Shown here one piece after another: positions 1-64,000 of a stretch of 64,000 nt of DNA. This DNA is from Mycobacterium sp. BK086 (GTDB lineage Bacteria > Actinomycetota > Actinomycetes > Mycobacteriales > Mycobacteriaceae): positions 434,001 to 498,000 of the forward strand of contig SNWL01000006.1 of NCBI GenBank assembly GCA_004362315.1. Reading direction: 5' to 3'. Both the position numbers and the translations under genes were made by a program. Positions within the stretch are counted from its first letter, which is position 1. Every line of letters begins with the position of its first letter. Below the pieces are notes generated by a model. The model made no database searches. It was not told the DNA's origin and was given only the letters and a program-made list of their open reading frames with translations.

Positions 1-1
1 T

Positions 2-1042
2 CAGTTGGCCAAAGCCTGGAAGAGCCTCATCACGGCGAACGCGTGGTGGGTGCTGGCCGCCATCGCCGCGGCCATGTTGTCGATGCACAGTTTCGCCCAG
101 ATCCAGCGGACCCTGCTGCGATCGGCCGGTGTCGTCGTGCACCAGTGGCGCTCGGAGGCGGCGTTCTACGCAGGTAATGCGCTGAGCACCACGATGCCCG
201 GCGGACCGGTGCTCTCGGCCACCTTCGTCTACCGACAGCAACGGCTTTGGGGCGCCTCGCCGGTGGTGGCGTCCTGGCAGCTGGTGATGTCGGGGGCACT
301 TCAGGTCGTCGGCCTGGCGCTGTTGGGCCTCGGCGGCGCATTCCTGTTGGGCGCCAAGAACAATCCGTTCTCGCTGCTGTTCACCCTCGGCGGATTCATC
401 GCATTGCTCTTGCTCGCGCAGGCGGTGGCCACCCGGCCCGAACTCATCGACGGCATCGGGGTCAAGGTGCTGGGCTGGGTCAACTCGGTACGGGGCAAGC
501 CCGCCGACAGCGGCCTGCACAAGTGGCGCGAGACGCTCAACCAGCTCGAATCGGTCAGCCTGAGCCGGCGCACCCTCGGCGTGGCGTTCAGCTGGTCGTT
601 CTTCAACTGGGTCTGCGACGTGGCATGCCTGGCCTTCGCCGCCTACGCCGCGGGCGGTAAACCGTCGCTGGCCGGGCTGACCGTCGCCTACGCGGCCGCC
701 CGCGCCGTCGGCTCGATCCCCCTGATGCCCGGTGGGCTGCTGGTGGTCGAGGCCGTGCTGGTCCCCGGCCTGGTCTCCAGCGGGATGGCGCTGTCGGCCG
801 CCATCTCGGCGATGCTGATCTACCGCCTGGTCAGCTGGATCTTCATCTCATCGATCGGCTGGGTGGTGTTCTTCTTCATGTTCCGCACCGAGGGCGCACT
901 CGACCCTGACGCGGTGGCCGAAGAGATCGCCGAGGCCGAGGCGGACGCCGCCCGCGGGGGAGCCGACGATCCTGCCGACACCGCCTTACAGGGTCCGGTG
1001 CCGCCGCCGTGCCCGGGTCCAGACGACGACGTCCGTCACTGA
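2..1042 (+). CDS. Flippase-like (LPG synthase TM region / UPF0104) membrane protein, 5' partial
   Basis: The frame is open to the left edge, so the N-terminus is missing; about 346 residues are visible. Some six hydrophobic segments are seen. Two MPGG motifs occur in membrane-proximal stretches (STTMPGG and IPLMPGG), which is characteristic of the lysylphosphatidylglycerol-synthase transmembrane / UPF0104 family. The last ~50 residues are a hydrophilic Asp/Glu/Ala-rich cytoplasmic tail. Position beside mmpL11 and haemophores suggests the Rv0204c counterpart (recollected). Members of this family are thought to move or modify lipids at the inner membrane; the substrate here cannot be read from sequence. 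Confidence 0.75.
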   Translation, partial: QLAKAWKSLITANAWWVLAAIAAAMLSMHSFAQIQRTLLRSAGVVVHQWRSEAAFYAGNALSTTMPGGPVLSATFVYRQQRLWGASPVVASWQLVMSGALQVVGLALLGLGGAFLLGAKNNPFSLLFTLGGFIALLLLAQAVATRPELIDGIGVKVLGWVNSVRGKPADSGLHKWRETLNQLESVSLSRRTLGVAFSWSFFNWVCDVACLAFAAYAAGGKPSLAGLTVAYAAARAVGSIPLMPGGLLVVEAVLVPGLVSSGMALSAAISAMLIYRLVSWIFISSIGWVVFFFMFRTEGALDPDAVAEEIAEAEADAARGGADDPADTALQGPVPPPCPGPDDDVRH

Positions 1043-1071
1043 CGCGAGGGGGCGCGTGCTTGAATCCGAGC

Positions 1072-1449
1072 ATGGCAGTTCGTACCAACACCCGGCCCAC
1101 GGTTCTCGCGCTCGCCGGTGACATCGTCTGCGTCCTGGTGTTCTGCGCCCTCGGCCGGCGCAGTCACGCCGAGGGGCTGACCCTCGCCGGAATCGCCGAG
1201 ACCGCATGGCCGTTCCTGTCCGGCACGCTGTTGGGATGGGTGATCTCGCGCGGCTGGCGAGCGCCGACCGCCGTCGCTCCCACCGGGGTGATCGTCTGGG
1301 TGGCTACCGTTGTGGTCGGAATGTTGTTGCGCAAAGCCAGTTCTCAAGGTGTCGCGACGAGTTTCATCATCGTCGCGTCAGTGGTGACCGCACTGCTTCT
1401 GCTTGGCTGGCGCGGGATCGCCGCGCTGGTGCGTAAGCGCAGCGGCTAG
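1072..1449 (+). CDS. DUF3054 family small membrane protein
   Basis: A 125-residue protein with four predicted membrane helices (roughly residues 8-28, 40-60, 68-85 and 98-117) and a short basic C-terminus. The pattern fits the actinobacterial DUF3054 family, whose function is unknown. The ATG at 1072 is preferred over the in-frame upstream start because the extra N-terminal residues are Arg-rich and overlap nothing conserved. It follows the flippase-like gene by 29 nt on the same strand and probably shares its transcript. Its 3' end meets the convergent sensor kinase gene with one base between. Confidence 0.7.
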   Translation: MAVRTNTRPTVLALAGDIVCVLVFCALGRRSHAEGLTLAGIAETAWPFLSGTLLGWVISRGWRAPTAVAPTGVIVWVATVVVGMLLRKASSQGVATSFIIVASVVTALLLLGWRGIAALVRKRSG

Positions 1450-1450
1450 T

Positions 1451-2779
1451 TCAGGCCATCCCGGTCGGAAACTCGGGGCCGGGGAATGCCGCCACCGTGA
1501 GCACGGCCCGCAATCCGCCGAGCGGGCCGTCGGACAGTTCGATGTCGCCGCCGTGCAGGGCCGCCTGCTGAGCCACCAGCGCCAGGCCCAGACCCGAACC
1601 GCCGGCCGTGGCGGTGCTGCCACGCGCGAAGCGCCCCAACACCTTTCGATGCTCCTCCGCGGGCAGGCCACGGCCGTTGTCGTCGACGGTGATGGCCAGC
1701 ATCGCCTCGTGACGGCTGGCCCGAAGCACGATGCGGGTCGCCTCGCCGTGGGTGATCGCATTGCGAACCAGGTTGTCCACCGCCAGCCGCAGGCCGGCCG
1801 GCCAGCCCCATACCGTGCCGGCCTCGTCGGCCTCCACGATGATCTCGACCGCGCCGGAGCGGACGTTCTCGCGCGCCACCCGGTCCAGCATCTCGGCGAC
1901 GTCGATCGACTCCCGATCCTCGGCCCGCGCCAGCTGTCCCGACGCCAGCTGCCCGAGCGCGGTGATGATCGCCTCGACGCGGCGCTGCGCCCGCGACAGG
2001 TCGCCGACCACTTCCTCGCGCTCTTCGGGCGGCAGGTCGTGAATCCGCAACGTGTCCAGATCGGCCCGCATCGCCGTCAGCGGCGTGCGCAGTTCGTGGG
2101 CGGCGTTGGCCGCGAAATCCTGCGCGGCCTGAAGCGAATTCGTGGTCGCCACTTGAGCATCGGCCAACCGGTGCAGCATCGCCACCATCGCCTCGGAGAG
2201 GTCCTCGGCCTCGGCGGCACCGTGTACCGGCTCCAGCCGGTCACTGCCTTTGCCCAGCCGCCTGGTCTGTTCGGTGAGCCGCAGCAGCGGCCGGATCGCC
2301 GGGCCTGCCAGAATCCAGCCCAGCGCGGCCGCGATCATCACGGCGAGGCAGACGATGAACACATACAGCGGAATCCGGGCGCGGCTCAACAGGATGCTGT
2401 CTGCGCGAATCCCGATCGAGACCAGAATGCCGCCGGACTGATCGACGCTCACGGTGCGCACCCGGTAGTCGACGGTGTTGACGGTGACCGTCGCCGTTCC
2501 TGGCGGAAGCGGGGGCAGTTGGAATCCACGCTGGAAGACGACCTGGCCCGTCGACCGGGAACGTCCGGTGGTCAGCACCCGGCTGGGGTCGCGCAGCTGC
2601 TCGGGAAACATGCTGGCGTCGACGATCGAATCCAGACGCCGATCCAGTTGCGCATTGTCGTTGTTGGCCAACACAACTGACGTCACCAGCGACAGAAGCG
2701 CCACGACGACGGCGGCGGCCAACGCGGCGGCCAAGGCGACCCGAACGCGCAAGGAAAGGCTGCGGCCCGACCAATTCAC
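1451..2779 (-). CDS. Sensor histidine kinase, PrrB-like
   Basis: A 442-residue classical membrane sensor kinase. A first TM segment (about 13-38), a ~95-residue extracytoplasmic sensor region and a second TM segment (about 136-158) are followed by HAMP. The HisKA motif AAHELRTPLTA places the phospho-accepting histidine at H228. The ATPase domain has the N box DNLVRNAITHG (335-345), DDNGRGLP (366-373) and GGSGLGLALV (393-402). GTG start. It lies 7 nt downstream of the response regulator, so the pair is one operon. Sequence resembles mycobacterial PrrB, but the location beside mmpL11 fits the PrrB-like paralogue of fast growers rather than Rv0902c itself. The signal is unknown; adjacency to haemophore genes suggests envelope or haem stress (inference). 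Confidence 0.85.
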   Translation of the reverse strand: MNWSGRSLSLRVRVALAAALAAAVVVALLSLVTSVVLANNDNAQLDRRLDSIVDASMFPEQLRDPSRVLTTGRSRSTGQVVFQRGFQLPPLPPGTATVTVNTVDYRVRTVSVDQSGGILVSIGIRADSILLSRARIPLYVFIVCLAVMIAAALGWILAGPAIRPLLRLTEQTRRLGKGSDRLEPVHGAAEAEDLSEAMVAMLHRLADAQVATTNSLQAAQDFAANAAHELRTPLTAMRADLDTLRIHDLPPEEREEVVGDLSRAQRRVEAIITALGQLASGQLARAEDRESIDVAEMLDRVARENVRSGAVEIIVEADEAGTVWGWPAGLRLAVDNLVRNAITHGEATRIVLRASRHEAMLAITVDDNGRGLPAEEHRKVLGRFARGSTATAGGSGLGLALVAQQAALHGGDIELSDGPLGGLRAVLTVAAFPGPEFPTGMA

Positions 2780-2786
2780 GGAAGGC

Positions 2787-3506
2787 TCACGGCTCCGACC
2801 GCAACACGTAACCGATTCCCCGCACCGTGTGGATCACCCGCGGGACACCCTCGCGCTCAAGCTTGCGGCGCAGGTAACTGATGAACACGTCGGCGACGTT
2901 GGTGTCGACCTCGAAGTCGTAGCCCCACACCAACTCCAGCAGACGCTGCCGGGACAGCACCACACCGGAGTTCTCGGCCAGCACCGCCAACAGATCGAAC
3001 TCACGCTTGGTCAGCTCGACCCGGTCGCCGTTGACGAACACCAGCCGGCGGGCGGTGTCGATGGTCAGCGGTCCGATGGTGACGGCGTCCGAACCCTCGT
3101 GCGAGCTCGCCGCCCGCCGCAGCAGCGCGTGCAGCCGCGCCACCAACTCACCCAGGTCGAAGGGCTTCGTCAGATAGTCGTCGGCGCCCGCCTCCAGACC
3201 GGCGATGCGGTCGTTGACGGTGTCGCGTGCCGACAGCACACAGATCGGAATATCGTTCCCCAGCGCGCGCAAGGCGGTCACCACCGCGACACCGTCGAGC
3301 TCGGGCATCTGAACGTCGAGAACCAACGCGTCGTGATTCTCATTCGCCAAGAGCCGCAGAGCTTCCTTGCCGGTCGCCGCGACCCGGACGTCGAACCCCG
3401 AATGCCGCAAACCGCGTGCGACCGAGGTCCGGACATCCGGGTCATCATCGACCATCAGGACGGTGCGGCCGGCGCCTTCCTGCGCGGGCTGCTGTCCTAC
3501 CCGCAC
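2787..3506 (-). CDS. OmpR-family response regulator, PrrA-like
   Basis: About 239 residues. The receiver domain has the acidic cluster VDDDPD, phospho-acceptor D64 in [11 protein letters not shown] and the conserved Lys in LTKPF. A C-terminal winged helix follows, with [15 protein letters not shown] and the recognition segment [16 protein letters not shown]. Close to mycobacterial PrrA. The start is uncertain: the open frame runs to a TTG at 3563, which would overlap the upstream haemophore gene by 50 nt. The GTG at 3506 (8 nt after that gene's stop) is preferred; an ATG at 3455 is also possible. It partners the downstream kinase gene. Confidence 0.82.
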
Positions 3507-3513
3507 TGCCGAG

Positions 3514-3882
3514 CTAGGAGACAGGAACGTCAGGGGCGCTGCCGCAGCGGTTCTTGAGGTCAACCAACGGCTGGCGGATGCCCTGCAGCTCGGCCTTCAC
3601 CGTCGGGTTGTAGTCCAGGTACTGCTTCACCTCGGAGCGGATGGTGTCGCGCGGCGCACCCTCCAGACCGGTGAAGAAGGCGTTGACGTCCGGATGCGTG
3701 AACAGGTACGCCGACGTCGCGGCGGACACACCCGCGGCGACCCCGGCAAGGTCGGCAGCGGTGCAGTTCGGCGGCGGATCGGCGAGCGCGGACGGGGCGC
3801 CAACCAGGATCGCGCCGGCGACGGCGCCCGTCCCGATCACACCGACGACCGCGCGACGGGCCAGACGGGCATTAACAGACAT
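3514..3882 (-). CDS. Secreted haem-binding protein (Rv0203/MHB family), copy 1
   Basis: A 122-residue exported protein with a Sec signal peptide (hydrophobic stretch then ALADPP, cleavage near residue 35). The mature part has two cysteines bracketing an all-helical domain, with a Tyr-Leu-x-x-His-Pro block (YLFTHP). This is the signature of the mycobacterial haemophore family, in which Rv0203 binds haem through a Tyr and His residues. It ends a tandem pair with the next gene, and the two-component genes follow immediately on the same strand. Rv0203-type proteins pass haem to MmpL3/MmpL11, and mmpL11 lies divergently ~1 kb away, so a haem-uptake role is well supported by context. Confidence 0.82.
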
Positions 3883-4051
3883 GCTCGGACTCCTTAAGCG
3901 GGTGGGGAGAAGCCATGCCAGTAACCGCTACTGACAGAAGAAAGCTAAGCAGAATTGCTGCAGACTTTCGCGCCTTGAGCTTAACCAATCGTGAGAATGT
4001 TCCAATGCGGCTGGTCAGGGCCCCATTCCGCGGTGCCCAACGCCGCGTCGA

Positions 4052-4609
4052 TCAGCGGGTAGTGACCGCCGCAGGCCCAGGTAGCGGGCCGCCGCTGGAC
4101 GGCACCTGCGTCCCGGCGACCTGCTGCGCGGTCGTCACACCCGGCAGTGGGGTCGCCACACCCGGGATCGTCGACTGCCCGGCGCCGGGCAGGCCACCCG
4201 CCTGGGCCGACTGCAGCAAGCCGAGCAGCTGCGGCAGGCTCACCGGCAACGTGCACTGGGTGGACAGACTCGTCAGCGGCTGCTGGAGGGTCTGCAAGTC
4301 CTTGGCCGCATCGGGATTGGCGTCGAAATAGGTCTTCAGCGCCGCCACGGTCTGCGGGCCGGCCTGCTGCCGCGAGATCGTCGTCAGCGCCTGGTTGGTC
4401 TGCGGGTGGCTGTCCAGGTATGTGCCGGTGTTGGTGGCGACGGTGCCGACGGTCTTGGCGATCGAACTGGCCGCACAGGGGTCCGATGCGGCCGTCGCCG
4501 GGGTGGCCGACAGCGCGAGTGCGCCCACGCCCCCGGCGGCCGTCGCGGCCAGCACCGCACACAGGCCGCGGCGCAGCACCTCAGTCGTCGAGAGGGTGAA
4601 CGCTGCCAT
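4052..4609 (-). CDS. Secreted haem-binding protein (Rv0203/MHB family), copy 2
   Basis: A 185-residue exported protein. The signal peptide ends near ATAASDP. The mature helical domain starts with a Cys and contains YLDSHP (equivalent to YLFTHP of copy 1), then NPDAAKDLQ and a second Cys. Unlike copy 1 it carries a C-terminal extension of ~75 residues rich in Gly, Pro, Gln and Thr, with no recognisable domain, possibly cell-wall spanning. It is divergent from mmpL11 with a 266-nt intergenic region, the arrangement of Rv0203/Rv0202c. The two copies are clear paralogues with different tails. No good iron box was found upstream of either. Confidence 0.82.
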   Translation of the reverse strand: MAAFTLSTTEVLRRGLCAVLAATAAGGVGALALSATPATAASDPCAASSIAKTVGTVATNTGTYLDSHPQTNQALTTISRQQAGPQTVAALKTYFDANPDAAKDLQTLQQPLTSLSTQCTLPVSLPQLLGLLQSAQAGGLPGAGQSTIPGVATPLPGVTTAQQVAGTQVPSSGGPLPGPAAVTTR

Positions 4610-4875
4610 GGGGACTCCTCGGGTTCGCTGACAACAAGCCGTGCCGCAGCAGCGCTGCCACCCGGCTAATTCCCCGACCCGGTGAACTTCTCAGCGCACA
4701 TCCTGCCATCGGCGGCGGCGCAGCTGCCACTTCAGCGTCGGTTACGAGCACCTGATCAGGAGGTCTCAATACAGCTAAGACCGCCCATCACGGCAGGTCA
4801 CCGCACAGCTATCTGCGGTACGCTCGCAGCCAAGTAACCCGGGGAGAATGCGGGGAGATCGACATCCAGCAGTTC

Positions 4876-7812
4876 ATGATGCGCCTCAGCAGCAACCTGC
4901 GCAGATTCCGCTGGCTGGTTTTCACATGCTGGTTGCTGGCCCTGGTGCCGGCCGTATATCTGGCCCTCACCGAGTCCAACCACCTGACCGGTGGCGGCTT
5001 CGACGTGGCCGGCTCACAGTCGCTGCATGTGCAGTATCAACTCGAGGACCACTACCCCGAGCAGGGCGCCTCCCCGCTGGCCCTGGTCGCCGCTCCGCGT
5101 GCCGACGCCAGCTACGACGATATGAACGCCGCCGTCGCCAAGTTGGAAGAGATAGCAAAAGGCACCCCCAGCGTCGTGGTGGTTCCCAACCCCGCCCAGC
5201 CCGCACCTGCCCCGGACAAGCCCTATGTGGTCTCGCTACGGCTGGACTTCCACAACACCGGCGCCGTCGACGTCGCGCGCCAATTGCGCCAGAAGATCGG
5301 TGTCGACGGTGACCAGCCCGGGCAGATCCGGGACGGCCGGGTGCGGCTGTACGTGATCGGCCAGGGTGCACTCGGTGCCGCGGCCCAGACGACGACCAAA
5401 CACGACATCGCCGAGGCCGAGCGCTGGAACCTTCCGATCGTCCTGATTGTCTTGCTCGCGGTGTTCGGATCCCTGGCCGCCGCCGCCGTCCCGCTGGCAC
5501 TCGGACTGTGCACGGTCGTGGTGACGATGGGCGTGGTCTATCTGTTGTCCACCGTCACCACGATGTCGGTGTTCGTCACGTCCACGGTGTCGATGTTCGG
5601 TATCGCCTTGGCCGTCGACTATTCGCTGTTCATCCTGATGCGTTTCCGCGAGGAACTGCGCGCCGGGCGCGATCCCAAACAGGCGGCCGACGCGGCCATG
5701 GCCACCTCGGGTCTGGCGGTGCTGCTGTCTGGCCTGACCGTGATCGCCTCACTCACCGGCATCTACCTGATCAACACACCCGTGCTGCGCTCGATGGCCA
5801 CCGGCGCGATCCTGGCGGTCGCGATCGCCGTGCTGACGTCGGTCACGCTCATCCCGGCCGTGCTGGCCACGTTCGGCCGGTCGGTGGCCAAGCGTTCCTC
5901 GATGCTGCAATGGTCCCGGCGTGCGGAGGCGACCCAGTCGCGGTTCTGGACCCGCTGGGTCCACGAGGTCATGCGCCGGCCCTGGTTGTCGGCATTGGCG
6001 GCGACATTGGTCCTGTTGCTGATGGCCGCACCGGCGTTCTCGATGGTGCTGGGCAACAGCATGCAGCGACAGTTCAAGTCGTCCCACGAGATCCGCGGCG
6101 GCGTCGCGGCCGCCGCCGAAGCGTTGGGCCCCGGCGCATTGGGCCCGGTGCGCGTGCTCGTCACGTTCCCGAAGGGCGGCGCATCCGATCCCGCGAACGC
6201 CCCCGCGCTCGAAGCCATCGGCACCGAGATGGCCAAGGCGCCTGACGTCGTCTCGGTCTCCAAACCGGCATTCGCCGACAACAACGGCAGCGCCCTGCTC
6301 TCCGCCGTGCTGTCGGTGGACCCCGAGGACCTCGGTGCGCGCAATTCCATCGACTGGATGCGGGCGCATCTGCATGCGCTGCCGGCGGCGTCCGGCACCC
6401 AGATCGACGTCGGCGGCCCCACCGCGCTGATCAAGGACTTCGACGACCGGGTCGGCCACACCCAGCCCCTGGTGTTCGTATTCGTCGCGGCGATCGCGTT
6501 CGTGATGCTGCTGATCTCCGTGCGGTCGGTGTTCCTGGCGTTCAAGGGCGTGCTGATGACGGTGCTGTCCGTCGCGGCCGCCTACGGCAGCCTGGTGATG
6601 GTCTTCCAATGGGGCTGGCTGGAAGGGCTCGGCTTCGAGAAGATCACGTCGATCGACAGCACGATTCCGCCGCTGGTCCTGGCGATGACGTTCGGCCTGT
6701 CGATGGACTACGAGATCTTCCTGCTGACCCGGATCCGGGAGCGCTATCTACAAGCCGGTGACACCCGCGACGCCGTCGCCTATGGCGTGTCCACCAGCGC
6801 CCGCACGATCACCAGCGCCGCGCTGATCATGATCGCGGTGTTCACCGGGTTCGCGTTCGCCGGCATGCCGCTGGTGGCCGAGCTGGGCGTGGCGTGCGCG
6901 GTGGCAATCGCCGTGGACGCCACCATCGTTCGGCTGGTCCTGGTGCCGGCGCTGATGGCCATGTTCGACCAGTGGAACTGGTGGCTGCCGGCCTGGTTGG
7001 CCCGCATCCTGCCGTCGGTGGACTTCGAGAAGCCGCTGCCGAAGGTGGACCTCGGCGACCTCGTGGTCATCCCCGACGACATCTCCTCGCTCGTGCCGCC
7101 GAGCGCGGATCTGAAGATGGTGGTCAAGGGCGCGGCCCGGCTGAAGAACCTGGCGCCCGACGCCGTCAGCGTCGCCGACCCCCTGGCGTTCACCGGCTGC
7201 AGCGAACTGGCGGGCAAGGTCAAGGGCAGCGACGACGCCCGGGCGCTGCCGATGCGCGTCGGTGCGGGCAGCACCGCGACGGTCAAGCTGATTCGGGGCT
7301 ACCGCAGCGCCAGGATGGCCGCACCCCGGCCGGTGCACCCGGTCACCATGTGGCGCGGGCGGCTCGCCATCGCGCTGGATGCCCTGGAAACCGGGGCCGA
7401 TCTGGCGCACCCGTCGGTCGAGCGGCTGAGCCCGGTGGAGACCACGAATGTCCAGCTGCCGACCGGCGACCGGCTGCAGATCCCGACCTGCGCCGAGACG
7501 CTGCGGATGCAGGCCTACCTGATCATGTGCCGCAACAGCCGGTCGGACTTCGCGGAGTTCGCCGACCTGGTCGGTGTGATGGATACCGAGGCCGCAGCGG
7601 TGGTACTCGGTGGCATGGACCGGTATTACTGTTCTGGACAATCTAAGCGACAATGGGTGACAACCCAGTTGGTGCGGCGGCTCGCCGATCCCAACCCGTC
7701 CGACGTCGACGACGACGTCCGGTGGGCGGGACCGGAAGGGGCAGCCGAATGGGAGCGGATCAGGCAGCGTTGCCTTTCGGTGGCGGTGGCGATCCTGGAG
7801 GAGGCGAGGTGA
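4876..7812 (+). CDS. mmpL11: RND-family transporter MmpL11
   Basis: A 978-residue inner-membrane RND transporter with the MmpL layout: TM1, a periplasmic porter domain, a TM block containing FGIALAVDYSLFILMRFREE, a second porter domain, and a second TM block containing FGLSMDYEIFLLTRIRERY. The two Asp-Tyr pairs are the proton-relay residues of MmpL proteins. The ~230-residue cytoplasmic C-terminus matches my recollection of M. tuberculosis MmpL11 nearly motif for motif (SVDFEKPLPKVDLGDLVVIP, LPTGDRLQIPT, MDRYY). MmpL11 exports long-chain lipids (monomeromycolyl-diacylglycerol and mycolate wax esters) and has been linked to haem acquisition. The next gene starts at an overlapping GTGA, so at least these two are co-translated. 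Confidence 0.95.
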   Translation: MMRLSSNLRRFRWLVFTCWLLALVPAVYLALTESNHLTGGGFDVAGSQSLHVQYQLEDHYPEQGASPLALVAAPRADASYDDMNAAVAKLEEIAKGTPSVVVVPNPAQPAPAPDKPYVVSLRLDFHNTGAVDVARQLRQKIGVDGDQPGQIRDGRVRLYVIGQGALGAAAQTTTKHDIAEAERWNLPIVLIVLLAVFGSLAAAAVPLALGLCTVVVTMGVVYLLSTVTTMSVFVTSTVSMFGIALAVDYSLFILMRFREELRAGRDPKQAADAAMATSGLAVLLSGLTVIASLTGIYLINTPVLRSMATGAILAVAIAVLTSVTLIPAVLATFGRSVAKRSSMLQWSRRAEATQSRFWTRWVHEVMRRPWLSALAATLVLLLMAAPAFSMVLGNSMQRQFKSSHEIRGGVAAAAEALGPGALGPVRVLVTFPKGGASDPANAPALEAIGTEMAKAPDVVSVSKPAFADNNGSALLSAVLSVDPEDLGARNSIDWMRAHLHALPAASGTQIDVGGPTALIKDFDDRVGHTQPLVFVFVAAIAFVMLLISVRSVFLAFKGVLMTVLSVAAAYGSLVMVFQWGWLEGLGFEKITSIDSTIPPLVLAMTFGLSMDYEIFLLTRIRERYLQAGDTRDAVAYGVSTSARTITSAALIMIAVFTGFAFAGMPLVAELGVACAVAIAVDATIVRLVLVPALMAMFDQWNWWLPAWLARILPSVDFEKPLPKVDLGDLVVIPDDISSLVPPSADLKMVVKGAARLKNLAPDAVSVADPLAFTGCSELAGKVKGSDDARALPMRVGAGSTATVKLIRGYRSARMAAPRPVHPVTMWRGRLAIALDALETGADLAHPSVERLSPVETTNVQLPTGDRLQIPTCAETLRMQAYLIMCRNSRSDFAEFADLVGVMDTEAAAVVLGGMDRYYCSGQSKRQWVTTQLVRRLADPNPSDVDDDVRWAGPEGAAEWERIRQRCLSVAVAILEEAR

Positions 7813-8303
7813 CGGTGGCTGCGGATCGCGATGCCATGCCCGCGCCGGCCACGCAGTCCTTCGCCGACAGCCGACCCGTCGAGTTCTGGCCGACGGCCTC
7901 GATCCGGGACGCGCTGGAAACCGGTGACGTCACCGTCTGGCAGCGGATCGTCGTGGCGATCAAGCGTGATCCCTACGGCCGCACCGCCCGCCAGGTCGAG
8001 GAAGTGCTGGAGCACTCGCAGCCCTACGGCATCTCCAAGGCGCTGTCGGAGGTTCTGGTCCGGTCGCGCGCACACCTGGAAGCCAACGAACGCGCCGAGG
8101 CGGCCCGCCATGTGCGGTTGCTGCTCGACCGGTCCGGGCTTGCCGTGCAGGAGTTCGCCTCCCGTATCGGCGTCGCCCAGCCGGATCTGGCCGCCTACCT
8201 CGAGGGGACGGTCAGCCCGCCGGCGTCACTGATGATCCGGATGCGCCGGTTGTCGGACCGCTTCGCCAAGATGCGCGCCCAGCGCGCGTCCGGCGGAGAG
8301 TAG
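7809..8303 (+). CDS. Conserved hypothetical protein (Rv0201c-like)
   Basis: A 164-residue soluble protein with no signal peptide or TM helix. The GTG at 7809 overlaps the mmpL11 stop as GTGA; the longer in-frame extension lies wholly inside mmpL11 and is rejected. The C-terminal half (around FASRIGVAQPDLAAYLEG) looks like a helix-turn-helix of Cro/C1 type, and the N-terminal half has a helical AREV-like stretch (RTARQVEEVLEHSQ). It probably corresponds to Rv0201c, which sits in the same place. Function unknown; translational coupling suggests a cytoplasmic accessory to, or regulator of, MmpL11, but this is inference. Confidence 0.7.
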   Translation: MTVAADRDAMPAPATQSFADSRPVEFWPTASIRDALETGDVTVWQRIVVAIKRDPYGRTARQVEEVLEHSQPYGISKALSEVLVRSRAHLEANERAEAARHVRLLLDRSGLAVQEFASRIGVAQPDLAAYLEGTVSPPASLMIRMRRLSDRFAKMRAQRASGGE

Positions 8304-8306
8304 CCC

Positions 8307-8744
8307 GTGGCGGTGCCCTTCTCGATGGGCCAGGATTCGGCTGAGCTGCAACAGATTCTGCGTGACACCCGCACGGTCGCGGTGGTCGGCGTTTCGGACA
8401 ATCCGGCCCGGCCCAGCAACGAGGTGTACCAATACCTGGCCAGGAACAGTGATTTCGAGCTGTACCCGGTGAACCCGAACGTCTCCGAAATCGACGGAAA
8501 GCCCGTCTACCCGTCACTGGCCGCGTTGCCCGTCGTGCCGGACATGGTCGACGTCTTCCGCCGCTACGACGATCTGCCCGCGGTTCTGGCCGAGACCCTC
8601 GCGTTGAACCCGCGCCCCAAATACCTCTGGCTGCAACAGGGTCTGTGGCACGACGAGGTCGGCGAACAGGCTGCGGCCGCGGGTCTGCGTGTGGTGATGG
8701 ACCGGTGTCTGAAAGTCGACTACGCCCGGCTCATCGGGCGTTGA
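8307..8744 (+). CDS. CoA-binding (YccU-like) Rossmann protein
   Basis: A 145-residue protein beginning with a Rossmann strand-loop-helix (TVAVVGVSDNPARPS) and continuing with YPVNPN and YLWLQQGLW, the hallmarks of the single-domain CoA-binding protein family related to the succinyl-CoA synthetase alpha-subunit N-terminus. GTG start 3 nt after the previous stop; an ATG at 8325 is an alternative. It ends with a 14-nt overlap into the convergent omamB gene. These proteins bind CoA or nucleotide, but the physiological role is undefined. It is third in the mmpL11 transcript. Confidence 0.8.
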   Translation: MAVPFSMGQDSAELQQILRDTRTVAVVGVSDNPARPSNEVYQYLARNSDFELYPVNPNVSEIDGKPVYPSLAALPVVPDMVDVFRRYDDLPAVLAETLALNPRPKYLWLQQGLWHDEVGEQAAAAGLRVVMDRCLKVDYARLIGR

Positions 8745-9420
8745 TCGGCGCGATGTCGAGGACGACCCACCGATCGTCCTGCTTGGCCAGCCCCACCCGC
8801 AGCGCCAGCACGGCGGTGCTCGGCTGCTGACCGGGCTGGCTCTGGGTTCCTCGCATCACCACGGCCACACTGGCCGCTGAGGGGCCGAGCGCCTCCAGGC
8901 CCGCGGAGATGGTCTGGGCCGAGGCGGAGATGTTCTTCTTCGCCAAATCCGAAGTGGCCTTGCCGAACTCACCCTTGAACGCGTCTGCCCGCTCGGGCGC
9001 CATGAACGATGCGGCCCGGTCGATCGACGACAGCGGGTCGGCGGGGCTGAAGGTGGCGGTGGCCTCGGAGACAGCGGTGGCGATGCGCACCACGTCCGCG
9101 GAGTCGCGGGTGAAGTCCTCGTCGGGCTGCGTCCACTGCAGATAGCCGACGACGACCGCGGCCACCACTGCCACGCTGGCCAGCCCGACAACCGCGAGGC
9201 GCAGCCCGGGGCCGTCGTCGTCGGTGCCGACGGTCACCGAATCACGGCGGTACAGAACGAAATTGACGACGATGCCCTGGACGATGAGCAGGCATAGCAC
9301 CGAACACAACGACACCCACCACAACGGCCACTCGAGGACGACGCCGATCGCCAGCAGTGCGGCGATCGCCGCGAGCGGCGCGGCGACGTCGAAGGCCAGC
9401 ACCCGGGCCAGATTCCTCAT
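8731..9420 (-). CDS. omamB: Orphaned Mce-associated membrane protein OmamB (Rv0200-like)
   Basis: A 229-residue protein. Two N-terminal TM helices (about 12-30 and 34-53) are followed by a third (about 77-95) and a ~130-residue extracytoplasmic NTF2-like domain of the Mce-associated type. It lies directly downstream of omamA with a 4-nt overlap and in the Rv0199-Rv0200 arrangement. Orphaned Mce-associated membrane proteins support Mce transporters although encoded outside mce operons; the mce1 operon is itself at 41-54 kb in this window. Identity rests on synteny and the architecture. Confidence 0.8.
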   Translation of the reverse strand: MRNLARVLAFDVAAPLAAIAALLAIGVVLEWPLWWVSLCSVLCLLIVQGIVVNFVLYRRDSVTVGTDDDGPGLRLAVVGLASVAVVAAVVVGYLQWTQPDEDFTRDSADVVRIATAVSEATATFSPADPLSSIDRAASFMAPERADAFKGEFGKATSDLAKKNISASAQTISAGLEALGPSAASVAVVMRGTQSQPGQQPSTAVLALRVGLAKQDDRWVVLDIAPINAR

Positions 9421-10019
9421 CGCAGCGACTCCAGCCGCGAGATCATCAGCTTGCCGTTCACCTCGGAGACGCCAAGGCGCAGATTCCAGCGCACGGTGGC
9501 CGGCTTGTCGCCGGCGTTCTCGCTGACCGACGTTGCGACGACCAGGACGTTGTCGGTGCGCTGGGCCAGTTCCGGCGGCAACGCGGCTGCCGGTTGCGGA
9601 CGCTGCCCCGGCTGCACGTCGAGGTCGTGGTGGACCAATTCGAAGGACACCGAGTCGATCTGTCCGGTGGTGCGGGCCTTCAACGTCCGGACGACCTCGC
9701 GGTAGGGCGTGATCGCGGCTTCGAAATCAGAGTTGAGCTGCCCGACGGTGCCGTCGTGCAGCTTCTGCAGGCTGGCGTCGACGTTGTCGACGTTCATGTT
9801 GATCAGCACACCGGTCCAGTCCGCGGCCGCGGCCATCACCCGGGTCTGGTAGGCGCGCTCATCGGTGGCGTCGCGGTGTCCCGTCCAGATCAACGTGCCC
9901 AGCACGATCGCGGCCACCGACACCAGCCCGAGCACCGCCGAGGCGACGCCGTACGCGGAGAACACCCGCTTGGGCGCCTCGTCCGCGTCAGACTGCACCG
10001 TCTTTTCGGGCTCAGGCAT
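9417..10019 (-). CDS. omamA: Orphaned Mce-associated membrane protein OmamA (Rv0199-like)
   Basis: A 200-residue protein with a short charged cytoplasmic N-terminus, one TM helix (about 25-47) and an extracytoplasmic Mam-type domain containing ADWTGVLINMNVDNVD and the terminal GVSEVNGKLMISRLESLR. It is homologous in shape to the mam1 proteins at 41-44 kb. OmamA (Rv0199/MSMEG_0235) is known to be needed for stability and function of Mce1 and Mce4. It is first in an operon with omamB, and its start lies 66 bp from the divergent zmp1 start, so the two promoters share a short control region. Confidence 0.85.
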   Translation of the reverse strand: MPEPEKTVQSDADEAPKRVFSAYGVASAVLGLVSVAAIVLGTLIWTGHRDATDERAYQTRVMAAAADWTGVLINMNVDNVDASLQKLHDGTVGQLNSDFEAAITPYREVVRTLKARTTGQIDSVSFELVHHDLDVQPGQRPQPAAALPPELAQRTDNVLVVATSVSENAGDKPATVRWNLRLGVSEVNGKLMISRLESLR

Positions 10020-10085
10020 GAAGCGAGGCTACCGGGCCGCTCACGGGCCAGACGCCGCGGTCTGACCTCTGGTAAGGATGGTTGG

Positions 10086-12062
10086 GTGACGGTAGAAGCA
10101 CTGCGCTCGGGTATCGACCTCTCCCACGTCGAGGCCGAGGTTCGCCCGCAAGATGACCTGTTCGGCCACGTCAACGGACGTTGGCTGACCGAATACACCA
10201 TCCCCGGGGACCGGGCCACCGACGGCGCGTTTCGCACGCTGTACGACCGGGCCGAAGAGCAGGTTCGGGAGCTGATCACCCAGGCCAGCGGTGCGCCGGG
10301 AACCGACGAGCAGCGCATCGGCGACCTGTACGCCAGCTTCCTGGCCGAGGACGTCGTCGAGCGCCGCGGCGTGCAACCCCTGCTCGACGAGCTGGCGACC
10401 ATCGATGCCGCGGCCGACCCGGTCGCGCTGGCGGCGGTGATCGGGGCCCTGCAACGCACCGGCGTGGGCGGCGGTGTCGGGCTCTATATCGACACCGACT
10501 CGAAGAACTCCTCGCGCTATCTGCTGCATGCGTCACAGTCGGGGCTGGGCCTGCCCGACGAGTCGTACTACCGAGACGAGCAGCACGCCGCGATCCTGGG
10601 CGCCTACCCCGCGCACATTGCCGCGATGTTCGCCCTGGTGCTGGGCGGCACGGCCGACGACCACGCCGATCGGGCAGCCCGGATCGTGGCTCTGGAGGCC
10701 AAATTGGCTGCCGCGCACTGGGATGTCGTCAAGCGCCGCGATGCCGACCTGACCTACAACCTGCGCGCGTTCGCCGATCTCACGGACGAGGCGCCCGGCT
10801 TCGACTGGGCGGGCTGGATCGCCGCACAGGGCACGACACCGGAGGTTGTCGCGGAACTGGTTGTGCGCCAGCCCGATTACCTGACGGCGTTCGCCGAGCT
10901 GTGGTCGAGCCACGACTTCGCCGACTGGCAGGATTGGGCACGCTGGCGGCTGATCCACGGCCGCGCCGCCGTGTTGACCGACGCCCTGGTGGCCGAGGAC
11001 TTCGCCTTCTACGGCCGCACCTTGTCGGGCACCGAGCAAATCCGCGACCGCTGGAAGCGGGCGGTGTCACTGGTGGAAAGCCTGATGGGCGACGCGGTCG
11101 GCCGGATGTATGTCGAACAACACTTCCCGCCGGATGCCAAGGCCCGCATGGACGTTCTCGTCGACAACCTGCGCGAGGCCTACCGGGTCAGCATCAACGA
11201 CCTGGAGTGGATGACGCCGGCCACTCGCCAACGCGCGCTGGCCAAGCTGGACAAGTTCACCGCCAAGATCGGCTATCCCGCCAAGTGGCGCGACTACTCG
11301 ACGCTGGTGATCGATCGAGACGATCTGTACGGCAATGTTATTCGCGGTAACGAGGTCGCACATGACCGCGAGCTGGCCAAGCTGGGCGGGCCGGTCGACC
11401 GCGACGAGTGGTTCATGACGCCGCAGACGGTCAACGCCTATTACAACCCCGGCATGAACGAGATCGTCTTCCCCGCCGCGATCCTACAACCGCCGTTCTT
11501 CGACGCCGAGGCCGACGACGCGGCCAATTACGGCGGTATCGGCGCAGTGATCGGTCACGAGATCGGTCACGGATTCGACGACCAGGGCGCCAAATACGAC
11601 GGTGACGGCAACCTGGTCGACTGGTGGACCGACGAGGATCGCGCCGAGTTCGGGGTACGCACCAAGGCGCTCATCGAGCAGTACGAGACGTTCGTTCCGC
11701 GCGGGCTCGAGTCGTCCCACCACGTCAACGGAGCCTTCACGGTCGGCGAGAACATCGGCGACCTTGGCGGGCTGTCCATCGCGCTGCTCGCTTATGAGCT
11801 GTCATTGGACGGCAAGGAGGCCCCGGTGATCGACGGACTGACCGGTCAGCAGCGCGTGTTCTTCGGCTGGGCTCAGGTGTGGCGCACGAAATCGCGTGAG
11901 GCCGAGGCCATTCGACGTTTGGCCACCGATCCGCACTCGCCGCCGGAGTTCCGCTGCAACGGCGTGATCCGCAACATGGACGCGTTCTACGACGCGTTCG
12001 AGGTCAGCACCGATGACGAGCTGTACCTGGAACCCGAACATCGCGTGCGGATCTGGAGCTGA
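10086..12062 (+). CDS. zmp1: Zinc metalloprotease Zmp1 (M13 neprilysin family)
   Basis: A 658-residue protein, close to the 663 of M. tuberculosis Zmp1. It has the M13 zinc motif HEIGH (H491, E492, H495), the downstream Glu in GENIGDLGG (near 555) and the substrate-binding block NAYYNP. The open frame extends far upstream, but that extension is antisense to omamA. The GTG at 10086 gives the family N-terminus (LRSGIDLSHVEAEVRPQDDLFGHVNG). No signal peptide is visible, as in Rv0198c. Zmp1 is linked to host inflammasome interference in pathogens, but is also conserved in environmental species. The next gene overlaps its stop (TGATG). Confidence 0.95.
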   Translation: MTVEALRSGIDLSHVEAEVRPQDDLFGHVNGRWLTEYTIPGDRATDGAFRTLYDRAEEQVRELITQASGAPGTDEQRIGDLYASFLAEDVVERRGVQPLLDELATIDAAADPVALAAVIGALQRTGVGGGVGLYIDTDSKNSSRYLLHASQSGLGLPDESYYRDEQHAAILGAYPAHIAAMFALVLGGTADDHADRAARIVALEAKLAAAHWDVVKRRDADLTYNLRAFADLTDEAPGFDWAGWIAAQGTTPEVVAELVVRQPDYLTAFAELWSSHDFADWQDWARWRLIHGRAAVLTDALVAEDFAFYGRTLSGTEQIRDRWKRAVSLVESLMGDAVGRMYVEQHFPPDAKARMDVLVDNLREAYRVSINDLEWMTPATRQRALAKLDKFTAKIGYPAKWRDYSTLVIDRDDLYGNVIRGNEVAHDRELAKLGGPVDRDEWFMTPQTVNAYYNPGMNEIVFPAAILQPPFFDAEADDAANYGGIGAVIGHEIGHGFDDQGAKYDGDGNLVDWWTDEDRAEFGVRTKALIEQYETFVPRGLESSHHVNGAFTVGENIGDLGGLSIALLAYELSLDGKEAPVIDGLTGQQRVFFGWAQVWRTKSREAEAIRRLATDPHSPPEFRCNGVIRNMDAFYDAFEVSTDDELYLEPEHRVRIWS

Positions 12063-12577
12063 TGGACGCCTGGGACGCCATCCGGGCGCGGCGCAACGTT
12101 CGCAGCTACACGGCGACGTCGATCCCCGAGGCTGACATCGACCAGATCCTCGAGGCCGGCTGGCGGGCCCCGTCGGCGCGCAACAACCAGCACTGGGACT
12201 TCGTGATCGTCACCGATCACGCTCAGCTGCAAGAGCTTTCGACTGTGTGGGTGGGCGCAGGGCATATCGCTGGGGCACAGGCCGCGATCGCCCTGGTGAT
12301 TCCCGAGCCGCCCGACGAGCGTACGAAGCTCCTCGACCAGTACGACCTGGGCCAGGCCACCATGGCGATGGCGATCGCGGCCACCGACCTGGGTGTGGGC
12401 ACCGGCCACTCGGCAATCGGCGACCAGGACAAGGCTCGCGCGATTCTCGGCGTCCCCGACGGCTATCTCGTCGCGTATCTGCTGGGCCTCGGCTACCCAG
12501 CAGACCGTCCGCTCGCTCCGATTCACAAGCCGAGTCGGCGCCCCTTCACCGAGGTGGTGCACCGCGGAAGCTGGTAG
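12062..12577 (+). CDS. Nitroreductase-family flavoprotein
   Basis: A 171-residue protein of the nitroreductase-like fold. The N-terminal FMN phosphate-binding block is RRNVRSY, then WRAPSARNNQHWDFVIVTD, and the C-terminal GLGYPAD-PL motif is present. It is somewhat shorter than typical NfsA/NfsB proteins. The ATG overlaps the zmp1 stop by one base, so it is translationally coupled to the protease. Members reduce nitroaromatics, quinones or enones with NAD(P)H; the natural substrate cannot be inferred. Convergent with the ArsR gene, 1 nt apart. Confidence 0.82.
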   Translation: MDAWDAIRARRNVRSYTATSIPEADIDQILEAGWRAPSARNNQHWDFVIVTDHAQLQELSTVWVGAGHIAGAQAAIALVIPEPPDERTKLLDQYDLGQATMAMAIAATDLGVGTGHSAIGDQDKARAILGVPDGYLVAYLLGLGYPADRPLAPIHKPSRRPFTEVVHRGSW

Positions 12578-12578
12578 G

Positions 12579-12920
12579 TCAGCGGGCGGCGGCTTCGCGG
12601 TTGGCGCCGTCGACCACCGATGCCAGTAGCCCCGGCAGCGCCGCGTCGAGCTCGTCGGCGCGCAGCCGCTGATGAGTGAGCCCGCCGAGCACCAACCGCT
12701 CGGTCACCCCGGCCTCGCGCAGAATCTTGAAGTGATGCGTGGCAGTGGATTTGTTGATGCCGTCGTAGAGCGCGCTGCATTGCAGCGGCGCCTGCGCGTT
12801 GCGTAGCCGCCGGACCATTTCCAGGCGCACTGGATCCTGCAGCGCGGCCAGCACCAGGTGCAGGGCCGCGACCGGGTGGGAGGGATAGCTCTCCGGCGGG
12901 AATGGCGCTGGCTCAGCCAT
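12579..12920 (-). CDS. ArsR-family transcriptional regulator
   Basis: A 113-residue winged-helix protein with ALQDPVRLEMVRRL and the recognition helix NKSTATHHFKILREAGV, followed by a wing and a C-terminal dimerisation helix. No cysteine metal-site cluster is seen (a single Cys in QCSALYDG), so it is more likely a small-organic-ligand or redox ArsR than a metal sensor. The ATG at 12920 is chosen because GGAGG lies 8 nt upstream; in-frame starts at 12935 and 12941 are possible. It is divergent from the MFS gene, and two palindromes between them are its likely operators. Confidence 0.85.
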   Translation of the reverse strand: MAEPAPFPPESYPSHPVAALHLVLAALQDPVRLEMVRRLRNAQAPLQCSALYDGINKSTATHHFKILREAGVTERLVLGGLTHQRLRADELDAALPGLLASVVDGANREAAAR

Positions 12921-12948
12921 GGTTGTGTCCTCCATCACCACCTGCGAA

Positions 12949-12966
12949 GTTTGATCGTTATCAAAC
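12949..12966. promoter_or_regulatory. Perfect palindrome, probable ArsR operator 1
   Basis: GTTTGATCGTTATCAAAC is an 18-bp inverted repeat with 7-bp perfect arms and a 4-bp centre, just upstream of the arsR start. A related palindrome lies 37 bp away centre to centre. Confidence 0.7.
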
Positions 12967-12985
12967 CAAGCGTACGCTCAAGCAA

Positions 12986-13003
12986 GTTCGATAGCTGTCA
13001 AAC
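12986..13003. promoter_or_regulatory. Imperfect palindrome, probable ArsR operator 2
   Basis: GTTCGATAGCTGTCAAAC shares the GTTYGAY...RTCRAAC pattern of operator 1 and ends 14 nt before the MFS start codon. Together the two sites would let one regulator control both divergent genes. Confidence 0.65.
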
Positions 13004-13017
13004 ATACGGGAGTCGTC

Positions 13018-14235
13018 ATGGCCTGCGTTGACGAGCCACACGCGAGTCACGTCACCGGTCAGCGCTGGGCGTACCCGCTGCTTCTCGTGCTCAGCGGCGT
13101 CGCGCTAGGGGTCTCGGGCCTGCCCGCGCCGCTCTACGGCATCTACGAGTCGAACTGGCATCTCACCCCGCTGGCCACCACCATCGTTTTCGCGGTGTAC
13201 GCCTTCGCCGCACTGGCGGCGGTCCTGGTGTCCGGCCGGATCTCCGACGTCGTCGGCCGTAAGCCCGTCCTGCTCGGCGCGCTGATCGCCCTGATCGCCG
13301 GCCTCGGCATCTTCCTGATCGCCGACAGCATCGAGATGCTGCTGCTGGCCCGGACCATTCATGGCGCCGCGGTGGGCTCGATCGTGGTGGCCGCCGCGGC
13401 CGCATTGCTGGACCTGCGGCCACACCACGGTGTGCGGTCCGGACAGCTCAGCGGAGTCAGCTTCAACATCGGCATGACCGTCGCGATCGTCGGCTCGTCG
13501 GTGCTGGCCCAATACGTCGCCCACCCGCTGCGCACCCCGTATGCGGTCGTCGCCGTGGTGTGCGCCGTCGTCGGCGTCGGTGTGGTGGCGCTACGAGAGA
13601 CGCATGCCGGGCGTACCGGCGGCCGCATCCGCATCAGTAAGCCGGCTGTGCCGCAACAGATTCGCGACGACTTCTGGTTCGCCGCCCTGGGCGCGATGGC
13701 GTCGTGGTCGGTGCTGGGTGTGCTGTTGTCGCTGTATCCGTCACTGGCCGCCGAGCAGACCCACGTGCACAACCTGGTATTCGGTGGCGGCGTGGTCGGG
13801 GTGACGGCGTTCTCGGCGGCGATGGCCCAACTGGTTGCCACCCGGGTGCCGGCTCGACGCTCCGCGGTGATCGGCGACATCGGGATGGCCGGCGCGCTGC
13901 TGCTGACGATTCCCGTTCTGCACACTCATCACTGGGCGTTGGTGTTCGTCGCGGCCGCCCTGCTGGGCGCGACGTTCGGGCTCGGGTTCGGTGGCTCGCT
14001 ACGCCACCTGTCCGACGTGGTGCCGGCCGACCGGCGCGGCGAGACGATGTCGGCGTTCTATCTGCTGGCCTATACCGCGATGGCGCTGCCCACGATCGCA
14101 GCCGGCTGGGCCGCCACCAAATGGCCACTGGCACAGGTGTTCCCGTGGTTCGCGGCGATCGTCGCGCTGGCCTGCCTTGCCGCGGCAGCGGTGGGTGTCA
14201 GGCGTTCGGCGCCGGGGCCGAACCCGGCGTCTTGA
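13018..14235 (+). CDS. MFS transporter under ArsR control
   Basis: A 405-residue major facilitator with about 12 TM helices. The cytoplasmic loop 2-3 motif is present (SGRISDVVGRKPVLLG), and the second half has LRHLSDVVPADRRGETMSAFYLLAY. The closest general class is drug/metabolite exporters. The ATG at 13018 follows a short leader holding an ArsR-type operator, so expression is probably derepressed by a ligand. The gene's 3' end overlaps the convergent esterase gene by 38 nt. Substrate unknown. Confidence 0.85.
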   Translation: MACVDEPHASHVTGQRWAYPLLLVLSGVALGVSGLPAPLYGIYESNWHLTPLATTIVFAVYAFAALAAVLVSGRISDVVGRKPVLLGALIALIAGLGIFLIADSIEMLLLARTIHGAAVGSIVVAAAAALLDLRPHHGVRSGQLSGVSFNIGMTVAIVGSSVLAQYVAHPLRTPYAVVAVVCAVVGVGVVALRETHAGRTGGRIRISKPAVPQQIRDDFWFAALGAMASWSVLGVLLSLYPSLAAEQTHVHNLVFGGGVVGVTAFSAAMAQLVATRVPARRSAVIGDIGMAGALLLTIPVLHTHHWALVFVAAALLGATFGLGFGGSLRHLSDVVPADRRGETMSAFYLLAYTAMALPTIAAGWAATKWPLAQVFPWFAAIVALACLAAAAVGVRRSAPGPNPAS

Positions 14236-15658
14236 TCTGAGCTGCCAGCCACGGAAGGGCGTCGGAGAACGACCGCTCGGCGAACTGCCAGGTGTGCCCG
14301 CTGATGATCCGGTGCACCGAGCAGCTGATACCCACCTTCTGTGCGGTCGCGCACAGGTCGTCGGCCGCACCGGCCTCGTCGGAGTCGCGGACGTCGTCGT
14401 GGCCGCCGAAGCCCGCGGGCGCGTCGGACGTCGGCCGGTGCCCACCGCCGTAGGGCGATGCGGCGTTGGCGGGTTTGACGGTGTCCTCGAACCAGCCCGC
14501 GACCCCTTGATAGGGACCGTGTTTGAGCATCACGGTCTGCGGGTCGAACTGATCCCATGCCGCCGCGTTCCCGCCGTAGAGGCGGCTGATCGTCTGATCC
14601 TTGGTACCAGCGGTCGGCCCGTGGTCACCGGCGATGTCCTCGAACGTGCTGAACAGTTCCGGATGCATCACGGTCAGGTCGATCGCGCAGGTGCCGCCCA
14701 TCGACCAGCCCACTATCGCCCAGTTGGCGGCCTGGTCGGAAACGCCGAAATGGTCTATGACATAAGGCCGGACGTCTTTGGTCAGATGGTCGGCGGAGTC
14801 GCCGCGCGGCCCGTTGACGCATTCGGTGTCGTTGTTGAAACTCCCGCCGGTGTCGACGAACACGAAGATCGGCGCCTGGCCGCCATGGCTCTGGGCGTAC
14901 CCGTCGATGATGGGCATCGCATTGCCGGTACGCAGCCAGTCAGCGGGCGTGTTGAACTCGCCGGCCACCATCATGATGACGGGCAGCGTCGGCGGGGTGG
15001 GGCCGGCGAACCAGGCCGGCGGCAGGTAGACGTACTCGTTGCGATGGTTGAATCCGCTTGCATCAGAGGGAATGTCGACCTCGACCAGTTTGCCCGTGGT
15101 CTGCACGGTGTTCCGCAGGCCAGGAAGGTCGGCGGCGTCGATCTCATTCGGCAACGGACCGGCGGTCAGCGCTCCCCACGCGGTCTGCACGCTCGGGTAG
15201 TAGCCCACCCATTTGTTCAGTGCGAGCAGCGCCGTCAGCAGCGTCAACGGAATCGCCAGCAGCGCGACACCTCGTCGCCACCAAGGATTTCCGCGCCAGC
15301 CCAGTACCGCCACCGCGATGCCCGCGGCGAAAACCCCGATCCAGATCCACAAGTAGAAGGGCGCCGGATCCGATGCCAAGCCTTCGGAGTTGATGTATTC
15401 GAATGCGGCCAACGCGCCGAGCACACCGACCACGACGCAGATCGGCAACCACACCAGCCACCAGCGCCGGGTCCTGCGCCAGCCGATCGCGACTAGTAGC
15501 GCAACCACCGCGACGATCTCGAGAGTCAACGGCAACCAGCCGCCCAGCAGTGAAACCCCGTGGGCGTACTGGTGCATGTCAGGCGCGGGTAGCTGCGGCA
15601 AGGGTGCCGGCGGCGCGGGCGTCGGTGTCGGCGACGTTGATGGCGGCACGAACCCCAT
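14198..15658 (-). CDS. Membrane-anchored esterase (antigen 85 / esterase D-like alpha/beta hydrolase)
   Basis: A 486-residue protein. After a Pro-rich start there are about four TM helices (about 38-135), followed by a large extracytoplasmic alpha/beta-hydrolase domain. The nucleophile elbow is GWSMGGTCA, with HRNEYVYLPPAW and ending SGHTWQFAERSFSDALPWL, where the His is the likely catalytic base. This resembles the putative esterase family containing the antigen 85 mycolyltransferases, but with an added membrane domain. The ATG at 15658 gives the full frame; an internal ATG at 15577 would remove the Pro-rich leader. It may act on cell-envelope esters (inference). Confidence 0.78.
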   Translation of the reverse strand: MGFVPPSTSPTPTPAPPAPLPQLPAPDMHQYAHGVSLLGGWLPLTLEIVAVVALLVAIGWRRTRRWWLVWLPICVVVGVLGALAAFEYINSEGLASDPAPFYLWIWIGVFAAGIAVAVLGWRGNPWWRRGVALLAIPLTLLTALLALNKWVGYYPSVQTAWGALTAGPLPNEIDAADLPGLRNTVQTTGKLVEVDIPSDASGFNHRNEYVYLPPAWFAGPTPPTLPVIMMVAGEFNTPADWLRTGNAMPIIDGYAQSHGGQAPIFVFVDTGGSFNNDTECVNGPRGDSADHLTKDVRPYVIDHFGVSDQAANWAIVGWSMGGTCAIDLTVMHPELFSTFEDIAGDHGPTAGTKDQTISRLYGGNAAAWDQFDPQTVMLKHGPYQGVAGWFEDTVKPANAASPYGGGHRPTSDAPAGFGGHDDVRDSDEAGAADDLCATAQKVGISCSVHRIISGHTWQFAERSFSDALPWLAAQIKTPGSAPAPNA

Positions 15659-15704
15659 TGTGAGGGGCGTTGCTGTGCCTAAGCTTTGAGCTTGCTAAGC
15701 CCGG

Positions 15705-16775
15705 TTAAGCCAGCTGCCATTGCCAGTCGTCGGCGCCGTCCGGGTTGTTGTAGAGCCCCACCGAGTTCTTGATCACGATCGGGTCGCCGCTGCCGAAGTT
15801 GTCGTAGAACCACTTCGCATTGTCCGGAGACAGGTTGATGCAGCCGTGGCTGACGTTGCGCTTGCCCTGGTCGGCCACCGACCACGGGGCGCTGTGAACG
15901 AAGGCACCGCTGTTGTCGATGCGCACGGCGTATTGGACTTTGAGCTTGTATCCCTCGGGTGAGGTGTTCGGCACGCCGTAGGTGGCCGAGTCCATGATGA
16001 TGTCCGGGAACTTCTCCAGCACGTAGTAGGTGCCGTTCTTGGTCTCGTGCTTGCCGTCGGGCTTGCCCATCGAGACCGGCATGGTCTTCACCACCGCGCC
16101 GTTCTTGGTCACGGTCATCTGATGCGTCTTGTCGTCGACGGTGGCCACCAGGGCGTCACCCACGCGGAAGCTGGACTTCGCGCCACTGGCGTCGATGTTG
16201 ACGACGGTGCCCTGCGGCCAGAAGGCGTAGGGCCGCCAGCGCACCTGGGTGTCGGTGGTCCAGTAGAACGCACCCGGAACCGGGGGCACCGACGAGATGT
16301 GGATCGCCGACTCGGCCATCGGCCGGTTGGCGATCGGACGGGCGAAGTTAATGATGATCGGCTTGGCGACACCGACCATCGCACCGTTGACCGGATTGAA
16401 TGACGGCGGCGCGAACACCGGGTCGCCGGTGTAGGGCAGCGGGTTCTGGCCCTTGACCGAGCCGGCGGGAGGCGCGGTCTGCTGCGCGGCCAGCGGGTCA
16501 GCCGGCGGCGGCGCGAACGGATCAGCCGGCGGAGGCGGCGGGGGTGCGAACGGATCGGGTGCCGGTGCAGGCGGCGGGAACGCGGCCGGGTCGGCGGGCG
16601 GCGGCGCGAACGGATCGGGCGGCGGCACCTGGGCCGGCGGCACGTCCACGATCCCGGGATCGGTGGGCGCTTGGTCGGGATCGGCCAGTGCCGATCCGCT
16701 GCCGAGACTGATTCCGGCGGCCACTCCGACCACGCATAACGTGGCGGCGATCGCCCCCTTCACCCGCAGCGTCAT
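15705..16775 (-). CDS. L,D-transpeptidase (LdtMt4/Rv0192-like)
   Basis: A 356-residue exported enzyme. The signal peptide ends at ALADPD, then comes a ~70-residue Pro-rich linker with repeats of the type PDPFAPPP, an Ig-like Big_5 domain (about 120-205) and a C-terminal YkuD catalytic domain. The catalytic signature is [14 protein letters not shown] with Cys at 312 and His at 310 and 294 (ATG 16775 numbering). L,D-transpeptidases make the 3-3 cross-links of mycobacterial peptidoglycan and are carbapenem targets. The ATG at 16775 has GAGGGAG about 9 nt upstream and is preferred over the TTG at 16781. Location next to the Rv0191-like MFS gene supports Rv0192 orthology. Confidence 0.92.
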
Positions 16776-16919
16776 AACCAAAACTCCCTCGTACCGACGT
16801 TGACCCAGTCTCGCATAACACGCTGGGTGCGCCTGAAGAGTTCATTCGCCAGCGAACCTGGCCTCGAACCCCGTCAACGCTCTGAACTGTGCAGATAGTC
16901 GGGCAGACGGTGACAAGCG

Positions 16920-18149
16920 TTACTTTTCGCTGGTAGCCGGAGCGAGAGCGAACAGCCCTCGGCTGAACATCACGCAGACCAACGCCGCCAGCATCAAGGC
17001 ACCCGACGCGGTGAGCATGGCGGCCACCCCGGCCCGTTGATAGAGCACGCCTCCGGTCAGCGATCCGGCCATGATGCCGACCTGGAACATCGCCACGTAC
17101 AGACCCGAGGCGCCGTCCGGGTCGTCCGGCGAGTGCCGCATGGCGGCCGCTTGCAGCATCGGCGGCATCGCGTTGGCCGTCGACCCCCACAGGATGATCG
17201 CCGCCGCCCCCACCAGGGACGCGGCCAGGACATGCCGGTCGGCGTAGCCCAGCGCCGCCAGCGTCGCGAAGGCCAGCGACGAGCCCGCGAGGCATCCCAC
17301 GACCGCGAGCTTCGGCCGCCGGTCCCCCGGCCGCGCCAACAGCGCCATGCCGGTCAACCCGGCGACGCCGTAGGCGGCAAGCAGCCAGGCCTGATGCGCG
17401 CCGTGCACGCCGACCACATCGCGGATGACCACCACGATGAACGTGTAGGAGATGAAATGGGCGGTGACACCCACCAGGGTCAGCGCGCACAGCATCACCA
17501 GCGGCCGATTGCGGTGGTGGCCGCCCCGCTGCGGGTGGACGCCCTCAGCCGCACCTTCCATCGCCATCGCGGGGAGTGCGATCCGCGCCGCCACCAGCAC
17601 CACCACCGACGCGACCGTGATCGCACCGACCGCCGGCCGCCAGCCCCACAGTTCGCTCATCGCCGCGGTCAGCGGGCTGCCGACGACCAGGGCCAGCCCG
17701 GTGCCGACGTAGACGGCCATGGTGGCGCGACCGGCATGGCTGGGTGGCACCAGGCGCGCGCCGATCGGCGCGATCACCGACCACATCAGTCCGTGGGTCA
17801 GCGCGCACAGCACTCGGCCGACGGCCAGCACCGTGAACGTCGGCGCAAGTGCGGAGATCAACTGCGACACCGACAGGCAGGCCAGCGTCCACATCAGGGT
17901 GCGCCGCCGCGGCCAGGTCGCCGTCCACCGCACGAGCGGCATCGTGGCCACCGCGGCGACCAGGGCATAACTGGCCAGCAGGGTGCCGACCACGGCCTCG
18001 CTGACGTCTAGGTCGCGTGCGATGGCGGGCAGGGCACCGACCGGCATGATCTCGGCGGTGACATAGATGAACGCCGCCGCGGCGAGCACGGCCAACGCCG
18101 CCGTCACCCTCGGTGTCCACGGGCCGGTGCGAATCGGCACTGAGGACAC
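16920..18149 (-). CDS. MFS exporter (Rv0191-like)
   Basis: About 409 residues with 12 TM helices, of the DHA1 arabinose-efflux/chloramphenicol-type family ([41 protein letters not shown]). The long open frame extends over ricR; the GTG at 18149 starts just before the first TM segment and is the best start. It lies immediately downstream of ricR on the same strand (50 nt), so read-through from the copper-responsive promoter is possible. Rv0191 has been discussed as a drug efflux pump; substrate unproven here. Confidence 0.83.
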
Positions 18150-18198
18150 CCGGCCACGGTATCGGCTGCCCGTCCGAAACCGGCGGACATTGCCTAGG

Positions 18199-18489
18199 TC
18201 AGGAGCGAACCAACCGGGCGATCGCGGCCGAGGCCTCGGCCAGCTTCTTGTCGGCCTCGTCGCCACCTTCGGCGACGGCATGGCTGACGCAATGGCCGAG
18301 GTGTTCATCGAGCAGACCCAGCGCCACCGACTGCAACGCACTGTTGACGGCGCTGATCTGGGTCAGCACGTCGATGCAGTACTTGTCCTCGTCGATCATC
18401 TTGGCGATGCCGCGGACCTGGCCCTCGATTCGGCGCAGCCGCTTGGCGTAGTTTTCCTTGCGCGCCGAATATCCATGTGCGCCAGTCAT
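18199..18489 (-). CDS. ricR: Copper-sensing repressor RicR (CsoR family)
   Basis: A 96-residue all-helical DUF156/CsoR-family repressor. The Cu(I) ligands are intact: C38 (in KYCIDVL), H63 and C67 (in DEHLGHC), spaced as in M. tuberculosis CsoR and RicR. The N-terminal [12 protein letters not shown] helix is the DNA-binding surface. Gene position between the Rv0191-like MFS gene and ilvD identifies it as the Rv0190 counterpart. The ATG directly follows the stop codon of the DUF305 gene with no spacer, so the two are one operon behind a RicR operator, implying autoregulation and copper induction. Confidence 0.93.
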
Positions 18490-19086
18490 TTACCCTCCCA
18501 GCATCTGCTTCATCTGGTCGATCTCGGCCTGCTGCGCAGCGATCATGGTCTTGGCCATCGCGGTCATGTCGGCGCTCTGCCCGTTCGCGATCTCGGCCTT
18601 GGCCATCTCGATGGCCCCCTGGTGATGGCCGATCATCGCCTGCAGCCACAGTGTGTCGAACTGCGGCCCGTTGAGCGACTTGAGTCTGGTCATCGTCGCG
18701 TCATCGACCATGCCCTGCATGCCGGCGCCGTGGCCGCCGTGCTCGGGCATCGCGTTGGGGTCGACATCCCACTGCAGCAGCAGTGCCTTCATCGCGTTGA
18801 TCTCCGGCTGCTGCTCGGTGGAGATCTTGCCCGCCAGGGCGCGGACGGCCTGGTTGGTGGTGTGTACGGCAGCGATGGCCGCGAGATCAACGGCCTGCTG
18901 GTGATGCGGGATCATCATCTGCGCGAACATGACGTCGTCGGCGTTGTGCGCCGCCACGGTAGAACTGGTGGTGGTCGCCGGGTGGTCGTGCTCGCTGTGA
19001 TCCTCGGACTTGCTACACGAGGAGACGACGACGGCGGTGGCCAGGGCTGCGGTGACCGCCACGAAGCGGACGGGCGTGGACATCAT
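18490..19086 (-). CDS. DUF305 copper-associated lipoprotein
   Basis: A 198-residue protein with a lipoprotein signal (hydrophobic stretch ending VVVSSC; lipidated Cys at 24) followed by a His-rich linker ([10 protein letters not shown]). The mature part has the two DUF305 ferritin-like motifs [12 protein letters not shown] and [12 protein letters not shown], plus Met-rich segments. DUF305 proteins are often found with copper-resistance genes and probably bind metal outside the membrane. It is first in the operon with ricR, preceded by a RicR operator, so copper-induced expression is well supported. Confidence 0.88.
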
Positions 19087-19103
19087 GAGCCCACCGTACC
19101 TGA

Positions 19104-19120
19104 ATACCCCTCGGGGGTAT
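19104..19120. promoter_or_regulatory. RicR operator
   Basis: ATACCCCTCGGGGGTAT contains TACCC-N5-GGGTA exactly, the recollected RicR consensus. It lies 18 nt upstream of the DUF305 start and about 45 nt upstream of the divergent ilvD start. Confidence 0.88.
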
Positions 19121-19164
19121 CAAAAGAATTTGGTGACCACCCACGACCACGGCATACTTGTCCG

Positions 19165-20862
19165 GTGACTCAAACGCCCGATATCAAGCCCCGCAGTCGT
19201 GACGTCACCGACGGTCTGGAGAAGACCGCCGCGCGCGGCATGCTCCGCGCGGTAGGCATGGGCGACGACGACTGGGCCAAGCCGCAGATCGGCGTCGGCT
19301 CGTCGTGGAACGAGATCACCCCGTGCAACATGTCGCTGCAGCGGCTCGCGCAGGCGGTCAAGACCGGCGTGCACGCCGCCGGCGGCTACCCGCTCGAGTT
19401 CGGCACCATCTCGGTGTCCGACGGCATCTCGATGGGTCATGAGGGCATGCACTTCTCGCTGGTGTCCCGCGAGGTCATCGCCGACAGCGTCGAGACCGTC
19501 ATGCAGGCGGAGCGCCTGGACGGATCGGTGCTGCTGGCCGGCTGCGACAAGTCGATCCCCGGCATGCTGATGGCCGCGGCCCGCCTGAACCTGGCGAGCG
19601 TCTTCCTCTACAACGGCTCGATCATGCCTGGCGTCGCGAAGCTCACCGACGGTAGCGAGAAGGAAGTCACGATCATCGACGCCTTCGAGGCTGTCGGAGC
19701 GTGTGCGCGCGGACTGATGTCGCGCGAGGACGTCGACATCATCGAACGCGCGATCTGTCCCGGCGAGGGCGCCTGCGGTGGCATGTACACCGCCAACACG
19801 ATGGCCTCGGCGGCCGAGGCACTGGGAATGTCGTTGCCGGGCAGCGCATCCCCGGTCGCCATCGACGGCCGCCGCGACGAGTACGCGCGCAAGTCCGGTG
19901 AGGCCGTTGTCGAGATGCTGCGCCGCGGCATCACCACCAGCGACATCCTCACCAAGGAGGCGTTCGAGAACGCCATCGCCGTGGTGATGGCGTTCGGCGG
20001 GTCCACCAACGCGGTGCTGCATCTGCTGGCGATCGCCGCCGAGGCAGGAGTCGAGCTCTCGCTGGCGGACTTCACCCGGGTCGGGCAGAAGGTGCCGCAC
20101 CTGGCTGACGTCAAGCCGTTCGGTCGCCACGTGATGAAGCACGTCGACGAGATCGGCGGTGTGCCGGTGGTGATGAAAGCTCTGTTGGACGCTGGCCTCT
20201 TGCACGGTGATTGCCTCACCGTGACGGGCCAGACCATGGCCGAGAACCTCGCGCACATCGAGCCGCCGGATCCCGACGGCAAGGTGCTGCGCGCGATGAA
20301 CAATCCGATCCACCCGACCGGCGGCATCACGATCCTGCACGGCTCGCTGGCTCCCGAGGGCGCGGTGGTCAAGTCGGCCGGCTTCGACTCCGATGTGTTC
20401 GAAGGCACCGCAAGGGTTTTCGAGCGTGAGCGGGCAGCACTCGACGCTCTCGAGGACGGCACCATCACTCACGGCGACGTGGTCGTCATCCGCTACGAGG
20501 GCCCCAAGGGCGGCCCGGGCATGCGCGAGATGCTCGCGATCACCGGCGCCATCAAGGGTGCGGGCCTCGGCAAGGACGTGCTGCTGATGACCGACGGCCG
20601 GTTCTCGGGCGGCACGACGGGTCTGTGCGTCGGGCATATCGCGCCCGAAGCCGTCGACGGCGGCCCGATCGCCTTCATCAAGGACGGCGACAAGATCCGG
20701 CTCGACGTCGGCAAGGGCACGCTGGACCTGCTGGTCGACGAGGCTGAATTCGAGTCTCGCAAGGTCGGTTTCGAGCCGCTGCCGCCGGTGTACAAGACCG
20801 GCGTGCTGGCCAAGTACATCAAGCTCGTCGGCTCGGCCGCGACCGGAGCCGTCTGCGGGTAG
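19165..20862 (+). CDS. ilvD: Dihydroxy-acid dehydratase IlvD
   Basis: A 565-residue enzyme of valine/isoleucine/pantothenate synthesis that converts 2,3-dihydroxy-3-methylbutanoate to 2-oxoisovalerate. The Fe-S cluster cysteines are visible in the GCDKS and [16 protein letters not shown] motifs, with the C-terminal [20 protein letters not shown] block. The GTG at 19165 is the family start; the frame's long upstream extension is antisense to the DUF305/ricR genes and is rejected. Its promoter region holds the RicR operator. This is the Rv0189c position. The Fe-S dehydratases are classical targets of copper toxicity, so the neighbourhood may be meaningful. Confidence 0.96.
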
Positions 20863-20874
20863 CCCGTCACCCAC

Positions 20875-20924
20875 TGTGCTCGTTGTGCATTGATTTCACT
20901 GGAAATCCGTGCACAACAAGCACA
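20875..20924. terminator. Bidirectional hairpin between ilvD and the PE-PPE-like gene
   Basis: TGTGCTCGTTGTGCA and TGCACAACAAGCACA form 15-bp inverted arms with one mismatch and a 20-nt loop between two convergent stop codons. No long U tract is present, as usual for mycobacterial terminators. Confidence 0.7.
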
Positions 20925-20929
20925 CTCGG

Positions 20930-22411
20930 CTAGCTGGCGGCTCGCTTCGATCCGCCGACACCCTTCTTCGCCGACGCCTTCGGCGCTGAACTCTTCTTGC
21001 TCGTCGTCGAACTCAGCTTCTTCGACGGCTTGGCGGACTTGGCGGTGGGAGACGTCGTCGCCGCGCTGGCAACCGGCGTGGTCGACAACGCGGCCGCAGG
21101 CTCCGGCTCCACCGGCGTCACCGGATCCGGCGTATTGGGCGACTGCATCGGCTTGCCGGTCAACACATCGCGGAACCCGGTGAACAGAGCCTTGACTACA
21201 TCGCGGGGAACCGCTGCCCACTCCTGCGGCGTCAGCGTCGCCTGCGACAGGAACGGAACATATTGCCCCGATTGGTCATACGTCCGGTTGTAGGTGCCGC
21301 CCTCGCTCGGCGTCTGCACGTCGGTGTAGCCGATGTTGACCAGAATCGACAGCGCCGGCTGCAGCGCATCGGCCAGCGGCGTGCCCAACGTGATCGGGAT
21401 CTTCGCCGCCTTGAAGACCTCGTTGAGGATGCGCGACGGCAGGCGCAGCGGCTCCAGCAGCGGAAGATCCGTGGACACCAGGGTGCTGTAGGAGGTGCTC
21501 GGCACGCCCAGGGTCAGCAGCGCGATCAGATTGCCCTCGATCGTGGGGAGATCAGCACCCTTCAACTCCGCGCCGCCCAGCAGGTAGGTCGGCAGCACAC
21601 TGGCCATGAACGAGTTGGCCAGCGCGAACGGGTTCAGCGTCTCGGGGAAGTCCGACAACATGTCATAGCCGAGCGCGACGTTGACGAACCCGCTGGAGAA
21701 TTTGATACCGACGCTCCCGCCGGACTGTGCGTTGGGGCTGACCGGGTTCATCCCGAACAGATTGAAGACCGGCGCGAAACGCGAGTACAGCCCGCCATTC
21801 GGCGTTTCGGGGTTGCGCACCAACGCAATCGGCAGGTATGTGACGTTATAACCCTGCGCGCAGGTCGGACCCGTGGTGCAGGAACTGCCGGTGAAGATGT
21901 TCACCTTCCCCGACGGGGTCAGTGGCGTGTAGCCGGCCGGGGTGTTGCCATTGGCGCTCGCCAGCATCGCCTGGTAGGCCGCCAGCGCGGCGGGCACGCC
22001 GGTGCCCGAGGCAACCATGAGCGGCCCGGTCGGGCTGGTGGCCAGAATGTTGGGCCGGGTGAACGAGGCGTTGATCGGGTTGAAGCCGCCGAACGTCGCC
22101 GCATTCAGGTCGTTGTACAGCCCGACGGGATCGGCCCGGTTGTAGTCGAAGGCGAGCGTGATCGACCCCACCACCGGCACATTGTCGAAGGTGTAGCTCT
22201 TGAACCCGAGCTGGTCGGCAAGCCACAGCAGCGGGCCGGTGGTGGTCGTGTCGAGGGTGAGTGCGGCGTTTGCCGAAGGCGCCACCGGCGGCGCGACCGT
22301 ACCCATCGTCATCGCGACGGCGGTGGCGGCCGATGCACCGACCAGCGCGGCCTTCCTACCCCCGGCCTTCGATCCTCGCCGAATCCTGCCCATCAACGCT
22401 GCAGCTACCAT
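20930..22411 (-). CDS. Secreted PE-PPE-domain-like protein with basic Lys/Ser/Ala tail
   Basis: A 493-residue protein with a basic N-terminus and a long signal peptide ending near PSANA. The body (about 50-400) resembles the PE-PPE C-terminal hydrolase-like domain of mycobacteria: FDYNRADPVGLYNDLNA, then LADALQPALSILVNIGYTDVQTP. No PE or PPE domain precedes it. A canonical GxSxG elbow is not obvious, so catalytic activity is doubtful. The last ~80 residues are low-complexity Thr/Ser/Pro then Lys/Ser/Ala-rich, strongly basic. The ATG at 22411 has a good purine-rich leader (AAGGGGTGGGG). Family assignment is from memory and moderate. It has no counterpart in the M. tuberculosis order here. Confidence 0.6.
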   Translation of the reverse strand: MVAAALMGRIRRGSKAGGRKAALVGASAATAVAMTMGTVAPPVAPSANAALTLDTTTTGPLLWLADQLGFKSYTFDNVPVVGSITLAFDYNRADPVGLYNDLNAATFGGFNPINASFTRPNILATSPTGPLMVASGTGVPAALAAYQAMLASANGNTPAGYTPLTPSGKVNIFTGSSCTTGPTCAQGYNVTYLPIALVRNPETPNGGLYSRFAPVFNLFGMNPVSPNAQSGGSVGIKFSSGFVNVALGYDMLSDFPETLNPFALANSFMASVLPTYLLGGAELKGADLPTIEGNLIALLTLGVPSTSYSTLVSTDLPLLEPLRLPSRILNEVFKAAKIPITLGTPLADALQPALSILVNIGYTDVQTPSEGGTYNRTYDQSGQYVPFLSQATLTPQEWAAVPRDVVKALFTGFRDVLTGKPMQSPNTPDPVTPVEPEPAAALSTTPVASAATTSPTAKSAKPSKKLSSTTSKKSSAPKASAKKGVGGSKRAAS

Positions 22412-22517
22412 TGCCCCACCCCTTTATCCGACCCTGAGGCTGCTCCCGCCGAAGATAACCCCTCAGGTTGGCGGTGGTGGGGATTTGGCAAACTCCGCGC
22501 GCGGCAGCACGCCGCGA

Positions 22518-23297
22518 TCAGGTGGCAGCGAACTCGGCGTAGATCGCGGGCAGGATGCCGGCCAGGTGGTTCATCTCCTGTGAGCAGTGCACCAGCAGGT
22601 CGCGCGGGTCCGGCAGTTGGTGGGCCGCGATCGGCCGGATCACCGAATCGGTCAATCGGTTGCCGCGCCGCACACCGGTGTACGGACCGCCCATCCAGAA
22701 TCGGGACCGCATTTCGGCCCCGCCGGGAACAGCCCGGACGTGGTGGACGAACCAGCCGGTGTCCACCGGCACCTCACTGGAGCCCAGCCGCGCGCACACG
22801 GCGAGGTCATCGCCCAGCCGGGACGCGTCGAGGCCCAGCGCGGACGGCTCCAGGAACTGGATGGCCGCCTTGGCGTATGCCGAGCCCAGGTACTCCTCGA
22901 TGATCGAGGTACGCCCGACGTACCCGGTGCCGTCGCTGTCACCCCAGCGCGCGGAGGCGTGCGCGCGCGGATGCCACAGCTTGTATCGGGTGGACTCGCT
23001 GCCGTGCCAGGCGAACCACCAGTCCCACATCGCCGGTGTGACGCCGGGCATGTCGGTGCGGATCGCGACGTGGAAGCCGCCGCCGCGAAGCTCGCCGTAA
23101 CCGTTCTCCGTCTGCTGGTATCCCTCGTCGAGAATGGTTGCCGCGGAATCGAATCCGAGCATCACCTGATCGGCTTGCGGGCCGTGCTCGAGCGCGACGA
23201 CGGCGTGCCGGGGCAGCTCGGCCATCTCCGGGTTGAAGTACTTGCCCCATGCGGTGTCGCCGTCGCCGGCCCGGTAGCCCAGATACGTCTCGGCCAT
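22518..23297 (-). CDS. PhlG-like (DAPG hydrolase family) C-C bond hydrolase
   Basis: A 259-residue cytoplasmic protein. Family blocks include MWDWWFAWHG, RYKLWHPRAH and GGAEMRSRFWMGGP, which I associate with the 2,4-diacetylphloroglucinol hydrolase (PhlG) family of zinc-dependent C-C hydrolases. The expected metal ligands are present: His in WHPRAH (H109/H113), Glu in IIEEYLG (E134/E135), and the H-x3-E pair H237/E241 in VHCSQE. The ATG at 23297 overlaps the oxidase stop codon (TGATG), so it is co-translated with the flavin oxidase. Substrate is probably an acylated aromatic or beta-diketone, not necessarily DAPG. Confidence 0.75.
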   Translation of the reverse strand: MAETYLGYRAGDGDTAWGKYFNPEMAELPRHAVVALEHGPQADQVMLGFDSAATILDEGYQQTENGYGELRGGGFHVAIRTDMPGVTPAMWDWWFAWHGSESTRYKLWHPRAHASARWGDSDGTGYVGRTSIIEEYLGSAYAKAAIQFLEPSALGLDASRLGDDLAVCARLGSSEVPVDTGWFVHHVRAVPGGAEMRSRFWMGGPYTGVRRGNRLTDSVIRPIAAHQLPDPRDLLVHCSQEMNHLAGILPAIYAEFAAT

Positions 23298-24637
23298 CAG
23301 AGTCGTCCCATCCAGCTGTGGAACCGGCCGTCGGGGTCGTATTGCGCCCGTACCCGGTCGAGCTTGGCCATGCTGTCGTCCGTGGCGAATCTCGCCGGCC
23401 GCTTGCCCAGGTTCTCGTCGGCCAGCTGAATGCCGGTGGCCAACGGCGCCATCGACGCCATGTTGGAACGTGGCCAGTCGCCGTACTTTTCGTCGTCGGC
23501 CGGGTCCATCCAGCCGGCGTAGAGGGCGAGATAGATCTCGCTCTCCAGGCTGTAGGCCATGTCCTGACGCTCCGGCGAGGGACCCCAGTTCAGCCACAGG
23601 AAGTGCGACGGATGCGGCGGCAGCGTGTCCAGGATGCGGTGGATACCCGGCATCAGCTCGGCGGCCGAGGCGTTGGTCCACATGTTGTCAGCCGTGTACC
23701 GATGGTCCTCGAGATAGTTGCTCATCACCGCGGTGTACCAATCAGCAAGGGCCATCGGCGCATACGGGAACGCGGCCAGCGCCTTGTCGACGACGGGGCA
23801 GCGGTCCAGGATGCCGAAGGCCTCCTTGGCCTCGGCTTCGGTGTCGGCGAACACCGGTGAGGCCATCACGATCGCCGGCTGGTCTATGCCCGCGTTCGGC
23901 ACGCTGCTGGTGGCCACGATCTGCAGCTCGACGCGGCGGTCCACATCGGCGGAGATGTTGCGCGCCCAAGTGAAGATGTCGTCGGCGAGTTCGATGGGAT
24001 AGGCGTAGAAGCTGCTGCCCAGCACGGCAGGTTTCTTGTACAGCTTGAGGTGGAACGCGGTGACCACGGCGAAGAAGCCCGGTCCAGAACCGCGGGCTGC
24101 CCAGTACAGATCCGGGTGGTTGTCGGCGTCGATGTAGATCTGGTCGCCGTCGGCGGTTACCACGTCGAGGCCGATCACGCTTTCGCAGGCGGGGCCCACG
24201 ACCCGGCTGTTCCAGCCGTAGCCGCCCTGCAGCAGGTAACCACCGATGCAGACGCCCTTGCAGTGGCCGGCGGGGAAGAACAACCCCACGGCGTCGAGCT
24301 CGGCGGCCAGCACGCTGCCGCCCTTGCCCGGGCCGGCGACCGCGGTCCTCTTGTCGGTGTCGATGCTGGTCTGGTCCACCCGGCTCATGTCGAGTAGCAC
24401 CGCCCCGTCGCGCAGGTGACTGGCCGCCCAGCTGTGCCCGCCGGACTTGATGCTGACCTGCTTGTTGTTGGCCTTGGCGTAGCGCACGGCGGCCACCACG
24501 TCGTCGGCGTCGACCGCGTGGACGATGACGTCCGGATAGCGGTCGGGCACGCGCTGGTTCCACACCGTGTCGCGACGCGCCTCTTCGTAACCATCGTCGC
24601 CTCGGAAGAAATGACGACCCTCAGGAAGTGACCCCAC
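23297..24637 (-). CDS. Berberine-bridge-type FAD-linked oxidase
   Basis: A 446-residue flavoprotein with a PCMH-type FAD domain. SGGHSW supplies the covalent FAD-linking His (H68). FPAGHCKGVCIGGYLLQGGYGW supplies a Cys (C126) at the second attachment position of bicovalent BBE-like oxidases. The C-terminal BBE segment is a variant (YDPDGRFHSWMGRL). No signal peptide. These enzymes oxidise sugars, alkaloids, phenols or polyketides with O2. It is the first gene of an operon with the PhlG-like hydrolase and is divergent from an IclR regulator, suggesting a two-step catabolic module for an aromatic or polyketide-like compound (inference). Confidence 0.85.
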   Translation of the reverse strand: MGSLPEGRHFFRGDDGYEEARRDTVWNQRVPDRYPDVIVHAVDADDVVAAVRYAKANNKQVSIKSGGHSWAASHLRDGAVLLDMSRVDQTSIDTDKRTAVAGPGKGGSVLAAELDAVGLFFPAGHCKGVCIGGYLLQGGYGWNSRVVGPACESVIGLDVVTADGDQIYIDADNHPDLYWAARGSGPGFFAVVTAFHLKLYKKPAVLGSSFYAYPIELADDIFTWARNISADVDRRVELQIVATSSVPNAGIDQPAIVMASPVFADTEAEAKEAFGILDRCPVVDKALAAFPYAPMALADWYTAVMSNYLEDHRYTADNMWTNASAAELMPGIHRILDTLPPHPSHFLWLNWGPSPERQDMAYSLESEIYLALYAGWMDPADDEKYGDWPRSNMASMAPLATGIQLADENLGKRPARFATDDSMAKLDRVRAQYDPDGRFHSWMGRL

Positions 24638-24657
24638 GAAAGCCTCCTATGGTTCAC

Positions 24658-24675
24658 ATAGCGGAACGCTATAAT
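24658..24675. promoter_or_regulatory. Palindromic operator overlapping a TATAAT -10 box
   Basis: ATAGCGGAACGCTAT (24658-24672) is a perfect 6-bp-arm inverted repeat. It overlaps TATAAT at 24670-24675, a consensus -10 reading toward the iclR-type gene. It lies between the divergent oxidase and regulator genes and is the likely IclR binding site. Confidence 0.65.
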
Positions 24676-24726
24676 CCGTATTGCGGCACACTACCGTGGT
24701 GAGAACGGCGAGGGAAGGGACGTCAG

Positions 24727-25488
24727 TTGACTGATCCGAAAATTTCCGTGGCCGATGACGGACGCTCGGCCAACACCCGCGACGACGGCATTCAGGTGCT
24801 CCGCCGCGCTGCGGCCGCGCTCGACGAGATCGCCACTGCTCCTGGGCGCCTCCGCCTTGTCGACCTGCACAGCCGCCTCGGGCTGGCCAAATCCACCGCG
24901 CGGCGGTTGCTGTTCGGCCTGGTCGAGGTGGGATTCGCCACGGTCGACGACGACGGCCGCATCATCCTTGGCGAGCGACTGCTCGGCCTGGCCAACGCCA
25001 ACGCCGCGCACATCACGTCCGCATTCCGGCCCACCCTGGAACGCGTCGCCGAGGCCACCGGCGAAACCGCCGACCTCTCGGTGTTCCGCGGCGGCCAGAT
25101 GCTGTTCATCGACCAGATCGAATCGCCGCATCGGCTGCGCGCCGTCTCGGCGATCGGCGGGCGGTTCACCCTCTCCGACACGGCGAACGGGAAGGCCGCA
25201 CTGGCGCTGTTCGACGACGCCGACGTCGACTCCGCGGTGGCTGCCCTCGATCCGCCGGAAGCGGACCGGGTGCGCGCCGAAGTCCGCGAGATCCGCACCA
25301 GCCGAATCGCTTTCGACCGCGACGAACACACCCACGGCATCTCGGCCGCGGGCATCGCCGGCCGCGCGATCGGCGGCAATATCGTCGCGATCTCGGTGCC
25401 CGCGCCAACCGAGCGATTCAACAGTCACCGCGACCGCATCGTGGCCGCGCTCCACGCGGCCTTGGCCTCACCGGTCTGGTCGAGCTAG
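24727..25488 (+). CDS. IclR-family transcriptional regulator
   Basis: A 253-residue regulator with an N-terminal winged helix (VLRRAAAALDEIATAPGRLRLVDLHSRLGLAKSTARRLL) and a C-terminal IclR effector domain (ETADLSVFRGGQMLFIDQIESPHRLR; GISAAGIAGRAIGGNIVAISVPAP). The TTG at 24727 is supported by AGGGAAGGGA about 6 nt upstream. It is divergent from the oxidase/hydrolase operon, the usual IclR arrangement, and is the expected ligand-responsive controller of that pathway and of itself through the palindrome at 24658. Confidence 0.88.
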   Translation: MTDPKISVADDGRSANTRDDGIQVLRRAAAALDEIATAPGRLRLVDLHSRLGLAKSTARRLLFGLVEVGFATVDDDGRIILGERLLGLANANAAHITSAFRPTLERVAEATGETADLSVFRGGQMLFIDQIESPHRLRAVSAIGGRFTLSDTANGKAALALFDDADVDSAVAALDPPEADRVRAEVREIRTSRIAFDRDEHTHGISAAGIAGRAIGGNIVAISVPAPTERFNSHRDRIVAALHAALASPVWSS

Positions 25489-25554
25489 CAGGAATCTGAC
25501 CATCCGGTTGGTTGGGCTTGCCAGCAGCGTGAGCCACAGAGCACAGTGGCAGGC

Positions 25555-27777
25555 ATGAGCCGCACCGCTTTGCGAATCTGTCCGCTGTGCGAGGCCACCT
25601 GCGGGATGGTCCTCACCATCGACGACACCGACCGGGTCACCGCGGCCCGGGGCGATCGTGACGACGTCTTCAGCCACGGCTTCATCTGCCCGAAGGGCGC
25701 CAGCTTCGCCGAGCTGGACAACGATCCCGACCGGCTGCAGAACCCACTGGTGCGCCGCGACGGCGAACTGGTCGAGACCACCTGGCCCGAAGCCTTCGCC
25801 GCGGCGGCCGAAGGACTACAGCGCGTCATCGGCGAGACCGGCGGCGCATCGGTCGCCGTCTACCTGGGCAACCCGAACGCGCACACCATCGCCGGCTCGC
25901 TCTACGGACCCGTCGTCATCAAGTCGCTGGGTACCCGCCAGGTGTACTCCGCCAGCACGCTGGATCAGATGCCCAAGCACGTCTCGTGCGGCTTTCTCTA
26001 CGGCAACCCGGTGGCGTTCACGGTCCCGGATCTCGACCGCACCGACTACCTCGTGGTCATCGGCGGAAACCCGTTGGTGTCCAACGGTTCTCTGGCCACC
26101 GCCGCCGATTTCCCCGGAAAGATCAAGGCCTTGCGGCGGCGCGGCGGCACGTTGGTGGTGATCGATCCCAGCCGGACCCGTACCGCCGAATTGGCCGATC
26201 GCCACCTGGCCGTGCGACCCGGCTCGGACGCCGCGCTGCTATTCGCGATCGTGCACGTCCTCTTCGACGAGGATCTGGTCGACCTCGGCCGCCTCGCCGA
26301 TCACGTCACCGGGCTCGATCGGGTCCGGGCGGCCGCGCAGGACTTCACGCCGGATGCCGTCGCCGGGCACTGCGGAGTGGACGCCGACGAAATCCGCACC
26401 CTCGCACGCGAAATCGCCGCGGCGCCCAGTGCGGCGGTCTACGGCCGGATCGGCACCTCGACCGTCGAGTTCGGCACCCTCACCAGCTGGCTGGTGGACG
26501 TGGTGAACATCCTGACCGGCAACCTGGACCGGCCCGGCGGGGTGATGTTCGCCAGTTCGCCGATCGCGGGCGCCCCGCGACCGGCGAGGCCCGGCCGCGG
26601 TTTCAAGACCGGCCGCTGGCGCAGCCGGGTATCCGGCCACAACGAGGTACTCTCCGAGCTGCCCGCGGTCGCGTTGGCCGAGGAGATCGAGACCCCCGGC
26701 GAGGGCCAGATCCGGGCGATGATCACGATCGCGGGCAACCCTGTGCTGTCCGCGCCCGACGGGGCACGGCTGGCCGATGCCCTCGACAGCGTCGGCTTCA
26801 TGGTGTCGGTGGACCCGTACCTCAACGAGACGACGCGGCACGCCGACGTGATCCTTCCGCCGCCTCCGCCTTCTCGCGCAGCACATTTCGACCTCGCGCT
26901 GAGCGGCGCGGTGGTGCGCAACAACGCGCGGTTCTCCCCGCCGGTGCTGCCGCTGGCCGAGGGCAGGCCCGACGAGTGCGAAATTCTCTCGCGGCTGGCC
27001 CTGATCGTGCTCGGCATGGGCCCCGACGCCGATCCGACACTGGTCGACGACCAGGTCATCGGATCCACGCTCGGTAAAGAGGTCGCCGACGAGCACTCCC
27101 CCGTCGCCGGCCGCTCGGTCGAGGAACTGACCGCAATGCTCCCCGACGGCCGGGGCTACGAGCGACGCCTCGACATGATGCTGCGGCTGGGCCCGTTCGG
27201 TGACGGGTTCGGCGCCGACCCCGACGGCCTCACCCTGCAGACGGTGAAGGACGCTCCGCACGGGGTCGACCTCGGCGCGCTGGTCCCGCGCATCCCCGAG
27301 GTACTCCGAACACCCTCCGGGACAGTCGAATTGGACCACGATGTGATCCTCGCCGACATCCCGCGACTGTTGGCATCGTTGTCATCGGAACCGGGATTCC
27401 TGCTGATCGGCCGGCGCCACCTGCGCTCCAACAATAGCTGGATGCACAATCTGCCCGCCCTGTCCGGCGGCTCCAACCGCTGCACGCTGCAGATCCATCC
27501 CGACGACGCCGCGCGGCTGGGCCTCGACGACATGGCTGTGGTGACCGGTCCGGGCGGGAAACTCGAAGTGCCCGTTGAGATCACCGACGCGATCCGGCCG
27601 GGTGTGGTGTCCCTGCCGCACGGCTGGGGTCACACCGAACCGGGCACCCGCATGCAGGTGGCGGCGCGGGAGCCGGGCGTGAACGTCAACAACCTCAATG
27701 ACGGCACGTTGCTGGATCCGTTGTCGGGCACCGCGGTGCTCAACGCCCTGCCGGTCGAGGTCGCTCGGGTCGGCTAG
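25555..27777 (+). CDS. Molybdopterin oxidoreductase (Rv0197-like)
   Basis: A 740-residue member of the DMSO-reductase superfamily. The N-terminus has a [4Fe-4S] motif with C9, C12, C16 and C45 (CPLCEATC...FICPKG). Molybdopterin-binding blocks follow (VIGGNPLVSNG; VDPYLNETTRHADVILPPPP). The C-terminal molydopterin-dinucleotide domain contains RHLRSNNSWMHN and LPHGWGH. No Tat signal, so it is cytoplasmic. The GTG at 25546 is an alternative start. Rv0197 in M. tuberculosis sits next to zmp1; here ~13 kb of other genes separate them. The electron donor and substrate are unknown. Confidence 0.9.
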   Translation: MSRTALRICPLCEATCGMVLTIDDTDRVTAARGDRDDVFSHGFICPKGASFAELDNDPDRLQNPLVRRDGELVETTWPEAFAAAAEGLQRVIGETGGASVAVYLGNPNAHTIAGSLYGPVVIKSLGTRQVYSASTLDQMPKHVSCGFLYGNPVAFTVPDLDRTDYLVVIGGNPLVSNGSLATAADFPGKIKALRRRGGTLVVIDPSRTRTAELADRHLAVRPGSDAALLFAIVHVLFDEDLVDLGRLADHVTGLDRVRAAAQDFTPDAVAGHCGVDADEIRTLAREIAAAPSAAVYGRIGTSTVEFGTLTSWLVDVVNILTGNLDRPGGVMFASSPIAGAPRPARPGRGFKTGRWRSRVSGHNEVLSELPAVALAEEIETPGEGQIRAMITIAGNPVLSAPDGARLADALDSVGFMVSVDPYLNETTRHADVILPPPPPSRAAHFDLALSGAVVRNNARFSPPVLPLAEGRPDECEILSRLALIVLGMGPDADPTLVDDQVIGSTLGKEVADEHSPVAGRSVEELTAMLPDGRGYERRLDMMLRLGPFGDGFGADPDGLTLQTVKDAPHGVDLGALVPRIPEVLRTPSGTVELDHDVILADIPRLLASLSSEPGFLLIGRRHLRSNNSWMHNLPALSGGSNRCTLQIHPDDAARLGLDDMAVVTGPGGKLEVPVEITDAIRPGVVSLPHGWGHTEPGTRMQVAAREPGVNVNNLNDGTLLDPLSGTAVLNALPVEVARVG

Positions 27778-28388
27778 TACATGGAACGCCGGATGTTGTC
27801 CTCGCTGTAGCGCTCCTCGAGTTGGGCGTCGGTCCAGTCCGTCCGCAAGGCCCGGGCCATCTGGGCCACGGTGGGCAAGGCGGTCGGGTTCCAGGTCTCG
27901 GGCTTCCAGGTGTCGGATCGCAGGAACGCCTTGGAGCAGTGGAAGAACACTTCTTCGATGTCGATCTCCATCACCAGCAGGGGCCGCTTGCCCTGCACGA
28001 TCATCGTGTCGAAGTAGTCGGCGTCGGCGAGGATCCGGGCCCGCCCGTTGATGCGCAGGGTGTCGCCGCGGCCGGGAATCACAAACAGGGTTCCGACCTG
28101 CGGACGTTGTAGCAGGTTGAGGTAGCCGTCGACCCGCCTGTTGCCGACGCGATCCGGGATCGCGATCCGTTGGTCGTCGATCACATGCACGAAGCCCGGC
28201 GGGTCGCCCTTCGGGGAAACGTCCACGCGCCCTTGCTCACCCGTGGTCGCCACGAACGCCAGCGGCGAATGTGCCAGCCAATCGCGCTGAACCGGCGATA
28301 GCCGGTCCTTGACCTTGTTGGCGACGTAGTGATCGGGCTCGCCCACGATGTCCCGAAGTTCGGCAACGGTGGTCACTTCACGGCGCAT
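27774..28388 (-). CDS. Pyridoxamine 5'-phosphate oxidase-family flavin split-barrel protein
   Basis: A 204-residue protein of the PNPOx-like FMN/F420 split-barrel family. Blocks include PLAFVATTGEQGRVDVSPKGDPPGFVHV, GNRRVDGYLNLLQRPQVGTLFVIPGRGDTLRINGRARI and a C-terminal FFHCSKAFLRSDTW. This is the subfamily of larger MSMEG_1027-type proteins rather than the short F420-dependent Ddn type. Cytoplasmic. The 3' end overlaps the molybdopterin oxidoreductase gene by 4 nt on the opposite strand. It lies 26 nt downstream of the metallohydrolase gene, probably in the same transcript. Confidence 0.82.
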   Translation of the reverse strand: MRREVTTVAELRDIVGEPDHYVANKVKDRLSPVQRDWLAHSPLAFVATTGEQGRVDVSPKGDPPGFVHVIDDQRIAIPDRVGNRRVDGYLNLLQRPQVGTLFVIPGRGDTLRINGRARILADADYFDTMIVQGKRPLLVMEIDIEEVFFHCSKAFLRSDTWKPETWNPTALPTVAQMARALRTDWTDAQLEERYSEDNIRRSMY

Positions 28389-28414
28389 GCCTCGAGTATC
28401 GTCCGCCGAGCCGC

Positions 28415-28912
28415 TCAGCGGACACCTTCCTTGGCGTAGACGACGCGCAGCACATGGCCGGCTTCCGGGCCCATCACCAGGGCGGCCAGCTCGCAGAACG
28501 TCGCGACGAAGTCCGGACCGTGGGCTGGGCCCTGCGGTGTCAGATGGTGGGCGATCTCGTGCAGCAGGACCAGTTCACGCATCGCCCAATCAGCGGAGTC
28601 TCGGTCCGGCACTGCGATAACCCCTGTGCCGTCGGCATTTTCGTAGTGGGCGGCGCTGGCGGCACGTCGGGCCCGCACGCGGAGCGGTCCCGGCGCGGGC
28701 CAACGGGCGGTCACGGCGGGCAGCGCGAGAACATCGTCGACGTAGCGCTGGACCGACGGCATCGAGGCGAACCGCCCCTCCGGGGGCAGGGTGAGCTGCG
28801 CACCGAAAAAGTCGATGGTGCGGGAACTGTGTTGGGCGGCACGGTCGAACAGCGTGCGGACGAACTCTTCGGCCGCGTAGACGCGGGCGCGCTGGCTGTC
28901 GCGCGCCGTCAC
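28415..28912 (-). CDS. TIGR04338-type metallohydrolase (Rv0185-like)
   Basis: A 165-residue protein of an actinobacterial family. It contains LVLLHEIAHHLTP, an HExxH zinc motif with a further His, and later HGPDFVATFCELAALVMGPEAG, giving a minigluzincin/SprT-like appearance. No signal peptide. GTG start overlaps the stop of the DUF2786 gene (GTGA), so the two are translationally coupled. The Rv0184-Rv0185 pair has the same order. Function is unknown. Confidence 0.83.
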   Translation of the reverse strand: MTARDSQRARVYAAEEFVRTLFDRAAQHSSRTIDFFGAQLTLPPEGRFASMPSVQRYVDDVLALPAVTARWPAPGPLRVRARRAASAAHYENADGTGVIAVPDRDSADWAMRELVLLHEIAHHLTPQGPAHGPDFVATFCELAALVMGPEAGHVLRVVYAKEGVR

Positions 28913-29658
28913 CTGGGCAGCCGGGTCCGCGCCCCCGGCAGCTCAGGGCTGGACCCCAGCCGGGCCTGTTTGCCCGCTCGGTCGCCCGCGCGCCGGGCGG
29001 CCGAGGAGTAGCCCGCCGATGCGCGGCTGGCCTGCCAGGTCCCGCGGGCTTTCGAGTTCTGCCGGTAGTGGTCGCGCAGTTCGAGTTCCTTGTCGCGCAG
29101 CGCAATCGCGGTGCCGGGAGCGGTCTTGCGATCCCGGGTGGCCTCCTGGCGGGCCTCCTCCCGCGCCGCCGACAGGCGCTGGGCGACACGGGCGCCGAAA
29201 GCCAGCTGGAAGTTGAGCCGCGCGGTGATCGTCGGCGTCGGCTTGTGCGCTCCGGTGGCCAGGTACGCGTCGCAGGTCCGAACCATCTGGACCACCAGGC
29301 TCGCGTACAGCGCGTGGCTGGCGTCGATGTCCTCGGTGAAGCCGTAGGCGTAGACGAAGGTCGAGTTCGAGGCGACATCGCACTGCACGTCGTTGGCCGC
29401 CGCGATACCGGCGAACAGCTGCACGTAGGTGCGCAACCCGCGCGCACCGGGTTCGCCGATGGTGATGGTCCGCTGGGTCGGCGCTTGGGCGGCCGACCGG
29501 GTGGCGGAGTGCGCGCGGGCAACGGCCAGGTCGATCGAGGTGGCGGTGGCCAGCCGTTGCGCGGCGGCCATGAAGGCCTCGGCCTCGTGGACGTTGTCGG
29601 TGCCTTCGGCCTGCCGCAACAGCGCCGCGATCCGCGCCAGCATCTTGTCGTCGGTCAC
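28909..29658 (-). CDS. DUF2786 protein (Rv0184-like)
   Basis: A 249-residue protein beginning with the DUF2786 helix-rich block (KMLARIAALLRQAEGTDNVHEAEAFMAAAQRLATA). A conserved central domain (YVQLFAGIAAANDVQC, SHALYASLVVQMVRTCDAY) and a basic tail rich in Arg, Ser and Ala follow. The GTG at 29658 is chosen over the ATG at 29694, whose extra 12 residues look unconserved. DUF2786 proteins often accompany SprT/minigluzincin-like metalloproteins, as here. Function unknown; the basic tail suggests nucleic-acid or polyanion contact (inference). Confidence 0.8.
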   Translation of the reverse strand: MTDDKMLARIAALLRQAEGTDNVHEAEAFMAAAQRLATATSIDLAVARAHSATRSAAQAPTQRTITIGEPGARGLRTYVQLFAGIAAANDVQCDVASNSTFVYAYGFTEDIDASHALYASLVVQMVRTCDAYLATGAHKPTPTITARLNFQLAFGARVAQRLSAAREEARQEATRDRKTAPGTAIALRDKELELRDHYRQNSKARGTWQASRASAGYSSAARRAGDRAGKQARLGSSPELPGARTRLPR

Positions 29659-29707
29659 GCTTGGCAACCTAGCCGAGCGGTCTGACGGCGGCACTCCACG
29701 CGAAGGG

Positions 29708-31590
<1,883 letters not shown>

Positions 31591-31646
31591 CTATCGGGAG
31601 CGCAGCCCCCTCCTCTTGTCGGTGCGCGTGCGTAAGCTCGGTCGGT

Positions 31647-32654
31647 GTGAGCGTGCTCGCACATGATCTGGATGACGGGCTCGACCCGAACCGGGGCGAT
31701 TTCCTGGTGCAGGCCGAGCCGTACCGGCGCGAATTGCTGGCCCACTGCTACCGGATGACCGGCTCGCTGCACGACGCCGAGGACCTGGTGCAGGAGACGT
31801 TCCTGCGGGCGTGGAAGTCCTATGACCGCTTCGAGGGCAAGTCCTCGGTGCGCACCTGGCTGCATCGCATCGCCACCAACACCTGTCTGACCGCGTTGGA
31901 GGGCAGGCAGCGCCGGCCGCTGCCGACGGGTCTGGGTGCGCCGGACTCGCAACCCACCGACGAGCTGGTCGAGCGGTCCGAGGTGCTGTGGCTGGAGCCG
32001 CTACCCGATTCGGCATCGGATGACCCGGCAGACCCTTTGACGATCGTCGGCACCCGGGAGTCGGTGCGGTTGGCCTTCGTTGCCGCGCTGCAGCATCTCT
32101 CGCCGCGCCAGCGGGCTGTTCTGGTACTGCGTGATGTGTTGCAGTGGAAGGCCGCTGAAGTGGCCGACGCCATCGGCACCTCCGTCGCCGCCGTGAACAG
32201 CCTGTTGCAACGCGCCCGCGCCCAGCTCGACGCCGTCGGCCCCAGCCAGGACGATCAGCTGTCGCCGCCGGATTCTGCCGAAGCCCGCGAGCAGCTGGCC
32301 CGCTACATCTCGGCGTTCGAGGACTACGACATCGAGCGGCTGGTGGAAATGTTTACCGCCGAAGCGATTTGGGAGATGCCGCCGTTCGACAGCTGGTATC
32401 GGGGCGGCCCCGCCATCGGTGCGCTCATTCACCACAATTGCCCGGCGGAGAAGGCCGAGGACATGCGTCTGCTACCGCTGACCGCCAATGGTCAGCCCGC
32501 CGCCGCCATGTACATGCGGCTGCCCGACACCAACGGCCGCTGGGTGCCCTTTCAGCTTCATGTGCTCGACCTCGGCCCCGACGGCATCTCGCACGTCGTG
32601 GCCTTCCTGGACACCAGCCTGTTCGCGAAATTCGGTCTACCCGAATCCCTTTAG
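31647..32654 (+). CDS. sigG: ECF sigma factor SigG
   Basis: A 335-residue ECF sigma factor. Region 2 (YRRELLAHCYRMTGSLHDAEDLVQETFLRAW), region 4 (LSPRQRAVLVLRDVLQWKAAEVADAIGTSVAAVNSLLQRARA) and a C-terminal SnoaL-like NTF2-fold domain (YISAFEDYDIERLVEMFTAEAIWEMPPFDSWYRG) are present. The C-terminal domain replaces a separate anti-sigma factor in this group and probably senses a ligand or autoinhibits. The GTG at 31647 is used; a GTG lies 2 nt upstream out of frame. Divergent from Rv0183-like, as in M. tuberculosis (Rv0182c). SigG is tied to DNA-damage and intracellular responses. Confidence 0.92.
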   Translation: MSVLAHDLDDGLDPNRGDFLVQAEPYRRELLAHCYRMTGSLHDAEDLVQETFLRAWKSYDRFEGKSSVRTWLHRIATNTCLTALEGRQRRPLPTGLGAPDSQPTDELVERSEVLWLEPLPDSASDDPADPLTIVGTRESVRLAFVAALQHLSPRQRAVLVLRDVLQWKAAEVADAIGTSVAAVNSLLQRARAQLDAVGPSQDDQLSPPDSAEAREQLARYISAFEDYDIERLVEMFTAEAIWEMPPFDSWYRGGPAIGALIHHNCPAEKAEDMRLLPLTANGQPAAAMYMRLPDTNGRWVPFQLHVLDLGPDGISHVVAFLDTSLFAKFGLPESL

Positions 32655-33608
32655 CTATAGACCCAGCGACTCCTGCGCGGTCCGCAGGGTAGTCGCGGAG
32701 GCCTGCAAGCCGAGCAGTTCCGGTACCGAGAGCGGCACCTGTAACACCTGACCGGCGCCGGACGCCGACACGACCGTCGGCAATGAGAGTGCCACATCGG
32801 TGATGTCGTACGAGCCACGCTGAACGGTCGAGATCGGGAGGACCCGGTGCTGGTCGCCGAGCACCGCCTCGATGATGCGGGCGGTGGACAGACCGATCGC
32901 CAGGTTCGTCGCCCCCTTGCCTTCGATGATTTCGTAGGCGGCATTGACCACCTCGGCCGAGATGCCGGTTCGGGCGGCCTCGTCGAACACCGCCGCGCCG
33001 TCGGCGCGGAACTGATCGGCAGGCATCCCGCCGATCGAGACGCTCGACCACAGCGAGATCTCCGAGTCGCCGTGCTCGCCGACGATGAAACCGTGCACAT
33101 TGCCGACTGCCATGTCGGCGCGTTGGGCGATGAGGAACCGAAACCGACTGCTGTCCAACACAGTTCCCGATCCGAAGATCCGTCCCGGCGGCGCATCGAC
33201 GGCGTGCGCGGCGGCGTATGTGACGACGTCGACGGGGTTGGTGACGAAGATGATCACCGCGTGCGGGGACAGCGCCAGCAGTTGCGGCGTGAGGTGTTGG
33301 GCCATGGCCACATTCGTGGCAGCCAGGTCCAGCCGGCTCTGCCCGGGATGCTGTTTGGCGCCCGCGGTGACCACGACGATCGCCGATCCGGCGGTGACGT
33401 CGATCTGGTCGGACCCCGACACCGTGCAGTGCGGGACGAATTGGCTGCCGTGGTTCAGGTCGAGCACCTCGGCACGGACCTTCTTGGCGTTGGTGTCGTA
33501 GAGCGCGAGCGCGCCCGCCGATCCGCGGATCAGGCAGGCGTAGGCGATCGCCGTCCCGACGCTGCCGACCCCGACGATGGCGACCTTACGGTTCCGTTGT
33601 TCGGACAC
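32655..33608 (-). CDS. ldh: L-lactate dehydrogenase
   Basis: A 317-residue NAD-dependent enzyme. NAD motif VAIVGVGSVGTAIAY, the mobile-loop GAKQHPGQSR with Gln at position 86 (lactate rather than malate specificity), D152/R155 in LDSSRFR, and the catalytic His in GEHGDSE (H179) are all present. It interconverts pyruvate and L-lactate. Its stop codon abuts that of the convergent sigG gene without a spacer. There is no counterpart at this place in the M. tuberculosis order, so it belongs to an inserted or lineage-specific segment. Confidence 0.93.
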   Translation of the reverse strand: MSEQRNRKVAIVGVGSVGTAIAYACLIRGSAGALALYDTNAKKVRAEVLDLNHGSQFVPHCTVSGSDQIDVTAGSAIVVVTAGAKQHPGQSRLDLAATNVAMAQHLTPQLLALSPHAVIIFVTNPVDVVTYAAAHAVDAPPGRIFGSGTVLDSSRFRFLIAQRADMAVGNVHGFIVGEHGDSEISLWSSVSIGGMPADQFRADGAAVFDEAARTGISAEVVNAAYEIIEGKGATNLAIGLSTARIIEAVLGDQHRVLPISTVQRGSYDITDVALSLPTVVSASGAGQVLQVPLSVPELLGLQASATTLRTAQESLGL

Positions 33609-33640
33609 CCCACCATCATCGGGGTTCGGCGCGCGCGGGG

Positions 33641-34603
33641 TCAGTCGATGCCGACGATCTCCTGCGCGATGGCGGCCACCCGGGTCTGAGCGGCGGACAC
33701 CAGGCGCGCCCGGTTCTTGTTCGCCTCCTCGTAGGCGACGATGGCACGGATATCGGCGGGATCCTCGAGTTCCTTCACCGCGGCGACGGCGTCGTTGAGG
33801 TTGAGTTCGTCATACCCGTCGATGGGCAGCTCCTCGGGCGTCAGCACGCCGGTGACACTGCGCAGCGAATGCAGGGCGTCGGCTGCGCCGTCGGCACCTT
33901 CGCGGCGGGCCACCTTCTCGGCGGTCTCCAGTGCGGCGTCACGAGCTCCGGCCGCCGCCTTCACGGCCACTTCACCAGCATGCTGGCCACGGGTGACCAG
34001 CTGGTCCACGACGGGACGACTGTTGCGCAGGGTGTCCAGCGCGCGGTCGATGCCGCGGACCGAGGAGATCACCGGCCAGTTGGCCACCCGGACCGTCAGG
34101 CCCGTGAGGATCTGCAGCGGGGTGCGCTTGAGCGCGGCGGGCCCGCCCAGTGCGTCCTCGGCCAGGACGGTGGTCAGCCAGTCGACGGTGGCCGAGTGGG
34201 CCGTGATCAAGCGGTTGGCCAGGCTTTCGACCTCGGGCTGCTTGGCCGCCACAGCCAATGCCTTCAGATAGCGCGACCGGTCGAGCAGCTGACCCTCGAG
34301 CGCGAGGTCGCCCAGCAGCGCCTCGTCGAACGGCTGCGCCTGCTCGGTGAGTGCCTTGACCGCCGCGGCGGCACGGCCGAGGAACGGTCCGATGACATCG
34401 GGGAAGCCGCCGAGGTCGCGGATGGCGCCCTCGATGGCCTCGGCCCGTTCACGGCCGTTGGCAGCGTTCTGGGTGAGCTCGGTACGCACCGCATCGGTAC
34501 GCGCCTGCGCCACCCTGGTCTCGGCAATCTGGATCTCGGTGTTGGTCAAATCGAGCACCGCCCGCAGCTGGGCGAGCAGAGTGGTGGTGTCTGGCGTGGT
34601 CAT
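33641..34603 (-). CDS. Ferritin-like helical protein
   Basis: A 320-residue almost all-helical protein rich in Ala, Leu and Glu. The N-terminal ~150 residues have the heptad pattern of a ferritin-like four-helix bundle with Glu and His (ALEGQLLDRSRYLKALAVAAKQPEVESLANRLITAHSATVDWL). The C-terminal segment (LPIDGYDELNLNDAVAAVKELEDPADIRAIVAYEEANKNR) resembles a small domain I recall from mycobacterial lipid-droplet-associated proteins. The ATG at 34603 is supported by AAGGGGAAA upstream; the frame's 47-residue upstream extension is rejected. Function unknown; stationary-phase storage or protection is a guess. Confidence 0.68.
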   Translation of the reverse strand: MTTPDTTTLLAQLRAVLDLTNTEIQIAETRVAQARTDAVRTELTQNAANGRERAEAIEGAIRDLGGFPDVIGPFLGRAAAAVKALTEQAQPFDEALLGDLALEGQLLDRSRYLKALAVAAKQPEVESLANRLITAHSATVDWLTTVLAEDALGGPAALKRTPLQILTGLTVRVANWPVISSVRGIDRALDTLRNSRPVVDQLVTRGQHAGEVAVKAAAGARDAALETAEKVARREGADGAADALHSLRSVTGVLTPEELPIDGYDELNLNDAVAAVKELEDPADIRAIVAYEEANKNRARLVSAAQTRVAAIAQEIVGID

Positions 34604-35030
34604 CGCGTTTTTCCCCTTATGCGTTGACGAATTGGTGTCGGCGCGGGGTTTGTGCGCCTCGTTCAGGGCTCTACCCGCTCTGGCGGGTGTGTATTCGCTT
34701 CGCAGGTGGGCTGACAGATTCTCTTCAGGTGATTTCATGTTCAATTAAGGTCGCCGACGACGCGCCTTCACCGGCTGACCACCGCCTTTGCCGGTATCAC
34801 GATTGAGTCACAGTCGACATCACGATCAGCTAAGAGAATCCCGGTGTGATTAAGGGCTCACAGAACGGGCCCAAACCGGTACCGGCGATCCGAGACCAAC
34901 ATCACGGCCACAGCTGTAACGCTTCCCGTACCCCGCCAATCCTGTTGCGACACAGAGGTTTGCTGGAAAACCTCATGGGTACTTTGGGTTTCAGGACGGG
35001 GGAATCCAGTGAAAGAGAGAAGTGATCTAT
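34604..35030. other. 427-bp intergenic region with divergent promoters
   Basis: Relatively AT-rich for this genome. It contains the ribosome binding site of the ferritin-like gene at its left end. At its right end are a perfect hairpin (34955-34974) and a SigF-like promoter for the haemophore-like gene. No credible ORF or RNA gene was recognised; the in-frame upstream extension of the ferritin-like gene lacks a ribosome binding site. Confidence 0.6.
34957..34982 (+). promoter_or_regulatory. SigF-type promoter candidate
   Basis: GGTTT (34957-34961), a 15-nt spacer, then GGGTAC (34977-34982) matches the mycobacterial SigF pattern GTTT-N15-17-GGGTAY. A transcript would start near 34989, about 40 nt before the haemophore-like start codon. 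Confidence 0.5.
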
Positions 35031-35426
35031 ATGTTCAGCGGTATCGCGCCGAGCAAGAAGGCTGCGGCCGTATGTACCGGTTGGCTCGTGGGGGGCATGG
35101 CGGCGGCGACACTGGCCGCACCGATGGCCTCGGCAGCACCGGACTGCAGCAGCGCAGGCGTTGCCAACACCGTCAGCTCGGTGACCGGTTCAGCCAATCA
35201 GTACCTCGACGGTCATCCCGGCGCCAAGCAGGTCTTGACCGCGGCCTACGGCCAGCCCTTCGGGCAGGCGGAAGCCAACGTTCGCGGGTACTTCACCGCC
35301 AACCCCGGGGAGTACTACGACCTGCGCGGGATCCTGTCGCCGATCGGTGACACCCAGCGGGCCTGCAATGTGAACGTGTTGCCGCCCAACCTGCAGACGG
35401 CCTACAACGCCTTCATGGCCGGCTGA
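35031..35426 (+). CDS. Secreted haem-binding protein (Rv0203/MHB family), copy 3
   Basis: A 131-residue exported protein with a signal peptide ending at ASAAPD. The mature domain has the first Cys (DCSS), YLDGHPGAKQVL (same Tyr-Leu-x-x-His-Pro block as the two copies near mmpL11), a YFTANPGEYYDLRG segment and a second Cys (RACNVN), as expected for a disulfide-closed haemophore-like helical domain. The ATG at 35031 is about 9 nt after AGAGAAG; a GTG at 35022 is an alternative. It stands alone, followed by a strong hairpin, about 30 kb from the other copies, and may be stress-regulated rather than tied to MmpL11. Confidence 0.78.
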   Translation: MFSGIAPSKKAAAVCTGWLVGGMAAATLAAPMASAAPDCSSAGVANTVSSVTGSANQYLDGHPGAKQVLTAAYGQPFGQAEANVRGYFTANPGEYYDLRGILSPIGDTQRACNVNVLPPNLQTAYNAFMAG

Positions 35427-35443
35427 TTCAACGCCATACGTCG

Positions 35444-35479
35444 ATCCGCCGTCACGGCCCCCGGGCTGTGGCGGCGGAT
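35444..35479. terminator. Bidirectional terminator hairpin
   Basis: ATCCGCCG (35444-35451) pairs with CGGCGGAT (35472-35479), and inner CACGGCCC/GGGCTGTG extends the stem, leaving a very short loop. It sits between the convergent haemophore-like and marR stop codons. Confidence 0.75.
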
Positions 35480-35483
35480 TGCG

Positions 35484-35930
35484 TCACTCGCCAAGACGGT
35501 CCAGTGCCGTCGTCATCACCTGATCGAACGCATGAAGCTGCGCCGGTGTCGTCCCGTCGAACAGCACCGAGCGGACGAACGCGACATGGTCAGGCGCCGC
35601 AGTGGCCAACGCGTCGCGCCCGGCATCGGTGATCTCGACGGTGGCGCCACGCCGGTCGTCCTGGCTGTCATGCCGCTCCAGGAGCTCGCGATCGCGCATC
35701 CGGCGCACCTGATGGGAAACCCGGCTCTGCTCCCAGCCCAGCGCATCGACGAGGCCGAGCACCCGGATCGGCCCGCGCTCAGACAGGGCGACCAATACCT
35801 CGTAGTCGGCCAGTGACAATCCGCATCGCGCCTGGAGCTGGCGGTTCATCGCCGCTTGCAGGCGGTTACCCAGCGTCAGGTAGTTGCGCCAGATCCGCTG
35901 CTCGTCATCGGTCAACCACCGTTGCGCCAT
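35484..35930 (-). CDS. MarR-family transcriptional regulator
   Basis: A 148-residue MarR protein with the winged helix LSLADYEVLVALSERGPIRVLGLVDALGWEQSRVSHQVRRMRDRELLER and wing RHDSQDDRRGATVEITDAG. The ATG at 35930 is preferred because the longer frame from 35963 starts inside the palindrome that is its likely operator. It is divergent from the pirin gene, 92 nt apart, so it probably represses itself and pirin. A ligand such as a phenolic or quinone is typical for the family but not shown here. Confidence 0.87.
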   Translation of the reverse strand: MAQRWLTDDEQRIWRNYLTLGNRLQAAMNRQLQARCGLSLADYEVLVALSERGPIRVLGLVDALGWEQSRVSHQVRRMRDRELLERHDSQDDRRGATVEITDAGRDALATAAPDHVAFVRSVLFDGTTPAQLHAFDQVMTTALDRLGE

Positions 35931-35948
35931 CGCATCAGGATAGCGGAA

Positions 35949-35966
35949 TACATGACACGTCATCTA
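35949..35966. promoter_or_regulatory. Probable MarR operator
   Basis: TACATGACACGTCATCTA has the symmetric core ATGAC-AC-GTCAT plus outer TA/TA pairs. It lies between the divergent marR and pirin genes. Confidence 0.6.
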
Positions 35967-36022
35967 TGTTGTCGCTGTCAGCGCCGGCCACCTAGGCTGG
36001 CATGGACCCGAGGGGTGATGAC

Positions 36023-36778
36023 ATGGCCGCAACCGTCGACATCAGACGTGCCGCCGACCGCGCCGCGACGAAGATCGACTGGCTCGACTCCAAGCATTCG
36101 TTCTCGTTCGGCCACCACTACGACCCGGCGAACACCCACCACGGCCTGCTGTTGGTGAACAACGACGACATCGTCAATCCCGGCACCGGGTTTGACACCC
36201 ACCCGCACCGGGACATGGAGATCGTCACCTGGGTGCTGCAGGGCTCGCTCGTGCATCAGGACTCCACCGGCAATTCCGGGGTGATCTATCCCGGTCTGGC
36301 CCAACGGATGTCGGCGGGCCGAGGGATCCTGCATTCGGAGAAGAACGACTCGTGGACGCTGACTGGTCGTGAAACACACAGCGAGCCGGTACATTTCGTC
36401 CAGATGTGGGTGGTTCCCGACGAGTCGGGGCTCGACCCGGGCTATCAGCAGCTGGAGATCGACGACGAGTTGCTGCGCGGCGGCCTGGTGACGATCGCCT
36501 CCGGCATGCCCGAACACAAGGACCAGACCGCGATCGCAATTCGCAACCGGTACGCGGCATTACACGGTGCACGGCTGCAGCCCGGCGAAACGGTCGAGTT
36601 GCCCGAGGCTCCGTATCTGCACCTGTTCGTCCCGCGTGGGGCGGTGACCCTCGAAGGGGCCGGCGAGCTGAGCGAGGGTGACGCGGTCCGTTTCACCGCG
36701 GCCGGCGGTCAGCGGATCACCGCGACGGACCCGTCGGAAATCCTGGTCTGGGAGATGCATGCCGGGCTGGCGGGCTAA
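36023..36778 (+). CDS. Pirin (Rv0181c-like)
   Basis: A 251-residue bicupin. The N-terminal cupin has the metal-binding signature FDTHPHRDMEIVTWVLQGSLVHQDS and MSAGRGILHSE, with the expected His/His/His/Glu set. The start at 36023 (MAATVDIRRAADRA) matches the beginning I recall for Rv0181c; the frame opens 7 residues earlier. Pirins include quercetin dioxygenase-like enzymes and redox-responsive factors. Divergent marR control suggests response to a phenolic or oxidant (inference). The next gene starts 20 nt before its stop. Confidence 0.9.
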   Translation: MAATVDIRRAADRAATKIDWLDSKHSFSFGHHYDPANTHHGLLLVNNDDIVNPGTGFDTHPHRDMEIVTWVLQGSLVHQDSTGNSGVIYPGLAQRMSAGRGILHSEKNDSWTLTGRETHSEPVHFVQMWVVPDESGLDPGYQQLEIDDELLRGGLVTIASGMPEHKDQTAIAIRNRYAALHGARLQPGETVELPEAPYLHLFVPRGAVTLEGAGELSEGDAVRFTAAGGQRITATDPSEILVWEMHAGLAG

Positions 36779-38027
36779 AGCCGCCTGCATCGGCGTCGCG
36801 GTGGTGACGGCGGCGTGCGGGCATCCGGCGCCGCCGGCACCACCTGCCTCGGCTCCCACCGGTTTGGTGCCCGTCACCGTCGCCGTTCCGGCCGGGTTGG
36901 GCGATGCGCCACTGGACATTTCACGCCAGGCGTTGGTGCCGGCCGGTTGGTCCATGGCGGTCTGGGCACGGGTCCCCCGAGCCAGGCTGGCGGCATGGGC
37001 ACCAGACGGCACCCTCCTGGTTTCGGTGCCCGCCTCCGGTCAAGTGCTGCGGTTGACACCCGGGCAGCAAGTACAGACTTCGGTGTTGCTCGACGGGCTG
37101 GATCAACCGCACGGCCTCACGTTCGGCGGCGACAAACTCTATGTGGCCGAAAGCGATCAGGTCGACGAGTTCGACTACCGCAACGGGCAGGCCACCGGCC
37201 GCCGCGTCATGTCCGACGGCCTGCCCGACGCCCGCAGCCCCGATCTCGGCGGAGCCTATGCCCACGCCCTCAAGAGCGTGGCCGTCGGCCCGGAAGGCGC
37301 GGTGTACTTCTCGATCGGCTCCACCGGGAACGTCACCTCCGCCGACCGGGACGCCACCCCGCCGCGTGCGACGGTCATGCGGATACCTCCCGGCGGCGGT
37401 CCGGCGGCCGTATTCGCCACCGGGGTACGCAATGGCACGGGCTTGGCCGTCGCGCCGGACGGGTCGATATGGACGGCGGTGAACAACCGCGATCAGATCG
37501 CCGACCCACGTCCGGGTGCGTCGTACGGCAAAGTCACCGACTATGTGAACGACCATCCTTCGGAAGCGATCGCCCGGCTGACCCCGGGACGCGAACTCGG
37601 TTGGCCCTATTGCCATCCCGACACGGACGGGCAGCCGGTGTTTCTGCGGGATGTCCAGACCAATGCCGACGGCGGCCGACTGGACTGTGCGGCGCTATCG
37701 CCCGTCGAACAGACACTCGGGGCGCATTCGGCTCCACTTGGCTTGAGCTTCGAGGACGGCGCCCTGCCCGCCCCATACACTTCCGGTGCCCTGGTCGGAG
37801 TGCACGGTTCGTGGAACCGCACCCCACCCAGGGCACCGGAAGTATCGTTCTTTGCTTGGCACAGCGGGACATTGGGCCCCCAGCAGACCCTCGTCGGGGG
37901 ATTTCAAGCCAATGATGGCTCGCGCTGGGGACGTCCTGTCGCTGCGGTGGTCGGCCCGGACGGCGCGGTGTACATCACCGACGACTACGCCGGTGCCGTG
38001 TACCGGCTCGCGCCGCCGGGCCGCTGA
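36759..38027 (+). CDS. Lipoprotein PQQ-type sorbosone/glucose dehydrogenase-like protein
   Basis: A 422-residue protein. The short signal ends VVTAAC with Cys at 20 in a lipobox-like context. A six-bladed beta-propeller of the GSDH/L-sorbosone dehydrogenase family follows (QPHGLTFGGDKLYVAES, AYAHALKSVAVGPEGAVYFSIGS, GTGLAVAPDGSIWTAVNNRDQI, LVGVHGSWNRTPP, DGAVYITDDYAGAVYRL). It probably oxidises a sugar or aldose outside the membrane, with PQQ as likely cofactor; whether PQQ is made cannot be seen here. ATG 36759 overlaps the pirin gene by 20 nt, so the two are coupled. Not part of the M. tuberculosis order. Confidence 0.82.
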   Translation: MPGWRAKAACIGVAVVTAACGHPAPPAPPASAPTGLVPVTVAVPAGLGDAPLDISRQALVPAGWSMAVWARVPRARLAAWAPDGTLLVSVPASGQVLRLTPGQQVQTSVLLDGLDQPHGLTFGGDKLYVAESDQVDEFDYRNGQATGRRVMSDGLPDARSPDLGGAYAHALKSVAVGPEGAVYFSIGSTGNVTSADRDATPPRATVMRIPPGGGPAAVFATGVRNGTGLAVAPDGSIWTAVNNRDQIADPRPGASYGKVTDYVNDHPSEAIARLTPGRELGWPYCHPDTDGQPVFLRDVQTNADGGRLDCAALSPVEQTLGAHSAPLGLSFEDGALPAPYTSGALVGVHGSWNRTPPRAPEVSFFAWHSGTLGPQQTLVGGFQANDGSRWGRPVAAVVGPDGAVYITDDYAGAVYRLAPPGR

Positions 38028-38031
38028 CCTC

Positions 38032-38310
38032 CTAGTGGTGAACTCGGTTGCTGCGTCCGGTGATCGCGAGGTAGGCCGCGATCAGGAGGACGGCGACAAC
38101 GATGCCGACCAAGAACGGGATGATGGCAAATCCGCCGTTGGCGTTGGAGTATCCGACCTGGTAGGAAATCCACGTTCCCAGGAAGGAGCCCACCGCTCCG
38201 AGCAGGACCGTCATGATGATGCCGATGTTCTGCTTGCCGGGCATCACCAACCGCGCCAGCACGCCGACGATCAGTCCGACGACGATGGCTCCGATAATCG
38301 TTCCGATCAT
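38032..38310 (-). CDS. GlsB/YeaQ/YmgE-type small membrane protein
   Basis: A 92-residue protein with three TM helices and the family motif GLIVGVLARLVMPGKQNIGIIMTVLLGAVGSFLGTWI (transglycosylase-associated protein family). It is generally a stress-induced inner-membrane protein of unknown mechanism. The ATG at 38310 follows AAGGAGCAGCA, a good ribosome binding site; the longer frame upstream is rejected. Convergent with the dehydrogenase gene, 4 nt apart. Confidence 0.85.
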   Translation of the reverse strand: MIGTIIGAIVVGLIVGVLARLVMPGKQNIGIIMTVLLGAVGSFLGTWISYQVGYSNANGGFAIIPFLVGIVVAVLLIAAYLAITGRSNRVHH

Positions 38311-38547
38311 TGCTGCTCCTTGTGTTCCGGCGGGGCCGCCGACGGCACCGCGCCAAGCAGTGATTCCCCACACACAGCCCGAATAACCATCCCGGGCCCA
38401 ACGAATTGTCGGTGCGGCAAATCAACGCCCTGGTCGTGACGACGCCGGTGCCGAACCGTCGCGGGTCCGTTACCAAAGTTGACTGTGTGGTTGCTGAGAA
38501 TGAGGGGGTACGTCCCGTAGCGAATTCTCAGTCACGAAAGGGCAACT

Positions 38548-39627
38548 GTGCCAACCGTCGCCGCGAAGTTGCGTCGCCTTGCCGCGGGCAGCATGGCCGT
38601 GGTCAGCTGCCTGACGCTGGCGGCCACGATGGGCGCGCCCGTGGCGACGGCCGACGGTCGTGAACAACTCGCGCAGGCCATCGCCACCACGCGCGGCAGC
38701 TACCTCGTCTACAACTTCGGAAGTGGTTATCCCGCACCGATGCGCAACGCGGCCGGCAACTGGTATGAGCTGAGCAACGGCGGGCACCTGATGATCATCA
38801 AGGCGGCCTCCAGGCGGCTCACGCCCCGGCTGCTGGTCGACACCCACTCCGGCTATCAGGCCCGCTGCGAACAGACTCCGGGCACCCGCACCCGCGAGGG
38901 ACTGGTGCAGGCGTCGGAGACCTACACGCCGCTGCAGGCGTGGCAGGCACTCGGGCAGCCGACCATCGCGATCAACGCCAACTTCTTCGATGTCCGTGGG
39001 CAGCAAGCGGGTTCGTGGAAATCGACCGGGTGCAGTTCTCCGCTGGGGGCGTACGTCGACAACACCCAGGGTCAGGGCCGGGCGAACGCCGCGGTGACGG
39101 GAACCGTCGTCTACGCGGGCAAGCAGGCGCTGTCCGGCGGCGACGAAGTGTGGACCGCACTGACCACGATGGTCCTTCCCGTCGCGGGCCCGCCGTTCGT
39201 CGTGACACCCAAGTCGCCCGACGACTACGACGCGGCGACCCCGGTGATCCAGGGGCTACTGGACAAGGGCACGCGGTTCGCCGCCGTCAGCGGCCTGGGG
39301 CTGCTGGCCCCTGGCGACACCGGCCAGCTGAACGACCCCGGCCCCAGCGCGGCACGTACCGCGCTGGCCTACGCCAGGGACAAGGACGAGATGTACGTCT
39401 TCCAGGGCGGCAGCTATACGCCGGATCAGATCCAGGATTTGTTCCGGGGCTTGGGCAGCGACACCGCGATCCTGCTCGACGGGGGCGGCTCGTCGGCGAT
39501 CGTGATGCGCCGCGATACCGGCGGCATGTGGGCGGGTGCGGGCGTACCGAAGGGATCGTGCGACACGATGCAGGTGCTGTGCGACTCCCGCGAGCGCGCG
39601 CTGCCCGCGTGGCTCGGGTTCAACTGA
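38548..39627 (+). CDS. Secreted phosphodiester glycosidase (NAGPA/DUF2233 family)
   Basis: A 359-residue exported protein with a signal peptide ending VATADG. The catalytic region has AINANFFD near the start and the family signature LLDGGGSSAIVMRR near the C-terminus, the features of N-acetylglucosamine-1-phosphodiester alpha-N-acetylglucosaminidase (NAGPA)-type domains. Three or four Cys pairs suit an extracytoplasmic protein. It may cleave sugar-phosphodiester decorations of the cell envelope (inference). GTG start at 38548, preceded by CGAAAGGG. Terminated by a strong hairpin. Confidence 0.85.
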   Translation: MPTVAAKLRRLAAGSMAVVSCLTLAATMGAPVATADGREQLAQAIATTRGSYLVYNFGSGYPAPMRNAAGNWYELSNGGHLMIIKAASRRLTPRLLVDTHSGYQARCEQTPGTRTREGLVQASETYTPLQAWQALGQPTIAINANFFDVRGQQAGSWKSTGCSSPLGAYVDNTQGQGRANAAVTGTVVYAGKQALSGGDEVWTALTTMVLPVAGPPFVVTPKSPDDYDAATPVIQGLLDKGTRFAAVSGLGLLAPGDTGQLNDPGPSAARTALAYARDKDEMYVFQGGSYTPDQIQDLFRGLGSDTAILLDGGGSSAIVMRRDTGGMWAGAGVPKGSCDTMQVLCDSRERALPAWLGFN

Positions 39628-39629
39628 GC

Positions 39630-39682
39630 GCGATTTCGGTGTGAAAACGTTCGCTGAGCGACGGTTTTCACGCCGAAATCGC
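39630..39682. terminator. Bidirectional long-stem terminator
   Basis: GCGATTTCGGTGTGAAAAC (39630-39648) pairs with GTTTTCACGCCGAAATCGC (39664-39682), 19-bp arms with one mismatch and an inner CGCT/AGCG stem. It fills the gap between two convergent stop codons almost exactly. Confidence 0.85.
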
Positions 39683-40507
39683 TTAGGGCAAGCCGAACAA
39701 CCGGCGTAGGCCCGCGTCACGCACGCGGGTGGGGAGGTTGGTCATCAGCCCCATCTGCGCAGCGGTCGCCAGGCCGACCGGATAGCGCGCCCGGGGCTTG
39801 TTGTCGGTCAACGCCTTCAGCACGACCTTCGACACCTTGTCCGGATCCACCGCCAGCCGTTGGGACAGCGGAATCGACTTACGCATGCCTGCAACGTGTT
39901 TGGTGTACAACGCCCGATGCTGCGGCGTCATCGCGGCTTCCATATCAATGACACTCTGGTCGGCGGTACGCCACAGGTCGGTATCGGTCTGCGCGGGCTG
40001 GACCACGCTCACCCCGATGCCCCACGGTCGAAGCTCGACCCGCAGTGCGTCGGCGGCCGCCTCGAGCGCGAACTTCGATGCGCTGTAGGCACCCATCATC
40101 GGCACCGAAAGCTTGCCGTTCACACTGGAAATGAACACGATTCGCCCACGCGACTCCCGCAGCAGCGGCAGCACCGCCGAGGTGACCGCGAGCTGGCCGA
40201 CGACATTGACCTCCAACTGCTGACGAATCTCCGCTGAGGTCAACGCTTCCAGCGGGCCGCTGACCGCAATGCCGGCGTTGTTGACCACCGCGTCGAGCCG
40301 ACTGGGCAGAGCCGCGGGCAGCGCGGCACCCTGCGCGTCGTCGGTGATGTCGAGGGTGACCGCGCTGACCTTCGGGAGCGCCGATAGAGCCTCGGCATCC
40401 GCCGCGTTACGCACACCGCCGATGACATCCCATCCGGCGGCGGCCAGATACTTCACGATCGACTTGCCGATTCCGCGGGCGGCGCCGGTGACCAGGACTG
40501 TAGGCAT
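39683..40507 (-). CDS. Short-chain dehydrogenase/reductase
   Basis: A 274-residue classical SDR. Cofactor motif TGAARGIGKS, NNAG at 76-79, catalytic Ser in FISSVNGK (127/128) and YSASK with Y141 and K145. The Arg-containing GGVRNAAD after beta-strand 2 suggests NADP(H). The C-terminal extension (LATAAQMGLMTNLPTRVRDAGLRRLFGLP) is typical of mycobacterial SDRs that act on lipid or steroid-like substrates, but the substrate is unknown. It lies 10 nt from the DUF1275 gene on the same strand, probably one operon. Confidence 0.87.
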   Translation of the reverse strand: MPTVLVTGAARGIGKSIVKYLAAAGWDVIGGVRNAADAEALSALPKVSAVTLDITDDAQGAALPAALPSRLDAVVNNAGIAVSGPLEALTSAEIRQQLEVNVVGQLAVTSAVLPLLRESRGRIVFISSVNGKLSVPMMGAYSASKFALEAAADALRVELRPWGIGVSVVQPAQTDTDLWRTADQSVIDMEAAMTPQHRALYTKHVAGMRKSIPLSQRLAVDPDKVSKVVLKALTDNKPRARYPVGLATAAQMGLMTNLPTRVRDAGLRRLFGLP

Positions 40508-40517
40508 ACCCGCGACT

Positions 40518-41198
40518 CTAGTTACCCGCTCGCGGGCCGTACCGGAAGATCGCCAGGCTGGCGGCCACCACGATCGCGGCCAGCCCGATCACCGGCGCCA
40601 CCACCCAGCGCGTCATCGTCGCACCGACCATCGCGCCGGCGCACAGCGTCAAAACCACGCTGTAGCGAAGCTTTTCCCGCTCGCCAGTCCCACCGGCGAG
40701 CCGGCTGTCCACGCCAATCCCCACCAGCGTGGACGTCAGCACCGTGGTGCTGAGCTCCTGCACGCCGAACTGGCGCGCGGCGGCGTTCTGCGCACCGAAG
40801 GTCACCGCCAGCCCGGCGATCAGGATCAGCTTGCCGTTGTCGTGATAGTTCACGACGCCGGTCCCCGCGAGCACGGCCAGCACGCCCAGCAACACCACCT
40901 CCGTGCCCAGCGCCGCCGTCAACCACACCCGCACCTCATAATCGAAGTGGCGTGCGAACCGGCCCCCCAACACGGTCCCGACCAAGAAGCTGACGAACGA
41001 GAGGATCGCGGCGATCATGTCGACCCCGGAGTGCGGAACGAACCAGAACCCCAAGAACACCACGTTGCCGGTCATGTTGGCGACGAACACGTGCCCGAGC
41101 ACCAGCACGCTGATCGCGTCGACCAGACCCGTGGCGAACGTCAACAGCAGCAGCGCGACGACGGTAGAGCGTTCCGATACGGGCGAGGCGACGGCCAT
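40518..41198 (-). CDS. DUF1275 (YoaK-like) membrane protein
   Basis: A 226-residue protein with about six TM helices. It carries the family blocks FATGLVDAISVLVLGHVFVANMTGNVVFLGF and FGAQNAAARQFGVQELSTTVLTSTLVGIG. The DUF1275 family is widespread and of unknown function. It lies between the SDR gene and the mam1D gene, all on the minus strand, but 24 nt separate it from the mam1D stop codon. It replaces lprO/Rv0180c of the M. tuberculosis order. Confidence 0.87.
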   Translation of the reverse strand: MAVASPVSERSTVVALLLLTFATGLVDAISVLVLGHVFVANMTGNVVFLGFWFVPHSGVDMIAAILSFVSFLVGTVLGGRFARHFDYEVRVWLTAALGTEVVLLGVLAVLAGTGVVNYHDNGKLILIAGLAVTFGAQNAAARQFGVQELSTTVLTSTLVGIGVDSRLAGGTGEREKLRYSVVLTLCAGAMVGATMTRWVVAPVIGLAAIVVAASLAIFRYGPRAGN

Positions 41199-41222
41199 GG
41201 GCTCAGTATCGCGAACGGATCG

Positions 41223-41846
41223 TTATAACTTGGGCGTGAGGTCCAGTGACGTCACGGTGGTCATCTTGGTGACCAGCCAATGCGAGCCGTCGCGGGTCAG
41301 CTGCACCCGGTAGGAGAGGTACTTCGTCGACGGGATGTCCTTGCTCAGCGGGCTCTTCGAGGTGGTGTTGGTGTAGACGATCGCGGTGGCGTCCTTGCCG
41401 TTCAGCGCTTCGACCGCCGCTCCGACCACTTCGGTGCTGTTGGTGACCTTGGCCTGCTTGTTGGTCGGAACGATCGCGTCGACGTACTTGCGGTACTCGT
41501 CCTGGAAGTCACCGGACAGATACTTCGCCGACCGGTCGGGCAGCTTGTCCATGTCGTCGGGGGTATAGGTCCACAGCGTCGTGATCGCCTCGGCCGCGGT
41601 GCGGGCGATGGTGAGCTTGGTGTCGACGGTCGCCCGGTCCACCAGGTACGGCTGCACGGTCGCACCGGCGAACGCCCCCGCGGCGACGAACAGTGCCGCG
41701 CACACACCGACCGCCACGCCAGTCTTGTTGAGACTGCGAGACTTTGGCGATCCTGCGGACTCGTCCGCGGTGAGTTCGGTCGCGGTCGATTCCTCCTCGG
41801 GCGCGGCGTCGGTCAGATCACCTGCTTGAAGCTGCTGATCTTCCAC
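41223..41846 (-). CDS. mam1D: Mce-associated membrane protein Mam1D (Rv0178-like)
   Basis: A 207-residue protein with an acidic cytoplasmic N-terminus, one TM helix (about 40-62) and an extracytoplasmic NTF2-like Mam domain ending GSHWLVTKMTTVTSLDLTP. The GTG at 41846 is preferred: AAGGAAGGAG sits 4-5 nt upstream, whereas the ATG at 41879 has no ribosome binding site. It overlaps the end of mam1C by 34 nt. Last gene of the mce1 operon; such proteins are thought to stabilise the Mce complex. Confidence 0.85.
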   Translation of the reverse strand: MEDQQLQAGDLTDAAPEEESTATELTADESAGSPKSRSLNKTGVAVGVCAALFVAAGAFAGATVQPYLVDRATVDTKLTIARTAAEAITTLWTYTPDDMDKLPDRSAKYLSGDFQDEYRKYVDAIVPTNKQAKVTNSTEVVGAAVEALNGKDATAIVYTNTTSKSPLSKDIPSTKYLSYRVQLTRDGSHWLVTKMTTVTSLDLTPKL

Positions 41847-42361
41847 TGCGCTCCTTCCTTGGTCGCGGTGGCTAACCATCGGCTACCGCTCTCGATGGTC
41901 TTGCCGTCGGGCATCGTGGTCTTGGTCGTGGCGGCCACCACCACATCGGCACTGCCGTCACGGTTCCAGCGCTCGATGCCGACGGCCTGCACGGTTCCCC
42001 GCGTCGGCTCTGCCCGGGCCACCTGGATGACGATCTCGTTCTTCCTGGCCTGGAATTGCTTGGCGAAATCGCCGGTGCCCTGGGCCAGGATCCCGTCGGC
42101 GTAGTCGTTTGCGTGGAACGGGTCAAGGGACGCGTACTGCGTGACGAAGCCGCGAACGAAGCTCAGCACCGCGACATCCCGAATCGCGTTCTCCCGCTGC
42201 GTTTCCCGCTTCACCAGCAGCAGCGCGCTCACAGTGACCGCAGCGATGATCATCACCGCCGCCAGTCCGGCAACCAGCGGGAGCACCCAGCGGCGCGGTT
42301 GCGGCTCGGGCAGCCGAAACAGCTCCTCGCTGTCGGGTTCGACCTTGTGCCGTGGGCTCAC
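41813..42361 (-). CDS. mam1C: Mce-associated membrane protein Mam1C (Rv0177-like)
   Basis: A 182-residue protein with a single TM helix (about 25-48) and a Mam domain (AVLSFVRGFVTQYASLDPFHANDYADGILAQGTGDF; QWKISSFKQV at the end). The GTG at 42361 overlaps the mam1B stop as GTGA. Length agrees with the ~184 residues I recall for Rv0177. Extracytoplasmic accessory of the Mce1 lipid importer. Confidence 0.87.
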   Translation of the reverse strand: MSPRHKVEPDSEELFRLPEPQPRRWVLPLVAGLAAVMIIAAVTVSALLLVKRETQRENAIRDVAVLSFVRGFVTQYASLDPFHANDYADGILAQGTGDFAKQFQARKNEIVIQVARAEPTRGTVQAVGIERWNRDGSADVVVAATTKTTMPDGKTIESGSRWLATATKEGAQWKISSFKQVI

Positions 42362-43365
42362 TTCGGCCCCCCGGGCTTGGCCAGCACCGAGAAGTCCGCG
42401 ACCTTCCACTGGCCGTCGGCGGCCCGTTCGAATTTCACCTGCACGGTGGCGGTGATCAGACGCAGCTTGGGCGCCTCACCGCGCTGACCCTGCATGAACA
42501 TCAGCATCTCGGCCCGGTCGCGGCTGTTGGTCAGAACGGAGCTGTTGACCACCCAGTACTCGGTGTCGGACAGGCCGAGCTTGCGCGCCCGATCCTGGTC
42601 GGCCACCAGGGTCGGCCGGTAGGCGTCGGTGACCAGTCCGCGGGCCCGCGCGAAATCGGCGTCGGTGGAGGCGAGGCTGTAGCTCAGCATTTCCTGGACG
42701 GTCTTGGGCCCCTGCACGGCCAGCTGCTCGCGGGCCTGTTGGACGGCGAGCTCGGGCCGGTACACCAAGAAATAGCTCAACGCGGTGGCCGCGACGGCAA
42801 GTGCGGCGAGCACCGCCAGAACCCCGCCCGCCAGCCGTCGCCGGTTGGGCCGATCGCCGTCGGTGCGGTGGACCTCGGTGCGGGTGAGCAGGTCGGCGAA
42901 CGTGCGGCCCCGGGAATCCCACAGCGGCCACAGCCAGCCCAGGAAGAGCGCCGCGGTGTCCAGCAGGTGCGCCAGATCGCGAATGAGCAAGCGCCACGGG
43001 CCAATTGGGGCGCCGTCCCGGCTGACGACGGTGATGCCGGCCAGCAGGCGGCCCAAGGTCCACCCGGTGATCGACGGCAGCAGCAGGCGGTTCACGGCCA
43101 TCGCGAGGAACACCGCGCCCGCCACCGCGATCGCGGTCCACCGCAGCCAGCCGAGGCCGGAGATCGACGCCGACTGCGCTACCAGCGCGCAGCTGATCAC
43201 CACACCGGTGCCGAAAAACACGTCGACCGCGAAGGCGCCGGCACGGGCCGGCCAGCTCGCAGGCAACCAGGCGGGAAGCTGGCCGGTGGGCTCGGTGGAC
43301 TCCGCGGGCTCCGTGTCTTCGACGCGGTCTGCGGCAGCACCGTCCTTGCGAAGCGAAACCGTCAC
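42358..43365 (-). CDS. mam1B: Mam1B: RDD-domain Mce-associated membrane protein (Rv0176-like)
   Basis: A 335-residue fusion. An N-terminal RDD domain with TM helices (PARAGAFAVDVFFGTGVVISC; SITGWTLGRLLAGITVVSRDGAPIG; RTFADLLTRTEV) is followed by another TM helix and a C-terminal Mam/NTF2-like extracytoplasmic domain. The long open frame continues upstream through mam1A, but the GTG at 43365 overlaps its stop as GTGA and gives the family start. The RDD-Mam fusion is standard for Rv0176. Confidence 0.87.
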   Translation of the reverse strand: MTVSLRKDGAAADRVEDTEPAESTEPTGQLPAWLPASWPARAGAFAVDVFFGTGVVISCALVAQSASISGLGWLRWTAIAVAGAVFLAMAVNRLLLPSITGWTLGRLLAGITVVSRDGAPIGPWRLLIRDLAHLLDTAALFLGWLWPLWDSRGRTFADLLTRTEVHRTDGDRPNRRRLAGGVLAVLAALAVAATALSYFLVYRPELAVQQAREQLAVQGPKTVQEMLSYSLASTDADFARARGLVTDAYRPTLVADQDRARKLGLSDTEYWVVNSSVLTNSRDRAEMLMFMQGQRGEAPKLRLITATVQVKFERAADGQWKVADFSVLAKPGGPK

Positions 43366-43985
43366 TTGCTCACCTGGTCGAGCTTGGCGATCTTGTACGT
43401 GCCTCCCTCGGGCGCCATCCGAACCCGCAGGCGATAGCCCTGCTCCTGATCTTGGGCCTGGCTGTTGGACACCTTCACCCGCACCGCGACCAGGACGTCC
43501 ATCGACCCGTCGTCGTTGTGCCGTTCCACCGCCGCGCGCATGTTGGAGACCTGAACCTGCACCTTGGCGGCTTGGTAGGCGTCCACCAGAAGTCCGCTGT
43601 ACAGCGTGGCCTGCGCGCCGAAGTCGCCGGTGGCGCATTCGACGATCTTCTGCTGGCTGGCCGCCATCGCGGCGGCGTCGGGCGCCTGGGTCGCGGTCAC
43701 ACAATCCTTGGCGGCGGCCAGCGCACGGGTCTCCGCCTGCGCCGCGGCGACGCTGTTGTGGTGCGCCCGCAGCGCGAAGAATCCGCCGGTGGCGACAAGC
43801 AGGCTCGCGATGACCAGCGCGGCACACACGGCCGCCAGGCGGCGTCCACTCAACCGCGACCCGCGCGGCTGCTGACCATCTACTGCGTCAGTCTCGTCGA
43901 CCGTATTGGCCTCGGCCTCGACGCTTTCGTCTTCGTCGGTTGGCGGGTTGGGAGTCAGCCGGCCGGAGCCAGCATCGTCTTCCAT
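43362..43985 (-). CDS. mam1A: Mce-associated membrane protein Mam1A (Rv0175-like)
   Basis: A 207-residue protein with a ~45-residue acidic cytoplasmic leader, one TM helix (about 50-72) and an extracytoplasmic Mam domain with two Cys (KDCVTATQ, VECATGDF) likely to form a disulfide. The ATG at 43985 overlaps the mce1F 3' end by 31 nt and has GGAG 7 nt upstream. First of the four mam1 genes. Confidence 0.87.
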   Translation of the reverse strand: MEDDAGSGRLTPNPPTDEDESVEAEANTVDETDAVDGQQPRGSRLSGRRLAAVCAALVIASLLVATGGFFALRAHHNSVAAAQAETRALAAAKDCVTATQAPDAAAMAASQQKIVECATGDFGAQATLYSGLLVDAYQAAKVQVQVSNMRAAVERHNDDGSMDVLVAVRVKVSNSQAQDQEQGYRLRVRMAPEGGTYKIAKLDQVSK

Positions 43986-45505
43986 CCGTCGTCTCCTGTA
44001 CTGCTCGAGTTGCTGACGTTGTATTTCACACCGTCAGGACCAACCAACTCCCCGCTCTGCGGACTGTAGATGGCCGTATTACTTGCTGCCGGGGTGTACG
44101 TGCAGGGGTTCGGTTGCTGGCCGTTGCACTGCACGGTGCCAGTCCCGGGTGGACTGAGGTCGTCACTGATCGGCGGCGTGGGCCCTGGCAGCAGATCGGC
44201 CGGCAACGGGTTCATCCCGTTGTTGATCGACGGTGCCGGTATCACGGTACCGGGGTTCACTGGCTGGTCGCATCGAGCGCCCGGCGCCGGGCAGTTCAGC
44301 ACCTGGTTGGGGTCGCCGTACCAGGGGTTGTTGCCCAGCGGGGTGTACGGCTCGTTGCTGCGGCACTCCATCGGCGTCGCCGCCCGCTTGCCGGGCACAT
44401 CGGCGCACGGGAAGTTCCGCGCACCACGCACCACGTTGGCGGGGGTGTCCTTGGGGATCTTGCAGTACAGACCGTTCTCCACCGGCATCGGCCTGGTGTC
44501 GGCCGGGGCCCGCCACTGGCTGGCCGGCAGGAAGCCGGTCAGACACGGTGGTGGCTGGTTGATGGTCAAGCCGAAGTCCAGCGCCGCCTGGCGCGGGTAC
44601 GGCGCCGAGACGGACTGCGCGACGGCAGCGCCCTGGGGAAGCAGCACCAGCGACTGCTCGACGCCCTTGTTGTAGCGCTTGAGCATGTCCAGCACGATCT
44701 CGAGGTTGGCCAGCGTCTGGGGTAACGCATCCCGCACGTCACTGAACACCGCATTGACCGCATCGGCGGTCGGCGCCGCCTGGCGCAGCCCGTCGCGCAG
44801 CGCCTGATCCTGCGCCGCGGTCTGCGACGCGATGGTGTTCAGGTTCGCCGACCACTGCTGGATCGCGCTCGAGGAGTCGATCTGGCTGTCGATGACGGCA
44901 GGCGAATTCTGGATGATGTCGTTGACGTCTTGGATGTTCGTCTTGAAATCACTGACGATCGCCTGCGTGCCGTCGACCAGACGTTGCAGCGACGGCCCCA
45001 AACCGCCTACCGCTTGGGCGGTTTCGTTCAACAGCACCGGGATCTTGTCGGCAGGCAGCGCGGCGAGCCCCTTGTTGGCCGCATCCAGGGCCGGGCCGAT
45101 CTCCTCGGGCACCGTCGACTTCGTGATGGTCTGCCCACTGGCGAAGTACTGGCCGGGATTGCCGTCGGACACCAGGTCGAGATACTGCTCACCGACCGCG
45201 GACACCGAGTGCACATTGGCGGTCGCATCCAGCGGGATCTTGTACTTGTCGCTGATGCTCATGGTCGCGCGCACACCGGTCTCGGTGGGCTCCACCTCGG
45301 TGACCTTGCCGATCGTGATGCCGCGGTAGGTGACGTTGGCCGTCCGGTACAGGCCGCCCGAGGACGGCAGGTCCGCCTTCAGTTCGTACTGCCCGATCCC
45401 TGCCAGCGTGGGCAGGCGCAGGAAGTACCAACCCAGCACCAGCAGGGCGATCACGGTCAGCACACCGAACACGATGAGCTGTTTCTTGATGAACGTCGTC
45501 AGCAT
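43955..45505 (-). CDS. mce1F: Mce1F substrate-binding subunit
   Basis: A 516-residue protein with an N-terminal TM helix/signal anchor (about 8-29) and an MCE domain (about 40-120: YELKADLPSSGGLYRTANVTYRGITIGKVTEV). A long helical needle-forming region follows, with a Pro-rich C-terminus from about residue 330. Sixth of the six Mce subunits that form a hetero-hexameric tunnel across the periplasm. Starts 16 nt after mce1E; length matches Rv0174 (515). Confidence 0.95.
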   Translation of the reverse strand: MLTTFIKKQLIVFGVLTVIALLVLGWYFLRLPTLAGIGQYELKADLPSSGGLYRTANVTYRGITIGKVTEVEPTETGVRATMSISDKYKIPLDATANVHSVSAVGEQYLDLVSDGNPGQYFASGQTITKSTVPEEIGPALDAANKGLAALPADKIPVLLNETAQAVGGLGPSLQRLVDGTQAIVSDFKTNIQDVNDIIQNSPAVIDSQIDSSSAIQQWSANLNTIASQTAAQDQALRDGLRQAAPTADAVNAVFSDVRDALPQTLANLEIVLDMLKRYNKGVEQSLVLLPQGAAVAQSVSAPYPRQAALDFGLTINQPPPCLTGFLPASQWRAPADTRPMPVENGLYCKIPKDTPANVVRGARNFPCADVPGKRAATPMECRSNEPYTPLGNNPWYGDPNQVLNCPAPGARCDQPVNPGTVIPAPSINNGMNPLPADLLPGPTPPISDDLSPPGTGTVQCNGQQPNPCTYTPAASNTAIYSPQSGELVGPDGVKYNVSNSSSTGDDGWKTMLAPAG

Positions 45506-45521
45506 TTCTCCGTCACCCCCC

Positions 45522-46679
45522 TCACTCGCCGCGCTCGACGAAGGGTCCGCCGCCGTCGGTCATGTTCGGATGCGGTGTGAACCGGACATCCGGAATCATC
45601 GTCTGCGGATCACGTCCCCAGGACTGCTCGAGAGCACGGAGCATTCCGGACACACCGGTACCGGTGAGGAACGCGTTGTCGATCGAGCTCAGCGTCAGGT
45701 CGAAGGTGGCCGACGTGTTGATGTAGTCGCCACGAATAACCTTCGGGATGTTGTCGATCGGGTACGGGGCCGTGATGACCAGCTTCAGCGAGTCGATCAG
45801 GTACGGCGCCGCACGGCCCAGCTGCTTGAGCGGCCGCTGCAGCAGCGCCAGGTTGGTGTCGAAGTCGGCGCGCGCCTGCGACAACGTCTGGTCGGTGATC
45901 CGGCTGAACCGGCCGAGCGCCTCGACGGCACCGGTGAACCGATCCCGGGCATCCGCGAAATACTTGATCAGCGGCGGGAATTCGGTGAGCACGCGGTCCA
46001 GCGTGGCATCGCGCGCGGCCACGATCGAGACCAGCTCGTTGGTCTTGTCGATGGCCCGGGTCAGGTCGTCGCGCTGCTGGTTGAGCTGATCGGTGAACGT
46101 GTCCAGCTTGCCGAGGAAGTCACGGATCTGTTCGGCGTTGCCGTCCAGGATGTTGGTCACCTCGGTCTGGATGATCTCCAGGTTCGGGATGCCGCCGCCG
46201 CGCAGCACGGTGGCGATGCTGGCCAGGGTGCGCTCGGTGGTCGGGAAGGACTGGGAGTTCTTCAGCGGAATCGTCGCGCCGTTGCGCAGCGGCTCGGACG
46301 ACGGATTCGGCGGCGGATCCAGCTCGACGTGCTGGGTGCCCAGAAGGCTGGTCTGACCGATGCGCGCAATTGCGTTGGCGGGCAGCTTGACTCCGGGCTC
46401 GAGGTCGAGCGTCAGAGTCGGGATCCAGTTCTTCAGCTCGATGGCGCGCACCGAGCCGACGAAGACGTCGGCCACCCGGACCCGGCTGTTGACGTTGAGC
46501 GCCAACGTATCCGGCATCTGGACGTAGACGGTCATCCGGTCCTTGCCAGTGCCTGGGCCGCCGGGCATCGGCACGTTGGCGATACCGCGCCAACCGCACG
46601 AGGTCAGCACCAGCGCCGTGATCAGCAGCACGAAACCGCGCCAGCCGAACCGGCGGGTGGTGGTCAGGATCGCGCTCAC
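45522..46679 (-). CDS. mce1E: Mce1E lipoprotein subunit (LprK)
   Basis: A 385-residue lipoprotein: the signal ends LVLTSC with Cys at 28. The MCE domain (MTVYVQMPDTLALNVNSRVRVADVFVGSVRAIEL) and helical region follow. It is the only Mce subunit with a lipobox, as expected for position E. GTG start overlaps the mce1D stop as GTGA. Confidence 0.95.
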   Translation of the reverse strand: MSAILTTTRRFGWRGFVLLITALVLTSCGWRGIANVPMPGGPGTGKDRMTVYVQMPDTLALNVNSRVRVADVFVGSVRAIELKNWIPTLTLDLEPGVKLPANAIARIGQTSLLGTQHVELDPPPNPSSEPLRNGATIPLKNSQSFPTTERTLASIATVLRGGGIPNLEIIQTEVTNILDGNAEQIRDFLGKLDTFTDQLNQQRDDLTRAIDKTNELVSIVAARDATLDRVLTEFPPLIKYFADARDRFTGAVEALGRFSRITDQTLSQARADFDTNLALLQRPLKQLGRAAPYLIDSLKLVITAPYPIDNIPKVIRGDYINTSATFDLTLSSIDNAFLTGTGVSGMLRALEQSWGRDPQTMIPDVRFTPHPNMTDGGGPFVERGE

Positions 46680-48304
46680 TGTCCACCTCCTGCTTCAGCG
46701 GGCAACGCCGGGCCTGCGGGGGCCGCGGGAGCCGGAGCCGCTCCTGGGGGAGCCCCACCGTTGATCTGCTGCGACAGCGGCAGCGGTCCGGGGATCACGT
46801 TCGGTCCCGGCGGCGGCGGCGGGATCGCACCCGGGTACCACGGCGGCGGCAACGGGTTGTTCTGGTCGTAGGAGTTCGACGGAGCTCCACCACGCGGACC
46901 GCCCGGCGGGTAGTCCACGGGGTCGGGCCCGCCGAGCAACGCGGCCAGCGAGTCAGGAGTGAGCATGTTCGCGGTGAACGGCTGCACGTCGACGCCCTGC
47001 ATACCCGGCGCCACGATCCAGCCCGGCTCGTGATTGCCGTGCGAGAACAGCGTGTCCCGCGACCAGATGCCGGGCACCGTCGTGTCCTTGTATCCCGGCG
47101 GCGGCTGCAGCCGCGGCTCGGAGTAGGCGATGTATTTCGGCAGCGTCTCAGCGGTCGAGAACTGGTTGACACCGAACGGGGGGAAGTTGAACTTGATCGC
47201 GTCCATGATCGGCGCCAGGTACTCCGCGCACATCTCCGCCGAATCCTGGTAGCCCAATCGGCTACCGGACTGGATCGCCGAGCAGATGAACTGCAGCGGG
47301 TTGGCGAAGCTGGCCACCGTCGGAATCGCCACCAGCGCACCGTGTGTCGGGTGGTAGATGTTCTGGAGGTTGGCCGCCAGGTTCGGGTAGACGTGCAGCA
47401 CCGTCTCCAGACCGTTGCGTGAATCCGGCTGCAGCACCTGGGTGGTGACATCAGAGAGGTTCTGGATGTCCTTGGTCAGCACCGAACCGTTGTCGTTGAC
47501 GAACTTTCGCGCGGTGGTCAGCAGGGCGTCAATGTCCTTGACCGCCTTGGCCACTTCCTGATCGGAGTTCGAGAACGAGTTGGTGAAGGTGGCCAGGTTG
47601 TTGTTCAGCGACACCAGCTGCTGGTCGCTCTTGTGCAGCGCGTTGACGAACAGGGCCAGGCTCTTGAGCACGGCGAAGAAGTCGCCGCGTCCCTCGTTCA
47701 GCGCGGTGACCGCATCGGACAGCGCCTTGAACGTGGTGTTGATCTGCTCGCCCTTGCCCTCCAGCCCGTTGGCGAAGGACTCCAGGACGTCACCGAACGG
47801 GCCCTTCGGCTGCTCGGGTGTGGGGCCGAGTTTGGTGACGATGTCGGAGATCTGGTTGCGCAGGTCGTCCCACTCCACCGGCACCTGGGTGCGATCGATC
47901 GGGATGACGGCGTTGTTCTCCATCACCGCACCGCCGGTGTAGGGCGGCGCGAGCTGGATCACCCGGGAGGCGACCAGGCTGGGGTTGAGGATCGTCGCCG
48001 TGGCGTTGGCGGGCACCTTGTACTTGTTCTGGTAGTTGAAGGTGACCTTCATCTTGTCGCCGGCCGGCTCGATGCTCTCGATCTTGCCGACCTGAACGCC
48101 CATGATCTGCACCCGGTCACCCGGGTAAAGGGCAAGTGCCTCAGGGAAATACGCCACCACCGTGTTGGTGGTCACCTTCTTGTACAGGTAGAAACCGCCG
48201 TACGCGGCAGCGAGCGCGACAATCACCACGAGCGTGCTGATGATGACGGTCGCCCGAGACACCTTCGGCAGACCCAGATTTCGAACGTTGAAGACAGTCG
48301 ACAT
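46676..48304 (-). CDS. mce1D: Mce1D subunit
   Basis: A 542-residue protein with an N-terminal membrane anchor (about 20-42), an MCE domain (VVAYFPEALALYPGDRVQIMGVQVGKIESIEP) and a long helical region. The last ~80 residues are Pro/Gly-rich (PLPPPWYPGAIPPPPPGP). Long Pro-rich tails are typical of Mce C and D. The start codon is 3 nt after the mce1C stop. Confidence 0.95.
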   Translation of the reverse strand: MSTVFNVRNLGLPKVSRATVIISTLVVIVALAAAYGGFYLYKKVTTNTVVAYFPEALALYPGDRVQIMGVQVGKIESIEPAGDKMKVTFNYQNKYKVPANATATILNPSLVASRVIQLAPPYTGGAVMENNAVIPIDRTQVPVEWDDLRNQISDIVTKLGPTPEQPKGPFGDVLESFANGLEGKGEQINTTFKALSDAVTALNEGRGDFFAVLKSLALFVNALHKSDQQLVSLNNNLATFTNSFSNSDQEVAKAVKDIDALLTTARKFVNDNGSVLTKDIQNLSDVTTQVLQPDSRNGLETVLHVYPNLAANLQNIYHPTHGALVAIPTVASFANPLQFICSAIQSGSRLGYQDSAEMCAEYLAPIMDAIKFNFPPFGVNQFSTAETLPKYIAYSEPRLQPPPGYKDTTVPGIWSRDTLFSHGNHEPGWIVAPGMQGVDVQPFTANMLTPDSLAALLGGPDPVDYPPGGPRGGAPSNSYDQNNPLPPPWYPGAIPPPPPGPNVIPGPLPLSQQINGGAPPGAAPAPAAPAGPALPAEAGGGQ

Positions 48305-48307
48305 CGG

Positions 48308-49864
48308 TTAGGCTCCCCCTCCCTGATCGACGGGCGCCAAGTCACCGACCGGCGGCACCTGCGGCCCCGGTCCCGGCGGCGGGATCGGCCCGATGAGCGC
48401 GTTCGGCGGTGGTGCGTAGCCGGGGATGTCGGTGGCGGGTCCCGGTGTCGGAGCGACCGGGACGGTGCGGGCTCCCGGCGGGCCGGGTGCCAGCGGCGGG
48501 GCGGGCACACCCTGGATGGCCGGGGAGAGTTCGCCAGGGAAGGCGGCACTCGGGACACCCGGGCTGTAGCCCGCGGCCGGGTTCGGCGCCGAGATCGGCA
48601 CGTCCGGCGGCGGGTAGTCACCTTCTGCCACCGGCCCGAACGGAAGGTTGTTCAGGTGGGCGCAGGGCAGCGGGTTGTTGTTGGTCGGGATGCCGTCCGG
48701 GGGCGGGGTGTACGAGCACGGCGAGCCGGGGCCGACCGCGGGTCCCGGATGGTCCGGGGTGCCCTCGAGCGGAGTCGGGGCCGGCGGCGGAGCACCGTTG
48801 GGCTGGCGCTGTCCGTTGGGATCCGGGAACCGGAAGGCCGGCAGACCGGCGTTGCGCCAGAACTCTTCTGGGTCGATACCGCGCTTCTTGAACGCGGCGT
48901 CCACCCACGGCTGCAGGATCTGGTAGGGCACCAGGTTGACCACGAGCACCTTGAAGTACGGGCCCGACCCGATGGCCTCGGCCAGTGCACCCATGAACTT
49001 CGAGGCGGTGATCAGCACGTCCGACAGATCCGTCTTGTGCTTCACCAGCACATCGCTGATCGTCTTCAGCTGCTCCAGGACGTGATTCAGGTTCGGATTG
49101 TCGTTGATGAACCCGGCGAACTGCTCGGAGATCAGTGAGACGTTGGCCAGCAGGTAGTCGATCTCGGAGCGACGCTCGTTGACCGCGGCCAACAGGCTCT
49201 GCGCGTTGACCGCCAGCCGGTTGATCTGCTCACTGCGGTTACCCAGAACCGCGGCCACCTTGTTGGCGTTGGCGAGCAATTGCTTGAACTGCTCGTCGCG
49301 CTTGCCGATCGTGTCTGAGAACCGGGCGACCCCGTCCAGCGCCGCGCTCAGGTGCGGGTAGGTCTGATCGATGGTCTCCGACAACACATTCAGCGATCGC
49401 TTGACGGTGTCGATATCCCAGCCCGCTGCGGCTTTCGTCACGTCGAAGACCGCGTCGTAGATCTGATAGGGCGTGGTGGTCTGCCCCACCGGCAGTACCG
49501 CGCTGGCACGCAGCAGCTTGCCGCCGCGCGGCTCGATCTCGAGAACCCGCTTGCCCAGGATCGTCTCGGTGCGGATCGCGACCCGGCTCTCGGTGCCGAT
49601 CTGCCTGGCGCCCAGGTTGAATCCGATCAGCACGTGATCGCCGTCGATCTTCAGCGACTTCACTTCGCCGACGTCCATACCCGCGATGCGCACCTTGTCG
49701 CCCGGGTTCAGGCCCGCGCTGTCGGTGAACTGGCCGTAATAGGTCGGCTGGGCGAACAGTTGCGGAATGCCCGAAAAGCTCTGCCCCACAGCGACGACCA
49801 GCAGCACGATCACGATGCCGGCCAGGCCGTTCTTGATCCGGTTGGGAGTCTCTAGCGTCCTCAT
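48308..49864 (-). CDS. mce1C: Mce1C subunit
   Basis: A 518-residue protein with an N-terminal anchor (KNGLAGIVIVLLVVAVGQSF), an MCE domain (TYYGQFTDSAGLNPGDKVRIAGMDVGEVKSLKI), a helical region and a ~150-residue Pro-rich tail. The ATG at 49864 overlaps the mce1B stop (ATGA) and is preferred over the GTG at 49876. Part of the Mce1 fatty-acid import complex. Confidence 0.94.
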   Translation of the reverse strand: MRTLETPNRIKNGLAGIVIVLLVVAVGQSFSGIPQLFAQPTYYGQFTDSAGLNPGDKVRIAGMDVGEVKSLKIDGDHVLIGFNLGARQIGTESRVAIRTETILGKRVLEIEPRGGKLLRASAVLPVGQTTTPYQIYDAVFDVTKAAAGWDIDTVKRSLNVLSETIDQTYPHLSAALDGVARFSDTIGKRDEQFKQLLANANKVAAVLGNRSEQINRLAVNAQSLLAAVNERRSEIDYLLANVSLISEQFAGFINDNPNLNHVLEQLKTISDVLVKHKTDLSDVLITASKFMGALAEAIGSGPYFKVLVVNLVPYQILQPWVDAAFKKRGIDPEEFWRNAGLPAFRFPDPNGQRQPNGAPPPAPTPLEGTPDHPGPAVGPGSPCSYTPPPDGIPTNNNPLPCAHLNNLPFGPVAEGDYPPPDVPISAPNPAAGYSPGVPSAAFPGELSPAIQGVPAPPLAPGPPGARTVPVAPTPGPATDIPGYAPPPNALIGPIPPPGPGPQVPPVGDLAPVDQGGGA

Positions 49865-50901
49865 TGCGGCGTGCACCTACCCGTGGGCTGCTGAGTGATC
49901 TTCACGGTGCGGACTGGGCCACCGGGCTGCAGGCCGTTGAGCTTCAGGTTGATGTCGCACAGATAGAAGTTGAAGAAGTCGCCGTAGATACCGCCGGCGC
50001 GGCCGATCATCTTGACCGCCTCCGGCAGCTTCGTCAGCAGATCGTCAAGCCGGTCCTGACCGTCGGCCAGCGGCTGCTGGATGGTCTCCAGCTTGCCGAT
50101 CGTGTCCTTGAGCTGCGGGCGGTCGTCGGCCAGCAGGTCACCGACAGTGCCTGCGGCACTGCTGATGTCGGCGATGGACTGGGCCAGCGGATCCTGCCGA
50201 TCCTTCAGACCGGTGATCAGGATCTCGAGGTTGTTGACCGTCTGGTCGAAGTCCTTCTCGTGCTTGACCGTGGTGTCGAGCACCGTGTTCAGGTTGGTGA
50301 TCACATCACCGATCGCCTGGTCGCGGTCGGCCAGCGCGGACGTCAGCTGCGAGGTCTGATCCAGGATGTCGTTGATGGTGCCGCCCTGCCCCTGGAACAC
50401 CGTGATCAGCGACGAGGCAATGGTGTTGACCTTCTGCGGGTCCAACGACTTGAACAGAGGCTTGAAGCCGCCGATGAGCGCGTCGAGGTCCAGCGCGGGC
50501 TGGGTGCGCGACATCGGGATGAAGCCGTTCGCGGGCAGAATCCGGTCTGCGCCTTCGCCGGTGCCACGATCGAGGTTGACGTAGCGGTTGCCGATCAGGT
50601 CCTGGTAGCGGATCTGGGCAGTGGTCGACTGGTACAGCGGCAGGGTCCGGTCGACGTTGAGCGTCACCTGAACACGGTCGCCGTTGCCGATGAGCTTGAT
50701 GTCGGAGACCTTGCCGACCTCGACACCACCAGCACGGACGAACTGACCGTCACGCAAACCGCTGGCATTGCTGAATTCCGCTGTGTACGCGGTCGTTCGG
50801 TCGAAACGGAACTGCCCGAACACGATGATGATGATCGCCGTGAAGAGCAGGAGCACCAAGGAGAAGGCTCCGAGTTTGACTGCTGTGCCGGTGATTTTCA
50901 T
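49861..50901 (-). CDS. mce1B: Mce1B subunit
   Basis: A 346-residue protein with an N-terminal membrane anchor (KLGAFSLVLLLFTAIIIIVFG), MCE domain (AYTAEFSNASGLRDGQFVRAGGVEVGKVSDIKL) and helical region, and no Pro-rich tail, as usual for subunit B. It starts within the mce1A stop codon (ATGA overlap). Length agrees with Rv0170. Confidence 0.95.
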   Translation of the reverse strand: MKITGTAVKLGAFSLVLLLFTAIIIIVFGQFRFDRTTAYTAEFSNASGLRDGQFVRAGGVEVGKVSDIKLIGNGDRVQVTLNVDRTLPLYQSTTAQIRYQDLIGNRYVNLDRGTGEGADRILPANGFIPMSRTQPALDLDALIGGFKPLFKSLDPQKVNTIASSLITVFQGQGGTINDILDQTSQLTSALADRDQAIGDVITNLNTVLDTTVKHEKDFDQTVNNLEILITGLKDRQDPLAQSIADISSAAGTVGDLLADDRPQLKDTIGKLETIQQPLADGQDRLDDLLTKLPEAVKMIGRAGGIYGDFFNFYLCDINLKLNGLQPGGPVRTVKITQQPTGRCTPQ

Positions 50902-52109
50902 GGGTTGATCGTGTTCTCCCCGACTTGGCGTCCCCAGACGTACTCGGTCAGGATCGGCTGGCCGAGCTCGAAGTGGTTGTACGGCGCGAGCGAGGCACCG
51001 TCGTCGACCACGAGGTGCGGTGCCGGCCAGAAGTTACGGTCGATCTTCTGCCAGCAGCCGGGTGCACCGCCGGGGCCACCATGCCCGTTGATCCTGGGCA
51101 GGTTGTCCGGGTAGACGTAAGGGTTAGGGGCACCGAGGAATTCGGTGACGGTGTCCAGCGAATAGCCGTTGCCGCCGAACGCATCGAGCGCCGGTTGCAG
51201 AGCCTCGGCCTCACCCTTGATCTGGCAGTACAGCTGCGGGCTGTAGGTGTCCAGGAGTTTGGCGGTGGGGATCAGGTCGGCCTGGCCACGCACGAAGTAG
51301 GGGCCGCCGCGCTCGAAGATGTCGGCACCGGTATTGCCGAACCCGGTCGACGCCAACAAAGCAGCGTCGAGATCCTTCTGCTGCTCATTGAGCGTGCGCG
51401 CGGTGGTCACCGCGTGATCGAGGAAGTCCCATAGATCAGGGCTGGCCTTGGTGTACACATCGGCCAGCTTCGAAAGCTGCTGAATATTGGTACGGATCTG
51501 CGGCATCTGCGGATTGACGTCATCGAGCACCGCATTGCCGTTGACGATCGACTGCCCGAACTTGGTCCCCAGACCATCCAACGCCTCGGCCGCCGCCGAC
51601 AACGTCAGATTCAGCTTGACCGGATCCACCTTCTCCGAGATCGACGTCAACGTCTCGAACAACGTATTGAACTCGGTCGTGACCCCGGACGACTGGATCA
51701 CGTCCGCACTCGAAATCCTGGCCTTGGCCGGATCTTTCGGGCTGGTGAACGAGACGTACTTGTTGCCGAACACGGTGCTGGCCTTGACCTGAGCGTCCAC
51801 GTTGGCGGGGATCAGCGAGATGTAGCGCGGGGCGACCTCGAGGGTGAGTTCGGCGACCGACTTGCCGTCGCGGTTGACCGAGGCGACATTGCTGACGCGG
51901 CCGATCTCCACCCCGTTGTAGGTCACCTTCGACCCGGGATCCATCACCAGGCCCGCGCGGTCGGAGACCATGGTGAGCTTCGTCTTCGGCGTCAGGTCCC
52001 CACGGAACTGGAGGTAGACCAGTGCCACCAGGACGACGGCAAGCACCAGGAAGACCACACCCGCCAACTTGAGTGGCGGGCGCCGGGAAGAGTTCAACGG
52101 CTGGGTCAT
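50898..52109 (-). CDS. mce1A: Mce1A subunit
   Basis: A 403-residue protein starting MTQPLNSSRRPPLKLAGVV, 4 nt after the yrbE1B stop. It has a TM anchor (about 14-36), MCE domain (KTKLTMVSDRAGLVMDPGSKVTYNGVEIGRVSNVAS) and the helical region VNPQMPQIRTNIQQLSKLADVYTKASPDLWDFLD. The frame's longer N-terminal extension is antisense-shadow sequence inside yrbE1B. It ends GRQVGENTINP, about 50 residues shorter than the 454 I recall for M. tuberculosis Mce1A, so the C-terminal extension appears absent. Confidence 0.94.
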   Translation of the reverse strand: MTQPLNSSRRPPLKLAGVVFLVLAVVLVALVYLQFRGDLTPKTKLTMVSDRAGLVMDPGSKVTYNGVEIGRVSNVASVNRDGKSVAELTLEVAPRYISLIPANVDAQVKASTVFGNKYVSFTSPKDPAKARISSADVIQSSGVTTEFNTLFETLTSISEKVDPVKLNLTLSAAAEALDGLGTKFGQSIVNGNAVLDDVNPQMPQIRTNIQQLSKLADVYTKASPDLWDFLDHAVTTARTLNEQQKDLDAALLASTGFGNTGADIFERGGPYFVRGQADLIPTAKLLDTYSPQLYCQIKGEAEALQPALDAFGGNGYSLDTVTEFLGAPNPYVYPDNLPRINGHGGPGGAPGCWQKIDRNFWPAPHLVVDDGASLAPYNHFELGQPILTEYVWGRQVGENTINP

Positions 52110-52113
52110 ACCG

Positions 52114-52983
52114 CTACACCGTGAGGTTGAAGTTCGGGTCGGTGCCGTACAGCGCCAACGAGGCCAACAGAACAACCGTCGCGACGGCGACCAGAGACGC
52201 GCGCATCGAGATCCCGACGGCCTCACCAACACCCACCGGACCACCGCTGGCGTTGTAGCCGAAGTAGCAGTGATTGATCATCACGAACATCGCGATGATG
52301 ATCGCGACGACGAAGGACCAGAACACGTCGTCGGGGCGCAGGAACGTGCGGAAGTAGTGGTCGTAGGTGCCGGTCGACTGGCCGTACAGCACCGTGGTGG
52401 TGAGCTGAGCGGACAGGAACGACAGCAGCAGAGCCATCGCGTACAGCGGGATGATCACGACCATGCCGGCGAGGATGCGGGTCGACACCAGGTAGCTGAT
52501 GGACTTGATGCCCATCACCTCGAGCGCGTCGATCTCCTCGCTGATCCGCATGGCGCCCAGCTCGGCGGTGGCGCCTGCGCCGACCGTCGCGGCCAGTGCG
52601 TGCCCGGACACCAGGGGCGCGACGACGCGGACGTTGACCAGCGCCGCGACGAAGCCGGTGAAGGCCTCGACACCGATGTTGCCCAGTGAGGCATAGCCCT
52701 GGATCGCGATGAGCGAACCACCCGACAGGGTCACGAAGCCGACGATCGCGATCGTGCCGCCGATGACGGCCATCGCGCCGGTACCCATCCCGATCTCGGC
52801 GATCAGCCGCAGCGTCGCGCGGCGGTAGTAGCGCAACGCGTGCGGGATCTGGCCGACGGCGGTGACGGTGAACCAGGCCACGTCACCGACGCGGGTGACG
52901 AACCGGCCGGGAGCCGACGCCCACTGGGTCGCCCTGGAATACGCGCGGGGATACCGGCCCCGCAGAACTGTGGCTGTACTCAT
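52114..52983 (-). CDS. yrbE1B: YrbE1B permease
   Basis: A 289-residue integral membrane protein of the MlaE/YrbE family, the same length as Rv0168. Five TM helices with the ABC-coupling region AELGAMRISEEIDALEVMGIKSISYLVSTRILAG are present. The ATG at 52983 follows the yrbE1A stop by one base. With YrbE1A it forms the permease core; the ATPase (Mkl/MceG) is encoded elsewhere. Confidence 0.95.
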   Translation of the reverse strand: MSTATVLRGRYPRAYSRATQWASAPGRFVTRVGDVAWFTVTAVGQIPHALRYYRRATLRLIAEIGMGTGAMAVIGGTIAIVGFVTLSGGSLIAIQGYASLGNIGVEAFTGFVAALVNVRVVAPLVSGHALAATVGAGATAELGAMRISEEIDALEVMGIKSISYLVSTRILAGMVVIIPLYAMALLLSFLSAQLTTTVLYGQSTGTYDHYFRTFLRPDDVFWSFVVAIIIAMFVMINHCYFGYNASGGPVGVGEAVGISMRASLVAVATVVLLASLALYGTDPNFNLTV

Positions 52984-52984
52984 G

Positions 52985-53785
52985 TCAGTGCCCCGTTCCG
53001 AAGCGAACACCGATCGTCGTGAGGACCACGTTGACGGCGAACAATGCGACCACGGAAAGCACGAGCGTTTCGTTCACCGCCGTACCAAGGCCTTTGGAGC
53101 CGCCGGACACGGTCAGCCCGCGGTAGCAGCCGACCAGGCCGGCGATCAGTCCGAAGGTGAGAGCCTTGACGATCGAGATGATGACCTCGGGAAGTCCGGT
53201 GATCAGCGTGAGGGTGGAGACGTAGGCGCCGGCGGAGATGTTCTGCATGTACACGCCGAAGATGAATCCGCCGACCAGGCCGACGGTGATGACCGCGCCG
53301 TTGAGTAGGACGGCGACGAACGTCGAGGCGACCACGCGGGGCAGCACGAGACGGTGGATCGGATCGATGCCCAGCACCTCGAGGGCGTCGATCTCCTCAC
53401 GAATCGTGCGCGCGCCGAGGTCGGCACAGATGGCCGTCGACCCGGCGCCGGCGACCACCAGCACGGTCACGATCGGACCGAGCTGCGTCACCGCGGCCAG
53501 CGCGGCACCCGCCCCGGAGACGTCGGCGGCGCCGAACTCCACGAGCAGGATGTTGATGGTGAAGATGATCAGGATCGTGTTCGGGACCGCGACGGCGATC
53601 GTCGGCAGGAACGTCACACGGAACTGAAACCAGCCCTGAAGGATGAACTCTCGCCACTCGAACGGCCACTTCGTGGTGGCCTTCGCGGTGAGTACGCACA
53701 TGCGGAAGAAGCCGCCGATGGCGGTGAGCGCGGGACGGACCTTGTCCGATACGTAGTCGCCAACGCCCGTCGTCGTCGCCGTCAC
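52985..53785 (-). CDS. yrbE1A: YrbE1A permease
   Basis: A 266-residue MlaE/YrbE-family permease. The coupling segment is DLGARTIREEIDALEVLGIDPIHRLVLPRV and the C-terminal block GLTVSGGSKGLGTAVNETLVLSVVALFAVNVVLTTIGVRFGTG. Two in-frame GTG codons, 53797 and 53785, are possible; 53785 gives an N-terminus (TATTTGVGDYV) that lines up with the M. tuberculosis protein as I recall it. It is 230 nt downstream of fadD5, a gap large enough for an internal promoter. Confidence 0.94.
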   Translation of the reverse strand: MTATTTGVGDYVSDKVRPALTAIGGFFRMCVLTAKATTKWPFEWREFILQGWFQFRVTFLPTIAVAVPNTILIIFTINILLVEFGAADVSGAGAALAAVTQLGPIVTVLVVAGAGSTAICADLGARTIREEIDALEVLGIDPIHRLVLPRVVASTFVAVLLNGAVITVGLVGGFIFGVYMQNISAGAYVSTLTLITGLPEVIISIVKALTFGLIAGLVGCYRGLTVSGGSKGLGTAVNETLVLSVVALFAVNVVLTTIGVRFGTGH

Positions 53786-54015
53786 CTGGACACCCACATG
53801 ACGGAACCACGTCGGTCGTGGCTGGGCGGCAATCCGTCTGGCACATACCCTCCTTGCCCCGACCCGCAGTGAGTGAGTGTCGTCTCCCTACTAACGAGTA
53901 GTAAGGCGGACCACAGGAATGTACCCGATCGCAAAGGGCCCGTGCACCGCATCTGCACTATTGACCCTCCCTCGTTATCCAGCGAAATTTGTCGCCCTGG
54001 TAAGTGGTTCGCGCG

Positions 54016-55641
54016 CTAGTTGGGATCGGCTGTATCCGAAGCATTTTCGCCAGCTTGATCCGTTTCGGCGCTGGCGCTGAAGCGAATCCGCAGTTCTGTC
54101 TTCAGCACTTTGCCAGCGGGGTTGCGGGGTAAGGCATCCACGATTTCGAGGCCCTTGGGGTGCTTGTAACGGGCCAAACGTTGGGTCAGGAACTCGTCGA
54201 GTTCGGCCAGTCGAAGTTCGCCAGATGAGATGGCCGCGACCGCGACCGGGACCTCACCCCACTTCGGATGGGTGCGACCGATGACGGCCACCTCGACGAT
54301 CGCCGGGTGGGCGGCAAGGACGTTCTCCACCTCTGCGCAATAGATGTTCTCGCCACCGGAGATGATCATGTCCTTTTTCCGGTCGACGACCCAGACGTAT
54401 CCGTCGGCGTCCATTTTGACCAGATCGCCCGAGTGGAACCAGCCGCCGGCAAACGCCTCGGCGGTGGCCTCCGGGTTGTTCCAGTAGCCGGCCATGAGAG
54501 TCGGTGCGCGATAGACGATTTCGCCGACCTCGCCCACCGGCACGTCGTTCATGTCTTCGTCGACGACGCGGGCGGCGACGGTCGGGATGACTTTGCCGAC
54601 CGATCCGCGCTTCCTGATCGCGTCGTCGCCGAGCAACATGCACGTCACCGGCGACATCTCGGTCTGGCCGAACGCAGCGAGGATCTTGCTGTCGGGGAAC
54701 GTTTCCGACATCTCGCGCAGCAGGGTGTCCGAAGCCGGGGCCGCACCCCAGGACAGGGACCGCAGCCGGATGTCGCGCGGCTTGGCCTGCTGAGCCGCGC
54801 AGACCGCCTGCCACTGCGCGGGCACCAGGAAGATTCCGGTGACCCGTTCGGCCTCGAGAACGTCGAGCAGTTGCCCCGGGTCGAACCCACCCAGCGGGTG
54901 GATGACGGTCGGGGTGCCCAGGATCAGGCCGCCGAGGGTGTTGCCGATGCCGGCGATGTGGAACAGCGGCACCCCGATGAACCCGACGTCGTGATTGATG
55001 TCAGGGCCGGTGGTGTACATCCCGGTCATGGCCTGGCCGGCCAGGTTGGTGTGGGTCAGCACCGCGCCCTTGGGGCGCCCGGTGGTGCCCGAGGTGTACA
55101 TGATCAGGGCCGGGCTGTCGTTGGGGATGTCGACGGGCTCGTGCTGCTCGCCCTCTTCGACGATGAGGTCCTCGTAGCCGAGCACACCGTCGTCGGTCGC
55201 GCCGCCGGCCACGATGACGCTGGTCAATGCCGGTGCCAGATCACGGACGGCCTTGGCGACGTCGGCGAGCACGGTCTCGGTGACCACCACCGCCGCCTCG
55301 CAGTCCTGGACCAGGAAGGCCAGCTCGGGCGGGGTCAGCCGGAAGTTGACCGGGACCGCGATCGCGCCCAACTGGTTAGCGGCCAGGGTGGCCTCGACGA
55401 ACTCGGGGCGGTTGAGCATCAGGATCATCACCCGGTCGCCGAACCGGACACCGCGCCGGCTCAGCGCATTCGCCAGGGCGGTGACCCGGCGGTCGAAGTC
55501 GGCCCAGGTGGTGGTGTGGCCCATGAAGCGCAGTGCGGTCGCGTCCGGCTGCATGAGTGCGTGCCGGGCCAGTTGGTTCGTCCAGTTCTGGCGGCGCGCG
55601 AGGTAGGGCTGGTCGGTGGTCGCGGTCAGCTGCCTGGTCAC
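54016..55641 (-). CDS. fadD5: Fatty-acyl-CoA ligase FadD5
   Basis: A 541-residue ANL-superfamily enzyme. P-loop YTSGTTGRPKG (182-192), hinge region GWFHSGDLVKMDADGYVWVVDRKKDMIISGGENIY and C-terminal catalytic Lys in NPAGKVLKTELR are all intact. It activates fatty acids to acyl-CoA, plausibly those imported by Mce1. GTG start. First gene of the mce1 operon, transcribed away from mce1R with 145 nt between. Confidence 0.95.
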   Translation of the reverse strand: MTRQLTATTDQPYLARRQNWTNQLARHALMQPDATALRFMGHTTTWADFDRRVTALANALSRRGVRFGDRVMILMLNRPEFVEATLAANQLGAIAVPVNFRLTPPELAFLVQDCEAAVVVTETVLADVAKAVRDLAPALTSVIVAGGATDDGVLGYEDLIVEEGEQHEPVDIPNDSPALIMYTSGTTGRPKGAVLTHTNLAGQAMTGMYTTGPDINHDVGFIGVPLFHIAGIGNTLGGLILGTPTVIHPLGGFDPGQLLDVLEAERVTGIFLVPAQWQAVCAAQQAKPRDIRLRSLSWGAAPASDTLLREMSETFPDSKILAAFGQTEMSPVTCMLLGDDAIRKRGSVGKVIPTVAARVVDEDMNDVPVGEVGEIVYRAPTLMAGYWNNPEATAEAFAGGWFHSGDLVKMDADGYVWVVDRKKDMIISGGENIYCAEVENVLAAHPAIVEVAVIGRTHPKWGEVPVAVAAISSGELRLAELDEFLTQRLARYKHPKGLEIVDALPRNPAGKVLKTELRIRFSASAETDQAGENASDTADPN

Positions 55642-55713
55642 TTGTCCTCTTTATCCGTCCGTCTGGCGTGAACGTTGCGTGAACCCGATGCTGGAGAACG
55701 CAGGAATCGTTAT

Positions 55714-55725
55714 ATTTGATCAAAT
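55714..55725. promoter_or_regulatory. Probable Mce1R operator
   Basis: ATTTGATCAAAT is a perfect 12-bp palindrome in an AT-rich island between fadD5 and mce1R, as expected for a FadR-subfamily GntR repressor of the two divergent units. Confidence 0.65.
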
Positions 55726-55786
55726 CTGTTGTTGCTTGGGTCACACTATTGCCTGGCCGCTCCCCACACAAGTCCTCGGAGGTCAC

Positions 55787-56479
55787 GTGAACGCACCGGC
55801 TTCCGCACGGCTTGAAAACCGTCGAGGACGCCGTCGCTCACAGCTGTCGGACGAGGTCGCGGCCCACCTCAGGGAAGCGATCATGACCGGCGCGCTGCGG
55901 CCCGGCACGTTCATCCGGCTCGACGAGACGGCCGCCCGGCTCGGCGTCAGCATCACCCCGGTGCGCGAGGCGCTGCTGACCCTGCGGGGCGAGGGGATGG
56001 TGGCGCTGGAACCGCGGCGCGGTTACGTGGTGCAACCGCTGAGTCGCCAGGACGTCGCCGATATCTATTGGCTGCAGGCCACGATCGCCAAGGAACTGGT
56101 GACCAGTGCGGCCGAGCGACTGACCGAGGGGCAGATCGTCGAGCTGGAGGACGCCAACGAACGGCTGGCCGCCGCGGTCGTCGAGGGCGATCCGACGACC
56201 ATCGGTGCCGCCGAGTTCGCGTTTCACCGGTTGCTCAACCGTGGGGCCGGGCGGATGAAGCTGGCCTGGTTCCTGCTGCACGCCGCGCGCTACATGCCGC
56301 CGCAGATCTACGTCACCGACGCGTCATGGGGTGAGGCGTCCGTCGAGACTCATCGCCAGCTGATCGCCGCGCTGCGCCGCCGCGACACGGCGTCGCTGGT
56401 GGAGCTGTCCGGGGCGGAGTTCAGCGATGGTGTGGACCGGCTGCTCGAACAGCTGGAGCGCAACGGGATGTGGCGCTGA
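55787..56479 (+). CDS. mce1R: GntR-family repressor Mce1R
   Basis: A 230-residue FadR-subfamily GntR protein. The winged helix (QLSDEVAAHLREAIMTGALRPGTFIRLDETAARLGVSITPVREALLTLRGEGMVALEPRRGYVV) is followed by an FCD-type helical effector domain with metal-binding His candidates (FAFHRLLN, VETHRQLI). The GTG at 55787 has GGAGG 4-5 nt upstream; the frame's longer N-terminus is rejected. Divergent from fadD5 as Rv0165c is, and known in M. tuberculosis to repress mce1. Confidence 0.93.
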   Translation: MNAPASARLENRRGRRRSQLSDEVAAHLREAIMTGALRPGTFIRLDETAARLGVSITPVREALLTLRGEGMVALEPRRGYVVQPLSRQDVADIYWLQATIAKELVTSAAERLTEGQIVELEDANERLAAAVVEGDPTTIGAAEFAFHRLLNRGAGRMKLAWFLLHAARYMPPQIYVTDASWGEASVETHRQLIAALRRRDTASLVELSGAEFSDGVDRLLEQLERNGMWR

Positions 56480-56923
56480 CTAGCTGCTGGCGCTCAGTTG
56501 CTCGGCGCGCGTCTTGAGGTTGTTGGCCAGATGCTCGAGCACATCGTTCACGAGCTTCTTGACCATCATGTCCGGCACCGGCAGCGAGACCTCGACCTCC
56601 AGGTCCACCGTGAGCAGGCTCGACGGCCCCATTGCGACCACCGAGAACAGCTGGTCCTGCTTGGTGAACACCTCGCCCTGCTGCAGCACGGTCTGGATCT
56701 GATTGTCGCCGGGGTAATAGACAGCCTGGATGAAGGTGCCCGACTGCCCCTGGATCTCCATGTCGAGGCGCAACTGGCTGGGCCGGCCGTCGTCGTAGCG
56801 GGCCAGGACGTAGACGGCCTTGGCCTCGTCGTTCCATTCCGGGTACTTCTCGAAATCGGCGACGATGGCCAGGATCGACTCGGCATCGGCATTGACTTCG
56901 ACGGTCTTACTGACGAGCGGCAT
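56480..56923 (-). CDS. SRPBCC/COQ10-type protein TB18.5 (Rv0164-like)
   Basis: A 147-residue START/polyketide-cyclase-like protein (VEVNADAESILAIVADFEKYPEWNDEAKAVYVLARYDDGRP; LPVPDMMVKKLVNDVLEHLANNLKTRAE). The fold makes a hydrophobic cavity for lipids or quinones. No signal peptide. It is adjacent to mce1R, as Rv0164 is to Rv0165c. Its stop directly abuts the mce1R stop. The ligand is unknown. Confidence 0.88.
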   Translation of the reverse strand: MPLVSKTVEVNADAESILAIVADFEKYPEWNDEAKAVYVLARYDDGRPSQLRLDMEIQGQSGTFIQAVYYPGDNQIQTVLQQGEVFTKQDQLFSVVAMGPSSLLTVDLEVEVSLPVPDMMVKKLVNDVLEHLANNLKTRAEQLSASS

Positions 56924-56942
56924 CGGGCGAGTCTATCGGCGG

Positions 56943-57593
56943 TTAGGCGTTGGCCTTGTCGACGTTGGCCGCCGGGCCCAGCGGTGACTCGGCCCGGACC
57001 TTCTCGTCGCGGATCAGGCCGCGCAGCAGCGCGGTGCTGAACTCGGCGGCGATCTCCTTGGCGGTGCGCCGGCCGTCCGGGCGCAGCCAGCGATAGGCAC
57101 CCAGCGTCATCCCGATGTAGCCCAGCGCCACCACGTGGGTATCGCACTCGAAGAACTCGCCGCTGGCAATGCCGCGCCCGATCAGGCCGTGGACGTGCTC
57201 GTACACCAGGGATTCCTTTTCCCTGACCTCGGCGACCTGCTCCTCGGTGAACCACTCGGTGATGTAGGGCGCCTCCTGGAAGTACACCGCCGCGCCCTCG
57301 GGGTTGTCGGCGATATTCGTCAGCAGCCGGACGGTGTACTGGTAGAGCGCCTCGCGGGCGGTCCAGGACGGATCGTCGTGAACGGCTTCCAGAGTGTTGT
57401 CGGCGGCCCGGCGGTAGATGTCGAACAGGATCAGCGACTTGCTGGCGTAGTAGTGGTAGACGGTCGCCTTGTTCAGGCCGACGACGTCGGCGACATCATC
57501 CATCCTGGTGCCGTGATAACCGCGCGCGGCAAAGAGCTTGGTGGCGACAGTCAGCAGCTCTTCGCGCCGGGTCATCCCGTTTTCGGGTGGCAT
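56943..57593 (-). CDS. TetR-family regulator (Rv0158-like)
   Basis: A 216-residue TetR protein with HTH REELLTVATKLFAARGYHGTRMDDVADVVGLNKATVYHYYASKSLILFDIYRRA and a ligand domain (YFQEAPYITEWFTEEQVAEVREKESLVYEHVHGLI). Very similar to the M. tuberculosis Rv0158 sequence as I recall it. It is 19 nt upstream of the TB18.5 gene on the same strand and may form an operon with it. Genes of this subfamily (KstR-like) often control lipid catabolism, but the regulon is not known. Confidence 0.88.
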   Translation of the reverse strand: MPPENGMTRREELLTVATKLFAARGYHGTRMDDVADVVGLNKATVYHYYASKSLILFDIYRRAADNTLEAVHDDPSWTAREALYQYTVRLLTNIADNPEGAAVYFQEAPYITEWFTEEQVAEVREKESLVYEHVHGLIGRGIASGEFFECDTHVVALGYIGMTLGAYRWLRPDGRRTAKEIAAEFSTALLRGLIRDEKVRAESPLGPAANVDKANA

Positions 57594-57647
57594 GATGTCC
57601 TCGCTTGTCCTTTTTCCGGGCTTGTCTTCATGGGAAGGCCCGGCTCT

Positions 57648-57666
57648 CTATCAACTGGTTGGATAG
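57648..57666. promoter_or_regulatory. Candidate TetR operator
   Basis: CTATCAACTGGTTGGATAG has CTATC/GATAG arms around AAC..GTT and lies 55 nt upstream of the TetR start, in an otherwise featureless leader. Imperfect symmetry keeps this tentative. Confidence 0.35.
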
Positions 57667-57743
57667 TTTAATGACCGGTGTCGCGGTATGGACCCGCGGA
57701 CTAGACTCAGCCGAAGTTGCGGTAGCTCTGGGAGGTGTGGCGG

Positions 57744-57854
57744 ATGGATCCGAATCCGGATTACGACGCAAGCGATGAGGTCGAGTACTTCTTCAGCTGG
57801 CTTCCGTGGGCATTGCGTGGGGTGTACCCGCCGCCCGCGTATCCGCCGGTTTAA
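57744..57854 (+). CDS. Possible 36-residue small protein
   Basis: An ATG ORF with GGGAGG about 10 nt upstream encodes an acidic N-terminus (MDPNPDYDASDEVEYFF) followed by a Trp/Leu segment and a Pro-rich end (PPPAYPPV). I recall a tiny annotated M. tuberculosis ORF beside Rv0158 (Rv0157A) and would test homology. It overlaps only the most upstream alternative start of the LtrA-like gene. Confidence 0.45.
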   Translation: MDPNPDYDASDEVEYFFSWLPWALRGVYPPPAYPPV

Positions 57855-57874
57855 GCCAGCCTGACCGAATACCT

Positions 57875-59023
57875 TTGCCGGCCGGCCTGCGGGCGATGCT
57901 CGCCCGCGACCCCGATGAACCGCACCGCGCGGCCAGCTCGCTAGAGCTCCTTTTCGACCTCGTCTTCGTGGTCGCCGTGTCCCAGGCGTCCGGTGCCCTG
58001 CACCACATCTGGGAGGAACAGCATTTCGTCGAGGGCCTGGTGTCCTACGCGATGGTGTTCTTCGCGATCGTCAACGCCTGGAAGGATTTCACCTGGTTCG
58101 CCAGCGCCTACGACACTGACGACTGGCTCTACCGGCTGACGGCATTCGTCCAGATGGGCGGCGCGTTGGTGATCGCCGCAGGGGCGCAGAGCGCGATGCT
58201 GGACAAAGACTTCGGGACCATCGTCGCCGGCTACGTGATCATGCGGGTGGCCTCGGCCGCACAGTGGATCCGGGCAGCGATCACCGATCGCGAACACCGG
58301 GGCACCTGTGTGCGGTACGCGGTCGGCATCGTCGTCGTCCAGGTGCTGTGGGTGTCCTGGTGGTTCTTTCACGGCCCGGTGTGGCTGTATGTGTTTCTGG
58401 CGGCGGCCGATCTGGCGGTCTCGCCGATCGCCGAGCGATACCGGCCAACGGCCTACCACCATCACCACATCGCCGAGCGCTACGGCTTGTTCACGCTCAT
58501 CGTCCTCGGTGAATCGATCCTGGCGGCGGCCAATTCGATCATCGGCGGGGTGTCGAACGACGATGCCCGGGTCGGCCTGATCGGAGTCGCGGCGTGCGTG
58601 CTGGCCATTGTCACCTCGATGTGGTGGATCTACTTCGACCGCCCACAGCATCACCAGACACTGACGTTGCGCCGGTCATTCTTCTGGGGCTACCTGCACT
58701 ACTTCATCTTCGCTGCGGCCGCGGCGTTCTCGGCCGGGGTTGAGGTGACCGTCGCCGAGCACCTCGGTGAAAGCCACCTCTCGCATACGGCGGCGGGCCT
58801 GACGCTGACCGTCCCGCTGGCGGTGTTCCTGCTGACGACCTGGCTGGTGCTCGACGCCGGCCGGCGTGACATCTTCCAAACCGCCGGCGTGATGGTGCTG
58901 ACCATCGCCATGGTGGCCGCAGCGCTGCTGCCCGCGCCGACGTTCGCTGCGGCCGTGATCATGGTGGCCGCGGCGGCGCTCGTCAGCTGGCGACACTCGG
59001 CCGATAAGCTTCCTGCCTTGTGA
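57875..59023 (+). CDS. Low-temperature-requirement A (LtrA)-like membrane protein
   Basis: About 382 residues with around 10-11 TM helices. The LtrA signature is present: RDPDEPHRAASSLELLFDLVFVVAVSQASGALHHIW, HHHHIAERYGLFTLIVLGESILAAANS, and RRSFFWGYLHYFIFAAAAAFSAGVEV. Function in bacteria is unknown. The start is uncertain: GTG 57806, TTG 57875 and ATG 57896 are all in frame. TTG 57875 leaves a short N-terminus like that of relatives and avoids the small upstream ORF. The thioesterase gene starts at an overlapping GTGA. Confidence 0.85.
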   Translation: MPAGLRAMLARDPDEPHRAASSLELLFDLVFVVAVSQASGALHHIWEEQHFVEGLVSYAMVFFAIVNAWKDFTWFASAYDTDDWLYRLTAFVQMGGALVIAAGAQSAMLDKDFGTIVAGYVIMRVASAAQWIRAAITDREHRGTCVRYAVGIVVVQVLWVSWWFFHGPVWLYVFLAAADLAVSPIAERYRPTAYHHHHIAERYGLFTLIVLGESILAAANSIIGGVSNDDARVGLIGVAACVLAIVTSMWWIYFDRPQHHQTLTLRRSFFWGYLHYFIFAAAAAFSAGVEVTVAEHLGESHLSHTAAGLTLTVPLAVFLLTTWLVLDAGRRDIFQTAGVMVLTIAMVAAALLPAPTFAAAVIMVAAAALVSWRHSADKLPAL

Positions 59024-59493
59024 GCGACTGGACAACCACCGCGGCGCGCCCGCACGAGATGCGGCTTCGCCTGGACTCCTACCCCGTCATCGACGCCATC
59101 CAGGCGCGCTATGGCGACATGGACACCAACGCACACCTCAACAACCTGGCGCTGGAGTCACTGCACGAGAACGCGCGGGCGACCATGAACCGCAGCCTGT
59201 TCGCCGATATCTACGACAGGAAGACCCGCCGTCTGCGCCTGGTCACCTCGCAGAACGCGGTGCACTTCCTCGCCGAGGTGCACTGGCCGGGGACCATCCA
59301 GACCGGGGCCGGGGTGGGCCGCATCGGCCGTACCTCGTTCGTGGCGTCGACGGGATTGTTCGTCGAGGGCAGATGCGTCGGCCTGTGCGACACCGTGCTG
59401 GTCTTCCTCGGCGACGAGGGCCCGACGCCGATTCCCGAGGAATGGCTGCCCGCCCTGGAAAAGGTCAGATTGGGCGCGCCGAGATCGACGTAA
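59020..59493 (+). CDS. Hotdog-fold acyl-CoA thioesterase (4HBT family)
   Basis: A 157-residue protein of the thioesterase/4HBT family with YGDMDTNAHLNNLALESLHENAR, the hotdog active-site helix with the conserved Asp (DMDTNAH), and a core LVTSQNAVHFLAEVHWPGTIQTGAGVGRIGRTSF. GTG start overlaps the LtrA-like stop (GTGA). Possibly the Rv0163 counterpart, although gene order here differs. It likely hydrolyses short or medium acyl-CoA. Confidence 0.82.
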   Translation: MSDWTTTAARPHEMRLRLDSYPVIDAIQARYGDMDTNAHLNNLALESLHENARATMNRSLFADIYDRKTRRLRLVTSQNAVHFLAEVHWPGTIQTGAGVGRIGRTSFVASTGLFVEGRCVGLCDTVLVFLGDEGPTPIPEEWLPALEKVRLGAPRST

Positions 59494-59557
59494 TACCGCC
59501 TTGCACTTGGACTTTCGCTGCTAAGTGTCGGTTTGGGCGACTCGCAAGACAGATGGT

Positions 59558-62500
59558 CTAATTCGTCGGAATGCTGTAACCGTACGAATTGATCGGGGTG
59601 ATCTGCACATTGCCGGAGGCAGACACCGTCAACTTGAACACCATCCAGTAGGTCCCTCCGCTCACGCCGTCGCCGATGTAGGCGGCGTGAACTTGCGCAT
59701 CGTTGGTGTAAACCTGCACGGTCACACCAGATGTCGCGAGCGCGGTCGACTCGCTCGAGCCCCTGTTCGAGTAATCGTGGACGTAGAAGTAGTAATCACC
59801 CGCGGTCGGGATACGAATCGTTGTCGCCTCGGGTCCGTATGACGTGGTGTCGTCGTAGTCCAGATCAGCGACCAGTGAGTCGGCAGAGTAGTAGGTCTTG
59901 CCGCCGTACCACGTGTGGAAACGCGAACCGTCCTGTGTGACAGCCGGTCCGGTCAGATGCGAGTCCAGATCGCTCGGTGTCTGTCCCCAGCGCAGCACGA
60001 TGCGAACCTGAGCGTTGTCGTAGATCCCGACGGAATCAAATGCGTCAACGACTGCCTGCACCTGGTCCTGGCTGAAGCCGAGGGCTTGAGAACTACTGAT
60101 GATCGCAGCGCGGGCATCGACGAATTTTGCGGTCGAACTGAGCCTGAACATCGAGTTGTAGTAAACGTGTGCCCAGGTTTCACTGGTGATCGCGGCGGTT
60201 CGCGGATCGGTCATCATCGTGTACGCGGCCAAGTTGAAGATGCCGCTGTTCGTGTGCACGCCCCCGTAGTCGCATTCCCTGGTGGTGCAGCCAGGGTTGT
60301 CCAGATCGGCGTAGTTTTCGGGCTGCCCGTAGAGCGAGGGGTCAGAAAGCGATCGACGGAAGATTCCGGTGGTGTCGTTCGGTACGTCCTCGCCGAAAAC
60401 CCAACGTCCGTCGCCCACTTTGCCTTCGATGATGCTGCCCATGATGTCGGCGTACGACTCGTTGAGCGCACCTGACTCGCCGGCATAGACCAATCCGACA
60501 TTCCCGCCGACGATTTTCGAGATGACCGCATGGGTGAACTCGTGGCCGACGATGTCCAGGGCGTATTCCGATCGCATGCCGAAGGCGAATTGCTGCGCGG
60601 TCCCACTCCAAAAGGCATTTGCCCATGGGCCGTTCACCAGAGTGATCACAATTCCTGTGTTTTGGCCGTCATAGGAGGCTCTGCCGAGAACGTTCGCGTA
60701 GAAGTTGTAGACCCTCGACATATTGTTGTATGCGATCGACGTGGAGTCGTTCAAGTTCACGCTCACCGCGTGGCCGGGCAACTCGGCAGGCCCGGTGTGT
60801 CCCGATGGATCGGCGCTGGTTCCGGTGACATTCATGTAGATCACGCCAGAACTCACATCCGCGTCAGCGATGTTCGAAACCCCGATCAGCACAGTTCCGG
60901 CATTGGCGCCGTTGGCATACACGTAATACGTGCTGCTGATGTAGGGCAGATCCGCCGCGGGACTGGTCGTGCTGGCATTGACTTGCCAAGCCAGCGATGG
61001 CGAAACAGCGGCGTCGAGAGCGTAGACGACAAGCTCGCCGCTGACCGTCACGCTCGCAAGGATCGTTGCTTGATCCTCGGGTGACAATTGATCGCCGACG
61101 CTGCCCAACAGCGCCGCCTGAACAACCGCGACTGCCTGCTCCAGGCCGATATCAGCCGTCGTGTTTACGTTCTGAATACCCTTGACGTAGTAGCTGAATA
61201 AGCTCGTGGCAGTACCGGCACCATCGGTCACGAGAATTACCTGACTGCCCACTACCCGCACACCGTTGACCTCTTGGGACAGCCGGTAGAAGGTCTCGTC
61301 AACACCGGCCCCAGTCGACTGCGCCACGATGTTCACTGCCGTTGCAAACGCTCCGTCCGCGCCAAGCACCGCACCCAATTTGTTGATCAGGGCGGCCGCA
61401 TCGGCATTGCTTGCCACGGTGTCATCACTGAACGTCCCGTCGATGACCCGGATCGTCCCGTCGTTGTTCTCCGACACAGCCACAACGTCTTGCGCGACAA
61501 GCCCTTCCAAGTCGGCAAGGGTCAGGACGCCGTCGTCGTCCGGATGAGTGCCATCACCGGCTGGTGTCACGATGATGTTCACAGTCCCAGTGGCGGTGCC
61601 GCCCTGACCGTCGTCGACGGTATAGGTGAAGGTGTCGCCGCCGACGTAGTCGGCGGCCGGCGTGTAGGTCACGGAACCGCCTGACACTGCGGCCGTGCCG
61701 TGAGCAGGTGCTGTGACCCCCGTCAATGCCAGTGTGTCGCCATCGACATCACTGTCGTTGTCCAACACCGCGATCACTGCCACCGCGTCCGCGGCGACGA
61801 CGGCCGAATCGCCAACGAGATGCGGCACGTCGTTGACCGCCGCCACGACAATTGTGACAACGGCGGGAGCGCTGGTCGCAGAACCATCCGTCACCGTGTA
61901 TGTAAATGAGTCTGCGCCAAAATAATTCGCATTGGGAACGTACGACCAACTGTCACCGGTGAGCGTCACCACGCCGTGAGACGCCGGCGCGCCGACCGCA
62001 TACGTCAGCGATGCGGAATCAATATCCGAGCCCGCCAATGTGCCCGTGATCGTGCTGTCCTCAGCCCCTGCGCCAGTCAACCCCTCGGCGGCGACCGGTG
62101 CGTCGTTGACTGCAGCCACGGTCACCGCGACAGTGCCCGTCGCCGTACCGCCATGTCCGTCAGAGAGGGTGTAGGTGAAGGTGTCTGCGCCGTTGTAGTC
62201 CGCGTCAGGGGTGTAGGTGACGGAGCCCCCTGCCAGCACCGCCGAGCCATGCGCCGGTGTCGAGACACCCGTCACGGTCAGCACATCTCCGTCGACATCG
62301 GAGTCATTGCCTGTCAACGTGACCACGGGGACCGAAACCGGTGTGTCCTCAGCGGTACTCGCCGCATCAGCCACCGCAGCCGGTGCGTCGTTGACCGCAG
62401 TGACGGTCACCGCAACGGTGCCCGTCGCCGTCCCGCCATGGCCGTCAGAAACCGTATAGGTGAAGCTGTCCGCCCCGGCGAAATCAGCGTTCGGCGTATA

Positions 62501-63478
62501 CGTGACCGTGGTGCCCGCCAACACCGCCGTACCATGGGCCGCCGTCGAGACACCTGTCACGGTCAGCACATCGCCGTTGGCATCGGAATCATTGCCCACC
62601 AAGTCCGCAGTGGTCACCGAAACCGCCGTGTCCTCAATGGTGGTGGTGCCGTCATCGACCGTGATCGGCGATTGGTTGCGCCGGTGGATCACGCCGATCG
62701 CAGTCAAGAAGTTGGTGATCGCGTTGCTGATGGCGGTGAACACCGAGTTGATCAGCGTGCTGACGCTGGAGATGAAAGACTCCAGCGGGTTGGCCGCCGC
62801 CAGCGGAGTAGCCAACGCCGACAACGTCTTTGCCACCCCACTGGCGGTCAGCGGGTCGGCCTCGCCGGGCCCCGGTTGCGCCGCCCGGTGTGCGCTCGTG
62901 ACGACCTGCCGAATGCGGCCGCCGCCGAATTCCCTTCGCGTACCCGCCAACAGCACCGACTCCGCCGGCGAAGTCGGCGGATCGCCGACCGGTGAACCGG
63001 CAGCCGACACTGCCGCCTGCATGCCGCCGACCACGCGGGCGTTCGACAGCGCAGCGACGGCCGCAGGGGCCGGCGAATCAATACCCGCGTGCCCGGGGGC
63101 CTCGTCGCGCGGCGGCGCGTGATCGTCGTCGACGACCGAGGGTCCCGACGAGCCGTCCGATCGCGCAGAACTGTCCCCTCGACCGTGACGCCGTGGCGTC
63201 TCGCCCTTACCCGGCTTCTCGGCCCTGTCGTCGGCCGGGCCGCGTGCCGTGCGAGCAGGTGACCGCTTGCTGGCCCCTGCCGCGGCCTGACCCGACGACG
63301 TCCCCCGGCCCGAATGGTCAGAACTGGCCGAAGATGAGTCCGCTGAGTCGGCATAAGCCACACCACAGGCCAGCGAGGCGCTCAGGCCGACCCCCACCCC
63401 CAGTGCTACCGCCAGCGCGCCGATGCGCCCGATCGACTTCTCGGAGCACAGCGTCTTGCCGGTGAGAATTGAGTACAT
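59558..63478 (-). CDS. Giant secreted M4 (thermolysin-like) metalloprotease with cadherin-like repeats
   Basis: A 1306-residue exported protein. Residues 1-44 are an extended signal (IGRIGALAVALGVGVGLSASLACGVAYADS). Residues 45-265 are a Ser/Arg/Gly-rich, then Ala-rich, low-complexity linker. Residues ~270-637 hold four cadherin/VCBS-like repeats with AVNDAP junctions and DxDxDGD calcium-type motifs. A dockerin-like DDDGVLTLADLEG and an FTP/PepSY-type propeptide follow (~650-840). The catalytic M4 domain has HEFTH (H979, E980, H983), third ligand E1007 in GALNESYAD and transition-state His H1075 in GGVHTNSGI. C-terminal ~1155-1300 is a YfaP/DUF2135-like beta domain (VRIVLRWGQTPSDLDSHLTGP). 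All catalytic residues are intact, so it should be active. Transcribed divergently from a LuxR-type ATPase gene. Confidence 0.9.
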   Translation of the reverse strand: MYSILTGKTLCSEKSIGRIGALAVALGVGVGLSASLACGVAYADSADSSSASSDHSGRGTSSGQAAAGASKRSPARTARGPADDRAEKPGKGETPRRHGRGDSSARSDGSSGPSVVDDDHAPPRDEAPGHAGIDSPAPAAVAALSNARVVGGMQAAVSAAGSPVGDPPTSPAESVLLAGTRREFGGGRIRQVVTSAHRAAQPGPGEADPLTASGVAKTLSALATPLAAANPLESFISSVSTLINSVFTAISNAITNFLTAIGVIHRRNQSPITVDDGTTTIEDTAVSVTTADLVGNDSDANGDVLTVTGVSTAAHGTAVLAGTTVTYTPNADFAGADSFTYTVSDGHGGTATGTVAVTVTAVNDAPAAVADAASTAEDTPVSVPVVTLTGNDSDVDGDVLTVTGVSTPAHGSAVLAGGSVTYTPDADYNGADTFTYTLSDGHGGTATGTVAVTVAAVNDAPVAAEGLTGAGAEDSTITGTLAGSDIDSASLTYAVGAPASHGVVTLTGDSWSYVPNANYFGADSFTYTVTDGSATSAPAVVTIVVAAVNDVPHLVGDSAVVAADAVAVIAVLDNDSDVDGDTLALTGVTAPAHGTAAVSGGSVTYTPAADYVGGDTFTYTVDDGQGGTATGTVNIIVTPAGDGTHPDDDGVLTLADLEGLVAQDVVAVSENNDGTIRVIDGTFSDDTVASNADAAALINKLGAVLGADGAFATAVNIVAQSTGAGVDETFYRLSQEVNGVRVVGSQVILVTDGAGTATSLFSYYVKGIQNVNTTADIGLEQAVAVVQAALLGSVGDQLSPEDQATILASVTVSGELVVYALDAAVSPSLAWQVNASTTSPAADLPYISSTYYVYANGANAGTVLIGVSNIADADVSSGVIYMNVTGTSADPSGHTGPAELPGHAVSVNLNDSTSIAYNNMSRVYNFYANVLGRASYDGQNTGIVITLVNGPWANAFWSGTAQQFAFGMRSEYALDIVGHEFTHAVISKIVGGNVGLVYAGESGALNESYADIMGSIIEGKVGDGRWVFGEDVPNDTTGIFRRSLSDPSLYGQPENYADLDNPGCTTRECDYGGVHTNSGIFNLAAYTMMTDPRTAAITSETWAHVYYNSMFRLSSTAKFVDARAAIISSSQALGFSQDQVQAVVDAFDSVGIYDNAQVRIVLRWGQTPSDLDSHLTGPAVTQDGSRFHTWYGGKTYYSADSLVADLDYDDTTSYGPEATTIRIPTAGDYYFYVHDYSNRGSSESTALATSGVTVQVYTNDAQVHAAYIGDGVSGGTYWMVFKLTVSASGNVQITPINSYGYSIPTN
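61568..62671 (-). repeat. Four tandem cadherin/VCBS-like ~90-residue repeats within the M4 protease gene
   Basis: Residues about 270-360, 366-455, 460-548 and 552-637 share the frame NDSDxDGDxLTVTGVSxxAHGxAxLxGxxVTYTPxADxxGADxFTYTVSDGHGGTATGTVxVTV. Repeats 1 and 2 are closest, and repeat 3 is the most diverged. The Asp clusters suggest Ca2+-stiffened spacers. Confidence 0.85.
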
Positions 63479-63672
63479 GATGCGGCCTCCCCGTCTACCC
63501 GGAACATCCGGTCCCCGCGCGAAGATTAAGGAGCCGGGATCGGGCGCGGATACCGGGATTTCCCTGGTATTCAGCGGGGCGGCCCAAATATCGACGATGT
63601 CGTCAAAAAATGAGTAGCGTCCGCCCTCCAGGCGAGTAGTGATTGCTGGCGGTTACCTGCCAGGCGTCTGCC

Positions 63673-64000
63673 ATGATCCTGTGTGTGGCGGGGGTGATCG
63701 TCGGCCGCAGCGATGAACTACGGGCGATGCAGGCAATGCTGGACCGGGCTCGGCACGCGCCGACAGCCCTGATCCTCGACGGTCCGGCCGGGATCGGGAA
63801 GACCACCCTGCTGCGGGCGACTGCGCAGCGGGCAAATGCGTCGGAATTCCTCGTCTTGACGACCACCGGGGCGGCCGCGGAAGTGGGCCTGGCGTGGACC
63901 GCACTTGCTGATCTGTTGGGCGGTATCGACAAGACGGTGTTGGCGGGGCTACCTGCGTTGCACCAGCGTGCCCTGAGTGCGGTGAGCACCGGCGAGGCAG
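63673..64000 (+). CDS. LuxR-type/MalT-like ATPase regulator, 3' truncated by window
   Basis: An open frame from ATG 63673 (or GTG 63694) continues past the right edge. The N-terminus reads VIVGRSDELRAMQAML, then Walker A GPAGIGKTT (37-45), then a strand and a helix (EVGLAWTALADLLGGID). This is the usual start of large LuxR-family AAA/STAND regulators with a C-terminal HTH. Only ~109 residues are visible, so family assignment rests on the VGR-P-loop head. It is divergent from the M4 protease gene across ~195 bp and may regulate it (inference). Confidence 0.72.
   Translation, partial: MILCVAGVIVGRSDELRAMQAMLDRARHAPTALILDGPAGIGKTTLLRATAQRANASEFLVLTTTGAAAEVGLAWTALADLLGGIDKTVLAGLPALHQRALSAVSTGEA

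What the first reader, a model, noticed from the sequence alone, without database searches (positions are those of the whole stretch)
59558..63478. Giant M4 metalloprotease with cadherin-like spacer and YfaP-like cap in a mycobacterium
The protein combines an extended mycobacterial-type signal, ~220 residues of low-complexity wall-spanning linker, four cadherin/VCBS repeats, a propeptide, an intact thermolysin catalytic domain and a C-terminal YfaP/DUF2135-like module. M4 proteases are uncommon in mycobacteria, and I know no described member with this order of domains. It looks like a surface-displayed or released protease held off the cell by calcium-stiffened repeats.
Basis: partly seen in the sequence, partly recalled or inferred. 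Interest (0 to 1): 0.8.

Follow-up and report, generated by a model that had tools for sequence, protein, structure and literature searches.

The report
Mycobacterial thermolysin on rod, with cap
This mycobacterium encodes a large, apparently exported protein-cutting enzyme made of a mycobacterium-specific export tail, an Ig-type rod and a protease-plus-cap unit that also occurs in anaerobic Clostridia; its active site looks intact, but nothing has been tested at the bench.

Summary
The ORF is real: 1306 aa, 59558-63478 minus, ATG with a GGAGG site. VCBS is not supported.

M4 is not rare in the genus: 94 of 396 genomes, with 63 long frames in 59 genomes. The cap is rare: 10 of 396 genomes, on long M4 frames in 4. 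The propeptide-M4-cap unit is about equally close to another mycobacterium (44%) and to Clostridia (42%), where it follows SLH, CBM2 or Big_2 domains.

The unexpected part is the N-terminus. Its GRxGALAVALGxG signal recurs in 23 other ORFs of this genome (E<1e-3), in 235 of 396 genus genomes, and in none of the 59 other genera sampled in the order. Varied enzymes follow it, including a PE-PPE domain and, on weaker matches, PE-PGRS_C and GH64.

Most likely a tethered zymogen that releases M4-cap. Caution: it lacks 20-50 residues of the M4 N-lobe, as does one other mycobacterial cap protein.

The parts
63486..63490 (-). GGAGG ribosome-binding site, 7 nt before the ATG
   Evidence: read from sequence
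63350..63478 (-). residues 1-43: signal with the mycobacterium-specific IGRIGALAVALGVG core, likely cleavage AYA/DS
   Evidence: alignment A1 with 11 other N-termini; the own-genome match E 2.1e-15 is partly by construction, as this sequence is a row of A1; cleavage site by eye
62834..63349 (-). residues 44-215: low-complexity A/S/G/P/R linker
   Evidence: composition; no Pfam or NCBIfam match up to E 10 for residues 1-270
62675..62833 (-). residues 216-268: hydrophobic/amphipathic stretch before the rod
   Evidence: sequence; role inferred
62396..62674 (-). repeat 1 (269-361), Big_9/cadherin-like/tandem-95, NDSDANGD
62117..62395 (-). repeat 2 (362-454), Big_9, NDSDVDGD
61832..62116 (-). repeat 3 (455-549), Big_9, without the NDSDxxGD motif
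61559..61831 (-). repeat 4 (550-640), Big_9, NDSDVDGD
60842..61540 (-). residues 647-879: thermolysin-type propeptide
   Evidence: family profile against 5a3y, E 1e-76; FTP sub-threshold
60023..60841 (-). residues 880-1152: M4 catalytic domain with shortened N-lobe; HEFTH 979-983, Glu1007, His1075
60530..60544 (-). HEFTH zinc motif, residues 979-983
59561..60022 (-). residues 1153-1306: YfaP/DUF2135-like C-terminal cap
   Evidence: controls

Best explanation
An exported zymogen. SHOWN by sequence: the order signal, A/S/P-rich linker, four Ig/cadherin-type repeats, thermolysin-type propeptide, M4 domain with catalytic residues in place, YfaP-like cap. INFERRED: the Sec pathway exports it through the mycobacterium-specific signal; linker and rod hold the inactive pro-enzyme in or beyond the envelope; because the rod precedes the propeptide, maturation frees the M4-cap unit, which digests extracellular or wall-associated protein, with the cap aiding substrate or surface binding. 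The propeptide-M4-cap unit is modular: mycobacteria put it on their own export tail and rod, Clostridia on SLH, CBM2 or Big_2 modules.
For: Domain profiles. Residues matching thermolysin's by motif (thermolysin roles and numbering recalled): His979, Glu980, His983, Glu1007, Tyr998, Asp1070, His1075, Asn954, Arg1042. 23 other ORFs of this genome match the signal profile at E<1e-3. The propeptide-M4-cap unit recurs whole in mycobacterial L088 (44% over 713 columns, 503 bits) and Clostridiales L157 (42% over 719, 479 bits); 13 anaerobe contigs match M4-cap at 42-53% (best segment) over about 350-415 residues, and 5 of 6 such proteins scanned have SLH, CBM2 or Big_2 N-termini. YfaP match 95.6% against controls of 0.3% and 0.1%.
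Against: Around the propeptide/M4 junction the window protein has 93 residues where 31 aligned relatives have 113-143, and Peptidase_M4 matches only from profile position 68: canonical processing, or activity, may be lost. Two of five thermolysin Ca1/Ca2 ligands (recalled: D185, E187) read as Arg1025 and Val1027 (from positions). No structure could be predicted. No full-length relative above about 53% was met, so selection could not be tested. No data on secretion or activity.
Confidence: 0.55

Rival explanations
1. Permanently tethered surface protease: the shortened propeptide/M4 junction is not cut (or the parts stay bound), so the enzyme works from the rod tip.
For: 20-50 residues fewer than 31 relatives just where thermolysin-type enzymes are matured. 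Clostridial homologues carry surface (SLH) or polysaccharide-binding (CBM2) modules on the same N-terminal side.
Against: M4 propeptides normally block the active site until cut (general knowledge); the propeptide is retained and recognisable.
Confidence: 0.25
2. Proteolytically dead or crippled M4 kept as an adhesin or receptor, because the missing N-lobe hairpin destabilises the fold.
For: Shortest of 32 aligned proteins at the N-lobe; two calcium ligands changed.
Against: Zinc ligands and transition-state residues retained; the His231 environment GGVHTNSGI is closer to thermolysin than in the other three mycobacterial cap-bearing proteins. A second, divergent cap protein (L089) has an equally short N-lobe (57 against 62 residues; the next shortest of 66 measured is 82), which speaks for a variant rather than decay; I lowered this rival from 0.15 to 0.12 for that.
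Confidence: 0.12
3. Very recent horizontal import of an anaerobe propeptide-M4-cap gene fused to a native export tail, not yet functional.
For: Residues 1-268 are 70.0% GC against 59% for pro-M4 and cap; in one tree of 42 chosen rows the window row falls outside a 20-row mycobacterial clade with a Clostridiales protein nearest by path, 1.46, a mycobacterial one next, 1.53.
Against: One clade of all 21 mycobacterial rows is not rejected (AU 0.519); a mycobacterial relative scores a little higher than the Clostridiales one (503 against 479 bits), for which I lowered this rival from 0.05 to 0.04; identity to any anaerobe is about 50% at most, so not recent; distal GC3 under 0.74 also occurs in 3 of 30 other proteins with this type of signal.
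Confidence: 0.04

Closest known systems
Thermolysin / M4 metallopeptidase (PDB 5a3y, 1kei)
   Same: Propeptide, HExxH...E, catalytic Tyr and His; A3 profile E 1e-76
   Different: N-terminal signal/linker/rod, C-terminal cap, shortened N-lobe, two Ca ligands changed
   Same: Propeptide, M4, cap; 43-50% in A2; L089 shares the short N-lobe
   Different: Other modules ahead of the propeptide; L088 and L094 have a full N-lobe by eye
Anaerobe M4-cap proteins (L157, L159, L160, L163, L164, L165; Clostridia, one labelled Muribaculum)
   Same: Propeptide / M4 / cap at 28-36 / 42-47 / 44-54%
   Different: SLH, CBM2 or Big_2 N-termini in 5, none recognised in L160; Peptidase_M4 matched from profile 4-24
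Mycobacterial long M4 ORFs without cap (e.g. M. frederiksbergense L176, M. bacteremicum L178)
   Same: Signal, Ig repeats, propeptide, M4
   Different: End at M4: 51 of 57 extracted long ORFs stop 168-184 aa after HExxH
E. coli YfaP (DUF2135)
   Same: 80 columns, 39% identity, 95.6%
   Different: No Pfam match for the cap; YfaP's own function is not known to me
PecA, surface aspartic protease of M. marinum (PMC6819658; abstract, outline and passages seen)
   Same: Exported mycobacterial surface protease; a PE-PGRS_C domain follows a weak match to this signal in L153 (signal E 0.011; domain)
   Different: Aspartic protease; a type VII substrate with a PE domain (ESX-5 route recalled)

Membership tests
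M4 peptidase (thermolysin) | HExxH with downstream Glu ligand, NExxxD | tested here: met
   HEFTH 979-983, E1007; M4_C E 5.6e-33
M4 peptidase (thermolysin) | Full N-terminal beta-lobe | tested here: not met
   PF01447 from profile 68 only; 93 aa against 113-143 in 31 relatives; also short in L089
M4 peptidase (thermolysin) | FTP/PepSY-type propeptide | tested here: met
   Family profile covers most of the propeptide of 5a3y; the window protein alone scores 19.2 bits for FTP against a cut-off of 21
M4 peptidase (thermolysin) | Zn-dependent proteolysis | not testable with these tools
   needs the bench
YfaP/DUF2135 | Pfam family match | tested here: not met
   no DUF2135 match listed at E up to 10
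YfaP/DUF2135 | Profile similarity to YfaP | tested here: met
   95.6%, E 1.2e-8; controls 0.3% and 0.1%
VCBS repeat | VCBS model match | tested here: not met
   not among the 7 Pfam families
Big_9 / bacterial cadherin-like / tandem-95 | Model above cut-off, repeated | tested here: met
   4 stretches each, 290 and 266.7 bits
LPXTG / lipoprotein anchoring | C-terminal LPXTG with hydrophobic tail, or lipobox | tested here: not met
   two loose LPxTG-like strings (514, 1223), none near the C-terminus with a hydrophobic tail; best hydrophobic windows are the signal and an interior stretch; Cys38 is not in a consensus lipobox (by eye)
ESX-5 PE/PPE substrate | PE or PPE N-terminal domain | tested here: not met
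   no PE/PPE model, nor for residues 1-270 up to E 10

The most novel reading that the evidence does not exclude
The GR(V/I)G(G/A)LAVALG(V/I)G signal plus A/S/T/P-rich linker is an undescribed, mycobacterium-specific extended export tail, a counterpart of Firmicutes YSIRK signals (recalled). It would deliver a swappable set of surface enzymes and rods (GH5, GH18, S15, esterases, DUF4185, a PE-PPE domain without PE/PPE N-terminus, M4-cap; on weaker matches GH64 and PE-PGRS_C) by a route parallel to ESX-5, with cassettes shared with Clostridia, such as M4-cap, grafted onto it.
Probability: 0.35. Interest if true: 0.8.

Novelty: new variant of a known kind. Interest (0 to 1): 0.5.

Why it matters
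If right, many mycobacteria display or release a substantial set of enzymes through one genus-specific N-terminal tail, including a catalytic domain known elsewhere in the genus on PE/PPE proteins. That makes 'how do mycobacteria place large enzymes across the mycomembrane without ESX or sortase' directly testable with a roughly 40-residue tag. The protease also shows one propeptide-M4-cap cassette carried by both Clostridia and mycobacteria on different N-terminal modules, and a natural M4 with a cut-down N-lobe.

Tried and rejected
VCBS as repeat identity: no model match. DUF2135 by Pfam: no match; tested instead by profile comparison with controls. LPXTG, lipobox and transmembrane anchoring: none found. 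A conserved junction motif before the first domain in the signal family: my pattern matched 0 of 30; a W...REI..FFN..P-like stretch is visible by eye in L089, L247 and L248. The three other mycobacterial cap proteins are absent from the 80 rows, so that list alone misleads. A short N-lobe unique to the window protein: wrong, L089 has it too. Clades by AU test: all cap-bearing rows rejected, 0.004; four mycobacterial cap rows 0.099, window plus anaerobe caps 0.104 and all mycobacterial rows 0.519, not rejected. So transfer and its direction stay unresolved. FastTree and IQ-TREE disagree on the window row's neighbours. Low GC as proof of import: weakened because 3 of 30 other signal-family proteins have distal GC3 under 0.74, and the family's first 150 residues average GC3 0.76 anyway. 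Papers: ten searches; in the rows listed (14 and 20 papers matched listed each) I saw no description of this protein or signal. Sequences are seldom printed in text, so this is weak. I read passages of PMC5101647 and passages, abstract and outline of PMC6819658; the rest only as listings.

Selections to know: A1 was made from 12 long-M4 N-termini, the window's included, so 12 of the 17 signal hits and the window's own hit are by construction. The 57 ORFs were picked by a zinc-site pattern, so 57 of 57 is by construction; the other 6 of 63 were looked at apart and keep HExxH and the Glu, with the Asn before it changed. A3 holds 31 of the 47 candidate stretches besides the window, and none of L088, L089, L094. 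could measure 66 of 131 ORFs (some are the same gene twice). The IQ-TREE rows were 42 chosen by hand. One search scored at most 36 candidates a genome and at most 18, so counts per genome are lower bounds. Of 36 own-genome signal hits I fetched 30 besides the window; the 5 weakest (E 0.11-0.89) were dropped. An earlier count said 9 of 30 had no Pfam family; recounting searches gives 7.
Full report
OBSERVATION. Pfam gives four Big_9 stretches (E 7.2e-88) with overlapping Cadherin_5 and Cadherin_4, Peptidase_M4_C (5.6e-33) and Peptidase_M4 (2.3e-13). NCBIfam calls the repeats tandem-95. The best PDB chain is thermolysin, E 1.5e-29. This is far beyond chance. That the genus is Mycobacterium follows from long-M4 genes of 'same genus' genomes that are identical at the C-terminal end to genes on named Mycobacterium/Mycolicibacterium contigs; species and habitat are not known to me.

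ACTIVE SITE. HEFTH lies at 979-983, the third zinc ligand is Glu1007, and Tyr998, Asp1070, His1075, Asn954 and Arg1042 match thermolysin positions by motif (thermolysin numbering recalled). Of the five double-calcium ligands, two read as Arg1025 and Val1027, so at most a single-calcium site is likely (inference).

PROPEPTIDE AND N-LOBE. A profile of 32 family members (A3) aligns with 5a3y_A (labelled thermolysin, 548 aa) over chain residues 80-547, E 1e-76. Between the end of the propeptide and the first catalytic-domain helix the window protein has 93 residues in the A3 slice, the 31 others 113-143. Peptidase_M4 matches it only from profile position 68, against 4-24 in six anaerobe proteins. 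A pattern-based measure over more ORFs (66 of 131 measurable) gives 62 residues for the window, 57 for L089 and 82 or more for the rest. So two mycobacterial cap proteins share the short lobe. The missing part is where thermolysin-type enzymes are normally cut, which is the main doubt about how, or whether, the enzyme matures.

CAP. The last about 154 residues have no relevant match in Pfam or NCBIfam up to E 10 and only chance-level PDB matches. Aligned with ten relatives (A4) they match E. coli YfaP, annotated DUF2135, at 95.6%, E 1.2e-8, over 80 columns; two neighbouring E. coli proteins give 0.3% and 0.1%. In the genus the cap occurs 11 times in 10 of 396 genomes: on long M4 frames in G000, G011, G200 and G373; on a 435-aa frame with a partial M4 in G140; a second time in this genome on a 620-aa frame with only sub-threshold cutinase and thioesterase matches; and on five other proteins whose N-termini all show a GRVGA-type signal by eye. 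In a sample of 296 genomes of the phylum 5 have it, two of them in this genus.

HOW COMMON. Peptidase_M4_C is found in 94 of 396 genus genomes: short frames (about 340-580 aa, plus a few fragments) and long ones (614-2950 aa), of which I count 63 in 59 genomes, the window's own included. I fetched all 63; 57 were extracted by a zinc-site pattern, and the other 6 also keep HExxH and the Glu. The long ORFs resemble the window protein in propeptide and M4 at 34-49% by BLASTP. Four carry the cap. 17 of 57 carry the A1 signal, 12 of them being rows of A1 itself, and 25 of 57 at least one repeat by a local profile. So the 'no known member' claim holds only for the complete order with cap.

RELATIVES ELSEWHERE. 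A scan of 84,980 species genomes with M4+cap (A2) found 280 relatives and kept 80. The first 13 rows, which cover most of M4 and cap, are anaerobes: Clostridiales 53% (residues 16-415), Family XIII, Lachnospiraceae, Oscillospiraceae, Butyrivibrio, one labelled Muribaculum. Rumen origin is stated in one of their titles (L162); gut origin of others is inferred from names. The three other mycobacterial cap proteins are not in that list, so it does not rank them. Compared directly over propeptide, M4 and cap, mycobacterial L088 gives 44% and 503 bits, Clostridiales L157 42% and 479 bits. The unit is thus about equally close to both. Of six anaerobe proteins scanned, two start with SLH, two with CBM2, one with Big_2 and one with nothing recognised; the Big_2 one and one CBM2 one also have a Listeria-Bacteroides repeat. 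The same protease-cap unit sits on different N-terminal modules.

TREES. FastTree on 135 M4 domains puts mycobacterial long M4s with the anaerobe proteins (81 tips, support 0.936), away from mycobacterial short M4s. IQ-TREE on 42 hand-chosen rows places the window row outside a 20-row mycobacterial clade (81/90), nearest by path to Clostridiales L157 (1.46) with mycobacterial L033 next (1.53). Holding all 21 mycobacterial rows together is not rejected (AU 0.519); the four mycobacterial cap rows together give 0.099, window plus anaerobe caps 0.104, and all cap-bearing rows together are rejected, 0.004. This suggests that the cap was gained or lost more than once; the direction of transfer is open.

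COMPOSITION. GC is 70.0% for residues 1-268, 64.5% for the repeats, 59.3% for propeptide+M4 and 59.1% for the cap; GC3 is 0.80, 0.73, 0.74 and 0.76 against 0.86-0.90 in four neighbours. Over 57 long M4s the mean M4 GC3 is 0.862, while the four cap-bearing ones have 0.757 (window), 0.689 (L088), 0.809 (L089) and 0.584 (L094). This fits a cassette from lower-GC bacteria on a native tail. It is not proof: 3 of 30 other signal-family proteins have distal GC3 under 0.74, and the family's first 150 residues average 69% GC with GC3 0.76.

THE EXPORT TAIL. Twelve N-termini of long M4s share an invariant GRxGALAxALGxG core. In this genome the profile finds 36 places at E up to 1, 24 at E<1e-3 including the window, which is a row of the profile. 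I fetched the 30 best besides the window. In 24 of 30 the motif lies within the first 60 codons of its frame (frames of 298-1255 codons), and residues 46-150 hold 10% Ala or more in 29 of 30, mostly with Ser, Thr and Pro; L142 is Gly-rich instead. Pfam finds a family in 23 of 30. Among the 23 at E<1e-3 these are GH5 with PGRS, GH18 with Calx-beta, S15 twice, Abhydrolase_3 three times, DUF4185 twice, a phosphoesterase, CBM60, fn3, Big_9 three times, PGRS and a PE-PPE domain, with 6 of 23 having none. Among the 7 weaker matches (E 0.003-0.015) are GH64, a lactonase-type propeller, Abhydrolase_3, Big_9 twice and a PE-PGRS_C domain, with 1 of 7 having none. No PE or PPE domain is reported in the PE-PPE or PE-PGRS_C proteins. 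In 200 genomes of the order the signal is found at E up to 1e-4 in 14, all in one genus of 60. In the genus it is in 235 of 396 at E up to 1e-6; 161 of 396 show none at that cut-off. A paper search for four spellings of the core found 0 papers. A lead only: an M. smegmatis putative lipase, MSMEG_0412, needs its N-terminal signal, predicted to be cut between A29 and D30, to reach the cell periphery (PMC5101647, passages); I did not see whether it has this core.

MECHANISM. Shown: domain order, residues, distribution. Inferred: export by Sec; the rod as spacer; a zymogen that frees M4-cap on maturation, because rod and propeptide lie on the same side of the cut; the cap as a binding module.

VERDICT.

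Noticed in passing
L141 (G000:C2:82900-87700): A PE-PPE hydrolase domain (E 1.1e-71) behind the GRxGGLAVALG signal (E 4.1e-6), with no PE or PPE domain reported.
   Followed up: partly
L153 (G000:C2:588000-592700): A PE-PGRS_C aspartyl-peptidase-like domain (E 1.8e-91) behind a weak variant of the signal (WLGAGAVALGIG, E 0.011), with no PE domain reported.
   Followed up: partly
L246:2070-3929 minus (G000:C2:1159593-1160024): Second YfaP-like cap in this genome, on a 620-aa frame with only sub-threshold cutinase/thioesterase matches and a WLRIGAVGFGLG variant N-terminus.
   Followed up: partly
L252 (G140:C1:1410500-1423000): Cap on a 435-aa frame with a partial M4 domain in which no HExxH was found in frame; looks like a decayed or fragmentary copy.
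   Followed up: no
L155: Clostridiales contig with the best M4-cap match, but the open frame ends just after M4 while tblastn continues into the cap.
   Followed up: no
L093: Mycobacterial long M4 with zinc motif kept, in which the catalytic His (thermolysin His231, recalled) could not be seen in the stretch printed.
   Followed up: no
L088: Cap-bearing mycobacterial M4 with a YVTN-type beta-propeller-like stretch, by eye, between linker and propeptide.
   Followed up: no
window 50898-53797 minus: Pair of YrbE-like permease genes next to an MCE-type gene, by eye.
   Followed up: no
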